A stretch of DNA of 64,000 nucleotides from Marinomonas balearica (GTDB lineage Bacteria; Pseudomonadota; Gammaproteobacteria; Pseudomonadales; Marinomonadaceae): contig NZ_SNXC01000015.1 of NCBI RefSeq assembly GCF_004362145.1, positions 62,001-126,000 on the forward strand, given 5' to 3'. Under the pieces are notes generated by a model, which ran no database searches, was not told where the DNA came from, and saw nothing but the letters and a program-made list of their open reading frames with translations. Position numbers and translations under genes: made by a program. The number at the start of each line of letters is the position of its first letter. Within the stretch, counting starts at the first letter, position 1. Below are positions 1 through 64,000 of the stretch, one piece after another.

Positions 1-847
1 CGATCACACCACCTGCGAAGCCCATTAGTGTATTGAACGCGAATGCAGATAGGTTTGTAGGAGTGTTGTAAATTGTCGTCCAACCTGTTTCACCACCGTT
101 AAAGATGATACAGCCGCCTAGGAATCCGAAGAAACCGAAGATGATCATCATAAGGCCGATAAGTGTCATTGGTAGGTTATGAGGTGGAATCGCTTGAGCG
201 ATGCCATTGATGAACTTGCCTTTACGTGCGCCAAGGTTCATTAGAACACCTAGAGTGAAGAAACCAGCGACAGCGTGAACAACACCGGATGCACCTACAT
301 CGTGGTAACCCAGTTCAGTCAACAACCAACCGTCTGGATGCCAGCCCCAAGCACCTGCAAGAATCCAAACCGCGCTACCTAGAACAACAGTAAGAATCAA
401 GAAAGCACTGACGCGGATACGCTCGATAACGGCACCGGAAAGGATCGAACCCGTTGTCGCGCCGAACAATGCGAATGCAGCCCAGAAGATACCTGTGCCC
501 ATGTCTTGTACGTCTGGCCCCATGCTTTGCGCCCAAGGAAGAGCAGCAGATGCTTCAGCAGGAATAAGACCACCTGGGAATGCGTTGTAAATCCACCAGC
601 CGAACAGGTAGAACGTCGGAATAATAACCGCAAGGGCTAATACGTTTTTAATGCCTGCTGCTAGCGCGTTTTTACTGCGCGACGCTCCCATTTCGTAAGC
701 AAGGAACCCTGCATGGATCATAACCATGATGGCAGTACACCACCAGTAAAACACTTCGACATTCATCGATTGATGCATTTCGAATACTGCCTGCTGCGCA
801 TCGAGCGCGGCTTGCAAGGATTCGAGCGTTGGAGTTTCTGTGCTCAT
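1..847 (-). CDS. amt: Ammonium transporter (Amt family), partial, C-terminus beyond window
   Basis: The reverse strand reads from an ATG at 847 through about 282 residues without a stop to the left edge, so the C-terminal third is missing. The protein starts MSTETPTLES, then has a hydrophobic segment with FYWWCTAIMVMIHAGFLAYE, the motif IFWAAFALFGATTGSILSGA, and VGASGVVHAVAGF and NGGETGW, which are Amt/MEP/Rh family signatures. It should be an inner-membrane ammonium channel of 11 TM helices. The start is supported by AAGAGGG about 9 bases upstream. No glnK is visible on this side; if present it would lie left of the window. A short Gln/Ala-rich N-terminal extension precedes the first TM. Family assignment is secure; the exact paralogue is not. 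Confidence 0.93.
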   Translation of the reverse strand, partial: MSTETPTLESLQAALDAQQAVFEMHQSMNVEVFYWWCTAIMVMIHAGFLAYEMGASRSKNALAAGIKNVLALAVIIPTFYLFGWWIYNAFPGGLIPAEASAALPWAQSMGPDVQDMGTGIFWAAFALFGATTGSILSGAVIERIRVSAFLILTVVLGSAVWILAGAWGWHPDGWLLTELGYHDVGASGVVHAVAGFFTLGVLMNLGARKGKFINGIAQAIPPHNLPMTLIGLMMIIFGFFGFLGGCIIFNGGETGWTTIYNTPTNLSAFAFNTLMGFAGGVI

Positions 848-1175
848 TTGGATGCCCTCTTGAGATTGATTAATCTGTTTTCATTTTGTGATTGTTATAT
901 ACAGCTAGCGAGATGCGCTAAGTGCAAAAAATGTTGTCTAACAGAAGTAATTTTCTGATTCCTTCAGCATTTACTTTCATTTTTATGACCAGCTGTATTT
1001 ACCGTTTCCTCGGCACATCTTTTGCTGGTCTATATTCGTTAGTAATAGTAAGACGGTCATTCAGTTTTTAGTTATCGAAAAATGGCAAAAATTAAATTCA
1101 TTACATATCAATGATTTAAATATTTTCCGATAACTTGCATTGCACTATTTTGATATATATGGGGGAGCGATCAGC
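848..1175. promoter_or_regulatory. Divergent intergenic region between amt and the AraC regulator
   Basis: About 330 bases separate two divergent genes, so promoters for both should lie here. The part near the regulator is AT-rich. An imperfect palindrome at about 1092-1115 (AAATTCATT, 7-base spacer, AATGATTT) is the only obvious dyad. I see no convincing sigma-54 or NtrC site. Confidence 0.35.
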
Positions 1176-2141
1176 ATGTCACTACATATGAATGCACCAA
1201 AAAGGGTCAATGAAATACGTCGAACCGAAGCATTTGATGCAGACCTGCATGCGGATAATCTGACCGATTGGAATCAAGAGTACGATCAAACCAGTCGGGG
1301 GAGCTTTTTTGGCAGTATTACTGAGCTTGCTTTTAGTGATCTTCAAGTGTTTCAGGAGTACACCAGCCAAGCCTTACAACAAAAGTGCATTGTATGGTCT
1401 GATTCCGTTTGGCTAGGGATTCCGGTGGAGAATCAAGAAGCCAGTCGAATTAACGGCTTAAGTATTCACCCAAATACCATCATGTGTCGCCCCGGTGATT
1501 ACGAGTTCCAACTGACTACGCCTGAAGACTATGATCTGTACGGCATGGTTGTGCAGTTAGAGTCGCTAATGAACACAGCGCAAATACACGGTGTAGAGTT
1601 GAACTGGAAAGAGTTGATGCAACATGGGCGGTTGGCAATACCGGAGCAAACATTGCGAGATGTTCGTATTGTTCTGCAACGGATGTTGGACATGAGCGCT
1701 CACACCAAAGCCAATAGAATGTCACACGATGTTTTGATGATGGCATTGCTCGAAGTTTTGAAAGAAGAAACACCGCAACCGGCCAGTACACAAACGTTCC
1801 ATCGACGTAAAGAGGTGGTCGATGCTGCGCGAAGCTTTATCGAAGCCCATAGTGACACACCGCTCACGGTGACCGATTTATGTCAGGTAACAAACGTGAG
1901 CCGACGCACGCTGCAATACAGTTTTGAAAGCATCATCGGCATGAGCCCTATCCAGTACTTGCGTATATCTCGTTTAAATGGCGCACGCCGTAACCTATTA
2001 AAAAGCCACGGTAATGCCACGGTATCGGATGTCGCGGCAACGTGGGGTTTTTGGCATCTCAGTCAATTCGCCAAAGACTACAAAACTCTGTTTGGCGAAA
2101 AACCGTCTCAGACCTTAGAGCAAACACCACAGAAAATTTAG
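1176..2141 (+). CDS. AraC-family transcriptional regulator, EutR-like
   Basis: 321-residue regulator with a C-terminal AraC-type double HTH: TVTDLCQVTNVSRRTLQYSFESI forms the first helix-turn-helix, and VSDVAATWGFWHLSQFAKDYKTLFGEKPSQTL the second. The phrase WGFWHLSQFAKDY and the one-domain-plus-HTH layout recall the ethanolamine regulator EutR, so an aminated or small effector bound by the N-terminal domain is likely. I chose the ATG at 1176 (MSLHMN) over 1140 because GGGGGAG lies 9 bases upstream. It diverges from the ammonium transporter, and no ethanolamine ammonia-lyase genes are visible. Target and effector are unknown; the EutR resemblance is from memory and moderate. Confidence 0.8.
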   Translation: MSLHMNAPKRVNEIRRTEAFDADLHADNLTDWNQEYDQTSRGSFFGSITELAFSDLQVFQEYTSQALQQKCIVWSDSVWLGIPVENQEASRINGLSIHPNTIMCRPGDYEFQLTTPEDYDLYGMVVQLESLMNTAQIHGVELNWKELMQHGRLAIPEQTLRDVRIVLQRMLDMSAHTKANRMSHDVLMMALLEVLKEETPQPASTQTFHRRKEVVDAARSFIEAHSDTPLTVTDLCQVTNVSRRTLQYSFESIIGMSPIQYLRISRLNGARRNLLKSHGNATVSDVAATWGFWHLSQFAKDYKTLFGEKPSQTLEQTPQKI

Positions 2142-2179
2142 CAATAAAATTTAAAAAGAGTGTAATAAACCACAAACTT

Positions 2180-2247
2180 GCCTCGTCTAATCTACAGTTA
2201 AGGAAGCTGTAAATAAGGGATTTTCTATCTTATAAGCTTAACGAGGC
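2180..2247 (+). other. Possible structured leader before the DedA-OlsF gene row
   Basis: GCCTCGT at 2180-2186 is exactly complementary to ACGAGGC at 2241-2247. The enclosed 54 bases hold a second dyad, TACAG (2193-2197) with CTGTA (2207-2211). This would give a stem closing a branched loop 57 bases upstream of the first gene. It could be a leader RNA fold or regulator binding dyads; no known riboswitch class is recognised. Confidence 0.25.
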
Positions 2248-2304
2248 GACAATTTTGACATCATCTATCACATCCATAAACGCTAACGCCCGTCGAGGCT
2301 CAAC

Positions 2305-2886
2305 ATGTTAGTGGAGTGGCAAACTTGGATCGGCGCCCATGCTGATTCTGTTGGTTTTGTCTTCGTTGGGTTACTACTTCTGACCTACCTGCTTGAGGAT
2401 GTCGCGATTGTGTGCGCGGCGACTCTGGCAACTCAAGGGCTGGTTAATATTCCTGTTGCGCTCATTGCGATCTTTGTCGGCATTGTAACAGGGGATATGG
2501 CGCTTTATGTGTTAGGGCGATATGGCCGCCGTCTTAGAGGCTTGAGATACAAAACGCTCACAAGCCGCTACTTTAAATACACGCGTAAAAAGCTTGTTCA
2601 GCGTCCTTTTCTAAACTTATTTTTAATTCGATTTATTCCGGGTTTAAGAACCATAGGGTTCACATTAAGTGGCTTTATGGCGCTTTCGCCGTGGCTCTTT
2701 CTGGCTGCCGCACTCGTGGCAACGAGTATTTGGAGTGTCTTGATCTTTACGCTTCTCTATTACGTTGGCGTGGCTGCATCCGAGGTATTTCACGAGATTA
2801 AGTGGTTGGTTCCAGTGATTGCGTTATCCGTATTGCTGTTCGCCAACTTGGTTCTTTCTAAATTACTTAAGCGTAGGTATGCGTAG
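2305..2886 (+). CDS. DedA family membrane protein
   Basis: 193-residue integral membrane protein of the DedA/SNARE-associated (PF09335) superfamily. Diagnostic features are an acidic pair in the first membrane segment (LLTYLLEDVAIVCAATL), GDMALYVLGRYGRR near residues 72-85 and the re-entrant motif FLIRFIPGLRTIGFTLSGFMALSPWLF around 108-135, matching the F-x-R-x-x-P-G-x-R signature. DedA proteins are linked to flipping of phospholipids or undecaprenyl phosphate and to membrane homeostasis. The start follows GAGG with 6-base spacing. It heads a seven-gene co-directional row ending in ornithine-lipid synthase, with 8 bases to the next gene, which fits a lipid-transport role. Its substrate is unknown. 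Confidence 0.9.
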   Translation: MLVEWQTWIGAHADSVGFVFVGLLLLTYLLEDVAIVCAATLATQGLVNIPVALIAIFVGIVTGDMALYVLGRYGRRLRGLRYKTLTSRYFKYTRKKLVQRPFLNLFLIRFIPGLRTIGFTLSGFMALSPWLFLAAALVATSIWSVLIFTLLYYVGVAASEVFHEIKWLVPVIALSVLLFANLVLSKLLKRRYA

Positions 2887-2894
2887 CTTCTATT

Positions 2895-4028
2895 ATGACA
2901 TCGACAATAGACATTCAATTTATTGAACCGTATCGAGTGAATGCGGGAATGCCGAAAATGGAGATCAATCCTCAACGGAGCGTGTCTCCCTATGAGTTTA
3001 TGCCCACATGGTTTTTCTACGCACCTGTGATTGTTCAAAGCTTAGCCTTGGGTGTTCGACATGGCGATATCTGCTTGCCATTGATAGCGAACCCAAGCAT
3101 TGAACTGAGCGGCATGGTCGGAGAATCAAAAGAAGCCATTTTGAATCTAGCAGGGCCTTATGCCCAGCAATGGATAGAACCGTTTTGTGCATTAACGAAA
3201 ACCACCGCGTCGTTAGAGCTTCAGGTTGAAAAAGCCTTACATCTTATGGAAGTCAAAGGCCTTGAGTTTCCCGTTGTTGCGAAGCCCGATCTTGGTTGTC
3301 GTGGTGTCGGTGTAAAGTTGATCGATACCTTGCAACAACTGGAAAACTACATTGAGGAGTTTCCTGAAGACGCACGCTTTTTGATACAGCGAAAAGCCCC
3401 TTATGAAGCCGAAGCTGGCGTGTTCTACGTTCGTTATCCGGGGGAATCTAAGGGTAAGATTATCTCGATAACGCTGAAATACGCACCCAGTGTCGTTGGT
3501 GATGGTGTAAATACATTAAAGCAATTAATTGAAAGCTGCCCTCGTGCCAGTCAGCTCAGTCACCTCTATTTTCCAAGACATTTAGACACATTGGATACGG
3601 TTCCAGAGCCAAATGAAGAGGTTCGCCTCGCCTTTGCAGGAAGCCACAGTCGAGGCTCTATTTTTAGAGACGGTAACCAATACATTTCTCAAGCGCTGAC
3701 TGAAAAACTCGACGACATTCTAAAAGATGTAGAGGGATATTATTACGGTCGCTTGGATGTCAAATTCGAGAACATTCTTCAACTGATGCAAGGCGAGAAT
3801 TTCAGCATTTTAGAAATGAACGGCGCCAGCAGTGAAGCTACGCACATTTGGGACTGCAACACACCGCTGAAGCATATTTTTTCGACCTTACTTAAGCAAT
3901 ATCGAATTCTATTTGAAATCGGTGTGCTCAACAAAAAGCGTGGCTTTAAAACACCTAAGCTCACAGCACTACTTAAGGCGTGGCGAGCCGAAAATAAGCT
4001 TGTTAGCCACTACCCATCCACGGATTAG
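2895..4028 (+). CDS. ATP-grasp domain protein, carboxylate-amine ligase-like
   Basis: 377 residues. The C-terminal two thirds is an ATP-grasp fold: FPVVAKPDLGCRGVGVKLID (about 124-143, Gly-rich nucleotide loop), RFLIQRKAP (adenine-binding strand), YGRLDVKFENI and FSILEMNGASSEATHIWD (about 300-320, Mg-binding Glu and Asn). This resembles D-Ala-D-Ala ligase-type enzymes that join a carboxylate to an amine via an acyl phosphate. The N-terminal part has YEFMPTWFFYAPVIVQSLALG and ANPSIELSGMVGESK, seen in a family of uncharacterised ATP-grasp proteins. Substrate unknown. Its position between DedA and downstream lipid-type genes suggests amino acid or amine attachment to a lipid or wall component, which is inference. 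Confidence 0.8.
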   Translation: MTSTIDIQFIEPYRVNAGMPKMEINPQRSVSPYEFMPTWFFYAPVIVQSLALGVRHGDICLPLIANPSIELSGMVGESKEAILNLAGPYAQQWIEPFCALTKTTASLELQVEKALHLMEVKGLEFPVVAKPDLGCRGVGVKLIDTLQQLENYIEEFPEDARFLIQRKAPYEAEAGVFYVRYPGESKGKIISITLKYAPSVVGDGVNTLKQLIESCPRASQLSHLYFPRHLDTLDTVPEPNEEVRLAFAGSHSRGSIFRDGNQYISQALTEKLDDILKDVEGYYYGRLDVKFENILQLMQGENFSILEMNGASSEATHIWDCNTPLKHIFSTLLKQYRILFEIGVLNKKRGFKTPKLTALLKAWRAENKLVSHYPSTD

Positions 4029-4043
4029 GGCAGAGATAAAACT

Positions 4044-4613
4044 ATGACAGTGATTTCAATAAGCAGAACAGAAACCCGCGACGATCGCGCGATTATTGAC
4101 GGCGCGTTAGAGGTGCTTCAACAAGGGTTAGATTGTCTTAATACGCTGACGCACGCGCAATATGTGCATGTCGCCAGCCCGCATATGATGAGCAGCATCG
4201 GCGCGCATTATCGTCATATGTTGGATGTTTTTCAGGCCGTAGCGAACAGTGTGATAACCGCCAGTACGATGGAGAATAGAGCGATCGATTATAACCTTCG
4301 TCGTCGAGGGCATACGGTTGAAACGTCGATTGACGTTGCCAAAGCAGAAATACACGTCTTGATGGAATGGTTGCATTCGTTAAACAGCGTTCAGATTTGT
4401 CAAAGTACCACCGTCATCAACGAACTGTCGTCTTCACGAGAAGTTTCCAGTCACTCTCAATCCACACTGGGGCGGGAGATCACTTTCTCAGCGCTGCACG
4501 CAAACCACCATTACGCCATGATCAAAGTCGCGTTGAGCCTTATTAACGTGGAAGTTAACGAGCTGTTTGGTATTGCGCCAGCAACGGCAACCTACATGAG
4601 AGGGCAGTCCTAA
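4044..4613 (+). CDS. DinB-like four-helix-bundle protein
   Basis: 189-residue protein, mostly helical, with His residues placed as in the DinB/YfiT metal-binding superfamily: SSIGAHYRHMLDVF around residue 54 and FSALHANHHYAMIKVAL around 150-166. Members bind a divalent metal and include thiol-dependent transferases (mycothiol or bacillithiol type); many are uncharacterised. No signal peptide, so cytoplasmic. It lies 15 bases after the ATP-grasp gene, and its stop overlaps the next start (TAATG), pointing to translational coupling. The function is not known; the family call is fairly confident from the His pattern and length. Confidence 0.7.
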   Translation: MTVISISRTETRDDRAIIDGALEVLQQGLDCLNTLTHAQYVHVASPHMMSSIGAHYRHMLDVFQAVANSVITASTMENRAIDYNLRRRGHTVETSIDVAKAEIHVLMEWLHSLNSVQICQSTTVINELSSSREVSSHSQSTLGREITFSALHANHHYAMIKVALSLINVEVNELFGIAPATATYMRGQS

Positions 4614-5344
4614 TGTGCTCGGTGACATGGGTTACTGATAAAAGCGGCTATCAAATCTTTTTTAATCGAGATGAGCAAAAGACGCGCGCAGCCGCGCTTG
4701 CTCCGAAGCAGATGACCTTAAAAGGGGTCGATGTATTAATGCCAATTGATCCAGTAGGCGGTGGCAGTTGGATCAGTACGAATGAAGCGGGATTATCTCT
4801 ATGTTTGCTCAACAACTACCAAGGCCAAGTGCCAGAAGGGGAGCTGACAAGTAGAGGGCATTTTCTCAAACTGCTTTCCAACTCTACTGGGCTTGAACAG
4901 ATCGCGGCGAGGTTCAGAGTCTTAACGATGGAAAGCTTTGCACCTTTTACCCTTTTAGTATTTGTGTATGGCCAAACGCAAGTTACCGGCTTTTGTTGGG
5001 ACGGAAAGACCGTCTCCATAAAAAAGATGCAGTCTCCTCACTTTTCGTCGGGGGTCGATTTGGGCGAAGTGTGTGCTTACCGACGCTCGGTCTACGATGC
5101 CATCGAATCGCCGGATTTTGATTCTTTGATTGATTTTCATCGCCATCATCATGCTTCTGAATCACACCGTTCTGTGTGTATGCACAGGGAAGATGCGCAA
5201 AGTGTGAGTTTTACTTTCGTGCAAGTGAGCGCACAAGAACAGTTGATGAGCTATGTTGCAGGGCCGCCTTGTGAAAAGTTATCGAAAACGGCCATAGAAC
5301 GAAACAGTGTCATGCTGACTCGATACACGAGTTTAGTGTGCTAG
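4613..5344 (+). CDS. NRDE/TANGO2 family protein
   Basis: 243 residues beginning MCSVTWVTDKSGYQIFFNRDE. Cys2 and the Asn-Arg-Asp-Glu motif at residues 18-21 define the NRDE (PF05742) family, together with PIDPVGGGSWISTNEAGLSLCLLNNY around 44-68. Eukaryotic TANGO2 has been linked to heme trafficking and lipid metabolism; bacterial roles are poorly known. The protein is slightly short for the family and has a run of His residues (HRHHHASESH) around 179-188 that might bind metal. It overlaps the preceding DinB-like gene by one base, so the two are probably translated together. Confidence 0.85.
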   Translation: MCSVTWVTDKSGYQIFFNRDEQKTRAAALAPKQMTLKGVDVLMPIDPVGGGSWISTNEAGLSLCLLNNYQGQVPEGELTSRGHFLKLLSNSTGLEQIAARFRVLTMESFAPFTLLVFVYGQTQVTGFCWDGKTVSIKKMQSPHFSSGVDLGEVCAYRRSVYDAIESPDFDSLIDFHRHHHASESHRSVCMHREDAQSVSFTFVQVSAQEQLMSYVAGPPCEKLSKTAIERNSVMLTRYTSLVC

Positions 5345-5417
5345 CCAAAGATCTCGATTCGTCGAGGAAACCGTAGATTTCAACATTAACCCATTTGGAA
5401 ACTAATTGGAGAACGTA

Positions 5418-5858
5418 ATGAAAACAGTTTTTGCCGCTCTGATTTTGATGATGAGCACGTTTAGCTTTGCTCAAAGCGAAGTATACACAGGGTATTTCAG
5501 CAGCAAAGCGGTGGGTGGCTACGATACCGTGGCGTACTTTACCGAAGGTGAACCCGTGGAAGGGAAGTCAGAATTTCAGACAAAATACAAAGGTGCAAAC
5601 TGGTATTTTGCCTCGCAAATGAACTTGGATCTGTTTAAACAAGACCCTGAAAAATACGCGCCTCAGTATGGCGGTTATTGCGCTTGGGCTGTCTCAGCGA
5701 AAAACGATTTTGCAAAAGGCGATCCAGAACATTGGTCTATAGTTAATGGCAAGCTCTATTTAAATTACAACCAAAATATCAAAGATAAGTGGAATCAGGA
5801 CGTTCCCGGTCACATTGCTCAAGGCGATAAAAACTGGCCAACGCTCATCGCAAAATAA
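5418..5858 (+). CDS. Secreted YHS-domain protein
   Basis: 146-residue exported protein. A signal peptide (MKTVFAALILMMSTFSFAQ) precedes a YHS domain with GGYDTVAYFTEGEPVEG and the hallmark APQYGGYCAWAVSAKN. YHS domains are small modules proposed to bind metals, and exported versions are common but uncharacterised. The ATG at 5418 was chosen over one at 5406 because GGAG lies 6 bases upstream and the signal peptide then starts with MK. It sits 73 bases after the NRDE gene and 26 before a DoxX-like gene, in the same row. Confidence 0.85.
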   Translation: MKTVFAALILMMSTFSFAQSEVYTGYFSSKAVGGYDTVAYFTEGEPVEGKSEFQTKYKGANWYFASQMNLDLFKQDPEKYAPQYGGYCAWAVSAKNDFAKGDPEHWSIVNGKLYLNYNQNIKDKWNQDVPGHIAQGDKNWPTLIAK

Positions 5859-5884
5859 ATCGAATTGGTGTTAGAGACTCTAAA

Positions 5885-6349
5885 ATGAAACCGAAACATA
5901 TCAAATATGCGCTGTCTGCCTTCATTGCGTTTGTGTTTATTCAATCGCTTTTCTTCAAATTTACGGGGTCTTATGAAACCCACTATATTTTTAGTACGTT
6001 AGGCGATTGGTCGGGCTTTGGCTGGTTTGCAGATTATGGCGCGTATATAGTGGGTACAGCTGAATTGATTGCCGCCATCGTGCTGTTTAGCCGGTTGCAT
6101 GGCTTTGGCGCACTCATGAGTGTTGGTGTGATGTCGGGCGCGATCTTCTTTCACTTATTCACACCGCTAGGGATAGAAATGCCAGCGTTTAGTGATCAAG
6201 GTGACATTGTCGGATACGACGGCGGTTTGCTGTTCGGAATGGCCTGCCTAGTTTGGTTAAGTGCGCTTTATTTGACTGTCAAAGACCTGACATCTTCTGA
6301 AGGTACACTGTCTACTATTCTGCCACTGAACACCGCTGAAAAAATGTGA
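5885..6349 (+). CDS. DoxX-like integral membrane protein
   Basis: 154 residues with four predicted membrane segments: residues about 8-27, 48-70 (YIVGTAELIAAIVLF), 75-97 (FGALMSVGVMSGAIFFHLFTPLG) and 112-130. The pattern K-F-x-G in the first helix and T-A-E-L near the second fits the DoxX/DUF4870-like superfamily. Members are small membrane proteins sometimes tied to thiol redox or respiratory functions; no catalytic role can be shown here. It lies between the YHS protein and OlsF with short gaps (26 and 10 bases), so it is probably co-transcribed. Confidence 0.75.
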   Translation: MKPKHIKYALSAFIAFVFIQSLFFKFTGSYETHYIFSTLGDWSGFGWFADYGAYIVGTAELIAAIVLFSRLHGFGALMSVGVMSGAIFFHLFTPLGIEMPAFSDQGDIVGYDGGLLFGMACLVWLSALYLTVKDLTSSEGTLSTILPLNTAEKM

Positions 6350-6359
6350 GGCATTTAGA

Positions 6360-8126
6360 ATGCAAAGTCCTTTTCGTCTTCCTCGTATCACGCCATTTGG
6401 CTTGGGTGAATCCTTTCTAGAATGGATGACAGGCTTAGCTAAACTGGATCGTTTATATCAAAAACGTCCACAAAACCTGTCCAGTTTCGAGTTCATGCGA
6501 CACACTCTAAAGGTGCTTAACGTGGATTACCGTGTTGGCGCCGGAAGCATTGAGAATATCCCCAAAGAGGGACCCGTTCTTATTGTGGCCAATCATCCTT
6601 TGGGTGCAGTCGAGGGCGTGATTCTCGCGGACTTAATTGGCGAAGTAAGGCAAGACGTGAAGGTGTTGGCGAATCAGTTGTTAAAGCGTTTGCCAGAGAT
6701 ATCAGATCTGTTTATTGGTGTGGATGTATTCGAAGGCAAATCGTCCGCTCGCACCAATGCCAAAGCCGTCCGAGATGCACACAAACATTTGAGTGACGGC
6801 GGAGTGCTGGTTGTTTTCCCCGCCGGAGAAGTCTCTACGTATCGTGACCCCGAAACAGGAAAAAGCGCAAACATGTTGGCCGATGTGGAATGGAGCCAAA
6901 GCGTCGCCAAGTTTATCAAACGAAGCTGCGCAGTAACGGTTCCTATGTACATCGATGGGAAAAACAGCGCCTTGTTTTATAACGCAGGAAAAATACATCC
7001 CTTATTGCGAACGGCCATGTTAGGACGCGAGCTATTGAACAAACATTCTTCGAACATTCAGATCTTAATCGGCAACCCATTACCGTATTCTGAAACAGGG
7101 CGTTTTGAAGACAACAAAGAACTGGTCAAGTATCTACGCCTGAACACCTACTTAATGAGCCCACAGAGTGCTGCGCAAACTAAAACTGTATCGCAACACT
7201 TAGACCCTGTTATCTCGCCGATATCGCCCGATGTACTGGAATCAGAAATCGACGCATTAAGCGACGAGAGTTGTTTATTGAAGCAAGGGGATTTCGACGT
7301 GTATTGCGTCCACACGCGTGATATACCCAATATGATGCAAGAAATTGGTCGCGTACGGGAAGAGAACTTCAGAGCGGTTGGCGAAGGCAGCGGAAACGCA
7401 TGCGACATTGATGAATACGACCACTACTATCGACAACTCTTTGTCTGGCAGCGTAAAGAGCGAGAACTGGTCGGCGCGTATCGAATGGGGCTGGTGGATG
7501 AATTGCTGGAGAACAACGGGATCGACGGCTTGTACTCCAAAAGCTTATTCCAATACGGGCCAGAGTTTTTAGAGACATTAGACACCTCCATTGAAATGGG
7601 GCGCTCTGTCGTGAAACAAAAGTATCAGCGTAACTTAAACTCCTTACTGCTACTTTGGAAAGGGATCGCCGCGTTTGCATCAAAGCACCCAAAATACACC
7701 AACTTGTTTGGCCCAGTGAGCATCAGCAACGATTACAGCCCAATGGCACGCCAACTGATGATGGAAGCATTGTCGCTGCACTGCTACGACGAACACAAAG
7801 CGGAATTAGTTTCGCCCTCCGTTCCGTTTAAAAAAGCAGGCAATACATTTTGGCAGCCGCATCTACTATCGTGCTTAGCCGATACCAGCTTACTGTCTAA
7901 CTTATTAAGCCGAATGGAAGATGGCAAAGGCCTTCCTGTTTTACTGCGTCAGTACCTTAAAATGAACGGTAAACTCGTCTGTTTTAACCTCGACCCAGAC
8001 TTTAACGACACACTTGATGGCCTCATCGTCGTCGACCTACGTAATGTTCCTCTGAAAACCCTCGGCAAATACATGGGACGAGAAGAAGCCAAAACCTACC
8101 TACTCCAACACGGGCAAGACGTTTAA
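6360..8126 (+). CDS. olsF: Bifunctional ornithine lipid synthase (OlsF-type acyltransferase fusion)
   Basis: 588 residues, two acyltransferase halves. The N-terminal half (about 40-260) is a PlsC-like O-acyltransferase with VANHPLGAVEG at 77-86, where Glu85 fills the place of the more usual Asp, and VVFPAGEVST around 156-165. The C-terminal half (about 300-560) is a GNAT/OlsB-type domain with YRMGLVDELLENNGIDGLYSKSLFQYGPEF and EMGRSVVKQKYQRNLNSLLLLWKGIAAF. In OlsF proteins of Serratia and Flavobacterium the C-terminal part N-acylates ornithine with a 3-hydroxy fatty acid and the N-terminal part adds the second acyl chain, making a phosphorus-free membrane lipid. It ends the seven-gene row and is followed by a hairpin. 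Confidence 0.85.
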   Translation: MQSPFRLPRITPFGLGESFLEWMTGLAKLDRLYQKRPQNLSSFEFMRHTLKVLNVDYRVGAGSIENIPKEGPVLIVANHPLGAVEGVILADLIGEVRQDVKVLANQLLKRLPEISDLFIGVDVFEGKSSARTNAKAVRDAHKHLSDGGVLVVFPAGEVSTYRDPETGKSANMLADVEWSQSVAKFIKRSCAVTVPMYIDGKNSALFYNAGKIHPLLRTAMLGRELLNKHSSNIQILIGNPLPYSETGRFEDNKELVKYLRLNTYLMSPQSAAQTKTVSQHLDPVISPISPDVLESEIDALSDESCLLKQGDFDVYCVHTRDIPNMMQEIGRVREENFRAVGEGSGNACDIDEYDHYYRQLFVWQRKERELVGAYRMGLVDELLENNGIDGLYSKSLFQYGPEFLETLDTSIEMGRSVVKQKYQRNLNSLLLLWKGIAAFASKHPKYTNLFGPVSISNDYSPMARQLMMEALSLHCYDEHKAELVSPSVPFKKAGNTFWQPHLLSCLADTSLLSNLLSRMEDGKGLPVLLRQYLKMNGKLVCFNLDPDFNDTLDGLIVVDLRNVPLKTLGKYMGREEAKTYLLQHGQDV

Positions 8127-8136
8127 ACCATTTTGT

Positions 8137-8174
8137 TCCCTCCCTCTCCCTTATCAAAGGGAGCTGAGGGAAAA
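8137..8174 (+). terminator. Hairpin after olsF, REP-like terminator
   Basis: CCCTCTCCCTT and AAGGGAGCTGAGGG form an imperfect stem with a tiny loop just past the olsF stop. The sequence resembles a widespread gammaproteobacterial intergenic palindrome; it could act as a terminator or mRNA-stabilising element, though no clean U-run follows. Confidence 0.5.
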
Positions 8175-8407
8175 CGGTTGTACAAGAAGGTTCTGGGAAG
8201 AAAGTTATAAAATGGATGTCCTGAATTATGTAACTACCGGAATAACCTCTATCTTCATAAATCGTATTGATCTGCCGCCGGCCTTTGCCAACTTGGGAAC
8301 CAATGAACTCCGCGCACGCCATAAATTGAGCAAAAGGGGTCACGATTATCCTTTTCACAGAGGAGCTAGAATAAATGGCACTGTGTTTAATAGGTAGCGA
8401 CTCAGGC

Positions 8408-8458
8408 ATGCTAGGTTCAAATACAAACATTGACAATATTTGTATTTGAACCTAGCAT
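8408..8458 (+). promoter_or_regulatory. Perfect 20-bp palindrome with embedded promoter, operator of parDE
   Basis: The arm at 8408-8427 (starts ATGCTAGGTTC) is repeated as an exact inverse at 8439-8458, with an 11-base spacer. The spacer holds TTGACA (8430-8435), a perfect -35 box. A 17-base gap leads to TAGCAT (8453-8458), a plausible -10 at the far end of the right arm. The promoter of the antitoxin gene is therefore wrapped in a dyad, as expected for autorepression by ParD or ParDE. The fold could also act as an RNA hairpin for upstream transcription. Confidence 0.7.
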
Positions 8459-8491
8459 TATCTGTATAAATGTCTACCCTTGGAAGTCATC

Positions 8492-8749
8492 ATGCATGTA
8501 TCCCTGACAGCCGAGCTAGAGTCTCGCATTAAAGCTAAAGTTGAAAGCGGCCTGTACAACAATGCCAGCGAAGTGATTCGTGAAGCGCTACGCTTTATGG
8601 ACACACACGAAGACTGGATCCACGAAGTAAAATTGGCTCGCCTGCGTGAACAACTGAAAGTTGGGACTGCCCAACTAGACCGTGGTGAGGGCATTGCCAT
8701 CGAATCAAAATCTGCCTTAGATTCATTGTTCGACGACATTAAAGCTTAA
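8492..8749 (+). CDS. parD: ParD-family antitoxin
   Basis: 85 residues. The N-terminal ribbon-helix-helix reads MHVSLTAELESRIKAKVESGLYNNASEVIREALRFMD, where the LYNNASEVIREALR phrase is characteristic of ParD/CC2985-type antitoxins; the C-terminal tail (about 50-85) is acidic and would wrap the toxin. The ATG at 8492 follows GGAAG with 5-base spacing; an upstream in-frame TTG at 8480 is less likely. It precedes the toxin gene by 5 bases and sits behind the palindromic promoter, so the pair should be autoregulated. Base use is not obviously foreign, but such modules are commonly exchanged. Confidence 0.9.
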   Translation: MHVSLTAELESRIKAKVESGLYNNASEVIREALRFMDTHEDWIHEVKLARLREQLKVGTAQLDRGEGIAIESKSALDSLFDDIKA

Positions 8750-8754
8750 AGCGC

Positions 8755-9054
8755 ATGCCTGCACATCAACTTTTTATAGCCCCTGTCGCTACAGCCGACC
8801 TTAAAGAAATCTATCAGTATGGGCTTCGGCAATGGGGACAAGCCCAATCCGACAGTTACTTAGAAAATCTAAAGGATCATTTTTGGTCTCTTACTGAACA
8901 ACCACTTATGGGCGTTGAGCGCCCCGAACTCCTACCCGGTGTCAGAAGCCTACCCATCGAAAGCCATGCTCTGTTTTACCGAGTCACTGCAGGCACGGTA
9001 GAAATTATCCGTGTACTACATGGCCGTCAAGATCCGAATCGACACTTAAAATAG
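8755..9054 (+). CDS. parE: ParE-family toxin
   Basis: 99 residues of the RelE/ParE toxin fold: LFIAPVATADLKEIYQYGLRQWGQAQSDSYLENLKDHFWSL gives the two N-terminal helices, and GVRSLPIESHALFYRVTAGTVEIIRVLHGRQDPNRHL is the usual C-terminal strand core ending VEIIRVLHGRQD, closely matching chromosomal ParE proteins. Characterised ParE toxins inhibit DNA gyrase. It starts 5 bases after the antitoxin, consistent with coupled translation. The length is normal and nothing suggests inactivation. Confidence 0.9.
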   Translation: MPAHQLFIAPVATADLKEIYQYGLRQWGQAQSDSYLENLKDHFWSLTEQPLMGVERPELLPGVRSLPIESHALFYRVTAGTVEIIRVLHGRQDPNRHLK

Positions 9055-9225
9055 CTCAAGAGGCTTCTCATCTTGACACCGACTGAGCAACTCTCGAACG
9101 GCTTTTCATAAATCTATACAGGCATCTATACAGGCCACCCATAACTTCATTGACGCCAAATCTCTAACTCGTTAATCTCAAATAACTTACTCAAGGATGA
9201 GGTGGTAACTTTTAAATTCAAATAA

Positions 9226-9308
9226 CAAGTGCGTCCTGTATAAGACAAGACAATTCAGCAGGCGGTTATTACTGCCGCGGCTCCGCTATAAGCCCCTTAA
9301 TTGTTAGA
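9226..9308 (+). other. attC-like segment (possible integron recombination site)
   Basis: The segment begins with TAACAAGTGCG and ends with AGCCCCTTAATTGTTAGAT. TAACAA pairs exactly with TTGTTA at the far end, GTTAGAT fits the GTTRRRY core of attC right ends, and CCCCTTA near the end is shared with Vibrio-type repeats. A small hairpin (GGCGG/CTGCC) lies in the middle. It follows a toxin-antitoxin pair and sits 20 bases before the next gene, as in cassette arrays. The outer left core and the L-box pairing are poor, and no integrase is visible. Confidence 0.3.
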
Positions 9309-9328
9309 TTCACCATGGAATAAGTAAC

Positions 9329-9877
9329 GTGCATGCATTAATTTTAATCGATCAGCAAAAGGGAATTGATCATCCCAAATTAGGCTTGAGAAACAATCCA
9401 AGTGCTGAAGCTGAAATTTCGAGTTTGTTGTCTCTATGGCGTCAGAAAAGCTGGCCGATCTTTCATGTAAAACATCGATCTAAACAAAGAGAATCTGTGT
9501 TTTGGCCAGATCAAGAAGGATTCGAATTCAAGGAAGCATTTCTGCCTTTAGAAGGGGAGGCAACCATTGAAAAATCGGTTCCTTGTGCGTTTATTAACAA
9601 TAGCTTAGATGATGAACTGAAAAAGCTTGGTGTTAATGAGATCGTTTTGGTTGGCGTGGCAACGAACAACTCAGTGGAATCGACCGCAAGAACGGGCGGC
9701 AACCTTGGCTATACCGTGTACGTGATAGACGATGCTTGTTTTACCTTTGCCAAACCTGACTATTTTGGCTTAGCACGCAGTGCGGATGAGGTTCATGCGA
9801 TGTCTCTTGCAAATCTACACGGAGAATATGCAACGGTCATAAGTCGTGAGCAATTGGTTGAGAAGGTAATAGCCTAA
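9329..9877 (+). CDS. Isochorismatase-like hydrolase family protein, nucleophile Cys replaced by Ser
   Basis: 182 residues starting at a GTG. The isochorismatase fold is shown by ALILIDQQKGIDH (Asp8), ATIEKSVPCAF (Lys82) and VLVGVATNNSVESTARTGGNLGYTVYVIDDACFTF around 107-140. The three residues of the cysteine-hydrolase triad would be Asp8, Lys82 and residue 115, but residue 115 is Ser rather than Cys. A subfamily with NNSVE/ATAR is known to me, so this is probably inherited rather than a fresh mutation. Nicotinamidase-type thiol catalysis is therefore unlikely; substrate unknown. The gene starts just after the attC-like segment and may be a cassette gene. Confidence 0.8.
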   Translation: MHALILIDQQKGIDHPKLGLRNNPSAEAEISSLLSLWRQKSWPIFHVKHRSKQRESVFWPDQEGFEFKEAFLPLEGEATIEKSVPCAFINNSLDDELKKLGVNEIVLVGVATNNSVESTARTGGNLGYTVYVIDDACFTFAKPDYFGLARSADEVHAMSLANLHGEYATVISREQLVEKVIA

Positions 9878-10041
9878 AAGTGGATTTTGAAATTTAATAT
9901 GAAGACATCTACTAAGAAGCTGTCTCTAATGTGGCATTTAACAAATTCGTTAGGTTCTAATCATTAAGGAACTCTGGGGTGCGTAAACAATGCGAGGCCT
10001 TTATCTTACAGGGACTCTATAAATAAGGGAGCTGTATTCAT

Positions 10042-10557
10042 ATGCTATCTAAGATATTTAAGCGTACTAAACCGCGCGTTTTTATGGCGTCAATTGTTGT
10101 AGTGCCAAGAGAGGAGTGGAAACGCTCAGATGAGGAAGGTTGGTTTAAATCTGAGAAGCTAGATCATGAAGCCAAAGTGATTGTGGAGAGCGTTTTTTCG
10201 TCGCTTCCGCCTGTTAGTTCTGTGTATGAGCCTGAGGGTAATGACCTAGGCTTGGACGTGATGATCGCCAAAGTGCAAGGAGCTGAGTTCACATCCACAA
10301 TGACACAACCGTTTTCGTTACCTATCTTTTGGCGCCCAAAAGTTCAGATCAAGTCTCGGCTCTATTACCTAAAGAGTCAACGCACCAAGAAAACTTATTC
10401 GGTAACCGTAAAAATGCCTTGGGGTGAATACCTTGCGGGCGTTTTAAGCCTGAGGGGAGTCTTTAGGTACAAGCCGATTTTTGTTTCCAAAGATCTAGAG
10501 CCATTGCTTTTAACTGCCTGTGAAAAACTGCTGAAAAAAATGATTCGGTCCACTTAG
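10042..10557 (+). CDS. Hypothetical protein, unrecognised
   Basis: 171 residues with no family I recognise. No signal peptide or TM segment is apparent; it is basic at both ends (MLSKIFKRTKPR and KLLKKMIRST), with a mixed alpha/beta look. Candidate signatures are VVVPREEWKRSDEEGW near 19-34 and LPIFWRPKVQIKSRLYYLKSQRTKKTYSVTVKMPWGEYLAG around 93-133. GGGAG lies 9 bases before the ATG, supporting a real gene. It is isolated, in the accessory stretch after the ParDE region, and transcribed towards the YafY-type regulator. It could be a cassette or an immunity-type protein; there is no direct evidence for either. Confidence 0.55.
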   Translation: MLSKIFKRTKPRVFMASIVVVPREEWKRSDEEGWFKSEKLDHEAKVIVESVFSSLPPVSSVYEPEGNDLGLDVMIAKVQGAEFTSTMTQPFSLPIFWRPKVQIKSRLYYLKSQRTKKTYSVTVKMPWGEYLAGVLSLRGVFRYKPIFVSKDLEPLLLTACEKLLKKMIRST

Positions 10558-10627
10558 ACCAAAAACTGCTTATCATAAGGTGTTAGTTATCCCGTCTATA
10601 GATGAGTAGATAGGATAAAGTTCCATG

Positions 10628-11362
10628 TTAAATGCTTTTATAATATGGCGTATACGCACCGATAAATTCTTCGATTGGTCGAAGTTGGAAGTAACCATCA
10701 ATCATTCGAGCGTTTTGGATTCGATCTATTCGAAACATTCGAGAGGACGATCTAAGATGATCCCAAGCAGTGATGTACCAGATAGGCCAATTCAATAAGA
10801 TGTATTGCGCTTCGATCACACGCGTTGTTTTCTCCCCTGAGTCAGACTGATAATCAATCTCCAGACATCTTTGCTGTAAAAACGCCTCTGCGATGCTCTC
10901 GGATAAGGCCTGAGCGGGTTCTGTGTAGCGTGATACCGTATTAGCGGCTGCGTTGTCGCCAATCATGATGCGTTTACGGATATTACTGACGGCACTGCGT
11001 TGTTCTTGAGGGAAGGCTTGGAACAGTTTCTGTTTGATCGCTTTTAAATTGCTTGTAAGAAGTGGGGATTTCAGAGACTCCATAATGGCCAAAGAAAGTA
11101 TCAATTCAATGACCTCATGATGGCTTAAATTTAATCGATCGATTCCCCATCGGCCGTTTAGTCGAATGCCACCACCTCGTCCCCTATCGGACTCAATGGG
11201 GTAGCCCGCTTTTTTCAGTTCAGCCAGCTCACGCATTAAGGTTCGTTGGCTTACCCCTAATTGCTCACGCAGGTCTGATGTCTTCCAATATTCTTCGGAG
11301 CGAAGTAGGCCGATGAGACGATTACGCCGTTCGGCTCGTTGTTCAAAGCTGGTATTTATCAT
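10628..11362 (-). CDS. YafY-type (HTH_11 + WYL) transcriptional regulator
   Basis: 244 residues. An N-terminal winged HTH (NRLIGLLRSEEYWKTSDLREQLGVSQRTLMRELAELKKAGYPIESDRGRGGGIRL, about 14-68) is followed by a WYL-type domain (about 135-235) with QRCLEIDYQSDSGEKTTRVIEAQYILLNWPIWYITAWDHLRSSSRMFRIDRIQNARM. The W-Y-I triplet sits where WYL is usual. WYL proteins sense ligands or nucleic acids and often act as repressors. The gene diverges from a glutathione S-transferase across about 100 bases, so that gene is the likely target, possibly in response to an electrophile. Confidence 0.88.
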   Translation of the reverse strand: MINTSFEQRAERRNRLIGLLRSEEYWKTSDLREQLGVSQRTLMRELAELKKAGYPIESDRGRGGGIRLNGRWGIDRLNLSHHEVIELILSLAIMESLKSPLLTSNLKAIKQKLFQAFPQEQRSAVSNIRKRIMIGDNAAANTVSRYTEPAQALSESIAEAFLQQRCLEIDYQSDSGEKTTRVIEAQYILLNWPIWYITAWDHLRSSSRMFRIDRIQNARMIDGYFQLRPIEEFIGAYTPYYKSI

Positions 11363-11461
11363 AGATAAAATATGTCATGAAATGGCATAAATATCCATAT
11401 ACTTCAAATCAGTGGAAAGCTTCCATCGATTAACTTTATAACGAGTAAAAGGAGTATAAAC

Positions 11462-12070
11462 ATGAAGCACTATTACAACCCTATGAGTAGAGCCATCACA
11501 ACAGACTGGATGCTGAAAGAACTCGAGGTAGAGCATGAGCGAGTGTTCATCGACTTTACAACTAAAGAGAATCACCAAGCCGAGTACAAGAACATCAACC
11601 CTATGGGCAAGTTGCCAGCGTTGATGGATGGCGACACAGTGGTGACCGAAGTGTCTGCTATTTGTGCGTACCTCGCCGATAAGTTTTCTGAAAAGAAGCT
11701 TGCACCTGCCATTGATTCCGCTGATCGAGGTGCGTATTGCCGCTATCTATTTTTTGCAGGTAACACCATTGAGCCTATGTTTTCACTTTCTGTTTGTGGG
11801 TTGGTGCATCCAGAACCGACAACGGCAGGTTGGGGGGATATGCCCCGTGTTTTGGAAACTATAGAATCCATGACGCCAGAAACAGGTTGGGCGCTGGGTG
11901 AACAATTCACCGCGGCGGATGTGGTGTTTGGTGGTTTGCTCGACTTTTCCATGGTCTTTAAGTGGATGGAACCCTCTCCTAAAGTCGCTGCCTACGTCGA
12001 CCGGATCCGTCAAAGACCCGCTTATCGAGAAACCCATAGCGCTTTTCTTGAGATGACTGAAAAAGGCTAA
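11462..12070 (+). CDS. Glutathione S-transferase
   Basis: 202 residues with a thioredoxin-like N-terminal domain (YNPMSRAITTDWMLKELEVEHERVFIDF, NINPMGKLPALMDGDTVVTEVSAICAYLADKF; the cis-Pro and the E-V-S glutathione-contact motif are in place) and an all-helical C-terminal domain including GWALGEQFTAADVVFGGLLDF, the N-capping box and hydrophobic staple. The catalytic residue could be Ser10, placing it near bacterial Beta/Nu-like classes, but substrate is unknown. AAGGAG lies 8 bases before the start. It diverges from the YafY-type regulator. A copy of the 49-bp palindromic repeat begins 3 bases after its stop. Confidence 0.92.
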   Translation: MKHYYNPMSRAITTDWMLKELEVEHERVFIDFTTKENHQAEYKNINPMGKLPALMDGDTVVTEVSAICAYLADKFSEKKLAPAIDSADRGAYCRYLFFAGNTIEPMFSLSVCGLVHPEPTTAGWGDMPRVLETIESMTPETGWALGEQFTAADVVFGGLLDFSMVFKWMEPSPKVAAYVDRIRQRPAYRETHSAFLEMTEKG

Positions 12071-12072
12071 AT

Positions 12073-12121
12073 AAATTGGGGGCAGAAGAAAAAAGGGTTG
12101 TTGTTCATCTGACCCTAATTT
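12073..12121 (+). repeat. 49-bp palindromic repeat, copy 1
   Basis: The right arm TCATCTGACCCTAATTT is identical to that of the copy at 15728-15776, and the loop GGGTTGTTG is shared. The left arm has three mismatches in 17 relative to copy 2. It lies just 3' of the GST gene and may also help terminate it. The TTAGGGTCAGATGA theme is common in intergenic repeats of gammaproteobacteria. Confidence 0.75.
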
Positions 12122-12143
12122 TGACTGCCTCATAAACCTGAAT

Positions 12144-12683
12144 CTAAGCCCTACCGGGTGGGATAGCGGTATCGTTTATGGTCACTCGGCTACAGGTTTT
12201 ACCGTAACCCAATGCGTACTTTAGCGCAGGGTAGACACGGTAGGAACTAATGGCAAAAGCGATGGTGATAAGTCCGTTTTCACCCCAGAGAGAACGTATT
12301 TCTTCTCGTAGATCATCCGCTTCTGGGTTATGGGCCATAACAAACTCAGTGAACCGAACTACCAAGGCGATGTGTGCGGGCATATTTTCCAAATCACGAT
12401 CAACAATGGCTCGAACCAAATCCGCTTCGACTTTTTCTTCCAGTGCCATGCTCACCACAAGCTGTGTACAAGGGCCGCAGTCATCCCAGATGATTGCGCG
12501 GATTCTTGCGGCATAGAGCACCTCTGTAGGTAATTTACCAGCATGAGACGCCATACTTTGAAAGCCCATGAATTTTAAAAATACGCCGAGTCCGGTATTA
12601 AGGATGTCTTGTTGGTATCTGACATCATAGTCGTAGCGCTTTTGCATTTTTAACAACATTTTATTGAACATTGAATGCAACAT
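12144..12683 (-). CDS. AhpD-like/carboxymuconolactone decarboxylase family protein
   Basis: 179 residues, helical. The motif RAIIWDDCGPCTQLVVSMALEEKV (about 62-85) contains a CxxC pair as in AhpD-like members of the CMD (PF02627) family, where it gives thiol-peroxidase or disulfide-reductase chemistry. The remainder, HIALVVRFTEFVMAHNPEADDLREEIRSLWGENGLITIAFAISSYRVYPALKYALGYG, matches the second CMD helix pair. The usual downstream proton-relay His is not obvious. It lies 44 bases after the MFS gene on the same strand and is probably controlled with it by the divergent LysR regulator. Confidence 0.75.
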   Translation of the reverse strand: MLHSMFNKMLLKMQKRYDYDVRYQQDILNTGLGVFLKFMGFQSMASHAGKLPTEVLYAARIRAIIWDDCGPCTQLVVSMALEEKVEADLVRAIVDRDLENMPAHIALVVRFTEFVMAHNPEADDLREEIRSLWGENGLITIAFAISSYRVYPALKYALGYGKTCSRVTINDTAIPPGRA

Positions 12684-12727
12684 AGTGAGTACCTTAAATG
12701 ATTGATTGAACGGGATGATCAGGAGAT

Positions 12728-13900
12728 TTATTGTGCGACCACTGAAAGCTTACGCACCATTTCCTGATTACTAACGGGTTTGATTAACAGCAGAATACTG
12801 GATAGGAAGATGCCTGCACTGGCCCATAGCATCGGAGAAAAATCCCCTTCTGTAAGAAAGTTGGCGGCGACCATTGGCCCAGAAGCCGATCCCGCGAGAG
12901 AGACTACGCTCGCAATGGTGGCGAGTTGGCCACTACAATCCAGTTCGGCGGTGACAGCGAGCATGTAAGATACGACCGCTGTCCATGAAAAGAACAACAA
13001 AGCCATCGCGCTGATGTACATAGTGTCTGAGAGTTCTGCTGGTATCAGTATCAAGCATGAAACAAGGGATAAAAGCCCTCCGCCTATAATCCAGAACAAG
13101 CGGCCAAATTGATTGGCCGTAATGATCGGTAAGATGGCACCTAACAAGCCGAGTAAACTGGTTGAGGCAAGGTAGGTGGTGACATTGTAGTGCTGCATTC
13201 CCGCATTCAGACCAATGAGCTCTGCATAGGCCCAAATGCCACTAGCGGCGCAGTTGTAAAGCATGATAGCCAGCATCAATAGCCATCTGTGCTGCTTGTT
13301 ATCAGAAAGGGGTGCTACTGCCTGTTCAGACTTCTGTTGAGAATTTAGGTTGGGAACAACAAACATAAATACTAGGCTGATTAAGGCGAGCAAAGCCATC
13401 ACGTAAAACACAGCATAGTCATTCATGCCTGCTTGCAACGAAGGCAATAAAGCAATGACAACGGCTCCTAGGCTGAACTGAATAAATAGCAGGGTACCGA
13501 AAGCGCGGTCAGGGCTGTTGAGACGGGCCAATACTGAAAATGCGATTCCCATGCATAAGCCACCGAATAGCCCTGCGATAAAACGCCATGCCATCATCAA
13601 CTGAAAATCAGCAATCCACACTGAACCCATATCCATACCCGCCAGCAAGAGCAAACAGAGATACATTGCGGGTTTCCATTCCACCTTACGAACTAAAAAT
13701 ATGGCACCGATGCTACCCAATAGCGCGCCATAGCCGTTTGCGGCAACAATTTCGCCTGCTTGAGTGTCACTAAACCCAATCCCTCCCGCTAGGGCACTGA
13801 CGACACTGGGTAAAAAGTTAATGTATGAGGTGCCAACCATGGCGATAAAAGCAAATAGAAAATACGATACTACGCTCTGTGCAAAGATGTGCTTCAACAT
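12728..13900 (-). CDS. Major facilitator superfamily transporter
   Basis: 390 residues and 12 predicted TM helices. Typical MFS features include ANGYGALLGSIGAIFLVRKVEWKPAMYL (loop 2-3 variant) and the AGLFGGLCMGIAFSVLARLNSPDRAFGTLLFIQFSLGAVVIALLPSLQ stretch over TM4-5. A hydrophilic linker (NLNSQQKSEQAVAPLSDNKQHRW) divides the halves. Substrate unknown; the compact, YbfB/CynX-like layout may indicate a small organic solute. The start follows AGAGGAT closely. It diverges from a LysR gene across 153 bases and precedes the AhpD-like gene, so these three form one regulatory unit. Confidence 0.88.
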   Translation of the reverse strand: MLKHIFAQSVVSYFLFAFIAMVGTSYINFLPSVVSALAGGIGFSDTQAGEIVAANGYGALLGSIGAIFLVRKVEWKPAMYLCLLLLAGMDMGSVWIADFQLMMAWRFIAGLFGGLCMGIAFSVLARLNSPDRAFGTLLFIQFSLGAVVIALLPSLQAGMNDYAVFYVMALLALISLVFMFVVPNLNSQQKSEQAVAPLSDNKQHRWLLMLAIMLYNCAASGIWAYAELIGLNAGMQHYNVTTYLASTSLLGLLGAILPIITANQFGRLFWIIGGGLLSLVSCLILIPAELSDTMYISAMALLFFSWTAVVSYMLAVTAELDCSGQLATIASVVSLAGSASGPMVAANFLTEGDFSPMLWASAGIFLSSILLLIKPVSNQEMVRKLSVVAQ

Positions 13901-14053
13901 AAATCCTCTGGCAATCTAATGGTTTGTGCTCGACGGAGAGAGTGTATGTCGGTCATAATCACTAAAAAATAGCTATGAATTCCAAATAGTCGTGAATAGT
14001 GTTCATGAATCTTTTGGGGTAAGTAGTTCGCACTTAAGGAGTACAGAGCCAAG

Positions 14054-15010
14054 ATGGATAAGCTGCGCACATTGGAGATCTTTTTAGCGACTTGCGATGG
14101 GGGCAGTTTTGCTTCTGCTGCAAAATCCTGCAACACCGATCCTTCGACGGTCAGTAAGGCGATTAGCCGTCTGGAAGCTCAGTTAGGTCTGACCCTGTTT
14201 CAACGTTCAACGCGACAGTTAAGGATCTCCTCGGCTGGCGAACGCTATGCTCAGACAGTGCGCAAAATGTTTCAAGATCTAAGTGCTTGTGAGGATGAAC
14301 TAAGAGAATCAAACGAAGTGCCAAAAGGCACACTCAGAATCAGTTCTGCGGTTTGTTACGGACACTTGTATTTGCGACCAATGCTGAAAGCCTTTTGTCA
14401 GCGTTATCCGGATATTCGGTTGGAGCTTGAAATCAACGATCTACATGTCGATATCATAGACCATGATATCGACATAGCTCTTCGTACCGGATATCTAAAA
14501 GACAGTCGCCTGATAGCACGACAGCTCAGCCCGATGGATTTTCTGACCTGTGCCTCCCCATCCTATTTGAAAGAGCGCGGTATACCCGCATGCGCCGAGG
14601 ATTTCGCCAATCATAGTTGGGTTGGGTTCAGGATCAAGCAGACTGGGCAGTTGCAGCCAATCTTTTTACCCGATAAAGCCGGGCAGTATCTCCCTTATGA
14701 GTTACATAGAGATCATATCACTGACGATGGTGAAACGATGGCCAACATGTGCATTGATGGATTCGGCGTCGCTCAGTTACCTCACTTCCTTGCCAAACAA
14801 GCGCTACAAGAGGGAAAACTTGTTTCTTTGTACCCTTATTTTCGACCGCCGCACCCTGACAGCGGAGTCTTCGTGATTTACCCCAAACGGGAGTTTATGC
14901 CCGCTAGAGTGAGAGTCTTTATTGAATTCTTAAATGAATCATTGCAAGCCATGGGCGAAGGCCACAACTATACTTGGGCACAAAACTGGCAACATGAAGT
15001 AAGCTTTTAA
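14054..15010 (+). CDS. LysR-family transcriptional regulator
   Basis: 318 residues. The N-terminal HTH reads MDKLRTLEIFLATCDGGSFASAAKSCNTDPSTVSKAISRLEAQLGLTLFQRSTRQLRISSAGERY, and the substrate-binding fold follows (GTLRISSAVCYGHLYLRPMLKAFCQRYPDIRLELEINDLHVDIIDHDIDIALRTGYLKDSRLIARQLSP). It resembles the CrgA/DmlR group. AGGAGT precedes the start by about 10 bases. It diverges from the MFS transporter and is the probable regulator of that gene and the AhpD-like gene downstream of it. Confidence 0.92.
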   Translation: MDKLRTLEIFLATCDGGSFASAAKSCNTDPSTVSKAISRLEAQLGLTLFQRSTRQLRISSAGERYAQTVRKMFQDLSACEDELRESNEVPKGTLRISSAVCYGHLYLRPMLKAFCQRYPDIRLELEINDLHVDIIDHDIDIALRTGYLKDSRLIARQLSPMDFLTCASPSYLKERGIPACAEDFANHSWVGFRIKQTGQLQPIFLPDKAGQYLPYELHRDHITDDGETMANMCIDGFGVAQLPHFLAKQALQEGKLVSLYPYFRPPHPDSGVFVIYPKREFMPARVRVFIEFLNESLQAMGEGHNYTWAQNWQHEVSF

Positions 15011-15104
15011 ATTTAGGGCCTCAATTCATCATTTTCTCAAGTATAAGTGGCGTATTTTGTCTGCATTTGTTGTCCGAACATGCACCTAAGTCGAAGGAAG
15101 TAAC

Positions 15105-15722
15105 ATGTACATATCACGCCAACACAGTTTTCTTTTTTGTCATGTTTCAAGAACTGGTGGGACGTCGTTGACCGAACATATAAAACGACATGTTAAAGAC
15201 GTTGAATAGGTACGTTTACAGCACTTATCTATGAAGGAAGGCAAAGCTATTCTAGGGGAAGAATTCGATACTTTTTTTAAATTTACATTGGTTCGAAACC
15301 CCTGGGAGAGGCTAGTCTCTTGGTACGCTTTGATGGCTTTATCTGATGCATCATTTGACCTGAATAGCGCCGTATTAAATGCCTTACCGGATTCACCCCA
15401 TTGGCGAAAGTTTGATGAATTTTTGGAGGCGGTGTCGACCCAGAAAATCGGAGGATGTCGTGGAAATCGATTGGTTTTTAGCCAGTGGCAGCAATTAGTT
15501 GATGATGACGGTAATTTACTTGTAGATGAGATTGGCCGATATGAAAACTATGCTCAGGATATCCCCAAATTTCTGTCAAAAGTGAATGTCATGAAACCTT
15601 TCGAAGAAAACGTAAATGGCTCAAAGCATCTGCATTATAGCGAGTATTACTCTGATTTTGGTAAGGAGCTGGTTGCGGACGTATTTCATGAAGACGTATC
15701 TAACTTTGGTTACAAGTTTTAG
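15105..15722 (+). pseudogene. Sulfotransferase family gene broken by an in-frame TAG
   Basis: An ATG at 15105 opens MYISRQHSFLFCHVSRTGGTSLTEHIKRHVKDVE, which contains the PAPS-binding loop (H-V-x-R-T-G-G-T-S-L). It then meets TAG at 15207-15209. The same frame continues through VRLQHLSMKEGKAILGEEFDTFFKFTLVRNPWERLVSWYALM, the 3'-phosphate-binding F-VRNPWxRLVS motif, to 15722. A single nonsense codon therefore separates two halves of one sulfotransferase-like protein (about 205 codons). The downstream part alone lacks the PAPS loop and should be inactive. A local deletion between the motifs is also possible, since the spacing is short. It ends next to palindromic repeat copy 2. Confidence 0.82.
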
Positions 15723-15727
15723 TATGA

Positions 15728-15776
15728 AAATTAGGGTCAGATGAAAATAGGGTTGTTGCTCATCTGACCCTAATTT
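15728..15776 (+). repeat. 49-bp palindromic repeat, copy 2 (perfect 17-bp arms)
   Basis: AAATTAGGGTCAGATGA at 15728-15744 is exactly inverted at 15760-15776, with the loop AAATAGGGTTGTTGC. The length and the right arm match copy 1 at 12073-12121. It sits 5 bases after the broken sulfotransferase and could serve as terminator for it and for the convergent monooxygenase gene. Confidence 0.8.
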
Positions 15777-15792
15777 GTTTATCTCAAAAAAA

Positions 15793-16143
15793 CTACGCAA
15801 ACACTGGTGCGTCGAATTCTTCTGGCTCATCGGTATAAATGCAGACATTCCAGTCTTGTGCTAAGCCGTCTTCTGCTTCACAGTAGGTTTGGAAAAAGTC
15901 GCTGATTTCCTTGCGGTTGCAGTGCGCTTCAAAGCTTGCCATGTCTTTCCAGATTTCGTGGAACGCGATGGGGAAGCTTTTGCCTTCTGCATAGGGACTG
16001 GCGATTTGTCGAGTAACACGGTATTCGATGCATCCATCTTCTCTAAGACTATTCGGCTCTAAACTTTGTAAAACCTTAAAGAGTGCTTTCTCCTGTCCGG
16101 ACTTGGGCGAAAATTGAGCAACACAGTAGACTCTGCTAGACAT
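15793..16143 (-). CDS. Antibiotic biosynthesis monooxygenase (ABM) domain protein
   Basis: 116 residues with the dimeric ferredoxin-like ABM fold: VYCVAQFSPKSGQEKALFKVLQSLEPNSLREDGCIEYRVTRQ, then FPIAFHEIWKDMASFEAHCNRKEISDFFQTYCE, where the E-I-W-K-D-x-x-x-F-E-x-H phrase is typical of YgiN/ABM proteins. These act on quinol-like or heme-like substrates, or detoxify reactive species, without cofactors. Single gene; its upstream region shares the long gap before gltB and contains AT-rich TATAAT at about 16228, a plausible -10 in the other direction only. Substrate unknown. Confidence 0.85.
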   Translation of the reverse strand: MSSRVYCVAQFSPKSGQEKALFKVLQSLEPNSLREDGCIEYRVTRQIASPYAEGKSFPIAFHEIWKDMASFEAHCNRKEISDFFQTYCEAEDGLAQDWNVCIYTDEPEEFDAPVFA

Positions 16144-16484
16144 TATGATTTCCTTAGGTAATTGTTCGTCTCATTCAGCTTGCTATTTTTAGACGCTGCT
16201 GTCGAGATTTGAGCATTAAAATTTTATATAATGTCGATAAAATGCATGATTTATAAGGCTTTTTTGGGTTATTTGTATCGAATTCTCGGTGAAGTGTGAA
16301 ATAGGCGCGCTAAAAAAAAGCGGAAATTAAGTAAAACACCATATTTTACTGAAAATCCTCGATGTTCAGAGGATCTTTCTGTTGAAAAAAAACCATACGA
16401 CAGATAATTCTCCCTAACCGACATAAAACACGCGAATTGGGTTTGAATTACGTCAAAATTGACTTGAAATCGCTCATGTCAAAT

Positions 16485-16513
16485 TTGAGCGAGGAGTGGC
16501 GGCGAGTTAATAT
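16485..16513 (+). promoter_or_regulatory. Candidate gltB promoter
   Basis: TTGAGC (16485-16490), a 17-base spacer and TAATAT (16508-16513) give a fair sigma-70-type promoter, each hexamer 4 of 6. It would start transcription near 16520 and leave a leader of about 150 bases. Dyads at 16452-16463 (GTCAA-AA-TTGAC) and 16471-16491 (CGCTCA, 9 bases, TGAGCG) overlap or precede it and may bind a regulator. Confidence 0.4.
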
Positions 16514-16530
16514 GGTGCCCAATATAAGGG

Positions 16531-16621
16531 AAGTGTGGGTAAATTTCGTCACTTAGAGCCTCTCTGTAGGCCCACACAAGTATCCTAATAAAGGAAAAAG
16601 CGACGTTTAAGTCTGCTTTTT
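16531..16621 (+). ncRNA. Foldable gltB leader with terminator-like hairpin (candidate attenuator)
   Basis: GTGTGGG (16533-16539) pairs with CCCACAC (16571-16577) and encloses an inner hairpin GCCT-CTCTGT-AGGC (16558-16571). An alternative stem AAGTG/CACTT (16531-16535 with 16550-16554) excludes the outer stem. Downstream, AAAAAGCGAC and GTC-T-GCTTTTT (16595-16621) make a GC-plus-U-run hairpin 50 bases before the gltB start. Switching stems followed by a terminator-like hairpin suggests a cis-acting attenuator or riboswitch. I recognise no known class, and there is no leader peptide. Confidence 0.35.
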
Positions 16622-16671
16622 CACTACAAAACACATTTCTAATTTTACGTTTTTACAGTGGGAGTTGGTGT

Positions 16672-19600
16672 ATGAATACAGGTCTTTATCGTCCTGGTGA
16701 GTTCAAAGACAACTGTGGCTTTGGTCTGATCGCTCATATGGAAGGCAATTCCAGCCATGAGCTATTGAAGACGGCAATTGAGTCTTTAACTTGCATGACA
16801 CACCGTGGTGGTATTGCAGCGGATGGCAAAACCGGTGATGGTTGTGGCCTTTTGATTCAAAAACCGGATGCATTTTTACGCAGTGAAGCATTGTCTCTTT
16901 TCAATCACATCCTGTCTGACCTATACGGTGTTGGCATGGTGTTTTTGGATCAAGATGAAACACTTGCTTCAGAGCAACGTGACACGCTGACACAAGAGCT
17001 TGAAAAAGAAGGTCTTAAAGTGGTTGGCTGGCGTGAGGTTCCAACGGATTCAGCATGCCTTGGTGGCATCGCGTTAGATTGTTTGCCTCGTATTGAACAG
17101 GTGTTTGTCGACAGCAACCGTATGGATGCTCGTACCTTTGCAACCCGTTTGTTCGTGTCTCGTCGTAAAACAGAAATCGCACTTTCTGAATACGAAAACT
17201 TTTACATCTGTTCTTTGTCTGACCGCGTTTTGTCATACAAAGGATTGATGATGCCGGAAGATTTGCCTTCGTTCTATAAAGATTTAGGAAACGAAAAGCT
17301 TCAGACTGCAATCTGTGTCTTCCACCAGCGTTTCTCTACGAATACGTTACCGCGTTGGCCGCTTGCTCAGCCATTCCGTATGGTTGCACACAACGGTGAG
17401 ATCAATACGATTGAAGGTAACCGTAATTGGGCGTTGGCGCGTGCTTCAAAACTAAGCTCTCCTCTTATTCCTGAGCTAAATGATCTGCAACCTATCGTTA
17501 ACCTGACAGGGTCTGACTCTTCTTCCATGGACAACATGTTGGAAGTGCTTGTGACCGGTGGTATGGATATCTTCCGTGCCGCGCGTTTGATTATTCCACC
17601 TGCTTGGCAAAACGTTGAAAACATGGATTCAGAGTTGCGTGCTTTTTATGAGTACAACTCTATGCACATGGATCCATGGGATGGCCCAGCGGGTCTTGTA
17701 ATGACTGACGGCCGTCATGCGATTTGTATGCTTGACCGAAATGGTCTTCGTCCTGCACGTTGGGTTATTACTAAAAATGGCTTTATTACGCTTGCTTCTG
17801 AAATCGGTACGTACGATTACAAACCTGAAGATGTTGTTTCTAAAGGTCGCGTAGGTCCCGGCCAGATGCTGGTTGTGGACACTCAGAATGGCGAAGTACT
17901 TCACACTGATGATATCAATGAGAAGCTAAAATCAGCTCACCCTTACCGCAAATGGTTGAAGCAAGAGGCGATTCGCATTGAGTCGTTGCTTCAAGAGCAC
18001 GAAATGGAGTTTGTTCCATTTACTGCTGAGCAAATGCAAACGTATCAGAAAATGTTCCAAGTCTCTTTTGAAGAGCGTGATCAAATTTTCCGTCCGTTAG
18101 CGGAAAGTGGTCATGAAGCTGTGGGCTCTATGGGTGATGACACGCCGATGGCGGTTATGTCGAGCCAGACTCGCCCAGTAACGGATTATTTCCGTCAAAA
18201 GTTTGCTCAGGTAACGAACCCACCTATTGATCCGCTTCGAGAGTCTGTTGTTATGTCTCTTGAAACGTGTATCGGTGTGGAACGTAACTTATTCGAAGAA
18301 ACACCTAAGCACGCTAACCGTATTATTTTGTCGTCTCCCATCTTGTCGCCACGCAAATACAGCCGACTGTTGGCAATGGAAGATCATCGATTCCACCTTG
18401 TGCGTTTGAACACAAACTATAACCCTGAAGATGTAACGCTAGAACAAGCGGTACATAATCTTCAGAAGAGCGCAGAAGAAGTGGTTCGTAACGGTGCTGT
18501 GATTATCGTTTTAACAGACCGCGACATTGAAAAAGGCCATTTGCCTATTCCTGCTGCGATGGCGGTTGGTTCGGTTCACCATCATTTAACATCTGTTGGC
18601 TTGCGCTGTGATTCGAACATTATCGCAGATACAGGTTTTGCCCGTGATCCGCATCAATTTGCGGTTCTATTAGGGTTTGGTGCTACGGCGATTTATCCGT
18701 ACCTATCGTATCGTTTAATGAACGATATGATCGATAAAGGTGATGTATTGGGCGATCCAATCGAGTGTCACCGTAAGTACCGTAAAGGCATCAATAAAGG
18801 CTTGATGAAGATCATGTCTAAAATGGGTATCTCAACCGTTGCATCTTACCGTGGTGCACAATTGTTTGAAGCCGTTGGTCTTGCAAACGAAGTTGTAGAT
18901 GTGTGTTTTAAAGGCGTTGCTAGCCGTATTCAAGGCGCAACCTTTGCAGATCTTCAAACGGAACAAGAAAAAGTAGCAAGCGCGGCTTGGAAAGCGCGTA
19001 AGCCTATCGTTCAAGGCGGCTACCTTAAGTATGTTCACGGTGCGGAATACCACGCATTTAATCCAGATGTGGTTCGTAATCTGCAAAAAGCAGTCGGCAG
19101 CGGTGAATTTTCTGATTTCCAACAATACGCAGAACTTGTGAATACTCGTCCTGCGTCTATGTTGCGTGATTTATTCGGTTTGTCTGATAAGGCAACGTCA
19201 ATTTCATTAGACACTGTTGAAGGCATCGAAACGATTTTACCTCGCTTCGATTCAGCAGGTATGTCGTTGGGTGCTTTGTCTCCAGAAGCGCACGAAGCTC
19301 TAGCACAAGCGATGAATGAATTGGGCTGTCGTTCGAACTCCGGTGAGGGTGGTGAAGATCCTGCTCGTCACGGTACAGAACGCCGTTCTAAGATCAAGCA
19401 GATCGCTTCCGGCCGATTTGGTGTGACACCAGAATATTTGGTCAATGCTGAAGTCTTGCAAATCAAAGTGGCTCAGGGCGCGAAACCGGGTGAAGGCGGT
19501 CAGTTACCGGGCGGTAAAGTGAACGACTTAATTGCTCGTTTACGTTACTCAGTGCCGGGTGTGACGTTGATTTCTCCGCCACCGCATCACGATATCTACT

Positions 19601-21123
19601 CGATTGAAGATTTGGCTCAGCTTATCTTCGATTTGAAACAAGTAAACCCAGACGCACTGGTCTCCGTTAAACTGGTTTCTGAACCGGGTGTTGGTACGAT
19701 CGCAGCGGGTGTTGCTAAAGCGTACGCTGATTTGATCACAATCTCTGGTTACGACGGCGGTACTGCGGCGTCTCCTATGACTTCGATCCGTCATGCGGGT
19801 TCTCCATGGGAGCTTGGTTTGGCCGAAGCGCAGCAAGCACTTCGCGCAAACGACCTTCGTGGCAAAATCCGTCTACAAACAGACGGTGGCTTGAAAACAG
19901 GTTTAGACGTTGTAAAAGCGGCCATTCTTGGCGCAGAGAGCTTCGGCTTTGGTACAACGCCGATGGTTGCAATGGGCTGTAAGTTCCTACGTATCTGTCA
20001 CTTAAATAACTGTGCAACGGGTGTAGCGACACAAGATAAACATCTTCGTGACGAGCATTTCATTGGTACGGTTGAAATGATCAAAAACTTCTTCCGCTTT
20101 ATGGCTGAAGATACTCGTCAATGGATGGCGAAATTAGGTGTTGCGAAACTTCAGGATCTAATTGGCCGTACGGATTTGCTTGCTTTATTGCCGGGTGAAA
20201 CAGAGAAACAATCGCATCTGGATCTTTCTCCGATCCTTAACAACGATGCAATACCTGCTGAAAAACCTCAGTACTGTGAAGTACCGTTTAACCCACCGCA
20301 CGATAAAGGCGAACACGCTGATATCATGTGGACGGCCGTTAAAAACGTGGTTGAAGAGAAAGACGGCGGTGAGTTTGCATTTAAAGTAACCAACTGTGAC
20401 CGTTCGATTGGCGCACGTTTATCTGGTGAAATTGCGAAGCGTTACGGTAATCAGGGTATGGTTGATGCACCGCTAACCTTGAAACTACACGGTACTGCTG
20501 GTCAGTCGTTCGGTGTTTGGAACGCGGGCGGCTTGAATATGTACCTAGAGGGTGATGCGAACGATTACGTAGGTAAAGGCATGACGGGCGGTAAGCTGGT
20601 TATTCGCCCACCTAAAGGCTCACTCTTTAATTCGCAGGATTCTGCCATTATCGGTAACACCTGTCTTTACGGTGCGACTGGCGGTAAGTTGTACGCAGCG
20701 GGTACGGCAGGCGAGCGATTCGCTGTTCGTAACTCTGGTGTTCACGCGGTTATCGAAGGCGCGGGTGATCACTGTTGTGAGTACATGACCGGTGGTTTGG
20801 TAACGGTATTGGGTAACACTGGATATAACTTCGGCGCAGGTATGACCGGCGGCTTCGCATATGTACTGGATTTAGATCGTACATTCGTTGACAGATATAA
20901 CCACGAACTGGTTGAAATTCAGCGAGTGGGAACAGAATTGACCGAAGAATATCGTTCACATCTTCGCAGCGTAATCCAAGATTATGTGAATGAAACTGAC
21001 AGTGATTGGGGCCGTGAAATCCTAGATAACTTCTACGATTACATTGGTAAATTCTGGCTAGTTAAGCCTAAAGCAGCCAGTCTTGGCGCTTTGTTGGCAA
21101 ACACTCGTCAACGTCCAGAATAA
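16672..21123 (+). CDS. gltB: Glutamate synthase [NADPH] large subunit
   Basis: 1483 residues, full length. It transfers the amide of glutamine to 2-oxoglutarate to make two glutamates. The start [14 protein letters not shown] is the propeptide cleaved before the catalytic Cys15 of the class II glutamine amidotransferase domain (15 to about 400, with [11 protein letters not shown] and [16 protein letters not shown]). The FMN/synthase domain spans about 780-1190 and carries the 3Fe-4S ligands Cys1103, Cys1109 and Cys1114. The C-terminal beta-helix with Gly-x-x-Gly repeats (about 1240-1440) is intact. GGGAG lies 7 bases before the ATG. gltD follows after 26 bases, forming the usual operon, which works with glutamine synthetase for ammonium assimilation. 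Confidence 0.98.
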
Positions 21124-21137
21124 TAACGCAGCCATAG

Positions 21138-22571
<1,434 letters not shown>

Positions 22572-22638
22572 TTTTTAGATGTGAAAAGAACCTGGACATG
22601 GAAGCTTGTTGTCAGGCTTTCATAACATGGTGGTGTTG

Positions 22639-22673
22639 AGCCCTTCTATCATATGATAGAGGGGCTTTTTTTT
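22639..22673 (+). terminator. Rho-independent terminator of gltBD
   Basis: AGCCCTTCTATCAT pairs with ATGATAGAGGGGCT over 14 base pairs (one G-U), with essentially no loop beyond the central bases. An eight-T run follows. It sits between the convergent gltD and thiolase genes. Confidence 0.92.
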
Positions 22674-22696
22674 ATTGTGGGAGTGAGTGCGCTAGA

Positions 22697-23872
22697 TTAT
22701 CGAGAAACCAATAGCGAAACGCCCATGCCTCCGCCAACACAAAGCGTCGCCAGACCTTTTTGAGCGTTTTGTTTCTCCATTTCGTGAAGTAACGACACTA
22801 AAATCCTGCATCCCGAAGCGCCGATAGGGTGGCCTAGAGCAATAGCACCGCCATTTACATTGACAACATTAGGGTTGAATCCAAGCCCCTGATTGACGCT
22901 CAGTGCTTGCACTGCAAAGGCTTCGTTGGCTTCGATTAGATCAAGGTCTTCGACCGACCATTGGACTTTATTGAGCGCTTTTCTAGTTGAACTAATAGGC
23001 CCTGTTCCCATAATTTCAGGCGCAACCCCTGCGCTTGCGGCTGCTTCGATTGTGGCTAGAACGGGTAGGTCCAGTCGCTGGGCTTCTTCGTCAGTCGTTA
23101 CGATAACCATTGCAGCGCCGTCATTCAGTGTGGAAGCATTGCCAGCGGTAACACTGCCTTCTTTAGCAAAGGCTGCGCGCAATTTTGCGAGTGATGCTTC
23201 GCTTGATTCCGGTCGAATTTGTTCGTCCTCTGTGACGATGACGGGTTCACCTTTACGCTGTGGTATAGTGATTGGCGTAATTTCGTCAATAAACTTACCT
23301 GCTGACCGTGCCTTGGCTGCTTTGTGTTGAGAATGTGCGGCAAAGCGATCTTGTTCCTCACGCGAAATATTCCATTTCGATGCGATGTTTTCCGCAGTTT
23401 GTCCCATATGGTAGTCGTTGAACGCGTCCCAAAGACCATCTGTGACCATTGAGTCAAGCATCGTCCAGTCGCCCATCTTTTTACCATTACGGCTTTTTGG
23501 TAAGACATGCGCGGCTTGACTCATGCTCTCTTGACCGCCTGCGACAACCATAGTTGCATCGCCATTCAGGACAGACTGAGCCGCCAGTTGAACGGCTTTT
23601 AAACCAGAGCCACAGACTTTATTGATGGTCATGGCTGAAACGGATTGGTTTAGCCCCGCATGTAATGCAGTTTGTCTCGCTGGGTTTTGTCCACAACCTG
23701 CACAGAGTACTTGGCCTAGAATGACTTCATCGATGTGTTCTTTTAACGTAGGTGTCTTACCCAGCATGCCTGATAAAAGCTGAGTGCCGATTTCGACAGC
23801 ACTTAAGGAAGACAATGACCCATTAAAAGAGCCTATGGGTGAGCGTGCCGCTGCTACGATAACTGCTTTCAT
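22697..23872 (-). CDS. Acetyl-CoA C-acetyltransferase (thiolase)
   Basis: 391 residues, typical for thiolase II (AtoB/PhaA): it condenses or cleaves acetoacetyl-CoA. The start MKAVIVAAARSPIGSFNGSLS matches the family; the ATG at 23872 is preferred over a longer reading that adds 25 unrelated residues. Catalytic residues are Cys87 (NKVCGSGLKAV), His348 (GHPIGASGCRIL) and Cys378 (LCVGGGMGVSL). It follows a truncated acetoacetate CoA-transferase subunit on the same strand (67-base gap), so it was once part of an atoDAB-type ketone-body operon. It could now serve fatty-acid or polyhydroxybutyrate metabolism instead. Confidence 0.93.
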   Translation of the reverse strand: MKAVIVAAARSPIGSFNGSLSSLSAVEIGTQLLSGMLGKTPTLKEHIDEVILGQVLCAGCGQNPARQTALHAGLNQSVSAMTINKVCGSGLKAVQLAAQSVLNGDATMVVAGGQESMSQAAHVLPKSRNGKKMGDWTMLDSMVTDGLWDAFNDYHMGQTAENIASKWNISREEQDRFAAHSQHKAAKARSAGKFIDEITPITIPQRKGEPVIVTEDEQIRPESSEASLAKLRAAFAKEGSVTAGNASTLNDGAAMVIVTTDEEAQRLDLPVLATIEAAASAGVAPEIMGTGPISSTRKALNKVQWSVEDLDLIEANEAFAVQALSVNQGLGFNPNVVNVNGGAIALGHPIGASGCRILVSLLHEMEKQNAQKGLATLCVGGGMGVSLLVSR

Positions 23873-23939
23873 GTGTGTATACCTGATGATAATTGTTTTG
23901 TGTGTGCCCGATGATCGTATTTCGCTGGAATTCGGTGAA

Positions 23940-24254
23940 TTAAGCAAAGACCATTTCAGGAACGTATTCGGGGATAATCAGTGTTCCCTGAGTTTTTTGC
24001 TGTATTTCTTCTACGCTTACACCGGGTGCTCGTTCTTTGAGAATAAACGCGCTGTCGTCAATTTCAAGCCACGCTAAATCCGTTAGTACTTTTTTAATAC
24101 AGCCTTTTCCCGTTAGAGGCAAACTGTAACGGCTGAGGAGTTTGGACTCTCCGCTTTTCGACGCGTGGGTCATGGTCACAATAATATTGTCTGCACCGGC
24201 TACGAGATCCATTGCGCGCCCATGCTTTTTATTAGCTTGTTGGGTATCATCCAA
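23940..24254 (-). pseudogene. Remnant of acetate/3-oxoacid CoA-transferase subunit B (C-terminal half only)
   Basis: About 104 codons match the C-terminal half of AtoA/ScoB: GRAMDLVAGADNIIVTMTHASKSGESKLLSRYSLPLTGKGCIKKVLTDLAWLEIDDSAFILKERAPGVSVEEI. The family is about 215 residues long. The N-terminal half, including the catalytic Glu region (E-N-G), is absent. The first available start is a TTG at 24254, and an in-frame stop lies about 37 bases further upstream. No subunit A gene is found. A deletion probably fused unrelated upstream sequence (24255-24420) to this remnant. The frame is still open, so the loss may be recent. Confidence 0.8.
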
Positions 24255-24498
24255 GAGGCAATGTTGCCGCTTCGGCGATGTTGGATGTGCTCAGAGAGAC
24301 GTATCAATAGCGGCGCATTGAGCATTGTTTGTGATCTTTTATTTCTAATGGTTAATCTGGCGTTTTAACGGTCGCGATACTCGCTCTATTACTGTATTCT
24401 TCGCGTCTTCTTCAGTTTGATATTTGGCGTGTGCTCATGCTCTTTTTTCAACTGAAACCCGCTTTTATGCGCTATTGCTATTGAACAGAGACCACGAC

Positions 24499-25776
24499 AT
24501 GTCATTTTCTTCTTTGGGGCTATCTGCTCCTATTCTGGACGCTATTAAAACCCAAGGATATTCTGAACCTTCACCGATACAAGCGATGGCTATTCCCGCT
24601 GTATTAGAGGGAAAAGATGTCATGGCCGCGGCGCAAACCGGAACAGGTAAAACCGCAGGTTTTACTCTGCCGATACTTGAGTTACTGTCTAAGGGCGAGA
24701 GAGCGCAAAACAACCAAGTGAGAGCGCTGATCCTAACACCAACCAGAGAGCTCGCTGCGCAAGTACACGAAAACGCTTCTGCTTATTCACAAAATTTACC
24801 TCTGCGTGCGGAAGTTGTATTTGGGGGAGTAAAAATCAACCCTCAGATGATGAAGCTTCGACGCGGTGTTGATGTCCTTGTTGCGACGCCAGGTAGGTTG
24901 TTAGATTTGTTCTCTCAAAATGCTGTCTCATTTAAACAGCTCGAAATGCTTGTATTAGACGAAGCGGATCGCATGTTAGACATGGGCTTCATCCATGATA
25001 TCAAGCGCATTTTAAAGTTATTGCCAAAAGATCGACAGACGCTTTTGTTCTCGGCGACGTTTTCTGATGACATTCGTGAGCTGGCTCAAAGTGTGGTAAA
25101 GGATGCGGTTGAGGTGTCAGTTACCCCACCGAATACAACGGTCGAGGTCATTAAACAAAGTTTAATCCCGGTTGATAAATCGAAAAAAAGTGCTGCCCTT
25201 AAGTTTTTGATTCAATCTCGAGACTGGAAGCAAGTGCTTGTTTTTTCTCGCACAAAACATGGCGCAAATCGTCTAGCTACCTTGTTTCAAAAGGCGGATA
25301 TCGAAGCCGCGGCAATTCATGGTAACAAAAGCCAAGGCGCAAGAACTCGTGCATTAGCTGGTTTTAAATCAGGGGAAATACGCGTGTTGGTAGCAACGGA
25401 TATTGCAGCTCGTGGGATTGATATTGATCAGCTTCCTTACGTTGTAAACTTTGATTTGCCTAACGTTCCAGCAGACTACGTGCATAGAATTGGTCGAACA
25501 GGCCGAGCTGGTGCAAAAGGTGAAGCGGTATCGTTGGTGAGTGAAGACGAAGCGGATCAATTGTCTGACATTGAAAATTTAATTAAGACTCACATTGAGC
25601 GTGAATATCTAGATGGCTTCAAGCCAGTGAAGGAAATCGCGCAAACCAAGATTGTAGACAAGACTAGAAAGCCTAAGAAACCTAAAAAGCCGAAAAGCAG
25701 AAATCCGTCTGGACACAATAACGGTCAGCGATCAGGTGAGCTTGCAAAAGGGCACAAACCTTCAGGTCGTCGTTAA
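24499..25776 (+). CDS. rhlE: DEAD-box RNA helicase, RhlE-type
   Basis: 425 residues. The order of motifs is complete: F[25 protein letters not shown] (Q motif), [15 protein letters not shown] (I), PTRELAAQV (Ia), TPGRLLD (Ib), [13 protein letters not shown] (II), FSATF (III), [14 protein letters not shown] (IV), [15 protein letters not shown] (V) and [17 protein letters not shown] (VI). A short basic tail ([13 protein letters not shown]...GRR) is typical of RhlE and likely binds RNA. The ATG at 24499 was chosen because the Q motif begins directly after it; the extra 25 residues upstream are not conserved-looking. RhlE acts in ribosome assembly and mRNA decay. The terminator after it is shared with a convergent gene. 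Confidence 0.94.
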
Positions 25777-25801
25777 TCGACCGTTTTCTATGTTTGTATT
25801 T

Positions 25802-25837
25802 ACGGCTATTCTAATCTTCTAGAATAGCCGTTTGTTT
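25802..25837 (+). terminator. Terminator after rhlE
   Basis: ACGGCTATTCTA (25802-25813) pairs exactly with TAGAATAGCCGT (25820-25831) over a 6-base loop, and TTTGTTT follows. It lies between the convergent rhlE and EAL-domain genes. Confidence 0.88.
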
Positions 25838-25877
25838 CAGAGCAGTCGTTTGACCGCGTTTATCGATAGACTGACTG

Positions 25878-27545
25878 CTACTGTACACTTGTTTCTTTTT
25901 TGTACGTCAAATAGGGCTGCTCTTTCAGCATCTTTTCAAGTTTCGAAATCTCTACTGCCTTACAGTAGTACCATCCTTGCCCGACGGAAGTTGGCGCTTT
26001 GCTTAGTATGTACTCAAGCTCTTCTTTCGTTTCGATACCTTCAAATACGGCACGCGTATCGAGCGCTTTTAATAGCTGGAATATGCCGTCTAGTGTTATT
26101 TTATTGACGGTCTGAGTGCCTATGGCTTGAGTGAACATCTTATCGATTTTAACTTCATCAGGCTCTAGGGAGCTAAGCCACGAAAGGTTTGAAAAGCCTG
26201 TACCGAAATCATCGAGAGACAGTTTGTAGCCGTCGCGCGCGAGCCTTTTCGCTGAGCTAATTAAGATGTTGTGATCCATGGCTGTTCGTTCAGTGACTTC
26301 AAAGACAATTTGGTCGTTGTGAATATCATACAAGCTCATTTCTCGATATATGAAATCAAAGAAGTTGAGGTCGGCAAGATCGAATGCGGATACGTTTATA
26401 TTGACAGACATTTCTCGGTCTTGTTCTAAGATGGTGTGAAGATCACGCAAAACGGTACGAAATATCAATTGGGTCAAATTCTTGATATCGCCATGTTGTT
26501 CGGCCAACGGGATAAAATCTTCTGGAGATATAAAACCATCGGAATCGTCAATCCACCGAGCGAGAGCCTCAAAACCTACTATTCGCCCTGTTTCCAAATG
26601 AATTTTAGGTTGGTAAAGCGGAAAAATGAGTTCGCGTTTAATCGCAAAGCGTAATTTGTTGAGCAAAGCTTTTGGAGCAAACTTTCGATATTGAATAAGA
26701 AACGCGATGCTAATACCAAGGATGATGCCGAACGTAGTCAAAGTTGCAAGATAGGTATAGGGTTTTGTGTACAGACCTAGCTTTCTATCCATCACAACGG
26801 AGCAGTGGTTCTTTGAATGATCACATTGCTTATGTGTAATGTACGAGTTTGGAAATGGAAGCCAACTATAAAACGAAGGTTTATGGTTTATTGCCTTCGT
26901 AATATAACTCTCCGGCACGTCGTCCAGAATGGAATAAACAAACCCCGTGTTGTCGTTGTACATCACGGCTCCTGTTTTAGTTGAGCGTCTGTTAATGGCT
27001 AAATACGCAGCTGGAGATAAAGAGACAATGATGTTTTTATTTTGAAATAAGGTGCGTTTTTCAAATTCACCTGTTAGAAAAGCAGAAAAACGCCAGAAAA
27101 TTAAGCCTTGCCCGTCCGCGTTGTCTGAATCTGCTTTTGGTAATCGAATAGGAGTATTGAGTTTCCCCCAAGCAGCACTGCATCGAACGGTGTTGCCATC
27201 AGTAATTCCGATGTCTTCAATGTAATGATACCGTGAAACGATTCGCCTAAGTTTACTTAAGGTATTGATATCACAGGTTTTATTTGAAAGCTCAGACCCA
27301 AGAGTTAATACTTTCTGTGCTTGAAAGCTGACTTGCAAATTTCTTTTGGCAACATCGTTAGAGTACTTTTTTAACGATAGGGCTTCATTGCTAATAATAT
27401 TGAAATGAGCGGCATTAAGTATGATAAAAACGCTCACTAAACTGGATAAAGCCGTTGACGACCAAGTAGGCTTCGGCAAGTAGGATAGAAAGATTCCGAA
27501 TTTAACGAGCTGACTTTTAACGTAATCCAAAAGAGACGATCCCAT
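25878..27545 (-). CDS. Membrane EAL-domain c-di-GMP phosphodiesterase with CSS-type periplasmic sensor
   Basis: 555 residues. A TM helix at about 31-50 (STALSSLVSVFIILNAAHF) is followed by a periplasmic domain of about 200 residues containing CDINTLSKL and TVRCSAAWGK, in the style of the CSS-motif domain whose Cys pair is redox-sensed. A second TM lies at about 266-286. The cytoplasmic EAL domain (about 305-540) has IVGFEALARWID (signature EAL), NVNVS-like INVNVSAFD, and LDDFGTGFSNLSWLSSLEPDEVKIDK, so metal and substrate ligands appear intact. It should hydrolyse c-di-GMP under periplasmic control. It starts 16 bases after the Cache protein gene on the same strand. Confidence 0.9.
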   Translation of the reverse strand: MGSSLLDYVKSQLVKFGIFLSYLPKPTWSSTALSSLVSVFIILNAAHFNIISNEALSLKKYSNDVAKRNLQVSFQAQKVLTLGSELSNKTCDINTLSKLRRIVSRYHYIEDIGITDGNTVRCSAAWGKLNTPIRLPKADSDNADGQGLIFWRFSAFLTGEFEKRTLFQNKNIIVSLSPAAYLAINRRSTKTGAVMYNDNTGFVYSILDDVPESYITKAINHKPSFYSWLPFPNSYITHKQCDHSKNHCSVVMDRKLGLYTKPYTYLATLTTFGIILGISIAFLIQYRKFAPKALLNKLRFAIKRELIFPLYQPKIHLETGRIVGFEALARWIDDSDGFISPEDFIPLAEQHGDIKNLTQLIFRTVLRDLHTILEQDREMSVNINVSAFDLADLNFFDFIYREMSLYDIHNDQIVFEVTERTAMDHNILISSAKRLARDGYKLSLDDFGTGFSNLSWLSSLEPDEVKIDKMFTQAIGTQTVNKITLDGIFQLLKALDTRAVFEGIETKEELEYILSKAPTSVGQGWYYCKAVEISKLEKMLKEQPYLTYKKETSVQ

Positions 27546-27561
27546 AATTCGTGTTGTCGCT

Positions 27562-29049
27562 TTATAGTTTATAGGTATTTATGTCGTTTTCCAGTTTCTG
27601 AGTCACACTGCTCATTCCTTTTACGACGCAAACTAGGTTTTCGTTCTCTTTCGCTAAGTCGGTTAAATCTCGTTCTAATTGTTCTACAAGTTGGTATCGA
27701 GCTTCTTGATTTTTCTTTAGCGACGCTTTAAACGCATAAAAGTCGTGACAAAGTTCCATTATGTTGGTGGAAGATTTATACACCTCTGTGATTTTCGCTG
27801 TGAGTTTGGAATTGAGTGCAGCATCAAGGTGTTCTTCTTCGGTAATAAAAGAGCCTGATAGCACCTTAAGTTCGCTAATTTCTTCTTGAATGAGGTGTTC
27901 AAGGTGATGGATCAAGCCTAGCTGCTCAGAGCTATTTTCAGAGGAAGAGCTTGAGGATTTTAGCGTTTCCACGGTTTCGGACAGTTTTGTCGCAAGGCGT
28001 ATTAGGAAATCGGATCGCTGTTTATTGTCATGATTCAGTGTTCGAAGGTCGTTTAATGCGGATTCGTTGTGTTCAGAAAGCATGAAACATGTTTTTGAAT
28101 TTTCGTGTAACTCAACTGTCGCTGGCGTTAGCGTGCTTACCATGTCAGCATATTCATTTTCAATGGTGCTGTATTCCGCCAAATGATTTTGAATATTGTT
28201 GTGATGTTGTTGGTTTAAATTGATGTTTTTAGACAGTCGTTCAAGGCACTTTTCGCTTTGATTGATGTCGCTGTTTAGTTTTTTGGTTTTGACAAGAAAA
28301 TCTAAAAAAATGCCGCTCAAGCTTTTGTTTAACAGCATGAGCGCACTTAAAGCACTGTCTTTTTCAGGGTTTGAGACCGTGTGTGATAGATCGCCGCGTT
28401 CCATCGCTTGAATGTAGTGCTTCAAATCGATGGGTTCAGCGCCAACTGATCGTTTCACTTTTTTTAGCAGTACCCAAACTATGCCAAGTATAAGCAGGAA
28501 GGTGAATATCGACGACACAAAATAGGGTGCAGAGAGGCGCCAAGCTTGGTCATTGAGTTCATCCATATACAGACCATACCCGATCATCCAATCCCATTTT
28601 GGAATCAGGGTCATGGTATTTAACTTAACGTACAAATCATTTGAACCAGGTTTGCGGCTTTCGCCTAGGATAAAGTGGAACTGGTTTGCTTTTAAGATGG
28701 AGATGTATTTTGCGTAAGAAGACTGGAATGTACCGATCACATCCTTTCTCGTGTGAACTCTGGCAATGGCATTTCCGTCATTTGCCCAAATAAATGACGC
28801 GCCTTTATGGAACTTGCTTAGTGTGCTGGCGATGTTGTTTTCCGCCTCTTGTCTTGAAAGCTCTCCTTTCTCAAAACGCTCTATTTCATGTTCTGCTAGC
28901 TGTGTTGCAAATCTCAGCAACTCTGTTGCTTCGTGCTTTCTCGCTTCGATCAGATTGTGTTTAGAGGATTGAAACATTAGAGTGCAAAATGCAATGGCTC
29001 CAACACCTAAAACAACAGTAATGAGGTTAATTTGTCGAGAAAGTTTCAT
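27562..29049 (-). CDS. Cache-domain membrane sensor, chemoreceptor-like but without the signalling tip
   Basis: 495 residues. TM1 (about 9-27) and TM2 (about 176-197) flank a periplasmic single-Cache domain: EARKHEATELLRFATQLAEHEIERFEKGELSRQEAENNIASTL, ASFIWANDGNAIARVHTRKDVIG and LIPKWDWMIGYGLYMDELNDQ (W-x-W-x-I-G-Y-G, typical of sCache_2). After TM2 a HAMP-like stretch and a long coiled-coil region run to the end. The highly conserved chemoreceptor hairpin (E-I-A-R-A-G-E...FAVVA...EVR) is not present. It is therefore not an ordinary chemoreceptor. It is co-directional with, and 16 bases upstream of, the EAL gene, so it may act as its partner. Confidence 0.8.
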   Translation of the reverse strand: MKLSRQINLITVVLGVGAIAFCTLMFQSSKHNLIEARKHEATELLRFATQLAEHEIERFEKGELSRQEAENNIASTLSKFHKGASFIWANDGNAIARVHTRKDVIGTFQSSYAKYISILKANQFHFILGESRKPGSNDLYVKLNTMTLIPKWDWMIGYGLYMDELNDQAWRLSAPYFVSSIFTFLLILGIVWVLLKKVKRSVGAEPIDLKHYIQAMERGDLSHTVSNPEKDSALSALMLLNKSLSGIFLDFLVKTKKLNSDINQSEKCLERLSKNINLNQQHHNNIQNHLAEYSTIENEYADMVSTLTPATVELHENSKTCFMLSEHNESALNDLRTLNHDNKQRSDFLIRLATKLSETVETLKSSSSSSENSSEQLGLIHHLEHLIQEEISELKVLSGSFITEEEHLDAALNSKLTAKITEVYKSSTNIMELCHDFYAFKASLKKNQEARYQLVEQLERDLTDLAKENENLVCVVKGMSSVTQKLENDINTYKL

Positions 29050-29672
29050 GATCGTAATTGCCTATGTTTGACCGTTTTCTTTTTGTGCTGTGTGTGACTC
29101 TAACTAAACAATAAGACTCCTTTTATTCATTGTTTAGTATTTGCTCAGTTCATATCAGATATATCTCATCTGTATAAACGGATGTTATCGTACTTTGTAT
29201 GAATTTTAAACATAGTATCATTAAAAACAATCATACTATGACTTAAAGTTGGTCGTTTTGTATTCTATTTTTGCTTTGTTTTTGGTTGTTATTTGTACAT
29301 GGAAATGGCAAAAAAATTGATATTTATTATTTTTATAATAAAAAACAATGAGTTAATTTTATTGTCGATTATTGATTTTTTGCTTTTGTATCGTGTTTAG
29401 TCATTATGTAAAAAGTTGTGTCTGTCCAGGATGTTTTTGTGGTGGCGATAGATTAGAAACGCAGTTTCATTAAACCGTAATGATATTATGAGTGGGAGTG
29501 CTATTTTAGTAACAGAACTGGTGTCTTCTGAGTGCTAGCCTTTTTGCATAAGAGCGTGGCGTTCTAAGTGCTTTTGATATCTGGAAAAGTGAGGTCGATG
29601 AGCATTTGAGTGGGCATAACTATTCGGGGGCGTTATTATGAGTACACTATTATTTCTGTTGTAGACTTTCCC
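29050..29672. other. Long AT-rich intergenic region before galM
   Basis: About 620 bases between divergent genes. The part nearest the sensor operon (29160-29400) is very AT-rich with poly-A/T tracts and would hold its promoter. A palindrome of the galactoside regulon lies at 29456-29468. Short open frames here (for instance an ATG at 29638) are tiny and lack support. No RNA gene is recognised. Confidence 0.4.
29456..29468. promoter_or_regulatory. Predicted IclR-type operator, galM site
   Basis: GAAAC-GCA-GTTTC is a perfect 5-3-5 palindrome, in the context AGAAACGCAGTTTCAT. The same GRAAC-N3-GTTYC pattern occurs before the ABC permease (32892-32904) and twice before the binding protein (44054-44066, 44100-44112). 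It lies about 200 bases upstream of galM. Confidence 0.55.
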
Positions 29673-30752
29673 ATGATAACTGTTTCTCCCTTCGGTCAAA
29701 TTAATGATGCTGCTGGAAAGAGCACGTCAACTCACTTAATTACTTTGCAACTCGCCAGTGGTGTCGCGGTGTCTTTATGTGACTACGGCGCACGCGTACA
29801 GAGCTTTAGTTCGCCGGATAAAGCAGGGGTCTTGCAGAATATCGTACTTGGCTATCCAAATATTGAAACATACGTACAAGACACGTCTTATCAGGGAGCG
29901 ACATGCGGGAGAGTCGCAAATAGAATTGCCGACGGGCGGTTTGAGCTAAACGGTAAAAATATTCAACTTGAGCAGAATGAAGGTTTAAACCATCTTCATG
30001 GCGGCTACTGTGGTGTGGATAAAGCCGTTTGGGCGTTTGAAACGGATGAGGGTGCAAATAGCGTTACTTTTAAGTTACTGTGTACCGAAGAGCACGACGG
30101 TTATCCAGGTAATGCGACACTCTGTGTGACATACACCTTACTTACAACTGGACTTCGCATAGAGATGAAAGGGAAGGTAGATCAGGGCAGTGTGTTAAAT
30201 CTAGTGAATCACGCCTACTTCAATTTGTCTGGAGATAGATCTAACACTATTTTAGATCACGAGTTGCAAGTCTTTGCTTCGAAATTTACACCAACAGACA
30301 TTAACAATATACCATTAGGTCACTGTGAGAGTGTCGAAAATACGGAGTTTGATTTCAGAAAGAGTCGAGGCTTAGACTCATCTGATGAAGTCTTCAGTGA
30401 GGAACACAGAGGCTACGATACAAATTTCTGTATTCAGCAGCTTAAAGGTGAAAATTCGAATGGCAATGAGGTATATCCATGTGCGGTACTAAGGCACCCT
30501 GAGTCAAATCGTGTCTTGTCTGTTTTCTCGAATATGCCCGGTCTTCAAGTATACACGGGCGGATACCTAGATGGCGCATTACCAATAGATGAGTTTGATA
30601 CACAGGAAGAAAGCCCGTTAAGGTATTCGGGTGTTGCGTTAGAAACTCAGCATTACCCTAATAGCGTCAACCAGCCAAATTTTCCGTCACCTTTTTTAAA
30701 AGCCAATGAAGAATACTGCCATATTGTTGAGTGGCGGATGGATGTGTACTGA
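29673..30752 (+). CDS. galM: Aldose 1-epimerase (galactose mutarotase)
   Basis: 359 residues. It interconverts alpha and beta anomers of galactose or glucose, here supplying the anomer used by the galactose dehydrogenase. Family motifs: VSLCDYGARVQSF, GATCGRVANRIADGRFELNG, NEGLNHLHGGYCGVDKAVW (substrate His), VLNLVNHAYFNLSGD (catalytic His) and GVALETQHYPNSVNQPNFPSP (catalytic Glu). The ATG at 29673 (MITVSPFGQI) fits family N-termini; a longer GTG-started reading from 29610 is possible. No clear Shine-Dalgarno precedes 29673. It stands alone but carries the operator shared with the galactoside operon. Confidence 0.92.
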   Translation: MITVSPFGQINDAAGKSTSTHLITLQLASGVAVSLCDYGARVQSFSSPDKAGVLQNIVLGYPNIETYVQDTSYQGATCGRVANRIADGRFELNGKNIQLEQNEGLNHLHGGYCGVDKAVWAFETDEGANSVTFKLLCTEEHDGYPGNATLCVTYTLLTTGLRIEMKGKVDQGSVLNLVNHAYFNLSGDRSNTILDHELQVFASKFTPTDINNIPLGHCESVENTEFDFRKSRGLDSSDEVFSEEHRGYDTNFCIQQLKGENSNGNEVYPCAVLRHPESNRVLSVFSNMPGLQVYTGGYLDGALPIDEFDTQEESPLRYSGVALETQHYPNSVNQPNFPSPFLKANEEYCHIVEWRMDVY

Positions 30753-30795
30753 TCTTTTTAATCGATATGTCTGCGTGGAAATCGAAACATCCGTA

Positions 30796-30825
30796 GCAGC
30801 CGCTACGATTTAGAGCGGCGGCTGC
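30796..30825. terminator. GC-rich hairpin between convergent galM and ATPase genes
   Basis: GCAGCCGC (30796-30803) pairs exactly with GCGGCTGC (30818-30825) around a 14-base loop. No long T run follows in either direction, so terminator function is plausible but not certain. Confidence 0.5.
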
Positions 30826-30861
30826 ATGTTAATGCTTCAATAGGATTGGTATCCGTTAGGG

Positions 30862-31965
30862 TTAACGCGTCGGAACTGGACGTGTGATCAATGAGTTCCC
30901 CTTGCTGTCAAACAAATAGCAATCTGATAGTTTAGCCCCGATTTCTAACAGCTCTCCAGAGCGGCTCATATTTTGCCCTGACACTTCGATGGTCAGGCTT
31001 TCGTCGCCGCATGTGGCATAAAGAAAACTAGTGCCGCCAAGGTGTTCCGCAACATCAATGTTCACATTGAGTTTGATGTCTGATTCGCTGTTAAATTCCG
31101 CTAAATGCTCTGGGCGAATACCGAGTGATACAGTGTCACCTTCAATGACTTGATTTTGATCTTTAATGTGCAGCGTAATACTTTGCCCACTTACTGAAAT
31201 CGTCGCTTTACCGTCAATTACGTGGGTGATTTTTCCCTTTAAGAAGTTCATTTTAGGGGAGCCGATAAAGCCTGCGACAAACTCGTTAGCTGGGTTGTGG
31301 TAAAGCGCCATCGGAGAGCCAACTTGTTCGATGTTGCCATCACGCAATACCACAATCTTATCGGCAAGTGTCATGGCCTCAACCTGATCGTGCGTTACAT
31401 AGACCATGGTTGATTTAAGCTGGTTATGCAGCTTAGCTATTTGTACTCGCATATCAACGCGCAATTCGGCATCAAGGTTTGAAAGTGGCTCATCGAATAA
31501 GAACACTTTCGGCTCCCTTACGATAGCGCGGCCGATGGCAACACGCTGACGCTGACCGCCTGAAAGCGCTTTGGGCTTACGATCGAGCAGTTTATCAAGA
31601 TGTAAAATTTCGGCGGCTTCTTGAACGCGAGATTCAATGTACTCTGGGTCTGAACCTGTCATTCGTAACCCAAAACTCATGTTGTCTTTTACCGTCATGT
31701 GAGGATAAAGCGCGTAGGATTGAAACACCATGGCGACGCCTCGTTCAGCAGGCGCAACGGAATTCATGATTTTTCCGTCGATGTGTAACTCACCGTCGGT
31801 AATGTCTTCAAGGCCTGCAATTAAGCGTAAAAGTGTGGATTTACCACAACCTGATGGCCCAACGAAGACGACAAATTCACCGTCTTCTAGGTCTAGGTTT
31901 ACGCCGTGAATCGTCTCAGTTTCCTGAAAGCGTTTGATGACGTTTGTTAATTTTATAGTCGCCAT
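30862..31965 (-). CDS. Sugar ABC transporter ATP-binding protein, UgpC/MsmX type
   Basis: 367 residues. It has Walker A GPSGCGKST (about 36-44), Q-loop VFQSYALYPHMTV, signature LSGGQRQRVAIGRAI, Walker B VFLFDEPLSNLDAELR and the H-loop YVTHDQVEAM. A C-terminal TOBE/MalK-like regulatory region follows (about 235-360, with SLGIRPEHL). It powers the importer formed by the permeases at 32968-34694 and the binding protein at 44191. It is 19 bases downstream of the IclR gene on the same strand, so regulator and ATPase form a divergent operon facing the permease operon. Confidence 0.95.
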   Translation of the reverse strand: MATIKLTNVIKRFQETETIHGVNLDLEDGEFVVFVGPSGCGKSTLLRLIAGLEDITDGELHIDGKIMNSVAPAERGVAMVFQSYALYPHMTVKDNMSFGLRMTGSDPEYIESRVQEAAEILHLDKLLDRKPKALSGGQRQRVAIGRAIVREPKVFLFDEPLSNLDAELRVDMRVQIAKLHNQLKSTMVYVTHDQVEAMTLADKIVVLRDGNIEQVGSPMALYHNPANEFVAGFIGSPKMNFLKGKITHVIDGKATISVSGQSITLHIKDQNQVIEGDTVSLGIRPEHLAEFNSESDIKLNVNIDVAEHLGGTSFLYATCGDESLTIEVSGQNMSRSGELLEIGAKLSDCYLFDSKGNSLITRPVPTR

Positions 31966-31984
31966 AGTGTAAAGATCCTGAGTA

Positions 31985-32764
31985 TTATGTGGAGGCCATC
32001 GCCCCCATTCTGGTTGAAACTTCCGTGCAAGCGTCTTTCACTCGCTCTTGGAAATGCTTAAATTTTTCATCGTCAACGCGGAATTTCGGTGCCGTAATGC
32101 TGATGGCAGCGACGGCCTCGTTTCGGTAGTTGAAAATGACGGAAGCTGCGCATTGAATGCCTTCCTCGTGTTCTTCAAGATCCAGTGCAACTTTGGTTTT
32201 GCGTACTTGCTTCAGTGCAGAGCGAAGTGCTTGTTCATTTAGAATCGTTGTTTCTGTGTGCTTCTGAAATGACTGCGCTGAAATGGCTTCCTGTAACGTT
32301 TCTTCTGATAAATACGCCATTAACGCTTTGCCTACGCCAGTACAATACCCCGGGCCTTTTTTACCCACTGACGAGTACAAACGTAAACTTTTGGGGCTTT
32401 CTAGCTTGTCTATATAGATTACGTCGCCGCGATCCAGTACGGCGAGGTGAATGGTTTCGCCCGTTTCTGTCCAAAGTTCACGCATCTGTTCTGCTGCGAT
32501 GTCTCGAACATCAATTTTGGACCATGCTTGATGGGCCAGTTCCAGAAGACCATAACCTGCGTGATAAACTTGGCTGCCCTCATCAAAACGCACCATACCT
32601 TGTTCAATTAAGGTATTGAGTATTCTGTGAACGGTCGCTTTTGGTAGCTCAACGCGTTCAACGAGGTCTGCGAAACGCAATGGAACCGGGCTGCAGCATA
32701 CTTCGTTTAATAAACTCAGCGCCCGCCCTAAAGAAGAGCTGTTGTTGGTGTTTTTAGTGGTCAC
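31985..32764 (-). CDS. IclR-family transcriptional regulator of the galactoside locus
   Basis: 259 residues. The N-terminal winged HTH is LGRALSLLNEVCCSPVPLRFADLVERVELPKATVHRILNTLIEQGMVRF (about 12-61). The C-terminal IclR effector domain includes ETIHLAVLDRGDVIYIDKLESPKSLRLYSSVGKKGPGYCTGVGKALMAYLSEE and GIQCAASVIFNYRNEAVAAISITAP, where the Cys of the Y-C-T-G-V-G-K-A stretch is the usual effector-pocket position. It lies inside the galactoside cluster, diverging from the transporter and catabolic operon. The GRAAC-N3-GTTYC sites are its likely operators; galactose, galactonate or a KDGal intermediate is a plausible effector (inference). Confidence 0.93.
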   Translation of the reverse strand: MTTKNTNNSSSLGRALSLLNEVCCSPVPLRFADLVERVELPKATVHRILNTLIEQGMVRFDEGSQVYHAGYGLLELAHQAWSKIDVRDIAAEQMRELWTETGETIHLAVLDRGDVIYIDKLESPKSLRLYSSVGKKGPGYCTGVGKALMAYLSEETLQEAISAQSFQKHTETTILNEQALRSALKQVRKTKVALDLEEHEEGIQCAASVIFNYRNEAVAAISITAPKFRVDDEKFKHFQERVKDACTEVSTRMGAMAST

Positions 32765-32880
32765 TCGTAAATTCTCGCAAGAGTTGTTTCATTTTTAATT
32801 CTGAATGATATTCAGTTTATTGACCATTATCGCAGTTTTGGATTCTTCTGGTTAATTTTTTATCTTCGATTTATTAAGTA

Positions 32881-32909
32881 TTGCAAAAAACGAAACTCTG
32901 TTCCATTAT
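32881..32909 (+). promoter_or_regulatory. Promoter and IclR-type operator of the galactoside operon
   Basis: TTGCAA (32881-32886), 17 bases and CATTAT (32904-32909) form a plausible promoter. The semi-palindrome GAAAC-TCT-GTTCC occupies 32892-32904, between the two boxes, where a bound repressor would block RNA polymerase. The 16-base core ACGAAACTCTGTTCCA recurs inverted at 44053-44068 with two changes. Confidence 0.55.
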
Positions 32910-32967
32910 TTGTCGAAGATTTAAATCTGTCAAGACTAATAAGATAAGAATAAGAGGTATGACTGCA

Positions 32968-33843
32968 ATGCAAACGTTGCGTAGTAAACAGCAACAATGG
33001 ATGCCGATTGTGTTTCTACTTCCGGCTGTAATCCTTTTTGCTGTTTACGTGATTTTTCCGATAGCTCAAAGTATATGGTTGAGCTTCTTCGAGTGGGATG
33101 GCTTGGGTGAAAAGACCTTTGTGGGCCTCGCCAACTATGAGGAGCTTTTTACGGACTATCAGTTTTGGATTGCGTTGAAAAACAATATCTACTGGTTAGT
33201 ATTTTTTATGCTGGCACCGCCTCTTGGTTTGGCCGTCGCATTATTTCTGAATCAAAAAATTCTAGGCATTCGTCTAGTTAAATCTCTGTTTTTCTTCCCT
33301 TTTGTTATCTCACAGGTCGTTGTAGGTCTGGTGTTTTCATGGTTTTACGACCCTTCTTACGGCATTTTCAATAACGTCTTAGGCTTTTTTGGGGTCGAGC
33401 CTGTCGCCGTATTGTCAGACGAAGATTGGGTTACGTTTGGCATTATCGTGGCAGGGCTTTGGCCTCAGGTCGCGTATTGCATGATTTTGTACCTCACAGG
33501 TTTGAACAACCTAAGTCCAGATCAGATCGAAGCGGCTCGTTTAGACGGAGCGTATGGTTGGCGTATGCTTTGGTATGTCATTTTGCCTCAGTTACGACCC
33601 GCTACGTTTATCGCTGTTGTGGTTACTGTAATTGGAGCGCTGCGAAGTTTTGACCTTGTTGCCACCATGACAAGCGGCGGCCCATTTGGTTCTTCAACTG
33701 TTCTGGCTTACTTCATGTACGAGCAATCCATCTTTAACTACCGAGCAGGCTACGGTGCCGCTATTGCTACGGTCTTGTTCCTAATAATGGATGTCTATAT
33801 TGCGTACTTCCTATGGCGTATGTTGAAGAGTGAGAAAGCCTAA
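32968..33843 (+). CDS. Sugar ABC transporter permease, MalF-like
   Basis: 291 residues with six TM helices and the inner-membrane-component motif EAARLDGAYGWRMLWYVILPQLRP (EAA loop, contacts the ATPase). The N-terminal MPIVFLLPAVILFAVYVIFPIAQSIWLSFFEWDG is typical of CUT1 sugar permeases. AAGAGG lies 10 bases before the ATG at 32968; an ATG at 32959 is too close to it, and a longer reading from 32881 is not supported. The stop overlaps the start of the second permease. With that partner it forms the pore for galactoside import. Confidence 0.92.
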   Translation: MQTLRSKQQQWMPIVFLLPAVILFAVYVIFPIAQSIWLSFFEWDGLGEKTFVGLANYEELFTDYQFWIALKNNIYWLVFFMLAPPLGLAVALFLNQKILGIRLVKSLFFFPFVISQVVVGLVFSWFYDPSYGIFNNVLGFFGVEPVAVLSDEDWVTFGIIVAGLWPQVAYCMILYLTGLNNLSPDQIEAARLDGAYGWRMLWYVILPQLRPATFIAVVVTVIGALRSFDLVATMTSGGPFGSSTVLAYFMYEQSIFNYRAGYGAAIATVLFLIMDVYIAYFLWRMLKSEKA

Positions 33844-34694
33844 TGTTTCCAACACCTGTCGAAAAACGTTCGTTACCTTTTAACATCAGTTATCGCGTTG
33901 CGGTTTGGATAGCCTTGGTTCTATGGTTGCTGCCTTTGATCGCGGTAATGATGACATCTGCGCGTTCTGTCGCCGATATTAATGCCGGTAATTATTGGGG
34001 TATCCCTTCAGAGTGGATGTTGATTGAAAACTACACCATGGTGTTTACGCAAACACCTATGTTGCAGTACCTCCTAAATTCTTTGGTGATTACTCTGCCT
34101 GCGGTGTTGGGTTCTGTAGCCTTGTCGACGCTAGCCGGTTACGCCTTGGCTAAGTTTCCGTTTAAGGGCAACGTCGCGTTATTTGCGGCTTTTATTGCTG
34201 GTAACTTTGTCCCATTTCAGATTCTGATGATTCCAGTGCGCGATCTTACTATCTCTATGGGAATGTACGATACGGCAACGGGTTTGATCTTGTTCCATGT
34301 CGCATTTCAGACGGGCTTTTGTACCTTGTTTATGCGCAATTTTATTATTGGCTTGCCCGATGAGTTGATAGAAGCCGCTCGGGTTGAAGGTGTCAGTGAA
34401 TGGAAGATCTTTATTCACGTTGTATTGCCGTTGATTCGCCCAGCGTTAGCGGCGCTTGCTGTGCTCATATTTACGTTTATCTGGAACGATTATTTCTGGG
34501 CTTTAGTGCTTGTTCAGAGTGACGAGGTGCGTCCGATCACGGCGGGAATAAGTGCCTTGAAGGGGCAGTGGTTGGCGTCTTGGCAGTTGATTGCAGCGGG
34601 GTCGATTATTGCAGCATTGCCGCCGGTTATATTGTTCTTTGCAATGCAAAGGCACTTTATTGCGGGCCTAACTCTCGGCGCAACGAAAGGCTAA
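33843..34694 (+). CDS. Sugar ABC transporter permease, MalG-like
   Basis: 283 residues, six TM helices. The EAA loop reads ELIEAARVEGVSEWKIFIHVVLPLIRPALAALAVLIFTFIWNDYFWALVL, a close match to MalG-type CUT1 permeases. The start (TAATG) overlaps the previous stop, indicating translational coupling. The alpha-galactosidase gene begins 16 bases downstream, so imported sugar and its hydrolase are made together. Confidence 0.94.
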   Translation: MFPTPVEKRSLPFNISYRVAVWIALVLWLLPLIAVMMTSARSVADINAGNYWGIPSEWMLIENYTMVFTQTPMLQYLLNSLVITLPAVLGSVALSTLAGYALAKFPFKGNVALFAAFIAGNFVPFQILMIPVRDLTISMGMYDTATGLILFHVAFQTGFCTLFMRNFIIGLPDELIEAARVEGVSEWKIFIHVVLPLIRPALAALAVLIFTFIWNDYFWALVLVQSDEVRPITAGISALKGQWLASWQLIAAGSIIAALPPVILFFAMQRHFIAGLTLGATKG

Positions 34695-34710
34695 AGGAAA
34701 GGTTCCAGAC

Positions 34711-36843
34711 GTGAGTAGAGCTTTAAATACAATGAATTATGTTCGACAAGATTGCGCAGGAAAAACGTTAATTTTAGCGTTGCCTGATCAAGGTGCTCCG
34801 GAGTTACTGTACTTTGGCGAAGAGCTGCCTGCGCATACCAATATAGAAAGCGTTTACCTTGTTTTATCTTCCGCCTTGCCAAATTCAAGTTTAAACGAAC
34901 CCTATCGCCTGAGCCTGATCCCGGAAGCAGGGCGTGGTTGGATGGCCACGCCAGGCGTTGAAGTCTTTTCCAATGAATTGGCAGCGTGGTCGTTAGCGTG
35001 GGAAGTTCATACGGTAAATGAAAATGTGGCTGGCTTTGCGATTCGCCTAGAAGATCGTCATGCTGAACTGGAGCTGATTTTTCAGATTGGTATTAAAGAA
35101 AGCGGCGTTCTTGGCTTGTCATTAGAGCTGATAAATACGGGTAGGGAACCGGTTCAAGTCGTGCGCTTGGCTTCGACCTTTCCGTGTCTCAGTAATTTCA
35201 CCCAAAAAATGAGCTTCTACGGGCGTTGGTGTCAGGAGTTTCAACACCAAACCTCACAGTGGAATGATACATGGATTCAGGAAAGTCGATATGGCAGATC
35301 TGGGCATGAAAACTTTCCCGGAGTGGTGCTTGGCGAGTCGAATTTTTCTGAGCAAACGGGTGAAGTGGTCGGTGCTCATCTTGCTTGGAGTGGAAATCAC
35401 AGCTTACGAGCGGATGTAGCGATGACTGGAGAGCGATACCTTCAAGCGGGTGCATTGTACTTGCCCGGCGAAGAGGTCTTGCATACCGGAGAATCGACCA
35501 AAACGCCGGAGTTATTGATCGCGCATTCTTGTCAGGGTTTAAATGGAGTGAGCCAGCAATTTCATCGAGAAGCACGAGCGCGAACGAAATTAACGAAGCC
35601 ACGACCCGTTCACATTAATACTTGGGAAGCCTTCTATTTTGATCATGATCTCGAACAATTGTGCTTGTTAGCGAGTCGTGCGGCAGAAGTGGGTGTTGAG
35701 CGGTATATTTTAGACGATGGCTGGTTCAAAGGGCGTAACGATGATACATCGGCGCTTGGAGATTGGTACGTTGATGAGCAAAAATACCCTAATGGCCTTA
35801 CTCCCCTTATTGATCACGTAAAATCTCTCGGTATGGAGTTTGGACTTTGGGTCGAACCTGAAATGGTGAATCCAGATTCCGCTCTTTATCGAGCGCACCC
35901 TGATTGGGTATTAGAATTGCCAGCGAAAGAGCATCTGTTATTTCGAAATCAACTGGTATTAAACCTTGCGAATCCCGATGCCTATGTTGCCATTCGTGGT
36001 CGACTTTTTGACCTGCTAAATCATTATGACATTGATTATATCAAGTGGGATATGAACCGCGATTACGTCTCGCCATCGGGTGATATTCACCCTCAGGCGT
36101 TGGCTCAAGTGACGGCTTTGTATCGCTTGCTTGGCGAATTAAATGATGCGTTTCCTGAGCTCGAAATAGAAAGCTGTGCATCCGGCGGCGCGCGCGTGGA
36201 TTTTGGTATTTTGAATTACACGAAACGTTTTTGGACCTCCGACTGTAACGATGCATTGGAACGTCAAACGATCCAGCGTGGCTTTAGTTACTTCTTTCCT
36301 CCTGAAGTTATGGGCGCTCACATTGGTCCAGATAAGAGCCATACCACTAGTCGAATTCACGATGTGGTCTTTCGAGCAGGAACGGCCATTCAAGGGCATT
36401 TGGGCATTGAGTGGAATTTATTGCAAGCGACCGATGAGCAAAAATCCAATATCGCCGACTGGATTGAGTGCTACAAAGCACATCGAGAGTTAATGCACTC
36501 GGCCAATTTATATCGTCTGCCGAGTGTTGATGGATGCGCTCAGACTCAATGGTATCTAAACGATGAAAAAACCGAAGGTTTGGCCATTTACAGTCAGCTT
36601 GCTATGCCAAAACGCGTACACCCAGATCGTCTTCGCTTACCTGCACTTGAAGCTTTGAGTTTATATCGCGTTGAAGTGATTGCGCACAGTCCAATGCCAA
36701 GCCACTTAATGCAACAAAAGCCTGCTTGGTGGCAACAGAAAATTCAGCTTAACGGAGCCTCTCTAGAACGCGTAGGCATCCAGTTACCCGTTATGGACCC
36801 AGAGTCCGTTTTACTGCTGCGCGTAAGCGTTGCAGACGTTTAA
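34711..36843 (+). CDS. Alpha-galactosidase, GH36
   Basis: 710 residues from a GTG start preceded by AAAGGAAAGG with 8-base spacing. An N-terminal beta-sandwich (to about 310) is followed by the (beta/alpha)8 barrel with ERYILDDGWFKGRNDDTSALGDW, FGLWVEPEMVNPDSALYRAHPDW, DYIKWDMNRDY (nucleophile Asp447), IESCASGGARVDFGIL and FWTSDCNDALERQ (acid/base Asp511). No signal peptide, so it acts in the cytoplasm on sugar brought in by the ABC importer and releases galactose from alpha-galactosides such as melibiose, galactosylglycerols or raffinose-type sugars. Its stop is 13 bases before the next start. Confidence 0.95.
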   Translation: MSRALNTMNYVRQDCAGKTLILALPDQGAPELLYFGEELPAHTNIESVYLVLSSALPNSSLNEPYRLSLIPEAGRGWMATPGVEVFSNELAAWSLAWEVHTVNENVAGFAIRLEDRHAELELIFQIGIKESGVLGLSLELINTGREPVQVVRLASTFPCLSNFTQKMSFYGRWCQEFQHQTSQWNDTWIQESRYGRSGHENFPGVVLGESNFSEQTGEVVGAHLAWSGNHSLRADVAMTGERYLQAGALYLPGEEVLHTGESTKTPELLIAHSCQGLNGVSQQFHREARARTKLTKPRPVHINTWEAFYFDHDLEQLCLLASRAAEVGVERYILDDGWFKGRNDDTSALGDWYVDEQKYPNGLTPLIDHVKSLGMEFGLWVEPEMVNPDSALYRAHPDWVLELPAKEHLLFRNQLVLNLANPDAYVAIRGRLFDLLNHYDIDYIKWDMNRDYVSPSGDIHPQALAQVTALYRLLGELNDAFPELEIESCASGGARVDFGILNYTKRFWTSDCNDALERQTIQRGFSYFFPPEVMGAHIGPDKSHTTSRIHDVVFRAGTAIQGHLGIEWNLLQATDEQKSNIADWIECYKAHRELMHSANLYRLPSVDGCAQTQWYLNDEKTEGLAIYSQLAMPKRVHPDRLRLPALEALSLYRVEVIAHSPMPSHLMQQKPAWWQQKIQLNGASLERVGIQLPVMDPESVLLLRVSVADV

Positions 36844-36856
36844 GGAGTTTCCCCTA

Positions 36857-38644
36857 ATGTCCGACAAAAAATTGTCTGAAAATAAGCCTGACACTATCAA
36901 AGCGTCTCAACCAGATAAAGCGCCGCAGCCTAAAAAAGAGCTTCGCAGTAAGCAGTGGTACGGCAAACTCGATAAAGACGGCTTTATTCATCGCAGCTGG
37001 ATGAAAAACCAAGGACTACCGGATCACAGTTTTGATGGTCGTCCTATTATCGGTATTTGTAATTCATGGAGTGAATTGACGCCTTGTAATGCGCATTTAA
37101 GAGAGCTTGCCGAATACGTTAAACGCGGTGTTTGGGAAGCAGGTGGCGTGCCTTTAGAGTTTCCTGTTATGTCATTAGGCGAAACTCAAATGAAGCCCAC
37201 TGCCATGTTATTTCGAAATCTGATGAGCATGGATGTGGAAGAGTCTATTCGAGCGTATGGCATGGACGGTGTGGTGTTGTTGGGTGGCTGTGATAAAACC
37301 ACTCCCGCTCAATTGATGGGCGCTGCATCCGTTGATTTACCGGCCATTGTCGTGTCGTCTGGTCCGATGCTGAACGGCAAATATCGCGGTAAAGACATTG
37401 GTTCCGGTACCGATGTATGGAAATTCAGCGAAGCGGTTCGTGGTGGCTCAATGACGCTGGACGAGTTTATGCGCGCTGAATCCGGCATGTCACGTTCTCG
37501 TGGAACTTGTATGACAATGGGGACGGCTTCTACGATGTCTTGTTTAACGGAAGCATTGGGAATGTCATTGCCCGAAAACGGCACCTTGCCCGCGGTAGAC
37601 GCAAGACGTCAGGCGCTGGCGCATCTGACGGGCGCTCGCATTGTTTCAATGGTGAAAGAAGACCTTAAACCGTCGGATATCTTAACCAAAGCCGCTTTTG
37701 AAAATGCCATTCGCGCGAACGCCGCAATTGGTGGTTCAACAAACGCAGTGGTGCATCTTCTGGCTCTAGCGGGTCGAGTCGGTGTTGATTTGTCTTTAGC
37801 CGACTGGGATCGCATTGGTGCCACCGTACCTTGTATTGTGGATCTTATGCCATCGGGACAGTATTTAATGGAAGATTTTCATTATGCTGGTGGCTTTCCT
37901 GCGCTCCTTAATCGAATGGCAGAACTGTTCGATATGGATGCGAAAACCGTCACAGGTGCCACGCAAGCGGAGATATGCGTAGATGCAGAATGCTTCAATG
38001 ATGAGGTCATTCGCCCGCTCGATAATCCATTACGGGACAACGCAGGCATTGCCGTTTTGAAAGGCAATTTGGCACCACAAGGTGCGATTATAAAACCGAG
38101 TGCCGCGACCCCAGCTTTGCTGAAGCATACGGGTAAAGCCGTGGTCTTTGAAAATATCGAAGATTACAAAGCGCGCATCGATACCGATGAACTGGATGTC
38201 GATGAGCATTCCATTCTGGTCTTGAAAGGATGCGGACCAAAAGGCTACCCCGGTATGCCAGAAGTTGGAAACATGGCGCTGCCTCGTAAGGTTCTTGAAA
38301 AAGGTGTGACAGACATGGTGCGGATCAGTGACGCACGTATGAGTGGCACCGCATTTGGCACCGTCGTTCTTCATGTTTCTCCAGAGTCGACGATAGGAGG
38401 TCCACTTGCTTTGGTTCAATCGGGCGATGAAATTACATTGGATGTTGAGACACGCTTGCTTCAATTGAACGTTACCGATGAAGAGTTAGCATCACGCAAA
38501 GCCGCATGGCAATCACAAGAAAGTGAATATCATCGAGGTTATGCGAAGCTCTACATTGACCATGTAATGCAGGCCGATCAGGGAGCCGATTTGGATTTTC
38601 TAGTCGGTAAAAGCGGTTCAGTTGTGAAAAGGGAGTCTCACTAA
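36857..38644 (+). CDS. IlvD/EDD family dehydratase, probable D-galactonate dehydratase
   Basis: 595 residues. Cys68 (GICNSWSELTPCN), Cys145 (LLGGCDKTTPAQ) and Cys218 (SRGTCMTMGTAST) are the three ligands of the [2Fe-2S] cluster, and the length and motifs match sugar-acid members (L-arabinonate/D-galactonate type) rather than branched-chain IlvD. It should convert D-galactonate to 2-dehydro-3-deoxy-galactonate, replacing the unrelated enolase-family DgoD of E. coli. The ATG at 36857 follows TAAGGAG with 9-base spacing. The N-terminal 45 residues are Lys/Gln/Pro-rich and probably disordered. L-arabinonate or fuconate activity cannot be excluded. Confidence 0.88.
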   Translation: MSDKKLSENKPDTIKASQPDKAPQPKKELRSKQWYGKLDKDGFIHRSWMKNQGLPDHSFDGRPIIGICNSWSELTPCNAHLRELAEYVKRGVWEAGGVPLEFPVMSLGETQMKPTAMLFRNLMSMDVEESIRAYGMDGVVLLGGCDKTTPAQLMGAASVDLPAIVVSSGPMLNGKYRGKDIGSGTDVWKFSEAVRGGSMTLDEFMRAESGMSRSRGTCMTMGTASTMSCLTEALGMSLPENGTLPAVDARRQALAHLTGARIVSMVKEDLKPSDILTKAAFENAIRANAAIGGSTNAVVHLLALAGRVGVDLSLADWDRIGATVPCIVDLMPSGQYLMEDFHYAGGFPALLNRMAELFDMDAKTVTGATQAEICVDAECFNDEVIRPLDNPLRDNAGIAVLKGNLAPQGAIIKPSAATPALLKHTGKAVVFENIEDYKARIDTDELDVDEHSILVLKGCGPKGYPGMPEVGNMALPRKVLEKGVTDMVRISDARMSGTAFGTVVLHVSPESTIGGPLALVQSGDEITLDVETRLLQLNVTDEELASRKAAWQSQESEYHRGYAKLYIDHVMQADQGADLDFLVGKSGSVVKRESH

Positions 38645-39408
38645 TGACAAGCGTAACAAAGTACTCATCTGTTGAGGGTCAACATGTGCTTGTGACTGGC
38701 GGAGCCAGTGGCATCGGCGAGGCCATTGTGGAAGCCTTTGCCAAGCAAGGAGCAAGGGTTAGTTTTTTTGATTTGGACGAAAAGGCAGGGAGTGCGTTAG
38801 TCGCTCGATTAGAAGAAAAGGGCTTTGATGTCCACTTTTCCTGCGTCGATCTTATGGACATTGAGTCCCTTCAAACGACCATATCGAGCCGAATCAATGC
38901 GTGGGGTTACGTTGCGACCTTAATCAATAATGCGGCAAACGATCAACGTCACGATCTTCAGAGTATGACCTCCGCCCAGTTTGATGCCTGCATGCAGGTG
39001 AACTTAAAGCATCACTTCTTTGCCGCTCAATCTGTCGCGACGGGTATGGCGGAACAAGGTGCGGGTTCGATCATCAATATGAGTTCTAATTCGTGGATGC
39101 TTGGGCTGTCAGGTTACCCAGGTTATGTCACTGCGAAAGCAGGTATATCTGGGTTAACGAAAGGCCTAGCTCGTGAGCTGGGAGGTGATGGAATTCGAGT
39201 TAATACCGTTTTGCCAGGTTGGGTAATGACTCAAAAACAAAAAGATTTGTGGCTGACGCCGGAAGCCGAAGCTGAATTGATGGTGCAGCAGGCACTGAAA
39301 ACTAAAATCGAGCCAGAAGACGTCGCGAACATGGTTGTATTTTTGGCTGCTGACGAAAGCCGAATGATCTCAGGTCAGAGTTTGGTTGTCGATGGAGGTC
39401 GGCTATGA
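38644..39408 (+). CDS. SDR dehydrogenase, probable D-galactose 1-dehydrogenase
   Basis: 254 residues. NAD(P)-binding GASGIGEAIVEAF (about 19-31), NNAANDQRH (about 97-105), active Ser in NMSSNSWM, the YVTAKAG catalytic Tyr/Lys motif (about 161-165) and VNTVLPGWVMTQKQ near the C-terminal part. NNAANDQRH and PGWVMTxKQ are shared with sugar 1-dehydrogenases acting on galactose, arabinose or xylose. It should oxidise galactose to galactono-lactone, the first step of the De Ley-Doudoroff route. The start overlaps the dehydratase stop by one base, and its own stop overlaps the dgoK start, so the genes are translationally coupled. Confidence 0.88.
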   Translation: MTSVTKYSSVEGQHVLVTGGASGIGEAIVEAFAKQGARVSFFDLDEKAGSALVARLEEKGFDVHFSCVDLMDIESLQTTISSRINAWGYVATLINNAANDQRHDLQSMTSAQFDACMQVNLKHHFFAAQSVATGMAEQGAGSIINMSSNSWMLGLSGYPGYVTAKAGISGLTKGLARELGGDGIRVNTVLPGWVMTQKQKDLWLTPEAEAELMVQQALKTKIEPEDVANMVVFLAADESRMISGQSLVVDGGRL

Positions 39409-40334
39409 GTGGCTCACCCATGTTTATCGCAGTGGATTGGGGTACCTCCAATTTACGGGTATTTCTTATCGATAGGCTCGGCACGATTCTGGATCAAAAG
39501 CAAAGCGATCAAGGAATGTTGGGTCTGGCTCCTGAGGCGTTTGAGTCGACGCTTGCAGACATTGTTGCGCCTTGGCTTGAACATAATGTGCCTATTTATA
39601 TGGCAGGTATGGTCGGCAGTAAAGGTGGGTGGCAGGAAGTCCCTTATCTTCAATGCCCGCATTTGCTAACAGAGTTAAGCGCCAACCTTGTACAACTCGA
39701 AACGACCTTACCCGTTGATGTGTACATTGTTCCCGGTGCTCAAGGCATAGGTGTTGGACAACAAGCCGATGTGATGCGAGGTGAAGAAACGCAACTATTA
39801 GGCTTGTGGAAAAAGCTTTCGATGGACGCCAGTGTCGACAGCAATAAAGAAATTTTCTTCTGCATGCCGGGGACGCATTGTAAATGGGGGCGTATTGAAA
39901 AGGGCGAATTGAAACAGTTTTCTACCACTTTTTCAGGAGAGTTGTACGCTAAGTTATCACAAGAATCGAGCCTTGTTAAAGGCATCTCGTCAAGTGATTC
40001 ATTCGATCCTGAGGTCTTTCAAAAAGGCTTGGACACATCGAAAAAAGAGGGTGGATTACTGCATCACTTATTTTCCGTTCGCAGTCGTCAGGTGACGGGT
40101 GAAATGTCCGATGCGGCAGTCTTTGATTATTTGTCAGGAATCATTGTGGGAAACGATGTCAGCGAAATGTCGGAGTGTCTTCATTTGAAAGGCAAACGAT
40201 TGTATGTCATCGGTTCCAGTTTATTGGCGCAACGTTATCGAATGGCTTTGAGTGAGAGCGATACCTTCGTTGTGCAGGTTGATGCCAGCGAAGCGAGCAT
40301 TCTCGGTCTCACGACCATCGCGGATGCGCAATAA
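39405..40334 (+). CDS. dgoK: 2-dehydro-3-deoxygalactonokinase
   Basis: 309 residues of the DgoK family: FIAVDWGTSNLRVFLID at the N-terminus (phosphate 1 motif), GMLGLAPEAFE, PIYMAGMVGSKGGWQEVPYL, VPGAQGIG, VMRGEETQLLGLW, FCMPGTHCKWGRIEKGELKQFSTTFSGELYAKL (phosphate 2) and LYVIGSSLLAQRY near the C-terminus. It phosphorylates KDGal to 2-dehydro-3-deoxy-6-phosphogalactonate. The ATG overlaps the previous stop (ATGA). An 87-base gap separates it from dgoA. Confidence 0.95.
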   Translation: MSGSPMFIAVDWGTSNLRVFLIDRLGTILDQKQSDQGMLGLAPEAFESTLADIVAPWLEHNVPIYMAGMVGSKGGWQEVPYLQCPHLLTELSANLVQLETTLPVDVYIVPGAQGIGVGQQADVMRGEETQLLGLWKKLSMDASVDSNKEIFFCMPGTHCKWGRIEKGELKQFSTTFSGELYAKLSQESSLVKGISSSDSFDPEVFQKGLDTSKKEGGLLHHLFSVRSRQVTGEMSDAAVFDYLSGIIVGNDVSEMSECLHLKGKRLYVIGSSLLAQRYRMALSESDTFVVQVDASEASILGLTTIADAQ

Positions 40335-40421
40335 CATACAACGTACTTCACATCGTTTTTTTAGCGTAACAATAAAAATACATTTTCGATCGCAGACCTG
40401 TCTGATCGGAGGGATAGAAAT

Positions 40422-41063
40422 ATGACTTTTGAAGAACAAATGAATCGTTTTCCGCTGGTGGCTATATTGCGAGGCATTAAACCAAGCGAAGTGCTGGCTC
40501 ACGTCGAGGAACTGATAAATGTCGGCTTTGGTATTATCGAAGTGCCACTCAATTCGCCGGAGCCATTTACAAGTATTGCAGCCGTTCAGGAAGCGTACGG
40601 AGACAGAGCGCTCATCGGCGCAGGCACTGTTTTGACGACCGAGCAGGTGGCGCAGTTAGCGGATACAGGCGCTAAATTGATGGTGAGCCCGCATACGGAT
40701 CCGAATCTGATTCGATGCGCGAAAGAAAAAGGCTTATATGCGCTACCCGGTTTCTTCTCGGCGAGCGAAGCTTTTAGTGCGCTTCAAGCTGGAGCGGATG
40801 GTTTGAAACTGTTTCCGGCAGAAGCACTACCTTCTCCTAATGTTATTAAAGCGCTCGGTGCCGTGATTCCAAAACACGTCTGGATATGCCCTGTGGGCGG
40901 TGTTACGCCGTCTAATATGGACGTCTATTTGGATGCTGGTGCACGAGGGTTTGGGTTGGGCTCTGCATTGTACAAAGCAGGGCAAAGTGTTGAAACCACT
41001 GCAAATAACGCGAAAGCTTTCGCCGCGAGCTGGCAGGCTTACCAAGCTCACAAGGGGAATTAA
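40422..41063 (+). CDS. dgoA: 2-dehydro-3-deoxy-6-phosphogalactonate aldolase
   Basis: 213 residues of the KDPG/KDPGal aldolase family. The N-terminal FPLVAILRGIKPSEVLAHVEELINVGFGIIEVPLNSP, then ALIGAGTVLTTEQV, LMVSPHTDPNLI, LYALPGFFSASEAFSALQAGADGLKLFPAEALPSPNVIKALGAVIP, where Lys129 in GLKLFPAE is the Schiff-base lysine, and PVGGVTPSNMDVYLDAGARGFGLGSALYKAG. The P-L-N-S-P and F-G-L-G-S-A-L-Y motifs distinguish the galactonate branch. Products are pyruvate and glyceraldehyde 3-phosphate. The lactonase gene follows after 5 bases. Confidence 0.95.
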   Translation: MTFEEQMNRFPLVAILRGIKPSEVLAHVEELINVGFGIIEVPLNSPEPFTSIAAVQEAYGDRALIGAGTVLTTEQVAQLADTGAKLMVSPHTDPNLIRCAKEKGLYALPGFFSASEAFSALQAGADGLKLFPAEALPSPNVIKALGAVIPKHVWICPVGGVTPSNMDVYLDAGARGFGLGSALYKAGQSVETTANNAKAFAASWQAYQAHKGN

Positions 41064-41068
41064 TCGCG

Positions 41069-41971
41069 ATGACCACTTTAGAAAACGAAATCTCAATTTC
41101 ACCTCAGATTACGCCAATCAGCAGCGAGCGACACACCCTAGCCGAAGGGCCATTCTGGTGTGCAGAAACTGAGTGTCTGTTTTGGGTTGATATTCCAAAG
41201 CAGCAAGTTTGGAGATGGTCATCACAGACTCAAGAGACGCGTTCGTGGCACATGCCCAAAAAAGTCTCAGCAGTGTTTGCGTCTCAAGCACCGAACTTGG
41301 TCGTTGTATTGTCCGACGGCGTTGCAATCTTTGATACCGAAACCGAGATCATCGAATATTTGGTTACGCTGGATGAAGATCGTCCGAGCAATCGTACAAA
41401 TGACGCGAAAGTTGCACCAGACGGAAGTCTTTGGGTAGGAACGATGGACGACAATGAAGTTCAGAAGTCGGGTCGTTTATGGCGGGTTACTCCTCATGGT
41501 GAGAAGCAAAAGATGCTCGACAACGTTGGCATCTCGAATACATTGGCATGGGATGAAAGCCGAGATCGATTCTACTTCGCCGATTCCATGGCTGGTGAAA
41601 TACACCAGTTTCCTTACCCTAATTTCACGGATACAAGAAACCACAGCCCTTTCGCAAAAGTCGAAATAGGAGCGCCAGATGGATCAGCGATTGATGCTGA
41701 CGGATGCCTTTGGAATGCACAGTGGGACGGTCAAAAAGTTGTTAAATATTCGCCTGCAGGGAACGTATTAATGACGGTTCAACTGCCATTTGCCAGACCG
41801 ACAAGTTGTGCATTTGGCGGAAAAAATGGCAACACCTTATTCATTACGTCGGCAAGTGTTGGCCTGACCGATAAGCAGTTAGCACAGAGCCCACTGTCGG
41901 GACATGTTGTTGCCATCGAAGTAGACGCGAGCGGCTCAGCTGGAGCGCCGTTTCAAATAAGCGACTATTAA
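41069..41971 (+). CDS. SMP-30/gluconolactonase family sugar lactonase
   Basis: 300 residues of the six-bladed beta-propeller SMP-30 family. Metal ligands can be placed as Glu in LAEGPFWCAETECLFWVDI (about 25-43), Asn in ISNTLAWDESRDRFYFADS (about 155-173) and Asp in GAPDGSAIDADGCLWNAQWDGQKV (about 197-220); RTNDAKVAPDGSLWVGTM is the usual substrate-binding blade. It should open galactono-lactone from the SDR dehydrogenase to galactonate. It lies between the aldolase and beta-galactosidase genes in the catabolic operon. Confidence 0.92.
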   Translation: MTTLENEISISPQITPISSERHTLAEGPFWCAETECLFWVDIPKQQVWRWSSQTQETRSWHMPKKVSAVFASQAPNLVVVLSDGVAIFDTETEIIEYLVTLDEDRPSNRTNDAKVAPDGSLWVGTMDDNEVQKSGRLWRVTPHGEKQKMLDNVGISNTLAWDESRDRFYFADSMAGEIHQFPYPNFTDTRNHSPFAKVEIGAPDGSAIDADGCLWNAQWDGQKVVKYSPAGNVLMTVQLPFARPTSCAFGGKNGNTLFITSASVGLTDKQLAQSPLSGHVVAIEVDASGSAGAPFQISDY

Positions 41972-42015
41972 GCAACCGTTAAGCAAATCAAACAAAGATT
42001 TTCTGGAGTATAAAA

Positions 42016-44004
42016 ATGAAACTAGGTGTGTGTTATTACCCTGAACACTGGCCTAAAGCTCGATGGGTGCAAGATGCACAACAGATGCGAGAAATTGGTA
42101 TTGAATACGTTCGCGTTGGTGAGTTTAGCTGGAGCCGACTGGAGCCTGCGCCGGGAGAATTAGACTGGAGTTGGTTGGACGAATCATTAGCTGTTCTTCA
42201 TCAACACGGGTTAAAGGTCGTGTTAGGAACACCGACACCGACGCCCCCGAAATGGCTCGTTGATCAACACCCAGACATGTTGGCAAAAGATGAAAATGGC
42301 AATGTCCGAGGGTTTGGCTCTCGTCGACATTATACTTTCGCCAGTACATCGTATCGTACCGAAGTGGATCGAATTGTGACGCTAATGGCGCAGCGCTATG
42401 GCGAGCACCCCGCAGTTTATGCGTGGCAAACGGATAATGAATACGGTTGTCACGATACTATACTGAGTTATGCCGACGCAGATCTTATTGCGTTCCGTAT
42501 TTGGCTAAAAGAAAAGTACGGCTCTATTTCTGAGCTGAATACCGCGTGGGGGAATGTGTTTTGGAGCATGGAGTATCGAAGCTTTGATGAGATCGAATTG
42601 CCCAATTTAACCGTCACTGAGGCGAACCCCATTCATCGTCTTGATTTTCAGCGGTGTTGTTCCGATCAGGTTGTGGCTTACAACAAACTTCAAACGGAAA
42701 TTCTGCGTAAATTCTCTCCCGATAGAGACCTTATTCACAATTATATGGGCTTTTTCACGGCGTTTGATCACTACAAAGTGGGAAATGATCTCGATATTGC
42801 CAGTTGGGATACTTATCCTTTGGGCTTTTTGGATCAAGAAGATATTTATCGTGATGATGAGAAACAACGCTATATGCGCACCGGCCACCCCGATTTCGGT
42901 GCGTTTCATCATGATCTTTACCGTGCGTGCGGTAAAGGACGTTTATGGATCATGGAGCAACAACCCGGCCCAGTGAATTGGGCGCCTCATAATCCCGCTC
43001 CAGCAAACGGTGCGGTGAGACTCTGGACGTGGGAAGCGTTTTCGCACGGTGCTGAAGTTGTCTCCTATTTTCGTTGGCGTCAGGCTCCGTTTGCTCAAGA
43101 GCAAATGCACGCAGGTTTATTGCGTACCGATGGCGAGTATGCGGAAGCGGCATTTGAGGCCAAACAAGTCAGTTCGGACGTCGAGCAGCTTGCTCATCAA
43201 TTAGATCTTTCTGTGGATGATTTAATGGCGTTGCCGAGTAAAGGGCAAGTCGCATTAGTATTTGATTACGACAGTTGTTGGACTTTTGATATTCAGCCTC
43301 AATCGAACGCTTACCGATATATGTCTTGGTTCTATCGTTGTTATGAAGCTATTCGAAAGTTGGGATTGAGTATTGATATTGTTTCCCCTCAATCTGAGTT
43401 TGAAGGGTATGAAATGCTCGTGTTGCCGGCTCAGGCTAACATTGATCAAGAGATGCTTTTGCGTCTTCAGGCGTTTGAAGGTCGTATTCTCTTTGGCCCT
43501 AGATCGGGCAGTAAAACATCGGATTACCGAATTCCAGATAACCTTGCTCCGGGTAAAGTGCAAGCGTTAGTGGATGTGGTTGTTGAGCGAGTCGACGCTT
43601 TACCCAAGCATACTCAACTTAATGTTTATGGAAGCTGGGGGCGAGGTGCGATTCAGAATTGGCATGAACAATTGAAAGCCGAGCCGAAAGAACGTCCGCA
43701 GGAAGTCTTGCTGAAAACAGATAACGGCACGCCCGTTTTGGTGAAACAACTGAACAGTTACTATCTGGGATCTTGTGTGGATGACGGGTTGCTCGAACAA
43801 ATATTTTCACGATTGGCGCAAAGCAGTGGGTTAACGACGAACTTTTTGCCGGAAGGGATACGAGTAAGAGATCGTGGACCGATCCGCTTTGCGTTTAACT
43901 ATGGAAATGAAACGAGAGAAATAACCTTCTCAGGGTATGAAAAGCTGTTAGGAAGTAATGCTTTAGGGCAATGCGACCTTTCGATTTGGCGGGCGACATC
44001 CTAA
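42016..44004 (+). CDS. Beta-galactosidase, GH42
   Basis: 662 residues. The N-terminal barrel opens with LGVCYYPEHWPKARWVQDAQQMREIGIEYVRVGEFSWSRLEP, the GH42 signature. Acid/base Glu142 is in YAWQTDNEYGCHDT, and the nucleophile Glu314 is in WIMEQQPGPVNWAPHNPAP. The trimerisation domain (about 395-600) and small C-terminal beta domain follow. No signal peptide, so cytoplasmic. GH42 enzymes usually act on short beta-galactosides rather than lactose alone. The pairing with GH36 implies substrates with both linkages or two different substrates. Confidence 0.95.
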   Translation: MKLGVCYYPEHWPKARWVQDAQQMREIGIEYVRVGEFSWSRLEPAPGELDWSWLDESLAVLHQHGLKVVLGTPTPTPPKWLVDQHPDMLAKDENGNVRGFGSRRHYTFASTSYRTEVDRIVTLMAQRYGEHPAVYAWQTDNEYGCHDTILSYADADLIAFRIWLKEKYGSISELNTAWGNVFWSMEYRSFDEIELPNLTVTEANPIHRLDFQRCCSDQVVAYNKLQTEILRKFSPDRDLIHNYMGFFTAFDHYKVGNDLDIASWDTYPLGFLDQEDIYRDDEKQRYMRTGHPDFGAFHHDLYRACGKGRLWIMEQQPGPVNWAPHNPAPANGAVRLWTWEAFSHGAEVVSYFRWRQAPFAQEQMHAGLLRTDGEYAEAAFEAKQVSSDVEQLAHQLDLSVDDLMALPSKGQVALVFDYDSCWTFDIQPQSNAYRYMSWFYRCYEAIRKLGLSIDIVSPQSEFEGYEMLVLPAQANIDQEMLLRLQAFEGRILFGPRSGSKTSDYRIPDNLAPGKVQALVDVVVERVDALPKHTQLNVYGSWGRGAIQNWHEQLKAEPKERPQEVLLKTDNGTPVLVKQLNSYYLGSCVDDGLLEQIFSRLAQSSGLTTNFLPEGIRVRDRGPIRFAFNYGNETREITFSGYEKLLGSNALGQCDLSIWRATS

Positions 44005-44053
44005 TTTACGCTCGATTTTAATCGATCTGTTTACAACTTAAATATTACTTATT

Positions 44054-44112
44054 GGAACTGTGTTTCGTTATTGACTTGGTGAGGTGTATGTACAATACTG
44101 GAACCAAGTTCC
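44054..44112 (+). promoter_or_regulatory. Binding-protein promoter flanked by two IclR-type operators
   Basis: TTGACT (44071-44076), 17 bases and AATACT (44094-44099) form a promoter. GGAAC-TGT-GTTTC (44054-44066) ends 4 bases before the -35, and TGGAACCAAGTTCCA (core 44100-44112), a perfect 6-3-6 palindrome, starts directly after the -10 over the expected transcription start. Two sites bracket one promoter, suggesting cooperative repression. Confidence 0.62.
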
Positions 44113-44190
44113 ATAAAAAGTCAGCGTTAAATAATAATAAAGTTATTATGTAAACCAGTAGAGAAATAACAATAAGAGGCTCAGAAAAAT

Positions 44191-45414
44191 ATGAACATTT
44201 TACATTCATGGGCGGCGGGTTCTATGGCATTAATTGCTGCAACGGCAGCCAATGCGGGAACTTTGGTGATCAATTCTGATCAGGCTGATCCTGCACCAAA
44301 AGCGGCGTTCGCTGAAATCGTTTCTAAATTTGAAGCAGAGAACCCAGATGTTGACGTGAAGTACAACCTTTATGATAAAGAAGGCTATAAGACAGCCATT
44401 CGTAACTGGTTGGCGACAACACCTCCAGATTTGGTCTTTTGGTATGCGGGTAACCGTATGAAAACCTTCGTGGATCGTGGATTGTTTGAAGATGTAAGCG
44501 ATATTTGGCAAGAGCACAACCTTTACTCCGATATGGCGTCAGCCAAGCCTGCGATGACGGTCAACGATAAACAATGGGGTGTGCCGTATACCTTCTATCA
44601 ATGGGGTGTTTACTACCGAAAAGACATCTTTGAAAAGTTGAACATAGAAGAGCCCAAAACGTGGCAAGACTTTTTGTCTGCTAGTAAAACTTTGAAAGCC
44701 AACGAGATTGCTCCCGTAGCGATTGGTACTAAATATCTATGGACCGCTGCGGGCTGGTTCGATTATCTAAACATGCGTACAAACGGTTTGAAATTTCACA
44801 TCGATTTGATGGATGGCAAGATTCCGTATACGGATGACCGTGTTAAGAAAACATTTGAGCACTGGAAAGAGCTTATCGAGCCGGGTTACTTCCTTGAGAA
44901 CCATGCATCGTATTCTTGGCAGGAAGCACAGCCATTTTTGTACAATGGCAAAGCGGCAATGTATCTGATTGGTAATTTCATCACGCCAAACTTCCCTAAA
45001 GAGCTGGATGGAAAAATGGGGTTCTTCCAATTTCCACAAATCAATCCTAACGTAGGCATGTTTGAAGACGCACCGATGGATACGATCCATATCCCTTCAA
45101 AAGCGAAAAACAAAGAGGATGCTCGGAAATTCTTAGAGTTCATGGCACGTGCGGATAATCAAACGTTAGTGAATAAGGCGCTTTTGCAGATTCCGCCACA
45201 TAAAGATGCGACAGCCCCTGATAACTACTTCTTGAACAAAGGTGTTTCAATGCTGAAAGCGGCAGATGGTACGGCTCAGTTCTATGACCGAGACACGGAT
45301 CCGGCAATGGCGCAGGAAGGTATGAAAGGCTTTCAAGAGTTCATGGTGAAACCTGAGCGTATGGATGCGATCCTGAAACGTTTGGAGCGTGTTCGTAAAC
45401 GTACGTTTAAATAA
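44191..45414 (+). CDS. Sugar ABC transporter substrate-binding protein (CUT1 type)
   Basis: 407 residues. A signal peptide (MNILHSWAAGSMALIAATAANA) precedes a bacterial solute-binding family 1 protein: FAEIVSKFEAENPDVDVKYNLYDKEGYKTAIRNWLATTPPDLVFWYAGNRMKTFVDRGLFEDVSDIW, VPYTFYQWGVYYRKDIFEKLNIEEPKTWQDF and NGKAAMYLIGNFI. Many aromatic residues (W, Y) would line the sugar site. It delivers galactosides to the permeases at 32968-34694. It is the last gene of the cluster, with its own promoter and two operators, so it can be made in excess of the permeases. A terminator follows. Confidence 0.94.
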   Translation: MNILHSWAAGSMALIAATAANAGTLVINSDQADPAPKAAFAEIVSKFEAENPDVDVKYNLYDKEGYKTAIRNWLATTPPDLVFWYAGNRMKTFVDRGLFEDVSDIWQEHNLYSDMASAKPAMTVNDKQWGVPYTFYQWGVYYRKDIFEKLNIEEPKTWQDFLSASKTLKANEIAPVAIGTKYLWTAAGWFDYLNMRTNGLKFHIDLMDGKIPYTDDRVKKTFEHWKELIEPGYFLENHASYSWQEAQPFLYNGKAAMYLIGNFITPNFPKELDGKMGFFQFPQINPNVGMFEDAPMDTIHIPSKAKNKEDARKFLEFMARADNQTLVNKALLQIPPHKDATAPDNYFLNKGVSMLKAADGTAQFYDRDTDPAMAQEGMKGFQEFMVKPERMDAILKRLERVRKRTFK

Positions 45415-45457
45415 CAGATCTGTTGATCTAATCGTGTCGTTGTAAAGTAGAGTGTTG

Positions 45458-45494
45458 AAAACCAGATATCTTTTTAGGGTGTCTGGTTTTTTCT
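45458..45494 (+). terminator. Terminator of the galactoside cluster
   Basis: AAAACCAGA (45458-45466), extended by TAT with two G-U pairs, folds with TCTGGTTTT (45482-45490) and runs into TTTTTTCT. It closes the binding-protein transcript. Confidence 0.88.
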
Positions 45495-45576
45495 ATTAAG
45501 CATTGTGATGGTGTTTTACTTTGCCTTTGATATGATTCTTGATGTTATTCAAAAGTGAAGAAGGGAGTCAAAGAGA

Positions 45577-46032
45577 ATGCGCATCACAGTAGACAATGTG
45601 CAAAGCAAAGACATTATAGAGTTGCTTACTTTCCACCACGAGAATATGTTTTCGTTAAGTCCGCCAGAAAGTGCTCATGTGTTAGATCTTGAGGAAATGA
45701 AAGATCCAAGTATCACGCTTTGGTCTGTTTGGATTGATGAGGAGTTGGCGGGTTGTGGTGCTTTAAAAGAGTTGGATAAAGGTCATGGAGAGATTAAATC
45801 CATGCGTACATATCCAAAGTTTCTTCGTCGTGGTGTCGCGTCACGTATGCTTAAGGTCATTATTGAAGAAGCTAAGCTGCGAAACTACCGCAATCTTAGC
45901 TTAGAAACAGGCACTCCCGAACCCTTTTTACCCGCACAAAAACTGTATCAATCTCATGGCTTCGAATATTGCCCACCTTTTGCCAGTTATGTTGAAGACC
46001 CTTACAGTGTCTTTATGACGAAAGTGCTTTAA
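45577..46032 (+). CDS. GNAT-family N-acetyltransferase
   Basis: 151 residues. Motif A reads IKSMRTYPKFLRRGVASRMLKVIIEEAKLRNYRNLSLETG, with R-R-G-V-A-S as the acetyl-CoA pyrophosphate loop; motif B is AQKLYQSHGFEYCPPFASYVEDPYSVFMTKVL. The GFEYCPPFASYxxDPxSVFM ending is common in the YsnE-like group. Substrate unknown. GGGAG precedes the ATG by about 11 bases. It stands alone between the galactoside cluster and a TRAP transporter. Confidence 0.88.
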   Translation: MRITVDNVQSKDIIELLTFHHENMFSLSPPESAHVLDLEEMKDPSITLWSVWIDEELAGCGALKELDKGHGEIKSMRTYPKFLRRGVASRMLKVIIEEAKLRNYRNLSLETGTPEPFLPAQKLYQSHGFEYCPPFASYVEDPYSVFMTKVL

Positions 46033-46173
46033 GAGTGAATGAATCAAAGGTTTGTCTTTACTTTTTTGTATTCATTAATGATTGATTAGAGCCATAAAGT
46101 AGTATTTTACGAATACTTAATCCTCACATAGGATAGTGAAATCAAAATAAAAATAACACCGAGGGAATCGAAA

Positions 46174-47172
46174 ATGAGTACACGTGTACGTGTTGGATAT
46201 CGGGCGATTACAATGGCCAGCTGTGCGTTATTAGCGCTGACTTCTGCTAACGTTCGATCTGAACAAATTGCAATGGAAACCGCTGGGGCAGCAAGTGTAT
46301 TAGCCATGATTCCCCAAGCGATGGCTCCTTATTGGAGTGACGCAGGTGTGGATTTACAGCTTTCATTAGGGCAGACACTTACAAAATCACTTCTGAAACT
46401 TGGCCGTGGAAAATTAGATACGGCCGTTGTTCCTCCTAGTGCATTTGTTTCTATGCAACATGCACGTCCTCCCTATAAAAACTTAGGTAACGTCGCGAAA
46501 GAAGCGGCATCAAACGTAAGATCGTTGTTTGGTTTGCCGGGCAGTGTCTACCATGCAATTACTTGGGCTGACGACGATATTACCGAATGGAAAGACGGCG
46601 TTAACAAACGCATTTATGTCGGACCACCTGCGGGCATTGCCAACGATCAAATACATGCTTTGACCTCGGCCGCTGGGTTGAAGCCTGATCAATATGAAAG
46701 CGTTCGAGCGCCTTGGGGCGTAGGCGCACAAAGCTTCAAAGATGGGCAATTTGATATTTATATCAGCGTGTTCGGTCTTGGATCTCAAACGTTGGCAGAA
46801 ATGAGTTTAAGCCGCAATATTCGTTTATTGGGTGTTCCCGGTTCGAATATGATCCCTCCTGCGGATCTGGTGATGCAGCCCACTGAAATTCCTGCACATA
46901 CTTACCCAGGTCAAGTGAATGAAGAGTCAGTGTTGACTTGGCAAACTGTCATGATGATGGCCGCTAGAAAGGACCTCCCTGACGACATTGCATACAGCTT
47001 AACGAAAACGTATTTTGAAAACCGATTAGCGGTGGCCGAGAGCAATGCTTCATTATCTACTGTGGCAACGACGGATTACTTTGCAGGCGTTAATGCGCCG
47101 TTACATCCTGGCGCGGTCAAATACTACCGTGAATTAAACATCTCAATTCCTGAAAACCTACTCATAAAGTAA
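46174..47172 (+). CDS. TRAP transporter solute-binding protein, TAXI family
   Basis: 332 residues. A signal peptide of about 29 residues (ends SANVRSEQ) leads into IAMETAGAASVLAMIPQAMAPYWSDAGVDLQLSLGQTLTKSLLKLGRGKLDTAVVPPSAFVSM, the TAXI fold in which the binding protein recognises the gene neighbourhood's solute. VKYYREL near the C-terminus is also typical (HPGAVKYYRE). It should deliver a small organic anion to the fused permease encoded next. Sulfatase and LysR genes follow, so a sulfate ester is a reasonable candidate solute. Confidence 0.9.
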   Translation: MSTRVRVGYRAITMASCALLALTSANVRSEQIAMETAGAASVLAMIPQAMAPYWSDAGVDLQLSLGQTLTKSLLKLGRGKLDTAVVPPSAFVSMQHARPPYKNLGNVAKEAASNVRSLFGLPGSVYHAITWADDDITEWKDGVNKRIYVGPPAGIANDQIHALTSAAGLKPDQYESVRAPWGVGAQSFKDGQFDIYISVFGLGSQTLAEMSLSRNIRLLGVPGSNMIPPADLVMQPTEIPAHTYPGQVNEESVLTWQTVMMMAARKDLPDDIAYSLTKTYFENRLAVAESNASLSTVATTDYFAGVNAPLHPGAVKYYRELNISIPENLLIK

Positions 47173-47269
47173 TGTCATTACATCCTTTAGTGGTGTTTTG
47201 AAATGATGAAATGCGGTGAAGCAACGTGCTTCGCCGGCGTTTTCCTCGTCTCTTTGGGAGATCAATAAA

Positions 47270-49219
47270 TTGACTGTTTTTTCTAGACTAAAGACGTTGA
47301 ACCCTGTCTCTGTATTGAGCTTTATTGTCTGCATTTATGGGTTGCTTAACGTGATGCCTGCAATAGGAGACTTTCGAGTCGGCCCGTTTCCAATGGTCTT
47401 TTTTAGGGCTTCCTTCTTTGCTTTATGTGTTCTTGTCATTGGTTTGGCAATGATCGCCAAAAGTCGACAGCAACGCTTTGCTCCTTTTTCAGCTGTGATG
47501 AGTGTGCTGGCGACGATTGGCGCAGTTTGGAGCTGTTGGTCATTTTATAAAATCAGTGGTTCGCTCGACGATATGATGTTTTTGTTCGGTGAGCGTGAGA
47601 TGTGGACTGCTGTTATAGCGTCGTCTGCGTCGATCTATTTTTGTTGGCGAATTTGGGGGTTGCCTGTTGCATTGCTCGGTATTTTCGGTGTTTTGTATAT
47701 GGCGACTGGCCACCATTGGCCTGCACCGTTCCAAACGGTAAATCGCGATGTTCCGGAAATGTTGGCGCAAAATCTACTGTTTAGTCTGGATACGGGCATT
47801 TTAGGCAGTACCTTTTCGATCGTTGTTACGACGGTGTTCCCTTTCATTATCTTAGGGGCAGTTTTAGAGGGCGTAGGGGCTGGCGATTCTATGATTCGCA
47901 TTGCCTTTCATTGGATGCGTAAAACGGCCGGTGGTCCAGCTCATGCGGCAATACTGTCTTCTGCGTTATTTGGCACCGTGTCAGGAAGTGCCGTAGGTAA
48001 TGTAGTCGGAACGGGCGTTATTACTATTCCAATGATTAAACGGCGCGGCTTTACGCCTAATTTTGCGGGTGCAGTGGAATCTGCTGCATCGACGGGTGGG
48101 CAAATAATGCCACCGATTATGGGCGCGGCGGCACTTGTTATGGCCGACTTTGTAGGTGTGAGCTATATGACGGTCGTGATTGCAGTGTTGATTCCATCCA
48201 TTGCATTTTACGGCAGTTTATTTGCCAGCGTTGTTTTCGAAAGTCGACGCCTCGGCATAAAACCACAGGATAAAGTGGACGGCGTTGATGCACCGAACCG
48301 TCAGGATTATTTGAACCTTGCGTTAATATTTATTCCGTTAGTGGTTATTGTGTTGTTGCTGACTAACGGTATGTCTCCCTCTGGTGCATCCATTGCCGCT
48401 CTCGCCTTAATGTTTCCTTTGAGCTTTATAAATCCAGAGATTCGCAAAAAACCATTACAACTTATTAAGTGTTTGTCGGTCGGTGGGCGAACGTTTGCAG
48501 GTCTTCTAATGGCCATTGCGGCGGTCAGCATTGTTATCTCTGCTCTGTCTGCGACCGGAGTTCCTATCAAATTTGGCGTACTGTTAAGCAGCCTTGTATC
48601 AGATAGTCTGTTGATCTCACTTCTCTTAACGGCAGTGTGTTGTATCGTATTAGGCATGGGAATGCCGACATTACCCGCATACGTCACTGTCGCAACGATC
48701 GCAATTCCCGCAATGCAGCAATTGGGCTTAGCACCTTTAACCGCTCACATGTTTGTGTTCTTTATCGCTGTTGGTTCTGTGATCACGCCACCGGTCGCGA
48801 TTGCGGCGTTTGCAGCAGCAAGTATCTCCAAAGGAGGCCCTGTTGGAACCTCTATCACGGCGTCACGTATTGGCATCATGATTTTTGTGATTCCGTTTGC
48901 TTTTGCCTATAACCCTGAGCTTTTGACCGTAAGCCAAGCGGGAGCCGAGTTTGATTTTCTGGCTTGGAGCTGGTTACTGGTTCGCTTGGCATTTGGCATT
49001 ATTTTAACGGTCAGTGCGCTTTCATTTTTCCATGTGAAGCGATTGTCTTTGCTTGAAGTTAGTGGAAGGTTAGCTGCGGCTGTCATGCTGTTATCTCCAA
49101 TAGAGTATTGGAACATAGTCGGTGCGATTTTGGGTACGTGTCTATGGGCATGGCATTTAAGACAGAGTGCGAATGGGGCAAGTATGCCGTTGATGACAGC
49201 CAAAAATAATAAGACTTAA
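47270..49219 (+). CDS. TRAP transporter fused (small+large) permease
   Basis: 649 residues from a TTG start with GGGAG 9 bases upstream; a GTG at 47216 would add 18 residues. The N-terminal four-helix part (to about 160) corresponds to the small subunit. The large-subunit part carries GLGMGMPTLPAYVTVATIAIPAMQQLGLAPLTAHMFVFFIAVGSVITPPVAIAAFAAA and TVSGSAVGNVVGTGVITIPMIKRRGF with SAASTGGQIMPPIMGAAALVMADF. These are the signatures of TAXI-type fused permeases that use a sodium gradient. It follows its binding-protein gene after about 100 bases and precedes the sulfatase by 13. Confidence 0.92.
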   Translation: MTVFSRLKTLNPVSVLSFIVCIYGLLNVMPAIGDFRVGPFPMVFFRASFFALCVLVIGLAMIAKSRQQRFAPFSAVMSVLATIGAVWSCWSFYKISGSLDDMMFLFGEREMWTAVIASSASIYFCWRIWGLPVALLGIFGVLYMATGHHWPAPFQTVNRDVPEMLAQNLLFSLDTGILGSTFSIVVTTVFPFIILGAVLEGVGAGDSMIRIAFHWMRKTAGGPAHAAILSSALFGTVSGSAVGNVVGTGVITIPMIKRRGFTPNFAGAVESAASTGGQIMPPIMGAAALVMADFVGVSYMTVVIAVLIPSIAFYGSLFASVVFESRRLGIKPQDKVDGVDAPNRQDYLNLALIFIPLVVIVLLLTNGMSPSGASIAALALMFPLSFINPEIRKKPLQLIKCLSVGGRTFAGLLMAIAAVSIVISALSATGVPIKFGVLLSSLVSDSLLISLLLTAVCCIVLGMGMPTLPAYVTVATIAIPAMQQLGLAPLTAHMFVFFIAVGSVITPPVAIAAFAAASISKGGPVGTSITASRIGIMIFVIPFAFAYNPELLTVSQAGAEFDFLAWSWLLVRLAFGIILTVSALSFFHVKRLSLLEVSGRLAAAVMLLSPIEYWNIVGAILGTCLWAWHLRQSANGASMPLMTAKNNKT

Positions 49220-49232
49220 ATAGGATGAACCC

Positions 49233-50543
49233 ATGACAAATATAATTTACATCGTTGCAGACGACCTAGGCTATGCCGATTTGGGGTGCTACGGAGGGCG
49301 AGAAGCGCAATTTGGTCAGGTGTCGCCAAATATCGATAAATTAGCGGCACGGGGAAAAATGTTTCTCAATGGTTACTCAAACTCGCCTGTTTGCTCTCCG
49401 ACCCGCTTTGCTTTGATGACAATGGCTTATCAATATAGGTTGAGGGGCGCTTTGGAAGAGCCACTGAACAGTAAAAGTAAGGGGAGCAGTACGCTAGGCC
49501 TCCCACCCGAGATTCCGACGCTTCCTTCACAGCTGAAAAAAGCGGGATACTACACAGGGCTGGTGGGCAAATGGCACCTAGGCTACCCGCCGTACTTTGG
49601 GCCAAGAGCATCAGGTTACGAAGAGTTCTATGGTATCATGGCCGGAGGCGTTGATTATTTTTCACACGTTAGCGGTTTAGGCGATAACGATCTTTGGATT
49701 AATGAAGAGGAGCACGACGAGGTCGGCTACCTGACGGATTTACTGTCAGATCGTGCGATCGATTTTATAGATCGACGAGCGCCTAAAAGTGCCGAGACTC
49801 CTTTCTTCTTAAGCTTGCACTATACGGCTCCGCATTGGCCTTGGGAGACGCGGGACGATGAGCATTTAGCTGATAAGATTACGTCGTTATTTCATCTAGA
49901 AGGCGGCAATATCCACACATACCAAAAGATGATCCATCATATGGATGAAGGTATTGGTAGGATAATGGAAAAACTGGATGAACATGGAATTGCTGATGAC
50001 ACAGTAATCGTATTTACCAGCGATAACGGCGGTGAACGTTTCTCTGATAATTGGCCTCTTGTAGGCGGTAAAATGGACTTAACGGAGGGCGGTATACGTG
50101 TGCCGTGGATTATTTCTTGGCCAAACGGTGTTGAGCCAGGAACGGTCAGTGAGCAGCTTTGCATGACGATGGATTGGTCTCGAACCTTACTCGATATTGG
50201 TCAGGGTGAACTTCCTGAAGATTACCCGATTGATGGGGTCTCGTTGTTGCCTGTGCTACAAGAAAATACGGAGTTTGAGCGTCCCTTGTATTGGCGGATG
50301 AAACACCGTAAACAAAGAGCATTAAGAATGGGGTCGTGGAAGTATCTTAAAGTGGATGAGCATGAATACCTGTTTAATATAGACAATGATGCCCGAGAAC
50401 GAGCCAATCAAGCGAGGCTTCAGCCTGAGAGATTGAATGCCATGCGACAATCGTGGCTCGATTGGGATTCGACTATGCCGCCGTTGGTTGAGGATTCCGT
50501 GGTCAGTCTGGTTTATTCAAAGGCGGATATGCCACAGCGTTAA
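49233..50543 (+). CDS. Cytoplasmic formylglycine-type sulfatase
   Basis: 436 residues. MTNIIYIVADDLGYADLGCYGG gives the metal-binding Asp pair (D10, D11), and NSPVCSPTRFALMT holds CxPxR, where the Cys must be converted to formylglycine. GLVGKWHLG and VIVFTSDNGGE (metal ligands) complete the active site. There is no signal peptide, so it works inside the cell on an imported ester. It is 13 bases after the TRAP permease, in one operon. No maturase gene is in the window, so an FGE or anSME must be elsewhere. The exact substrate (aryl, alkyl, choline or sugar sulfate) is unknown; it is shorter than most polysaccharide sulfatases. Confidence 0.9.
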   Translation: MTNIIYIVADDLGYADLGCYGGREAQFGQVSPNIDKLAARGKMFLNGYSNSPVCSPTRFALMTMAYQYRLRGALEEPLNSKSKGSSTLGLPPEIPTLPSQLKKAGYYTGLVGKWHLGYPPYFGPRASGYEEFYGIMAGGVDYFSHVSGLGDNDLWINEEEHDEVGYLTDLLSDRAIDFIDRRAPKSAETPFFLSLHYTAPHWPWETRDDEHLADKITSLFHLEGGNIHTYQKMIHHMDEGIGRIMEKLDEHGIADDTVIVFTSDNGGERFSDNWPLVGGKMDLTEGGIRVPWIISWPNGVEPGTVSEQLCMTMDWSRTLLDIGQGELPEDYPIDGVSLLPVLQENTEFERPLYWRMKHRKQRALRMGSWKYLKVDEHEYLFNIDNDARERANQARLQPERLNAMRQSWLDWDSTMPPLVEDSVVSLVYSKADMPQR

Positions 50544-50704
50544 AAGAATTATCCACTTGCTGAAGTCAGAGAGCGTGTTCTTATCATCGTTAACTGCTCA
50601 AATGAATGTAAAGGTTGCATGAGGTTCTCTTGCGCTTTGACCGATTCCTTATCAGAATGAATCAGAAATTGGTTCGATCATGATGACGACAGTGGTAGTA
50701 AGTA

Positions 50705-51634
50705 ATGGAATCAAAACACCTGATTTATTTGGCAACAGTATTGGATAAAGGGTCGATTACGGCTGCAGCGGATTATCTCAATGTTGCTCAACCGACAATG
50801 ACCAGAGCAATGGCAACACTGGAAATGCAAGTGGGTGCTGAGTTGTTTACGCGAAGTCGCTTTGGCGTAAGAAGTACAACCGTTGGAGAATCCCTAGCGC
50901 GTGAAGGAAGAGTGATCCAACAGCTCCTGAAAAACGCGGAAGAACGGGCGTCTTTTTACAAGTACGGTATCACCAAAGAACTTCGTATCGCGGCAGGGCC
51001 TTTGCTGTGTACCAGTTTGGCTCCTACGATTCTTGATCAGTTCGCGGTGTCTTTTCCAGATATTGCGCTCACAGTAACCTGTTTGAACCCCGCTTCTGCT
51101 CTAGAAGGATTGCAAAACGATGAATTCGATATTGTTTTAGCGCCGCTGAACCCAGATCAGACAATTAACAGCGTGCATCGAGAACTGATTGTTCCAGATC
51201 ATCTGGGGATCTTTTGCAGTCAATCTCATCCGATTGCGTTAGCAGCCAATCAGGACAAAGCATTCGAGGATTTTCGTAATGTCGAATGGCTCGGTCTAGG
51301 AATGGCATCACCGTATGAAAAGCAGGCGTACGACATGTTGCGTTCTTTAGGTATAAAAGCCACGCAAACAAAAATCATCTTTAAAAATGACGCGGTTATG
51401 CTCATTAAAATGCTGCGTACAGGCCGATATCTCGCGACGTTACCTCGCTTTCCTATTTCAGTTATGGAAGAAGCGAATGAATTAGTTGAGCTTCCTGTGC
51501 CAACGAATCGTCTTGCGAACCGAGATTTATATTTGTGGTGTAAGACAGAAATGAAGGATCAGGAAATCTTTCAAACGCTGCTAAACATCACGCAAAATGT
51601 GTGCGCTGGCCATCAATCTTCTCAGCTTACATAG
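50705..51634 (+). CDS. LysR-family transcriptional regulator
   Basis: 309 residues. The HTH is MESKHLIYLATVLDKGSITAAADYLNVAQPTMTRAMATLEMQVGAELFTRSRFGVRSTTVGESL, followed by the effector domain KELRIAAGPLLCTSLAPTILDQFAVSFPDIALTVTCLNPASALEGLQNDEFDIVLAPLNP. It is co-directional with and 161 bases after the sulfatase, so it probably regulates the TRAP/sulfatase operon, though its orientation is not the usual divergent one. Effector unknown. Confidence 0.9.
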   Translation: MESKHLIYLATVLDKGSITAAADYLNVAQPTMTRAMATLEMQVGAELFTRSRFGVRSTTVGESLAREGRVIQQLLKNAEERASFYKYGITKELRIAAGPLLCTSLAPTILDQFAVSFPDIALTVTCLNPASALEGLQNDEFDIVLAPLNPDQTINSVHRELIVPDHLGIFCSQSHPIALAANQDKAFEDFRNVEWLGLGMASPYEKQAYDMLRSLGIKATQTKIIFKNDAVMLIKMLRTGRYLATLPRFPISVMEEANELVELPVPTNRLANRDLYLWCKTEMKDQEIFQTLLNITQNVCAGHQSSQLT

Positions 51635-51744
51635 AACTTACTTATCATTTACAGCTTGTAAGCGCATAAAGTTTTTTTATCTTGCTACTCTTTTTCTACA
51701 GTTTGCCAGCAGAAAATTGTATATAAGTCAGCAGGAGAGAAAGC

Positions 51745-52620
51745 ATGTCCAATGGGAAAGAAATTTCTGTAGAAACCAAAAAAACAGGTCTTAAAAACAC
51801 GCTATTAAAACGGCGTCAATTTGTAAAAGCACTGGGTTTGATTCCATTGGCTTCGGCTGTGTCGGGTCTTGGTGGGTGTGATGGCTCAGGAGCAGGGGTT
51901 GATAGTTCGACAACTTCAAGTGCGAGTTCAACGTGGGCATCAGGTACAACCGATCTAATCTCAGTGGATTATCCTAGCGATACAGTGTTTGATTCCGGCT
52001 CAACGTGTGAGGTATCGCTTACCCAGTCGACAACCGAAGGGCCATGTTACTTTCAAGATGCGACAGGTGAAGACATTTCGCTTGGATTGTCCGGCTTACC
52101 AATGCAACTTTGTTTGCGTTTGATTGACAGCAATTGTGAGCCTTTAGAAAACTATACAATTGAAGTATGGCACTGTGATATCGATGGCATTTACTCTGGA
52201 GACACGAGTGACAGCGACGATGCCAGTCACTTTAACACCGGCTTCTGTACAAACGACGAAGAAGACGCATTAGCAAGTACTTGGTATCGTGGTCAGTTGG
52301 TGACGGATTCAAGTGGGCGGGTGAATTTCAAATCGTGTTTCCCTGGTTGGTATCGAGGGCGTACGGTTCATATTCATGTTCAAATTACCAGTGAAGATCA
52401 ACAAACGAGTTTGGTCACTCAGTTTTGTTTCAGCGACAGTTTGGTTACAGAGATCTTCACAGAGCATGAACTGTATAGTAGCCGAGGAGATCAGGACACG
52501 CCGCTTTCCGGTGGAACTGATACCGTATTTCCGGACGACGGGTACGATGTGTTTATGCTGACAACGGAACAGAACTCAGACAACACCATGTTAGCTTATG
52601 GAACGCTTCAGCTAACCTAA
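51745..52620 (+). CDS. Exported intradiol dioxygenase-like protein with Tat/lipoprotein signal
   Basis: 291 residues. The N-terminus has a twin-arginine stretch (LKRRQFVKALGLIPLASAVSGLGGCDGSG) with a possible lipobox (LGGC) at about 47-50, then a Ser/Thr-rich linker. The core, TEGPCYF, LCLRLIDSNCEPLENYTIEVWHCDIDGIYSG, TWYRGQLVTDSSGRVNFKSCFPGWYRGRTVHIHVQI, keeps the intradiol-type Fe ligands Tyr (in TWYRGQ or GWYRGR) and HIH. It is therefore a periplasmic or outer-membrane relative of catechol dioxygenases. No catechol pathway genes are nearby. Such exported versions are known but poorly characterised. Confidence 0.82.
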   Translation: MSNGKEISVETKKTGLKNTLLKRRQFVKALGLIPLASAVSGLGGCDGSGAGVDSSTTSSASSTWASGTTDLISVDYPSDTVFDSGSTCEVSLTQSTTEGPCYFQDATGEDISLGLSGLPMQLCLRLIDSNCEPLENYTIEVWHCDIDGIYSGDTSDSDDASHFNTGFCTNDEEDALASTWYRGQLVTDSSGRVNFKSCFPGWYRGRTVHIHVQITSEDQQTSLVTQFCFSDSLVTEIFTEHELYSSRGDQDTPLSGGTDTVFPDDGYDVFMLTTEQNSDNTMLAYGTLQLT

Positions 52621-52669
52621 CCGTAATGCGTGTCATCACTTAGTAATCCCTCTAGTCCTTCCTTCTTTT

Positions 52670-52700
52670 AAACAAGGTTCGTTCAGCGCGAGCCTTGTTT
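52670..52700 (+). terminator. Hairpin after the dioxygenase-like gene
   Basis: AAACAAGGTTCG pairs with CGAGCCTTGTTT over 12 base pairs (one G-U) with a 7-base loop. Only short T runs flank it, but the stem position 50 bases past the stop suits a terminator. Confidence 0.6.
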
Positions 52701-52814
52701 ATATCGTGCTTTTCACGTTGATTTTTCGCCTTTTTTTTCTTAAACGTTAAATTCGTCACAGTTTCCACGTACACTGAATGGCTCTCGTATTTTGTGTGTT
52801 CGATGAGGAGCAGT

Positions 52815-54380
52815 ATGGAGTTTGTCTGGGTTTTATTTGCGTTTGTTTGTGGACTAGCTGCCAAGTTAATTCATTTACCTCCTTTGATTGGTTTTCTCGC
52901 CGCTGGGTTTGTATTGAATTTTATGGGTATGAAATCCAGCGTCTTTCTTACGGATCTAGCGGATCTTGGTATTACTCTAATGCTGTTTTGCATCGGCCTT
53001 AAACTTCACGTGTCCGACTTATTAAAGCGAGAAGTGTGGGCTTCAACGCTTGGGCATATGGGGATATGGGTTGCTTTTACGGGAGCTCTGTCGCTCGCAG
53101 TAGGTATTGCTGGGCTGGGATATTTTGATGTTTTAGAGCTCCAGACTGCAGCTTTAATTGGGTTTGCGCTAAGCTTTTCCAGTACCGTATGTATTGTGAA
53201 GCTGTTGGAAGAATCCGGTGAAATGAAAACGCGCCATGGCCAGCTCTGCTTGGGCGTACTAGTAATGCAGGATATTGTTGCGGTCATTTTTCTGGTCTTT
53301 GCTACAGGAAAAATCCCATCGCTGGCGGCGCTGTTCTTGTTTGCTCTGATTCCAGCGAGACCGATTTTGCACAAGTTGCTTGAGAGGTCAGGTCACGGAG
53401 AAATGTTGCCTCTTACTGGATTGTTTCTAGCGCTCGGCGGGTATGAGCTTTTCTCATATCTGGGGGTTAAAGGCGATTTAGGGGCGCTGATTTTGGGAAT
53501 ATTGCTCGCGTCTCACGTTAAATCGTCTGAGTTGAACAAGTCTTTAATGAACTTTAAAGATTTATTCTTAATCGGCTTTTTCTTATCTATCGGGTTTACA
53601 GCATTACCGAATATTGAAATGGTCGGGCTTAGTTTGCTTGTTTCTGCGGTGATTTTATTTAAATTTTTCTTATTTTTTGGATTGTTTTCATCCCTCAGGT
53701 TACGTGGTCGTACATCCTTTTTAAGTGCGCTTGCGCTGTCTAACTACAGTGAATTTGGGCTGATTGTCGTTGCTTTGAGCGTTCAAAGTGGCTGGTTAGC
53801 AAAAGAGTGGTTAGTGATTCTCGCTTTAGCCGTTTCGATCTCATTTATCTTAACCAGCGTAGTGTACCGTCAGGCGCACGGGATCTACGGTCACTATAAA
53901 GAGTGGATCCGCCGTTTTGAACGACCAGAATGCTTACCCGCGGATACGTTTGTTCAGCCAAAAGGTACGGAAATATTGGTTGTCGGTCTTGGTCGTGTCG
54001 GCAGAGGTGCGTACGAATCTTTACGAGTATTGGAAGGTGCCTGCGTTGCGGGTATGGATGCCGATCATTTCAGAATCGAACAAATGCAGCGGGACGATCA
54101 AAATGTGTTCTATGGCGATGGGGAAGATTTAGATCTTTGGGAGCATCTTGATACAAAGGGAATTAAGCTTGTCTTGCTCGCTTTACCGTCTTCTGAGGAC
54201 AGCGCAAATATAACCAGACAACTTCGTACAGCAGGATACGAAGGGCAAGTTGCCGCCATTGCAAGGTATCAAGATGAGCGAGATGATCTCTTAGCCTCTG
54301 GTATCGATAATGTATTTAACTTCTATACTGAAGCAGGTACAGGGTTTGCCGAAGAGAGTCTTGCTTTGATTAGACGTTAA
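52815..54380 (+). CDS. Kef-type K+/H+ antiporter with RCK_N domain
   Basis: 521 residues. The N-terminal sodium/hydrogen exchanger domain (to about 370) starts MEFVWVLFAFVCGLAAKLIHLPPLIGFLAAGFVLNFMG and contains GFALSFSSTVCIVKLLEESGEMKTRHGQLCLGVLVMQDIVAVIFL, a typical KefB/KefC-like core. A C-terminal TrkA-N (RCK) domain (about 385-500) has EILVVGLGRVGRGAYESLR and binds nucleotide. The ATG at 52815 follows GAGGAG and drops seven upstream residues. No KefF/KefG partner is nearby, and a glutathione-gating loop is not obvious, so it is Kef-like rather than a proven KefC. Confidence 0.9.
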   Translation: MEFVWVLFAFVCGLAAKLIHLPPLIGFLAAGFVLNFMGMKSSVFLTDLADLGITLMLFCIGLKLHVSDLLKREVWASTLGHMGIWVAFTGALSLAVGIAGLGYFDVLELQTAALIGFALSFSSTVCIVKLLEESGEMKTRHGQLCLGVLVMQDIVAVIFLVFATGKIPSLAALFLFALIPARPILHKLLERSGHGEMLPLTGLFLALGGYELFSYLGVKGDLGALILGILLASHVKSSELNKSLMNFKDLFLIGFFLSIGFTALPNIEMVGLSLLVSAVILFKFFLFFGLFSSLRLRGRTSFLSALALSNYSEFGLIVVALSVQSGWLAKEWLVILALAVSISFILTSVVYRQAHGIYGHYKEWIRRFERPECLPADTFVQPKGTEILVVGLGRVGRGAYESLRVLEGACVAGMDADHFRIEQMQRDDQNVFYGDGEDLDLWEHLDTKGIKLVLLALPSSEDSANITRQLRTAGYEGQVAAIARYQDERDDLLASGIDNVFNFYTEAGTGFAEESLALIRR

Positions 54381-54406
54381 TTCTTCTACTTTTAAAGAAT
54401 CACACA

Positions 54407-54430
54407 ACTTCCCTCTTTTGTGAGGGAAGT
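54407..54430 (+). terminator. Hairpin after the Kef-type antiporter
   Basis: ACTTCCCTC (54407-54415) pairs exactly with GAGGGAAGT (54422-54430) over a 6-base loop. The following CACGC is not T-rich, so it may act as a weak terminator only. Confidence 0.5.
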
Positions 54431-54480
54431 CACGCTATTATATGTCGCTCTTTTGACATATCCATGGGTAACAATACAAG

Positions 54481-55728
54481 ATGAACCAAACAAACACAGC
54501 AAAGGCTGAAGGCACCTTGGCGCGACTGTCTGAAAAGGAATTTATTGCGTTATTTGCAACCATAATGTCTTTAACTGCGCTGAGCATGGATTCTGTTCTA
54601 CCCGCATTTCGTGATATTTCGGTAGATTTTCAGCTGATCGATTACCAACAAACACAATGGATTATTTCCTCTTTGGTTCTGGGCATGGTGTTTGGTGAGC
54701 TGCTCTTTGGCCCACTATCAGATTCGATTGGACGAAAAAAATGCATCGTCATTGGTGCTGTCATTTATATTATTGGATGTGTAATCGCGACGTTCGCGCA
54801 ATCTATGGAAACCTTGTTGTTGGGTCGATTGATTCAAGGGTTTGGCGTGGCGGGGCCGAAAATTGCTTCGAGAGCCTTAATACGAGATCTCTATCGTGGA
54901 CGAGAAATGGCTCGGATGATGTCATTTATCATGATGGTTTTTATATTAGTGCCGATGCTTGCGCCATTATTTGGACAGACGATTATGCTACTTGGTTCAT
55001 GGCGCTGGATTTTTGTCGCGGCTGTCTTGCAAGCGTCTATTGGTATGACTTGGTTGATTATTCGACAGCCCGAGACCATTGCGAAGGATAATCGAAAAGC
55101 CTTCAACGTCCTCAGAATATTTCGTGACGGCATGTACATTTTAAAACGCGCAGATGTGATGGCATTTACGGTACTGGCGGGCTTTCTTTTCAGTGGTTTA
55201 ATGCTCTACCTTAGCATTGCACAATCTATTTTTCAGGATGTGTATGAAGTGGGCGAATCTTTCCCGTTATACTTCGCGATGATGGCGATCGGAATGGGGG
55301 CATCCTCCTTACTTAATGGGCGAATTGTACGCAAATTTGGTACTAAACGTTTGGCGTCCACAGCGTTAAGCATCATGCTGGTCGCAGCGCTATGTATGAC
55401 TATCGTTTCATTATCTTTTTCTGGCAAACCGCCTTTTTGGGCATTTATGTTAAATGGAATGGTGGTGTTTTTCTGTCAGGGGCTTATATTCGGAAACGTC
55501 AATGCAATGGCGATGGAGCCATTGGGAAAAATGGCAGGATTAGGTGCGTCGATTATTTCCGCACTCTCAAGCGTGGTGGCGATTATTGCTGCGACAACCG
55601 TGGGACAGTTTTATCATCAAAGTGTCACGCCGTTAGCGATAGGTTTTGCTACATTTTCAAGTGCAGGGCTGATTATGCTCTATGTCGGTGGTCGATTTAG
55701 AAAAGCGTACAATTCAGCGAATGCATGA
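54481..55728 (+). CDS. Bcr/CflA-type MFS drug efflux transporter
   Basis: 415 residues, 12 TM helices. SMDSVLPAFRDISVDFQLIDYQQTQWIISSLVLGMVFGELLFGPLSDSIGRKKCIVIGAVIYIIGC shows the MFS loop 2-3 motif (G-P-L-S-D-S-I-G-R-K-K), and GRLIQGFGVAGPKIASRALIRDLYRGREMARMMSFIMMVFILVPMLAPLFGQ is the conserved TM4-5 motif C of the DHA1 antiporters in the Bcr/CflA group. It should export drugs or metabolites by proton antiport. A MATE pump follows in the same direction 59 bases later. Confidence 0.92.
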   Translation: MNQTNTAKAEGTLARLSEKEFIALFATIMSLTALSMDSVLPAFRDISVDFQLIDYQQTQWIISSLVLGMVFGELLFGPLSDSIGRKKCIVIGAVIYIIGCVIATFAQSMETLLLGRLIQGFGVAGPKIASRALIRDLYRGREMARMMSFIMMVFILVPMLAPLFGQTIMLLGSWRWIFVAAVLQASIGMTWLIIRQPETIAKDNRKAFNVLRIFRDGMYILKRADVMAFTVLAGFLFSGLMLYLSIAQSIFQDVYEVGESFPLYFAMMAIGMGASSLLNGRIVRKFGTKRLASTALSIMLVAALCMTIVSLSFSGKPPFWAFMLNGMVVFFCQGLIFGNVNAMAMEPLGKMAGLGASIISALSSVVAIIAATTVGQFYHQSVTPLAIGFATFSSAGLIMLYVGGRFRKAYNSANA

Positions 55729-55787
55729 TTTACGGTAAGTAAGCGCTAACACCACATGTTTTTCATTTAACTTTTACGCGGCAATAT

Positions 55788-57107
55788 ATGGCGACACAAC
55801 AGACGGAAACATCATTAGGCAAACAACTTTTTTCAATGACTTGGCCCATGTTGTTTGGTGTGCTCTCTATTATGAGCTTTCAATTGGCAGACAGTGCTTT
55901 CATTGGGCAATTGGGTGTTCTTCCGTTGGCTGCACAAGGTTTTACTATGCCTATTCAACTGGTTCTCATTGGGGTTCAGGTTGGATTAGGGATCGCGATG
56001 ACCTCCATGATTTCCAAAGCGCTTGGTGCAAAGTTGCAAGACTATGCGCGGCAGTTGGCGGGTCTTGTGTTGTTATTAGGAACGGTAAGTGTCGCAATCT
56101 GCTGTTCTATTATTTGGTTCTTAAGTGATGGGATTCTTAGTGTATTAAGTGCGCCTGACAATGTGTATGGCGTGATCCACTCGTATTGGCCTTGGTGGCT
56201 GCTCAGCGCTCTGTTGAGTGCGTTAATTTACTTCTATTACAGTATTTGTCGCGCGAATGGGAATACGGTATTGCCAGGCACATTGATGGTCGTGACCAGT
56301 GTACTGAACATTGTGCTTGATCCTGTTTTTATTTTCGTCTTTGACTTTGGTCTCGAAGGGGCCGCCATGGCGACCATAGCCTCCATTTTTATCGGCCTAT
56401 TGGTTCTAGTACCGAAAGTGTCGATTAACCATTGGCTTGTATTTAATTTCAAGGGTTTGAATATCGCTAAAACCTTGACTGAAATAGGCCACATTATGGG
56501 GCCTGCAATGGTGAGTCAGTTGCTGCCGTCTGTATCATCATTGGCAGCGACCAAACTGGTTGCAGGATTCGGCGCGACGGCCATAGCTGCATGGGCGCTG
56601 GCGTCACGCTTTGAGTTTTTTGTGATTGTTGCTGCGTTGGCTTTGACTATGTCTATGCCTCCTATGGTTGGTCGAATGCTTGGCGCTAAGTCGTTCGATG
56701 ATATTGAAAAGGTCATTAAAATTGCCACACGCTTTTTATTGATCTTTCAATCCGCCGTTGCGTTGCTGTCTTTTGCACTAGCGGGGCTGTTATCGTCTGC
56801 TATGACCAGCGAAGCCGCAGTGAGCGACGTTCTTCATTGGCATTTAATGATTGTTCCGATTAGCCTTGGGCCTTTAGGCGTGTGTATGGTCATGGTCAGT
56901 ATTTGCAATGCCTTAGGTAAGCCTTATCGAGCATTGCTGATTTCGGCATTAAGGTTGTTTGTATTCTTCTTACCCTGTCTATGGATTGGTGCACAAGTTG
57001 CAGATTTAAAAGGCATGTTTGTTGGAATATTAGTGGGGAATGTGCTCGCAGGGTTCAGTGCTCACAAACTTTATAAAGCCTCGCTAAAGCAGCTTCGAGC
57101 AGGTTAG
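55788..57107 (+). CDS. MATE family efflux transporter
   Basis: 439 residues, 12 TM helices in two homologous halves. MTWPMLFGVLSIMSFQLADSAFIGQLGVLPLAAQGFTMPIQLVLIGVQVGLGIAMTSMISKALG is the N-terminal MATE signature, repeated in variant form as GPAMVSQLLPSVSSLAATKLVAGFGATAIAAWALASRFEFF. It resembles the NorM/VmrA/DinF group, which exports cationic compounds in exchange for Na+ or H+. Together with the Bcr/CflA gene it forms an efflux pair; no regulator lies next to them. Confidence 0.92.
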   Translation: MATQQTETSLGKQLFSMTWPMLFGVLSIMSFQLADSAFIGQLGVLPLAAQGFTMPIQLVLIGVQVGLGIAMTSMISKALGAKLQDYARQLAGLVLLLGTVSVAICCSIIWFLSDGILSVLSAPDNVYGVIHSYWPWWLLSALLSALIYFYYSICRANGNTVLPGTLMVVTSVLNIVLDPVFIFVFDFGLEGAAMATIASIFIGLLVLVPKVSINHWLVFNFKGLNIAKTLTEIGHIMGPAMVSQLLPSVSSLAATKLVAGFGATAIAAWALASRFEFFVIVAALALTMSMPPMVGRMLGAKSFDDIEKVIKIATRFLLIFQSAVALLSFALAGLLSSAMTSEAAVSDVLHWHLMIVPISLGPLGVCMVMVSICNALGKPYRALLISALRLFVFFLPCLWIGAQVADLKGMFVGILVGNVLAGFSAHKLYKASLKQLRAG

Positions 57108-57124
57108 CTTCTCTTTCTATATTT

Positions 57125-57159
57125 AGCAGGCATGCTTTTACCCCTTAAACATGTCTGCT
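57125..57159 (+). terminator. Hairpin after the MATE gene
   Basis: AGCAGGCATG (57125-57134) pairs with CATGTCTGCT (57150-57159) over 10 base pairs with one G-U and a 15-base loop. TGTTGTAT follows, only weakly U-rich. Confidence 0.55.
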
Positions 57160-57347
57160 TGTTGTATAGAGCCGTCATTCGTACTAACAGCGTTTTTCTT
57201 ATCTCCTATTACTTTTACTTTTATGTGTCCGGTTATCAGTAAAATTGCTTTTTGAAGTCAATTTTTACCTGCTGTGTGGGTAATTCTGTGTTCAATTTTT
57301 CGTCAGAGAAAGCAAGTTTTTATAACATTTATATTGAAAATAACTTC

Positions 57348-57366
57348 GAGAATCAATATCATTTGC
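57348..57366. promoter_or_regulatory. Fur-box-like site before exbB
   Basis: The 19 bases starting GAGAATCAATATC match the classical Fur consensus (three GATAAT-type hexamers) at 13 of 19 positions. It lies 31 bases before the exbB start, where it would overlap a promoter. Iron repression of the TonB system would be expected. Confidence 0.5.
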
Positions 57367-57397
57367 AGTATATGAACACGAGCTTCTGGAGAAGATC

Positions 57398-58081
57398 ATG
57401 GCACCCGAAACACAGCAAAAAATTATCGACTTTTTAGTGGTAGGAGGTCCTGTTGTGTGGATCTTACTGGGCTTTTCGGTCGTTGCATTGACCATTGTAA
57501 TGGCCAAACTGATTCAGTTTGCAGGATTAAAAGCGGAAAGTACGAAATCTGCAGACAAAGCGATTGATGCGTGGCGCAAAGACAATATTGATCTTGTGAT
57601 TAAAAGTTTGCACACTCAGCGTCCTATTGACGGTGTTGTTTCTTTTGCTATTCGAGCATTGAAAAGTGGTTCGATGGATTTAGCAACGATTCGAGAAGAA
57701 ACTGAACGTTTGGCGTTAAAACAACTGCACATGTTGCGCTCGTTTTTACGACCTCTTGAGGTTATTGCATCTTTGAGCCCTTTACTCGGATTGTTAGGTA
57801 CGGTTCTTGGAATGATTGCTGCCTTTCAGAAAATGGAAGGCGCGGGCAGTCAGGTTGATCCGTCCGTTCTTTCTGGAGGTATATGGCAAGCACTTCTCAC
57901 AACGGCTGTGGGGATTGCCGTAGCGGTTCCTGTGATGACTTTACACGCTTGGTTAGAGCGAAAAGTTGAGCGTGTCGCCCACAATATGAACGATGTGGTC
58001 ACGCAAGTATTTACCTCCCGTGAAATAAAACGCGTGGATTCACTTCAAAGCAGTGCCAAAGAGGTTAAGCGTGCCGCTTAA
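57398..58081 (+). CDS. exbB: ExbB/TolQ-family proton channel protein
   Basis: 227 residues with three TM helices (about 17-38, 127-147 and 167-187). SPLLGLLGTVLGMIAAFQKMEGAGSQVDPSVLSGGIWQALLTTAVGIAVAVPVMTLHAWLERKV is the MotA/TolQ/ExbB signature. It energises TonB through the proton gradient together with the ExbD proteins encoded next. GGAG precedes the ATG by about 9 bases. The gene overlaps the first exbD by 11 bases, indicating coupling. Confidence 0.93.
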   Translation: MAPETQQKIIDFLVVGGPVVWILLGFSVVALTIVMAKLIQFAGLKAESTKSADKAIDAWRKDNIDLVIKSLHTQRPIDGVVSFAIRALKSGSMDLATIREETERLALKQLHMLRSFLRPLEVIASLSPLLGLLGTVLGMIAAFQKMEGAGSQVDPSVLSGGIWQALLTTAVGIAVAVPVMTLHAWLERKVERVAHNMNDVVTQVFTSREIKRVDSLQSSAKEVKRAA

Positions 58082-58493
58082 CCTAGAGCAAACAAAACGT
58101 AAAACGGGCATTAGCCTGACGCCTCTTATTGATGTGGTGTTTATTTTACTGTTGTTTTTTATGTTGACGTCGAGTTTTGTTCCTTGGCGTATAGTAGACA
58201 CTCCTCTCGCCATAGCCTCATCCCCAACAAAAGACGTGACACCATTGGAAAGAGTGGTTTTTACACTTGAATCGAACGATGGGTATGTCCTATTTGAGAA
58301 CAAGACCGTTGCTATAGATAACCAGCATCAAATGTCAGAATGGGTTAAGCAGAATAAAGATGCGTTAGTGGTGATTCATGCGAAAGAAGGCGTGACGTTG
58401 CAATCGCTCATGACGCTTGCAGATCAACTCAAAAAGCTAGGCGCAGCGCATGTGTCTATCGCTAATGCATTCTCGTCGATGGAGCCAAAATGA
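58071..58493 (+). CDS. exbD: ExbD/TolR-family protein, first copy
   Basis: 140 residues from a GTG at 58071, chosen because GAGG lies 6 bases upstream; a GTG at 58053 would overlap more of exbB. The TM segment with the essential Asp is ISLTPLIDVVFILLLFFMLTSSF (Asp22), and the periplasmic domain follows (about 45-140). It works with ExbB to couple proton flow to TonB. The start of the second exbD overlaps its stop (ATGA). Confidence 0.9.
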   Translation: MPLNLEQTKRKTGISLTPLIDVVFILLLFFMLTSSFVPWRIVDTPLAIASSPTKDVTPLERVVFTLESNDGYVLFENKTVAIDNQHQMSEWVKQNKDALVVIHAKEGVTLQSLMTLADQLKKLGAAHVSIANAFSSMEPK

Positions 58494-58917
58494 ACATAGG
58501 TAAAAAGTTCATCGAGCAACGAGATGCAAGCGGTGATGACAACATGATCCCAATGATCAATGTTGTGTTCCTTATGCTGGTGTTCTTTATGGTTGCAGGT
58601 CAAATACAAAAGTCCGATCCCATCAAAGTGCAGCCTCCTGTTTCAATTAATGAAAAACGCGCTCAAACCGATCCTAACGTGCTGATTGTTGTAGGAGTAG
58701 ATGCAGTTTACGTGAATGACCGCTTGTTAAAAATTGAGGAAATACAAACTGCTCTCGAACAGACATTTGAACATAGTGTCGATAAAGAAAATTTCTGGGT
58801 ACAAATAAAAGCAGATGGCAGTGTGACCATTGATTCGTTGAAACCTATTTTCGCAGAGATCCGTAAGTCCGGGTTGACGAAAGTAAGTATCGCTACGCAA
58901 CTGAGTCGGGCTGCACA

Positions 58918-58921
<4 letters not shown>
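58490..58921 (+). CDS. ExbD/TolR-family protein, second copy
   Basis: 143 residues with [24 protein letters not shown] as the TM segment, in which the D-x-x-x-x-x-x-x-N/D position is Asn24 (MINVVF) instead of the Asp found in the first copy (LIDVVF). The proton-carrying residue is therefore replaced unless another acid serves. The periplasmic part keeps [21 protein letters not shown] and TVDIKADGSV-like strands. It is coupled by overlap to both neighbours. Two-ExbD systems are known in several marine bacteria; here the partner may be structural rather than channel-forming. Confidence 0.88.
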
Positions 58922-59823
<902 letters not shown>

Positions 59824-59852
59824 TAAAAATCACCTCTGTTCCATACCTGCCT

Positions 59853-60974
59853 TTATCTTGGAAGCAGTAACCAGACTCTTCCAAAGTGTTTTAATTGCCC
59901 TGCGTGAAAGTGCGCCTCTTCACCTATTCCTTGATACCAATCAATGTGCCCTGGTCCCTTGATTGCACCGCCTTTATCTTGGGCCAACAGCAGTCTAAAT
60001 TCATGGCGAATAAGTTGTCCTGAATCGTCCAGTATGGGCAGCTCACCTAAGAGAATTGCGCCGAGCGGAATAACATTAGGGTCAACAGCAACAGAATATA
60101 ACGGCGTAAGGGGAACGTTTGCCGCGCCAATCGGGCGCGTGTTGCCTTCGGCGAAGAAAAGGTAGCTTGGGTTTGTTGAAAGCAATTCTCTAACGCGATT
60201 TGGGTGGTCTGCTAACCATTGTCGTATGCTTTGAGCAGAGATGTGTTCTCGGTCTATTTCTCCGCGTTCTATAAGCTCTTTGCCCAGACTTCTGTAGGCA
60301 TGACCATTAACCCCACCCCAAGAAAGCAAGGCCTGTTGACCGTCTTCATATTCGATGACTCCAGACCCTTGAACATGTAAGAAGAAGTTATCGACAAGGC
60401 TTGCAGTATAAGCAATCTCTAAACCTTTTCCATCGAGAGCGCCTTCAAAATCAATTTCTTCTCTTGTCGGGAATGAGCCGTCCGCGCTTGGTTTTGGCTT
60501 TCGATAGAGTGGGTACTTATATACGTCCGTTTTTGTATGGCTGACCTTCATGACGGGAACATAATAACCCGTTATTTGAACATTCCCTCGTTGATCTTGG
60601 CCTGTTATTTGATGTGCAGACAATTGCGGAAGGTAATGAGCATTATCCAACCATGTATTGATTTCTTGAGCTGTATTTAATAGGTCTGTTTTCGCAACGG
60701 TTAGATTGTCTAACGTGTAATTGGTCGTTTTAATTTTATTCAAATAGCGGATTTGTGATGTTAAGCCGTCTCTAAATGTAGCATCCGGCCTTGGAATACC
60801 GGGGATAAGTCGTTCTTTTAAATAAAGGTTGTCGCGTACGAGAGCGGATTCATCCCGTCCATTGTTGGGAAAATCGTTAGATGAATCAATCTCTATATTC
60901 GTACAGGCCGTAATCAGTGAACCTATGATGGCAAGGTATAAAAAATTTGAAACGCGATGAAAAAATAAATGCAT
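59853..60974 (-). CDS. mltA: Membrane-bound lytic murein transglycosylase A
   Basis: 373 residues. The N-terminus (FLYLAIIGSLITACTN) is a lipoprotein signal with lipobox ITAC. The body has TGYYVPVMKVSHTK, ALDGKGLEIAYTASLVDNFFLHVQGSGVIEYEDGQQALLSWGGVNGHAYRSLGKELIERGEI and the 3D domain with VDPNVIPLGAILLGELP, DKGGAIKGPGHIDWYQGIGEEA, whose Asp pair is catalytic. It cleaves peptidoglycan to anhydro-muropeptides at the outer membrane. It converges with tonB across 29 bases. Confidence 0.95.
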   Translation of the reverse strand: MHLFFHRVSNFLYLAIIGSLITACTNIEIDSSNDFPNNGRDESALVRDNLYLKERLIPGIPRPDATFRDGLTSQIRYLNKIKTTNYTLDNLTVAKTDLLNTAQEINTWLDNAHYLPQLSAHQITGQDQRGNVQITGYYVPVMKVSHTKTDVYKYPLYRKPKPSADGSFPTREEIDFEGALDGKGLEIAYTASLVDNFFLHVQGSGVIEYEDGQQALLSWGGVNGHAYRSLGKELIERGEIDREHISAQSIRQWLADHPNRVRELLSTNPSYLFFAEGNTRPIGAANVPLTPLYSVAVDPNVIPLGAILLGELPILDDSGQLIRHEFRLLLAQDKGGAIKGPGHIDWYQGIGEEAHFHAGQLKHFGRVWLLLPR

Positions 60975-61020
60975 AGACGCCTAATTGAGCCTGAGTATGT
61001 ACTGATTACTGTAAAGCTTT

Positions 61021-61599
61021 TTAGTGCATTAAGCACTCATAAGCTTGCCTTAAAGATATGAAGGTGTCCGTATCTCCACCTCTATCTGGGTGAGCTTGGT
61101 GAGCGAGCTTTCGGTATTGGCGTTTAATAATATCTTTTGTTGGCGAAGGCTCATCAATGCATAAAGTACATAAGGCCGCTTCGCGTTCATCTTCGTTAAC
61201 CAACCCATTGTAAAAGCTATCTAGTAGCCTTTGAACTTCGTCTTTGTCTGTTTTTTCATACTCAGACCAATCCAAATAGTAGGTTGCGAGTTTTGCATCG
61301 ACACTGTCGTTCACCTCAGCAGAGCCTGTGCTGGCGCTGAGCTCTACTTGATGTAACCGGATCAGAGTGGGGTTTATATCAAGCTGAAGCTGTTCCTCAG
61401 ACCACAGTGACGTTTGTAATTGATACAGCGCATTCATGATTAAAAAATGTTGACGAAAGAGTTGCAGATTCGCGTCTTCAGCTAGCTCGTTTAATTCGGG
61501 GAGGGACACTTTTAAGTTTTTTAATATATCAAATTCAGAGATGCCATCTGGGTGGTCTCGTAATTCAGAGAGTATGGGTCGGATTAAAGGGTTTCGCAT
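61021..61599 (-). CDS. DnaJ-related protein with C-terminal J domain
   Basis: 192 residues. The N-terminal part (MRNPLIRPILSELRDHPDGISEFDILKNL...LFRQHFLIMNALYQLQ) matches the DNAJ-related N-terminal family, and the last 55 residues are a J domain: PTKDIIKRQYRKLAHQAHPDRGGDTDTFISLRQAYECL, with the HPD motif intact. It should stimulate an Hsp70 (DnaK) and act as a specialised co-chaperone. It lies 46 bases upstream of mltA on the same strand, so the two may be co-transcribed. Client unknown. Confidence 0.9.
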   Translation of the reverse strand: MRNPLIRPILSELRDHPDGISEFDILKNLKVSLPELNELAEDANLQLFRQHFLIMNALYQLQTSLWSEEQLQLDINPTLIRLHQVELSASTGSAEVNDSVDAKLATYYLDWSEYEKTDKDEVQRLLDSFYNGLVNEDEREAALCTLCIDEPSPTKDIIKRQYRKLAHQAHPDRGGDTDTFISLRQAYECLMH

Positions 61600-61848
61600 A
61601 AATTATTCCCGTGTCAGTCAACGATAAAAAAATACCCGCATCCTGCGTTGTTCAGTGTAGGTGAAATTGATCAAGTCCGCGAATTTTGAGCTAGTCACAG
61701 ACCTGACATTTTCGTTAATTAAAGTAATTGACCGTACGGTTAACATAATGATTAACTGTCCACTTTATCGCTTAAAGCGACGTGTCTATCTGCCGGAAAG
61801 AGCGGAAACATAAGAACAATGATTGCAAGGTACAGGAGAATATAAACC
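61600..61848. other. Divergent intergenic region before cpdB
   Basis: About 250 bases between divergent genes, with AT-rich segments and the dyad GTTAAC/TGATTAAC around 61739-61755. CAGGAGAA lies just before the cpdB start. I see no named regulator site. Confidence 0.3.
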
Positions 61849-63780
61849 ATGCAGCAAGGATTGAAAAAGGTGACGTTAGGGCTCGTATTAGGCGCAGCAA
61901 GTATAGCAAATGCCGCTACTGTTGATTTACGACTTATGGAAACGACAGATATACATATGCACTTGGCGGATTATGATTATTACTCGGATAAGCAAAGTGA
62001 TTCAGTCGGCCTCTCACGCGTTGCGACTTTAATCAAACAAGCACGCTCTGAAGTGACTAATTCTGTCTTGGTCGACAATGGCGATCTGCTGCAAGGAAAC
62101 CCATTAGGGGATTACGTAGCAAAAGGGCGAGTGCTGCGTTTTGGTGAAACACATCCCGCTTATAAGGCGATGAACTTACTGAATTATGACGTTGGTAATG
62201 TAGGGAATCATGAATTCAATTACGGTCTGGACTTTTTAATGAAAAGTTTGGCCGGCGCAAATTTTCCATATATCAGTGCGAACGTTTATGCGGATGATGG
62301 CGATGCCAATCCTGACAATGACCAGCCTTACTTTCAGCCTTATCTGATCAAAGACAAAACCGTTATTGATCATGAAGGTAAAGAGCAAACGATTAAAATT
62401 GGCTACATAGGGTTTGTGCCTCCACAAATTATGACGTGGGACAAAGATAACCTGACAGGTAAAGTGATCGCGAAAGACATCCTTGAAACGGCGAATAAAT
62501 ACGTACCGGAAATGAAGGAAAAAGGGGCTGATATTATCGTCGCAATTCCACACAGCGGCATGTACAGCAATCGATATGAAAAAGGCGAAGAGAACGCGAC
62601 CTACCATCTTGCAAAAGTCGAAGGGATCGACGCCATCATGTTTGGTCATTCTCATCGAGTCTTTCCCGGAGACAAAACGCTGGGTTCATTTGAAGGCGTT
62701 GATTCAGAAAAAGGGACAGTATTCGGAATACCCGCTACCATGCCGGGCTTTTGGGGATCTCATCTTGGCGTAATTGACCTAACGTTAGAATCTACTAAAG
62801 ACGGCGGTTGGCAGATTACCGATGGTTCCAGTGCCGTTCGTGCTATCGCAAAACGTGAGGGTCGTAAGACAATTGCATTGGTCGAGGCAGACACGAGCAT
62901 TAATAACGCTGTACAAGCGGAGCATCAAGGTACATTGTCTTATATGCGCCGTAAGGTTGGCGTGTCCACTTCCGATATTAATAGCTTCTTCGCGCTTGTT
63001 CAGGATGATCCATCGATCCAAATCGTAAACAACGCGCAAATCTGGTACACCCAAAACATTGTTCGAGGCACATCGTACGAGGGTATTCCTATATTGTCAG
63101 CGGCGGCACCTTTTAAAGCAGGTGGCCGCGGAGGCCCTGAATATTTTACGGATGTTCCGAAAGGTGATATTGCGCTTAAAAACGTGAGTGACCTTTATAT
63201 CTATCCGAATGATCTTAAAGTAGTACAACTGTCGGGTGCTCAAGTTATTGAGTGGTTGGAACGTGCAGCAGGGCAGTTCAATACGATTGATCCCTCTATG
63301 GAAGGAACACAAGCCTTGGTGAATAGCGCATTTCCAACGTATAACTTTGATGTGATCGATGGAATTGACTATAAAATCGACGTGACCCAACCGGCTCGCT
63401 ATGATTCAGAAGGTAACATTGCGTATCCAGACGCGCATCGGATTGTGGATGCGATGTTTAATGGACGCACATTAGACCCGAACCAATTCTTTCTTGTCGC
63501 GACAAACAATTACCGCTCATCAGGTGGGGGTAAATTCCCAGCTTTAGACGGTTCGACAACCGTGATTGATGCGCCTGATAAAAACCGCGACGTGATCGCG
63601 AACTATCTTCTTTCACAACAAACCATTAACCCTTCAGCAGACAGTAACTGGCACTTCGCTGATTTCGGCGATGCTAAAGTGTCGTTCACGACATCGCCTA
63701 AGGCAAAAAACTTGGCAACGAGTAACATGATGTATGTCGGTGAAGACAGTGCAGGGTTTGCTGTATTTGAGTTGAAATAA
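61849..63780 (+). CDS. cpdB: Periplasmic 2',3'-cyclic-nucleotide 2'-phosphodiesterase/3'-nucleotidase
   Basis: 643 residues. A signal peptide (MQQGLKKVTLGLVLGAASIANA) is followed by the metallophosphatase domain with LRLMETTDIHMHLADYDYY, VLVDNGDLLQGNPLGDYVA, NVGNHEFNYG, and VAIPHSGM and MFGHSHRVFPG, which supply the two-metal site. The C-terminal 5'-nucleotidase domain (about 380-600) has GGRGGPEYFTDVPKGDIALKNVSDLYIYPNDLKVVQLSGAQVIEWLERAAGQF and FFLVATNNYRSSGGGKFP. It salvages nucleosides and phosphate from extracellular RNA. AGGAG precedes the start; a terminator follows. Confidence 0.96.
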   Translation: MQQGLKKVTLGLVLGAASIANAATVDLRLMETTDIHMHLADYDYYSDKQSDSVGLSRVATLIKQARSEVTNSVLVDNGDLLQGNPLGDYVAKGRVLRFGETHPAYKAMNLLNYDVGNVGNHEFNYGLDFLMKSLAGANFPYISANVYADDGDANPDNDQPYFQPYLIKDKTVIDHEGKEQTIKIGYIGFVPPQIMTWDKDNLTGKVIAKDILETANKYVPEMKEKGADIIVAIPHSGMYSNRYEKGEENATYHLAKVEGIDAIMFGHSHRVFPGDKTLGSFEGVDSEKGTVFGIPATMPGFWGSHLGVIDLTLESTKDGGWQITDGSSAVRAIAKREGRKTIALVEADTSINNAVQAEHQGTLSYMRRKVGVSTSDINSFFALVQDDPSIQIVNNAQIWYTQNIVRGTSYEGIPILSAAAPFKAGGRGGPEYFTDVPKGDIALKNVSDLYIYPNDLKVVQLSGAQVIEWLERAAGQFNTIDPSMEGTQALVNSAFPTYNFDVIDGIDYKIDVTQPARYDSEGNIAYPDAHRIVDAMFNGRTLDPNQFFLVATNNYRSSGGGKFPALDGSTTVIDAPDKNRDVIANYLLSQQTINPSADSNWHFADFGDAKVSFTTSPKAKNLATSNMMYVGEDSAGFAVFELK

Positions 63781-63820
63781 ATTCTTACTGGTTTTCATTA
63801 GATAAACAGCGAGCAATATA

Positions 63821-63865
63821 ATGCCCCTCAATGGTTGGAATACCAATATTGAGGGGCATTTTTTA
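63821..63865 (+). terminator. Terminator after cpdB
   Basis: ATGCCCCTCAAT (63821-63832) pairs exactly with ATTGAGGGGCAT (63848-63859), and GGT/ACC extends inside. TTTTTT follows at 63859-63864. It also lies before the convergent TRAP permease end. Confidence 0.92.
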
Positions 63866-63899
63866 TGGTGTGTTTCAACACGCGGTGTTCAGCTCATCT

Positions 63900-64000
63900 T
63901 TAACGATAGATTAAGCTTGGTAACCACATTGAGATTGACGGTATAAAGGTTAATAGAAGTAAAACGCTTACGAGCGGCACTAAAAACGGCGCTGTCGCGA
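63900..64000 (-). CDS. TRAP transporter large permease (DctM-like), partial C-terminus
   Basis: Reading the reverse strand from the right edge gives APFLVPLVSVLLLLTFIPSISMWLPSLIYR and a stop TAA at 63900-63902. The closing PFL-LLLLTFIPSISxWLP pattern is the last TM helix of DctM/SiaM-type TRAP large permeases. Only 32 residues lie in the window; the gene, and probably its small subunit and binding protein, continue to the right. Too short for a long-ORF search, but the match is distinctive. Confidence 0.7.
   Translation of the reverse strand, partial: ATAPFLVPLVSVLLLLTFIPSISMWLPSLIYR

What the first reader, a model, noticed from the sequence alone, without database searches (positions are those of the whole stretch)
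2305..8126. Seven-gene row ending in OlsF: candidate undescribed membrane-lipid system
Seen: DedA, ATP-grasp, DinB-like, NRDE/TANGO2, secreted YHS, DoxX and bifunctional ornithine-lipid synthase in one direction, most with gaps of 26 bases or less, one 73-base gap, and one start/stop overlap. Known: OlsF makes ornithine lipid, DedA proteins act on lipid flipping, and ATP-grasp ligases join carboxylates to amines. Inference: the ATP-grasp enzyme could attach an amino acid to an aminolipid or make its precursor, DedA could move the lipid, and YHS/DoxX could act at the membrane. No description of such a set is known to me.
Basis: partly seen in the sequence, partly recalled or inferred. Interest (0 to 1): 0.6.

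Follow-up and report, generated by a model that had tools for sequence, protein, structure and literature searches.

The report
Conserved aminolipid operon with unstudied ligase
A row of seven genes that ends in a known type of ornithine-lipid maker is kept together across many marine bacteria, and its unstudied ligase and membrane-transporter pair may modify and move these membrane lipids.

Summary
Of 80 named loci carrying the ATP-grasp gene (Marinomonas, Vibrio, Aliivibrio, Photobacterium, Alteromonas, Enterovibrio), 48 keep all seven in order and 28 more lack only DoxX. The row was probably passed from Vibrionaceae to Marinomonas. DedA and ATP-grasp are fused in six other loci, once directly after OlsF. 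Elsewhere the two-enzyme OlsB+OlsA pathway stands in OlsF's place. In the genus, all 25 ATP-grasp carriers have two OlsF-sized genes and all 10 non-carriers one. The V. cholerae counterpart is VCA0651-VCA0646. In print are VCA0646's ornithine-lipid synthesis at low salinity and cell death from overexpressing VCA0646+0647 (OlsF+YHS). My searches found no paper that treats DedA or ATP-grasp as part of an ornithine-lipid locus. The ATP-grasp model is closest to cyanophycin synthetase, an amide ligase. Best reading: ATP-grasp extends the ornithine-lipid head group and DedA flips the product. The association is shown; the chemistry is inferred, and many ATP-grasp loci elsewhere have no ornithine-lipid gene beside them.

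The parts
2305..2886 (+). DedA/VTT membrane protein, 193 aa; candidate flippase
   Evidence: Pfam VTT 49.2 bits, E 9e-13; invariant E31, D32, R109, P112, G113, R115 in 9 sequences; fused to the ATP-grasp in six other loci
2895..4028 (+). ATP-grasp protein, 377 aa; probable amide ligase
   Evidence: K130, D288, E307, N309 invariant in 15 diverse sequences (their catalytic role is recalled from the family); model pLDDT 89.7, pTM 0.88; nearest PDB chain cyanophycin synthetase 7wae Z 15.8, rmsd 4.6, 277 aligned
4044..4613 (+). DinB-fold protein, 189 aa, possible metal site
   Evidence: Model pLDDT 86.5; nearest PDB chain DinB/YfiT DR0053 6iz2 Z 15.8, rmsd 2.5, 140 aligned; invariant H55, H58, H152, H155, H156 in 19 sequences
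4613..5344 (+). NRDE/TANGO2 family protein, 243 aa, invariant Cys at position 2
   Evidence: Pfam TANGO2 31.4 bits over cut-off; M1, C2 and N18-R19-D20-E21 invariant in 10 sequences
5418..5858 (+). YHS protein with an apparent signal peptide (read by eye)
   Evidence: Pfam YHS 56.9 bits; NCBIfam YHS_seleno_dom 168.5 bits, cut-off 70
5885..6349 (+). DoxX/MauE-like small protein, 154 aa, probably membrane-bound
   Evidence: Pfam MauE 22.5 bits, below cut-off 27; 63 of 106 scanned loci have the full seven-gene row with this gene in the same place
6360..8126 (+). Bifunctional ornithine-lipid synthase OlsF, 588 aa
   Evidence: Pfam Acyltransf_2 66.1 bits and Acetyltransf_5 76.5 bits; NCBIfam OlsF 422 bits; 65% identical to the homologue in L194, taken to be VCA0646, which published work shows makes ornithine lipid (PMC12186959)

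Best explanation
The row is an operon for making and processing an acyloxyacyl aminolipid. OlsF makes ornithine lipid at the inner face of the inner membrane (synthesis shown for the V. cholerae homologue; inferred here). The ATP-grasp enzyme then forms an amide between the free carboxyl of the ornithine head group and an amine such as an amino acid or taurine, or else builds the head group before acylation (inferred). DedA, which is fused to the ATP-grasp in some bacteria, moves the product to the outer leaflet (inferred). DinB (possible metal enzyme) and NRDE (possible N-terminal-cysteine hydrolase, recalled) act as cytosolic helpers on acyl or thiol intermediates (weak). YHS and DoxX act on the periplasmic side (weak; YHS and OlsF are genetically coupled in V. 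cholerae).
For: Order kept in 48 of 80 named loci, 76 of 80 if DoxX is ignored. Marinomonas copies nest within Vibrionaceae in a rooted ATP-grasp tree (quick tree, several weak nodes), so the set seems to have been kept as a unit after transfer. Ornithine-lipid synthases sit beside this ATP-grasp in eight arrangements: the main row; the rearranged genus type L049/L054/L055; L050; L217 and L198; L152; OlsF then VTT-ATP-grasp fusion in L218; OlsB+OlsA instead of OlsF in L153/L154; OlsB in Variovorax L187. In the genus 25 of 25 carriers have two OlsF-sized PF13444 genes and 10 of 10 non-carriers have one (Fisher 5e-9, not corrected for kinship); in one carrier the second OlsF is on another contig and in one it is 46 kb away (G005, G012). 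40 of 40 tested Vibrio carriers have an OlsF against 13 of 19 tested non-carriers (Fisher 6e-4). Nearest folds are cyanophycin synthetase, then glutathione synthetase, LysX/ArgX, RimK and others. V. cholerae VCA0650-1, 0648-9 and 0646-7 fall together in a regulator mutant (PMC7600106 Table 1).
Against: In the class of G975, 16 of 20 loci examined have DedA with the ATP-grasp, but none of the 20 has a detected OlsF, OlsB or OlsA next to it (three of these contigs are under 5 kb, and my OlsB and OlsA models rest on two sequences each). In 16 of those 20 genomes PF13444 was searched and lies elsewhere. Salinivibrio, L133 and the M. spartinae rows and two Vibrio rows lack OlsF. One Vibrio (G462) keeps OlsF with only a YHS remnant beside it. 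G167 and G080 have ATP-grasp with DinB and no ornithine-lipid gene nearby. PMC12186959 labels the E. coli product 'unmodified ornithine lipid' and I found no heavier derivative in its text. Deleting vca0646-0649 did not change cell death (PMC11573629). No substrate was tested.
Confidence: 0.5

Rival explanations
1. A co-regulated envelope-stress operon: OlsF makes plain ornithine lipid, while DedA-ATP-grasp and the other genes do separate envelope jobs and are together only because they are needed under the same stress.
For: ATP-grasp loci without adjacent OlsF/OlsB/OlsA: 20 of 20 examined from one class and Salinivibrio. YHS and/or DoxX lie near the ATP-grasp in L242, L254, L259, L265 and L215 without an ornithine-lipid gene. 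In V. cholerae the genes fall together with copper, Cpx and thiol genes in a regulator mutant (PMC7600106 Table 1).
Against: Repeated pairing of this one ATP-grasp family with two different ornithine-lipid pathways and co-occurrence with the second OlsF in the genus even where it is not adjacent.
Confidence: 0.28
2. The ATP-grasp enzyme aminoacylates another membrane lipid or carrier (for example a phospholipid or undecaprenyl phosphate) and DedA flips that; OlsF is a companion for low-phosphate or low-salt membranes.
For: Fusions of VTT and ATP-grasp; the window DedA and two others match the UptA undecaprenyl-phosphate transporter model weakly.
Against: UptA matches are far below its cut-off (26.3 of 250 bits in the window copy). 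It does not explain the tie to OlsF and OlsB+OlsA.
Confidence: 0.14
3. The ATP-grasp, DinB and NRDE proteins make or recycle a small soluble peptide or thiol, unrelated to lipids.
For: Relatives by fold make glutathione, cyanophycin and amino-acid adducts; DinB relatives by fold include bacillithiol and mycothiol transferases.
Against: Direct fusion of the ATP-grasp to a membrane VTT domain in six loci and the ornithine-lipid synthase neighbours.
Confidence: 0.08

Closest known systems
Vibrio cholerae vca0646-0649 operon (PMC11573629; PMC12186959)
   Same: Mapped here with the PMC12186959 primers (5 of 8 exact in L194): VCA0649 DinB, VCA0648 NRDE, VCA0647 YHS, VCA0646 OlsF, in the same order as in the window.
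   Different: The papers treat four genes as the operon; ATP-grasp and DedA directly upstream (VCA0650, VCA0651) are outside it. No DoxX-like gene was found in L194; the window has one.
Bifunctional ornithine-lipid synthase OlsF
   Same: Both acyltransferase domains, full length.
   Different: Here up to six partner genes are kept with it; many carriers also hold a second, separate OlsF.
Ornithine-taurine lipid (cerilipin) of Gluconobacter cerinus
   Same: A known lipid that contains both ornithine and taurine, the kind of product proposed here (passages in PMC6669457, PMC4484230, PMC12493201).
   Different: No gene for the taurine step was named in the passages I saw; no Gluconobacter genome was searched here by name.
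Cyanophycin synthetase CphA1, ATP-grasp domain
   Same: Nearest solved fold of the ATP-grasp model, Z 15.8 over 277 residues.
   Different: 17% identity over the aligned part; 877-residue chain; makes a polypeptide, not a lipid (recalled).

Membership tests
Ornithine-lipid synthase OlsF | N-terminal O-acyltransferase and C-terminal N-acyltransferase domains in one protein | tested here: met
   PF19576 at 40-267 and PF13444 at 333-432, both over cut-off
Ornithine-lipid synthase OlsF | NCBIfam equivalog NF052615 score of 620 bits | tested here: not met
   422 bits; the L194 homologue, taken to be VCA0646 whose activity is published, scores 434, so this cut-off misses active members
Ornithine-lipid synthase OlsF | Makes ornithine lipid | not testable with these tools
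   Shown in print for VCA0646 (PMC12186959); L194 homologue 65% identical to the window protein
ATP-grasp ligase | ATP-grasp fold and conserved ATP/Mg residues | tested here: met
   Model and PDB comparison; K130, D288, E307, N309 invariant in 15 sequences (roles recalled)
ATP-grasp ligase | Amide-bond formation on a lipid | not testable with these tools
   No substrate data
DedA/VTT family | VTT domain over cut-off | tested here: met
   49.2 bits, cut-off 33.9
DinB/YfiT superfamily | DinB fold with conserved His residues | tested here: met
   6iz2 Z 15.8; five His invariant in 19 sequences; metal itself not tested; no Pfam hit
NRDE/TANGO2 | TANGO2 profile over cut-off with N-terminal Cys and NRDE motif | tested here: met
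   31.4 bits; Cys2 and NRDE invariant in 10 sequences
DoxX/MauE | Profile match over cut-off | tested here: inconclusive
   MauE 22.5 bits, cut-off 27; no DoxX hit at E 0.001
V. cholerae vca0646-0649 operon | Same four genes in the same order | tested here: met
   Homology and primer mapping in L194; the window has DoxX between YHS and OlsF in addition

The most novel reading that the evidence does not exclude
DedA and this ATP-grasp family form a dedicated head-group extension and flipping system for aminolipids: the ligase amidates the carboxyl of ornithine lipid with an amine and the DedA protein is its flippase, so that the row makes a heavier aminolipid not yet seen in Vibrio or Marinomonas. 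The cell death seen when V. cholerae OlsF and YHS are overexpressed without VCA0650-0651 would then reflect unprocessed ornithine lipid.
Probability: 0.33. Interest if true: 0.8.

Novelty: new variant of a known kind. Interest (0 to 1): 0.62.

Why it matters
About half of sequenced bacterial species are thought able to make ornithine lipids (PMC12186959, PMC12493201), but from memory I know of no named enzyme that extends their head group through the carboxyl and no named flippase for them. This row offers one candidate for each, kept together from Marinomonas to Vibrio and fused into one protein elsewhere. It also joins separate V. cholerae reports, one on quorum-controlled cell death by genes 'of unknown function' and one on low-salinity ornithine lipid, into one locus, and gives a family to each of its genes.

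Tried and rejected
Chance neighbourhood or close-relative synteny: rejected and the tree. The upstream AraC-type regulator (1140-2141) as part of the set: among the loci its homologue lies upstream only in L031 (L114 has a 26% hit downstream), so it was left out.

A general link between ATP-grasp and N-acyltransferases: 54 of 54 ATP-grasp carriers have PF13444, but so do 19 of 22 non-carriers (10 of 10 in the genus, 9 of 12 in the class of G975), so presence alone says little there; in the Gammaproteobacterial-type sample the rate is 76 of 185, carriers included. Selenocysteine in the YHS protein: the window copy reads through with Cys; not pursued. The fold searches list only what Foldseek ranked high, so absent families say nothing.

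Papers: three or more of YHS domain, NRDE, DinB family, ATP-grasp, VTT domain and ornithine lipid: 0 papers. OlsF+ATP-grasp and ornithine lipid+ATP-grasp: one review each time, the same one, which mentions ATP-grasp only in its reference list. DedA+ATP-grasp: three papers, seen as a listing only, on other topics. VCA0650/VCA0651: one paper, a table row. Only open-licence papers are held.

Rows dropped: L057 (weak match) was left out; 66 of the 146 confirmed loci were not returned by the tool, and the 80 returned are the best-matching ones; 20 of the 30 carriers were fetched with wide flanks; 40 of 71 Vibrio carriers and 19 of 77 non-carriers were tested. The profiles, used again, were built mostly from the same loci they then scanned. 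Loci of the genus set and the named set partly come from the same species.
Full report
What is there. The seven genes lie at 2305-8126 on the + strand with gaps of 8, 15, -1, 73, 26 and 10 bases. Pfam and NCBIfam support DedA/VTT, TANGO2/NRDE, YHS and OlsF. The ATP-grasp and DinB-like proteins have no Pfam hit in the window copy, but AlphaFold models (pLDDT 89.7 and 86.5) are closest to cyanophycin synthetase (7wae, Z 15.8, rmsd 4.6, 277 aligned) and DinB/YfiT DR0053 (6iz2, Z 15.8, rmsd 2.5, 140 aligned). The DoxX label rests on a sub-threshold MauE hit. No terminator-like site on the + strand falls in the gaps.

Conservation. A profile of the ATP-grasp found 146 confirmed loci in named genomes, of which the best 80 were returned. 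Of these 80, 48 keep dedA-grasp-dinB-NRDE-YHS-doxX-olsF, 28 the same without doxX, 2 lack olsF, 1 lacks dinB and NRDE, and 1 ends after NRDE. They cover Marinomonas, Vibrio, Aliivibrio, Photobacterium, Enterovibrio and one Alteromonas. In 26 further loci from the first genome set (L031-L056), 15 have all seven, 4 lack doxX, 2 lack olsF, 3 have dedA-grasp-olsF-dinB-NRDE, 1 (L050) has dedA-grasp-YHS-doxX-olsF with dinB reversed, and 1 has the ATP-grasp alone; some species are in both sets. Not every genome has the row: 25 of 35 of the genus and 71 of 148 sampled in the Vibrio group have the ATP-grasp. In a tree rooted with the outgroup loci L186, L215 and L218, the main Marinomonas type lies inside Vibrionaceae, the Alteromonas locus and L214 lie inside a Vibrio clade, and a second type of the row in the genus branches outside (quick tree, several weak nodes). 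The set thus looks transferred as a unit.

The core and its link to aminolipids. DedA and ATP-grasp are one protein in two Azospirillum plasmids and in L218, L265, L242 and L248 (in L242 the VTT score is just under the cut-off), and next to each other or fused in 16 of 20 loci from the class of G975. In L218, OlsF stands directly before the fusion. In L153 and L154 the row is dinB-NRDE-ATP-grasp-OlsB-OlsA-YHS, that is, the two-enzyme ornithine-lipid pathway in place of OlsF (NCBIfam E 4e-52 and 2e-50 for L153, below the equivalog cut-offs). OlsB shares the N-acyltransferase domain family with OlsF; OlsA is a different O-acyltransferase. In Variovorax an OlsB follows the ATP-grasp. In the genus, the 25 genomes with the ATP-grasp each have two OlsF-sized PF13444 genes and the 10 without have one; in one of the 25 the second OlsF is on another contig than the row and in one it is 46 kb away. 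In Vibrio 40 of 40 tested carriers have an OlsF and 13 of 19 tested non-carriers. The rate of PF13444 in the class sample is 76 of 185. Fisher values of 5e-9 and 6e-4 ignore kinship.

Results against a strict link. None of the 20 loci from the class of G975 has a detected OlsF, OlsB or OlsA neighbour; three of these contigs are under 5 kb. In the 16 of those 20 genomes searched, the PF13444 gene lies elsewhere, and 9 of 12 non-carriers of that class have one too. Salinivibrio, L133, the M. spartinae rows and two Vibrio rows lack OlsF, and one Vibrio keeps OlsF with only a remnant of YHS. G167 and G080 have the ATP-grasp with DinB but no ornithine-lipid gene nearby.

The V. cholerae counterpart. 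One of 227 genomes of the Vibrio group held the published VCA0646 forward primer, exactly; I take it to be V. cholerae. Of eight primers of PMC12186959 mapped on that locus, five are exact and three have 1 to 3 mismatches. Their places with the homology give VCA0649 = DinB, VCA0648 = NRDE, VCA0647 = YHS, VCA0646 = OlsF. ATP-grasp and DedA lie directly upstream, and PMC7600106 Table 1 (passages seen) lists VCA0650-1 as 'D-alanine-D-alanine ligase, hypothetical', so VCA0650 = ATP-grasp and VCA0651 = DedA (inferred). In that table VCA0650-1, 0648-9 and 0646-7 fall together (log2 -2.9, -2.1, -2.0) on loss of VCA0231. PMC11573629 (abstract, passages, section 10) reports that HapR activates vca0646-0649, that overexpressing vca0646 with vca0647 causes cell death without type VI secretion, that deletion of the four does not change cell death, and that the functions are unknown. 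PMC12186959 (abstract, introduction, first results, sections 7 and 9, passages) shows that VCA0646 makes ornithine lipid in E. coli and is needed for it at low salinity in V. cholerae, with a salt-responsive promoter just before it and a weak region before VCA0649 that is not induced at low salt. The latter fits VCA0649 being inside a longer operon (inference). PMC12186959 does not contain the words ATP-grasp, DedA, YHS, NRDE, DinB or taurine; PMC11573629 does not contain ornithine, DinB, DedA, YHS, NRDE, ATP-grasp, vca0650 or lipid. So OlsF and YHS are genetically coupled in a relative, and the overexpressed set there lacked ATP-grasp and DedA.

Mechanism. Ornithine lipid has a free carboxyl. 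ATP-grasp enzymes of the cyanophycin synthetase, LysX and RimK kind join a carboxyl to an amine (established knowledge, recalled). An ornithine-taurine lipid is known from Gluconobacter (passages), which is the kind of product such an enzyme could make. A DedA fused to the ligase suits moving the product. Steps shown: gene content, order, conservation, fold, co-occurrence, and, for the homologue in print, ornithine-lipid synthesis. Steps inferred: substrate, product, flipping, and all roles of DinB, NRDE, YHS and DoxX. PMC12186959 labels the E. coli product unmodified ornithine lipid and I found no heavier derivative in its text; that E. coli test had OlsF alone.

Verdict. The synthase and four genes of the counterpart are known; the DedA-ATP-grasp core as part of an aminolipid locus was not found in print in the searches.

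Noticed in passing
5404-8144 against L031 (G010): DNA identity to the nearest relative is 75-81% in the first genes but 96% over YHS-DoxX-OlsF, so this end of the row was probably exchanged recently; the window OlsF also falls apart from the other Marinomonas OlsF proteins in a tree, with weak support.
   Followed up: partly
8480-9054: ParD/ParE toxin-antitoxin pair right after the row, with a palindrome at about 8410-8460 (by eye) that may be its operator; window 8145-9123 and L031 share no similar DNA there.
   Followed up: partly
G000:C7:137558-137860, outside the window: PF13444 match in a second, separate OlsF-sized gene of the same genome, about 11.5 kb beyond the window end.
   Followed up: partly
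1140-2141: AraC-type regulator closest to EutR (232 bits, cut-off 319) just upstream of the row; seen upstream of the row in only one other locus.
   Followed up: no
L195 5508-7260, L196 5746-6872, L197 4942-6071: ATP-grasp gene split into two pieces in three Vibrio-group genomes; sequencing error or decay.
   Followed up: no
L242, L254, L259, L265, L215: YHS and/or DoxX-like genes recur near the DedA-ATP-grasp pair even where no ornithine-lipid synthase is adjacent.
   Followed up: partly
L156 6230-7174: A TauE/SafE-type membrane protein lies beside the ATP-grasp in G080.
   Followed up: no
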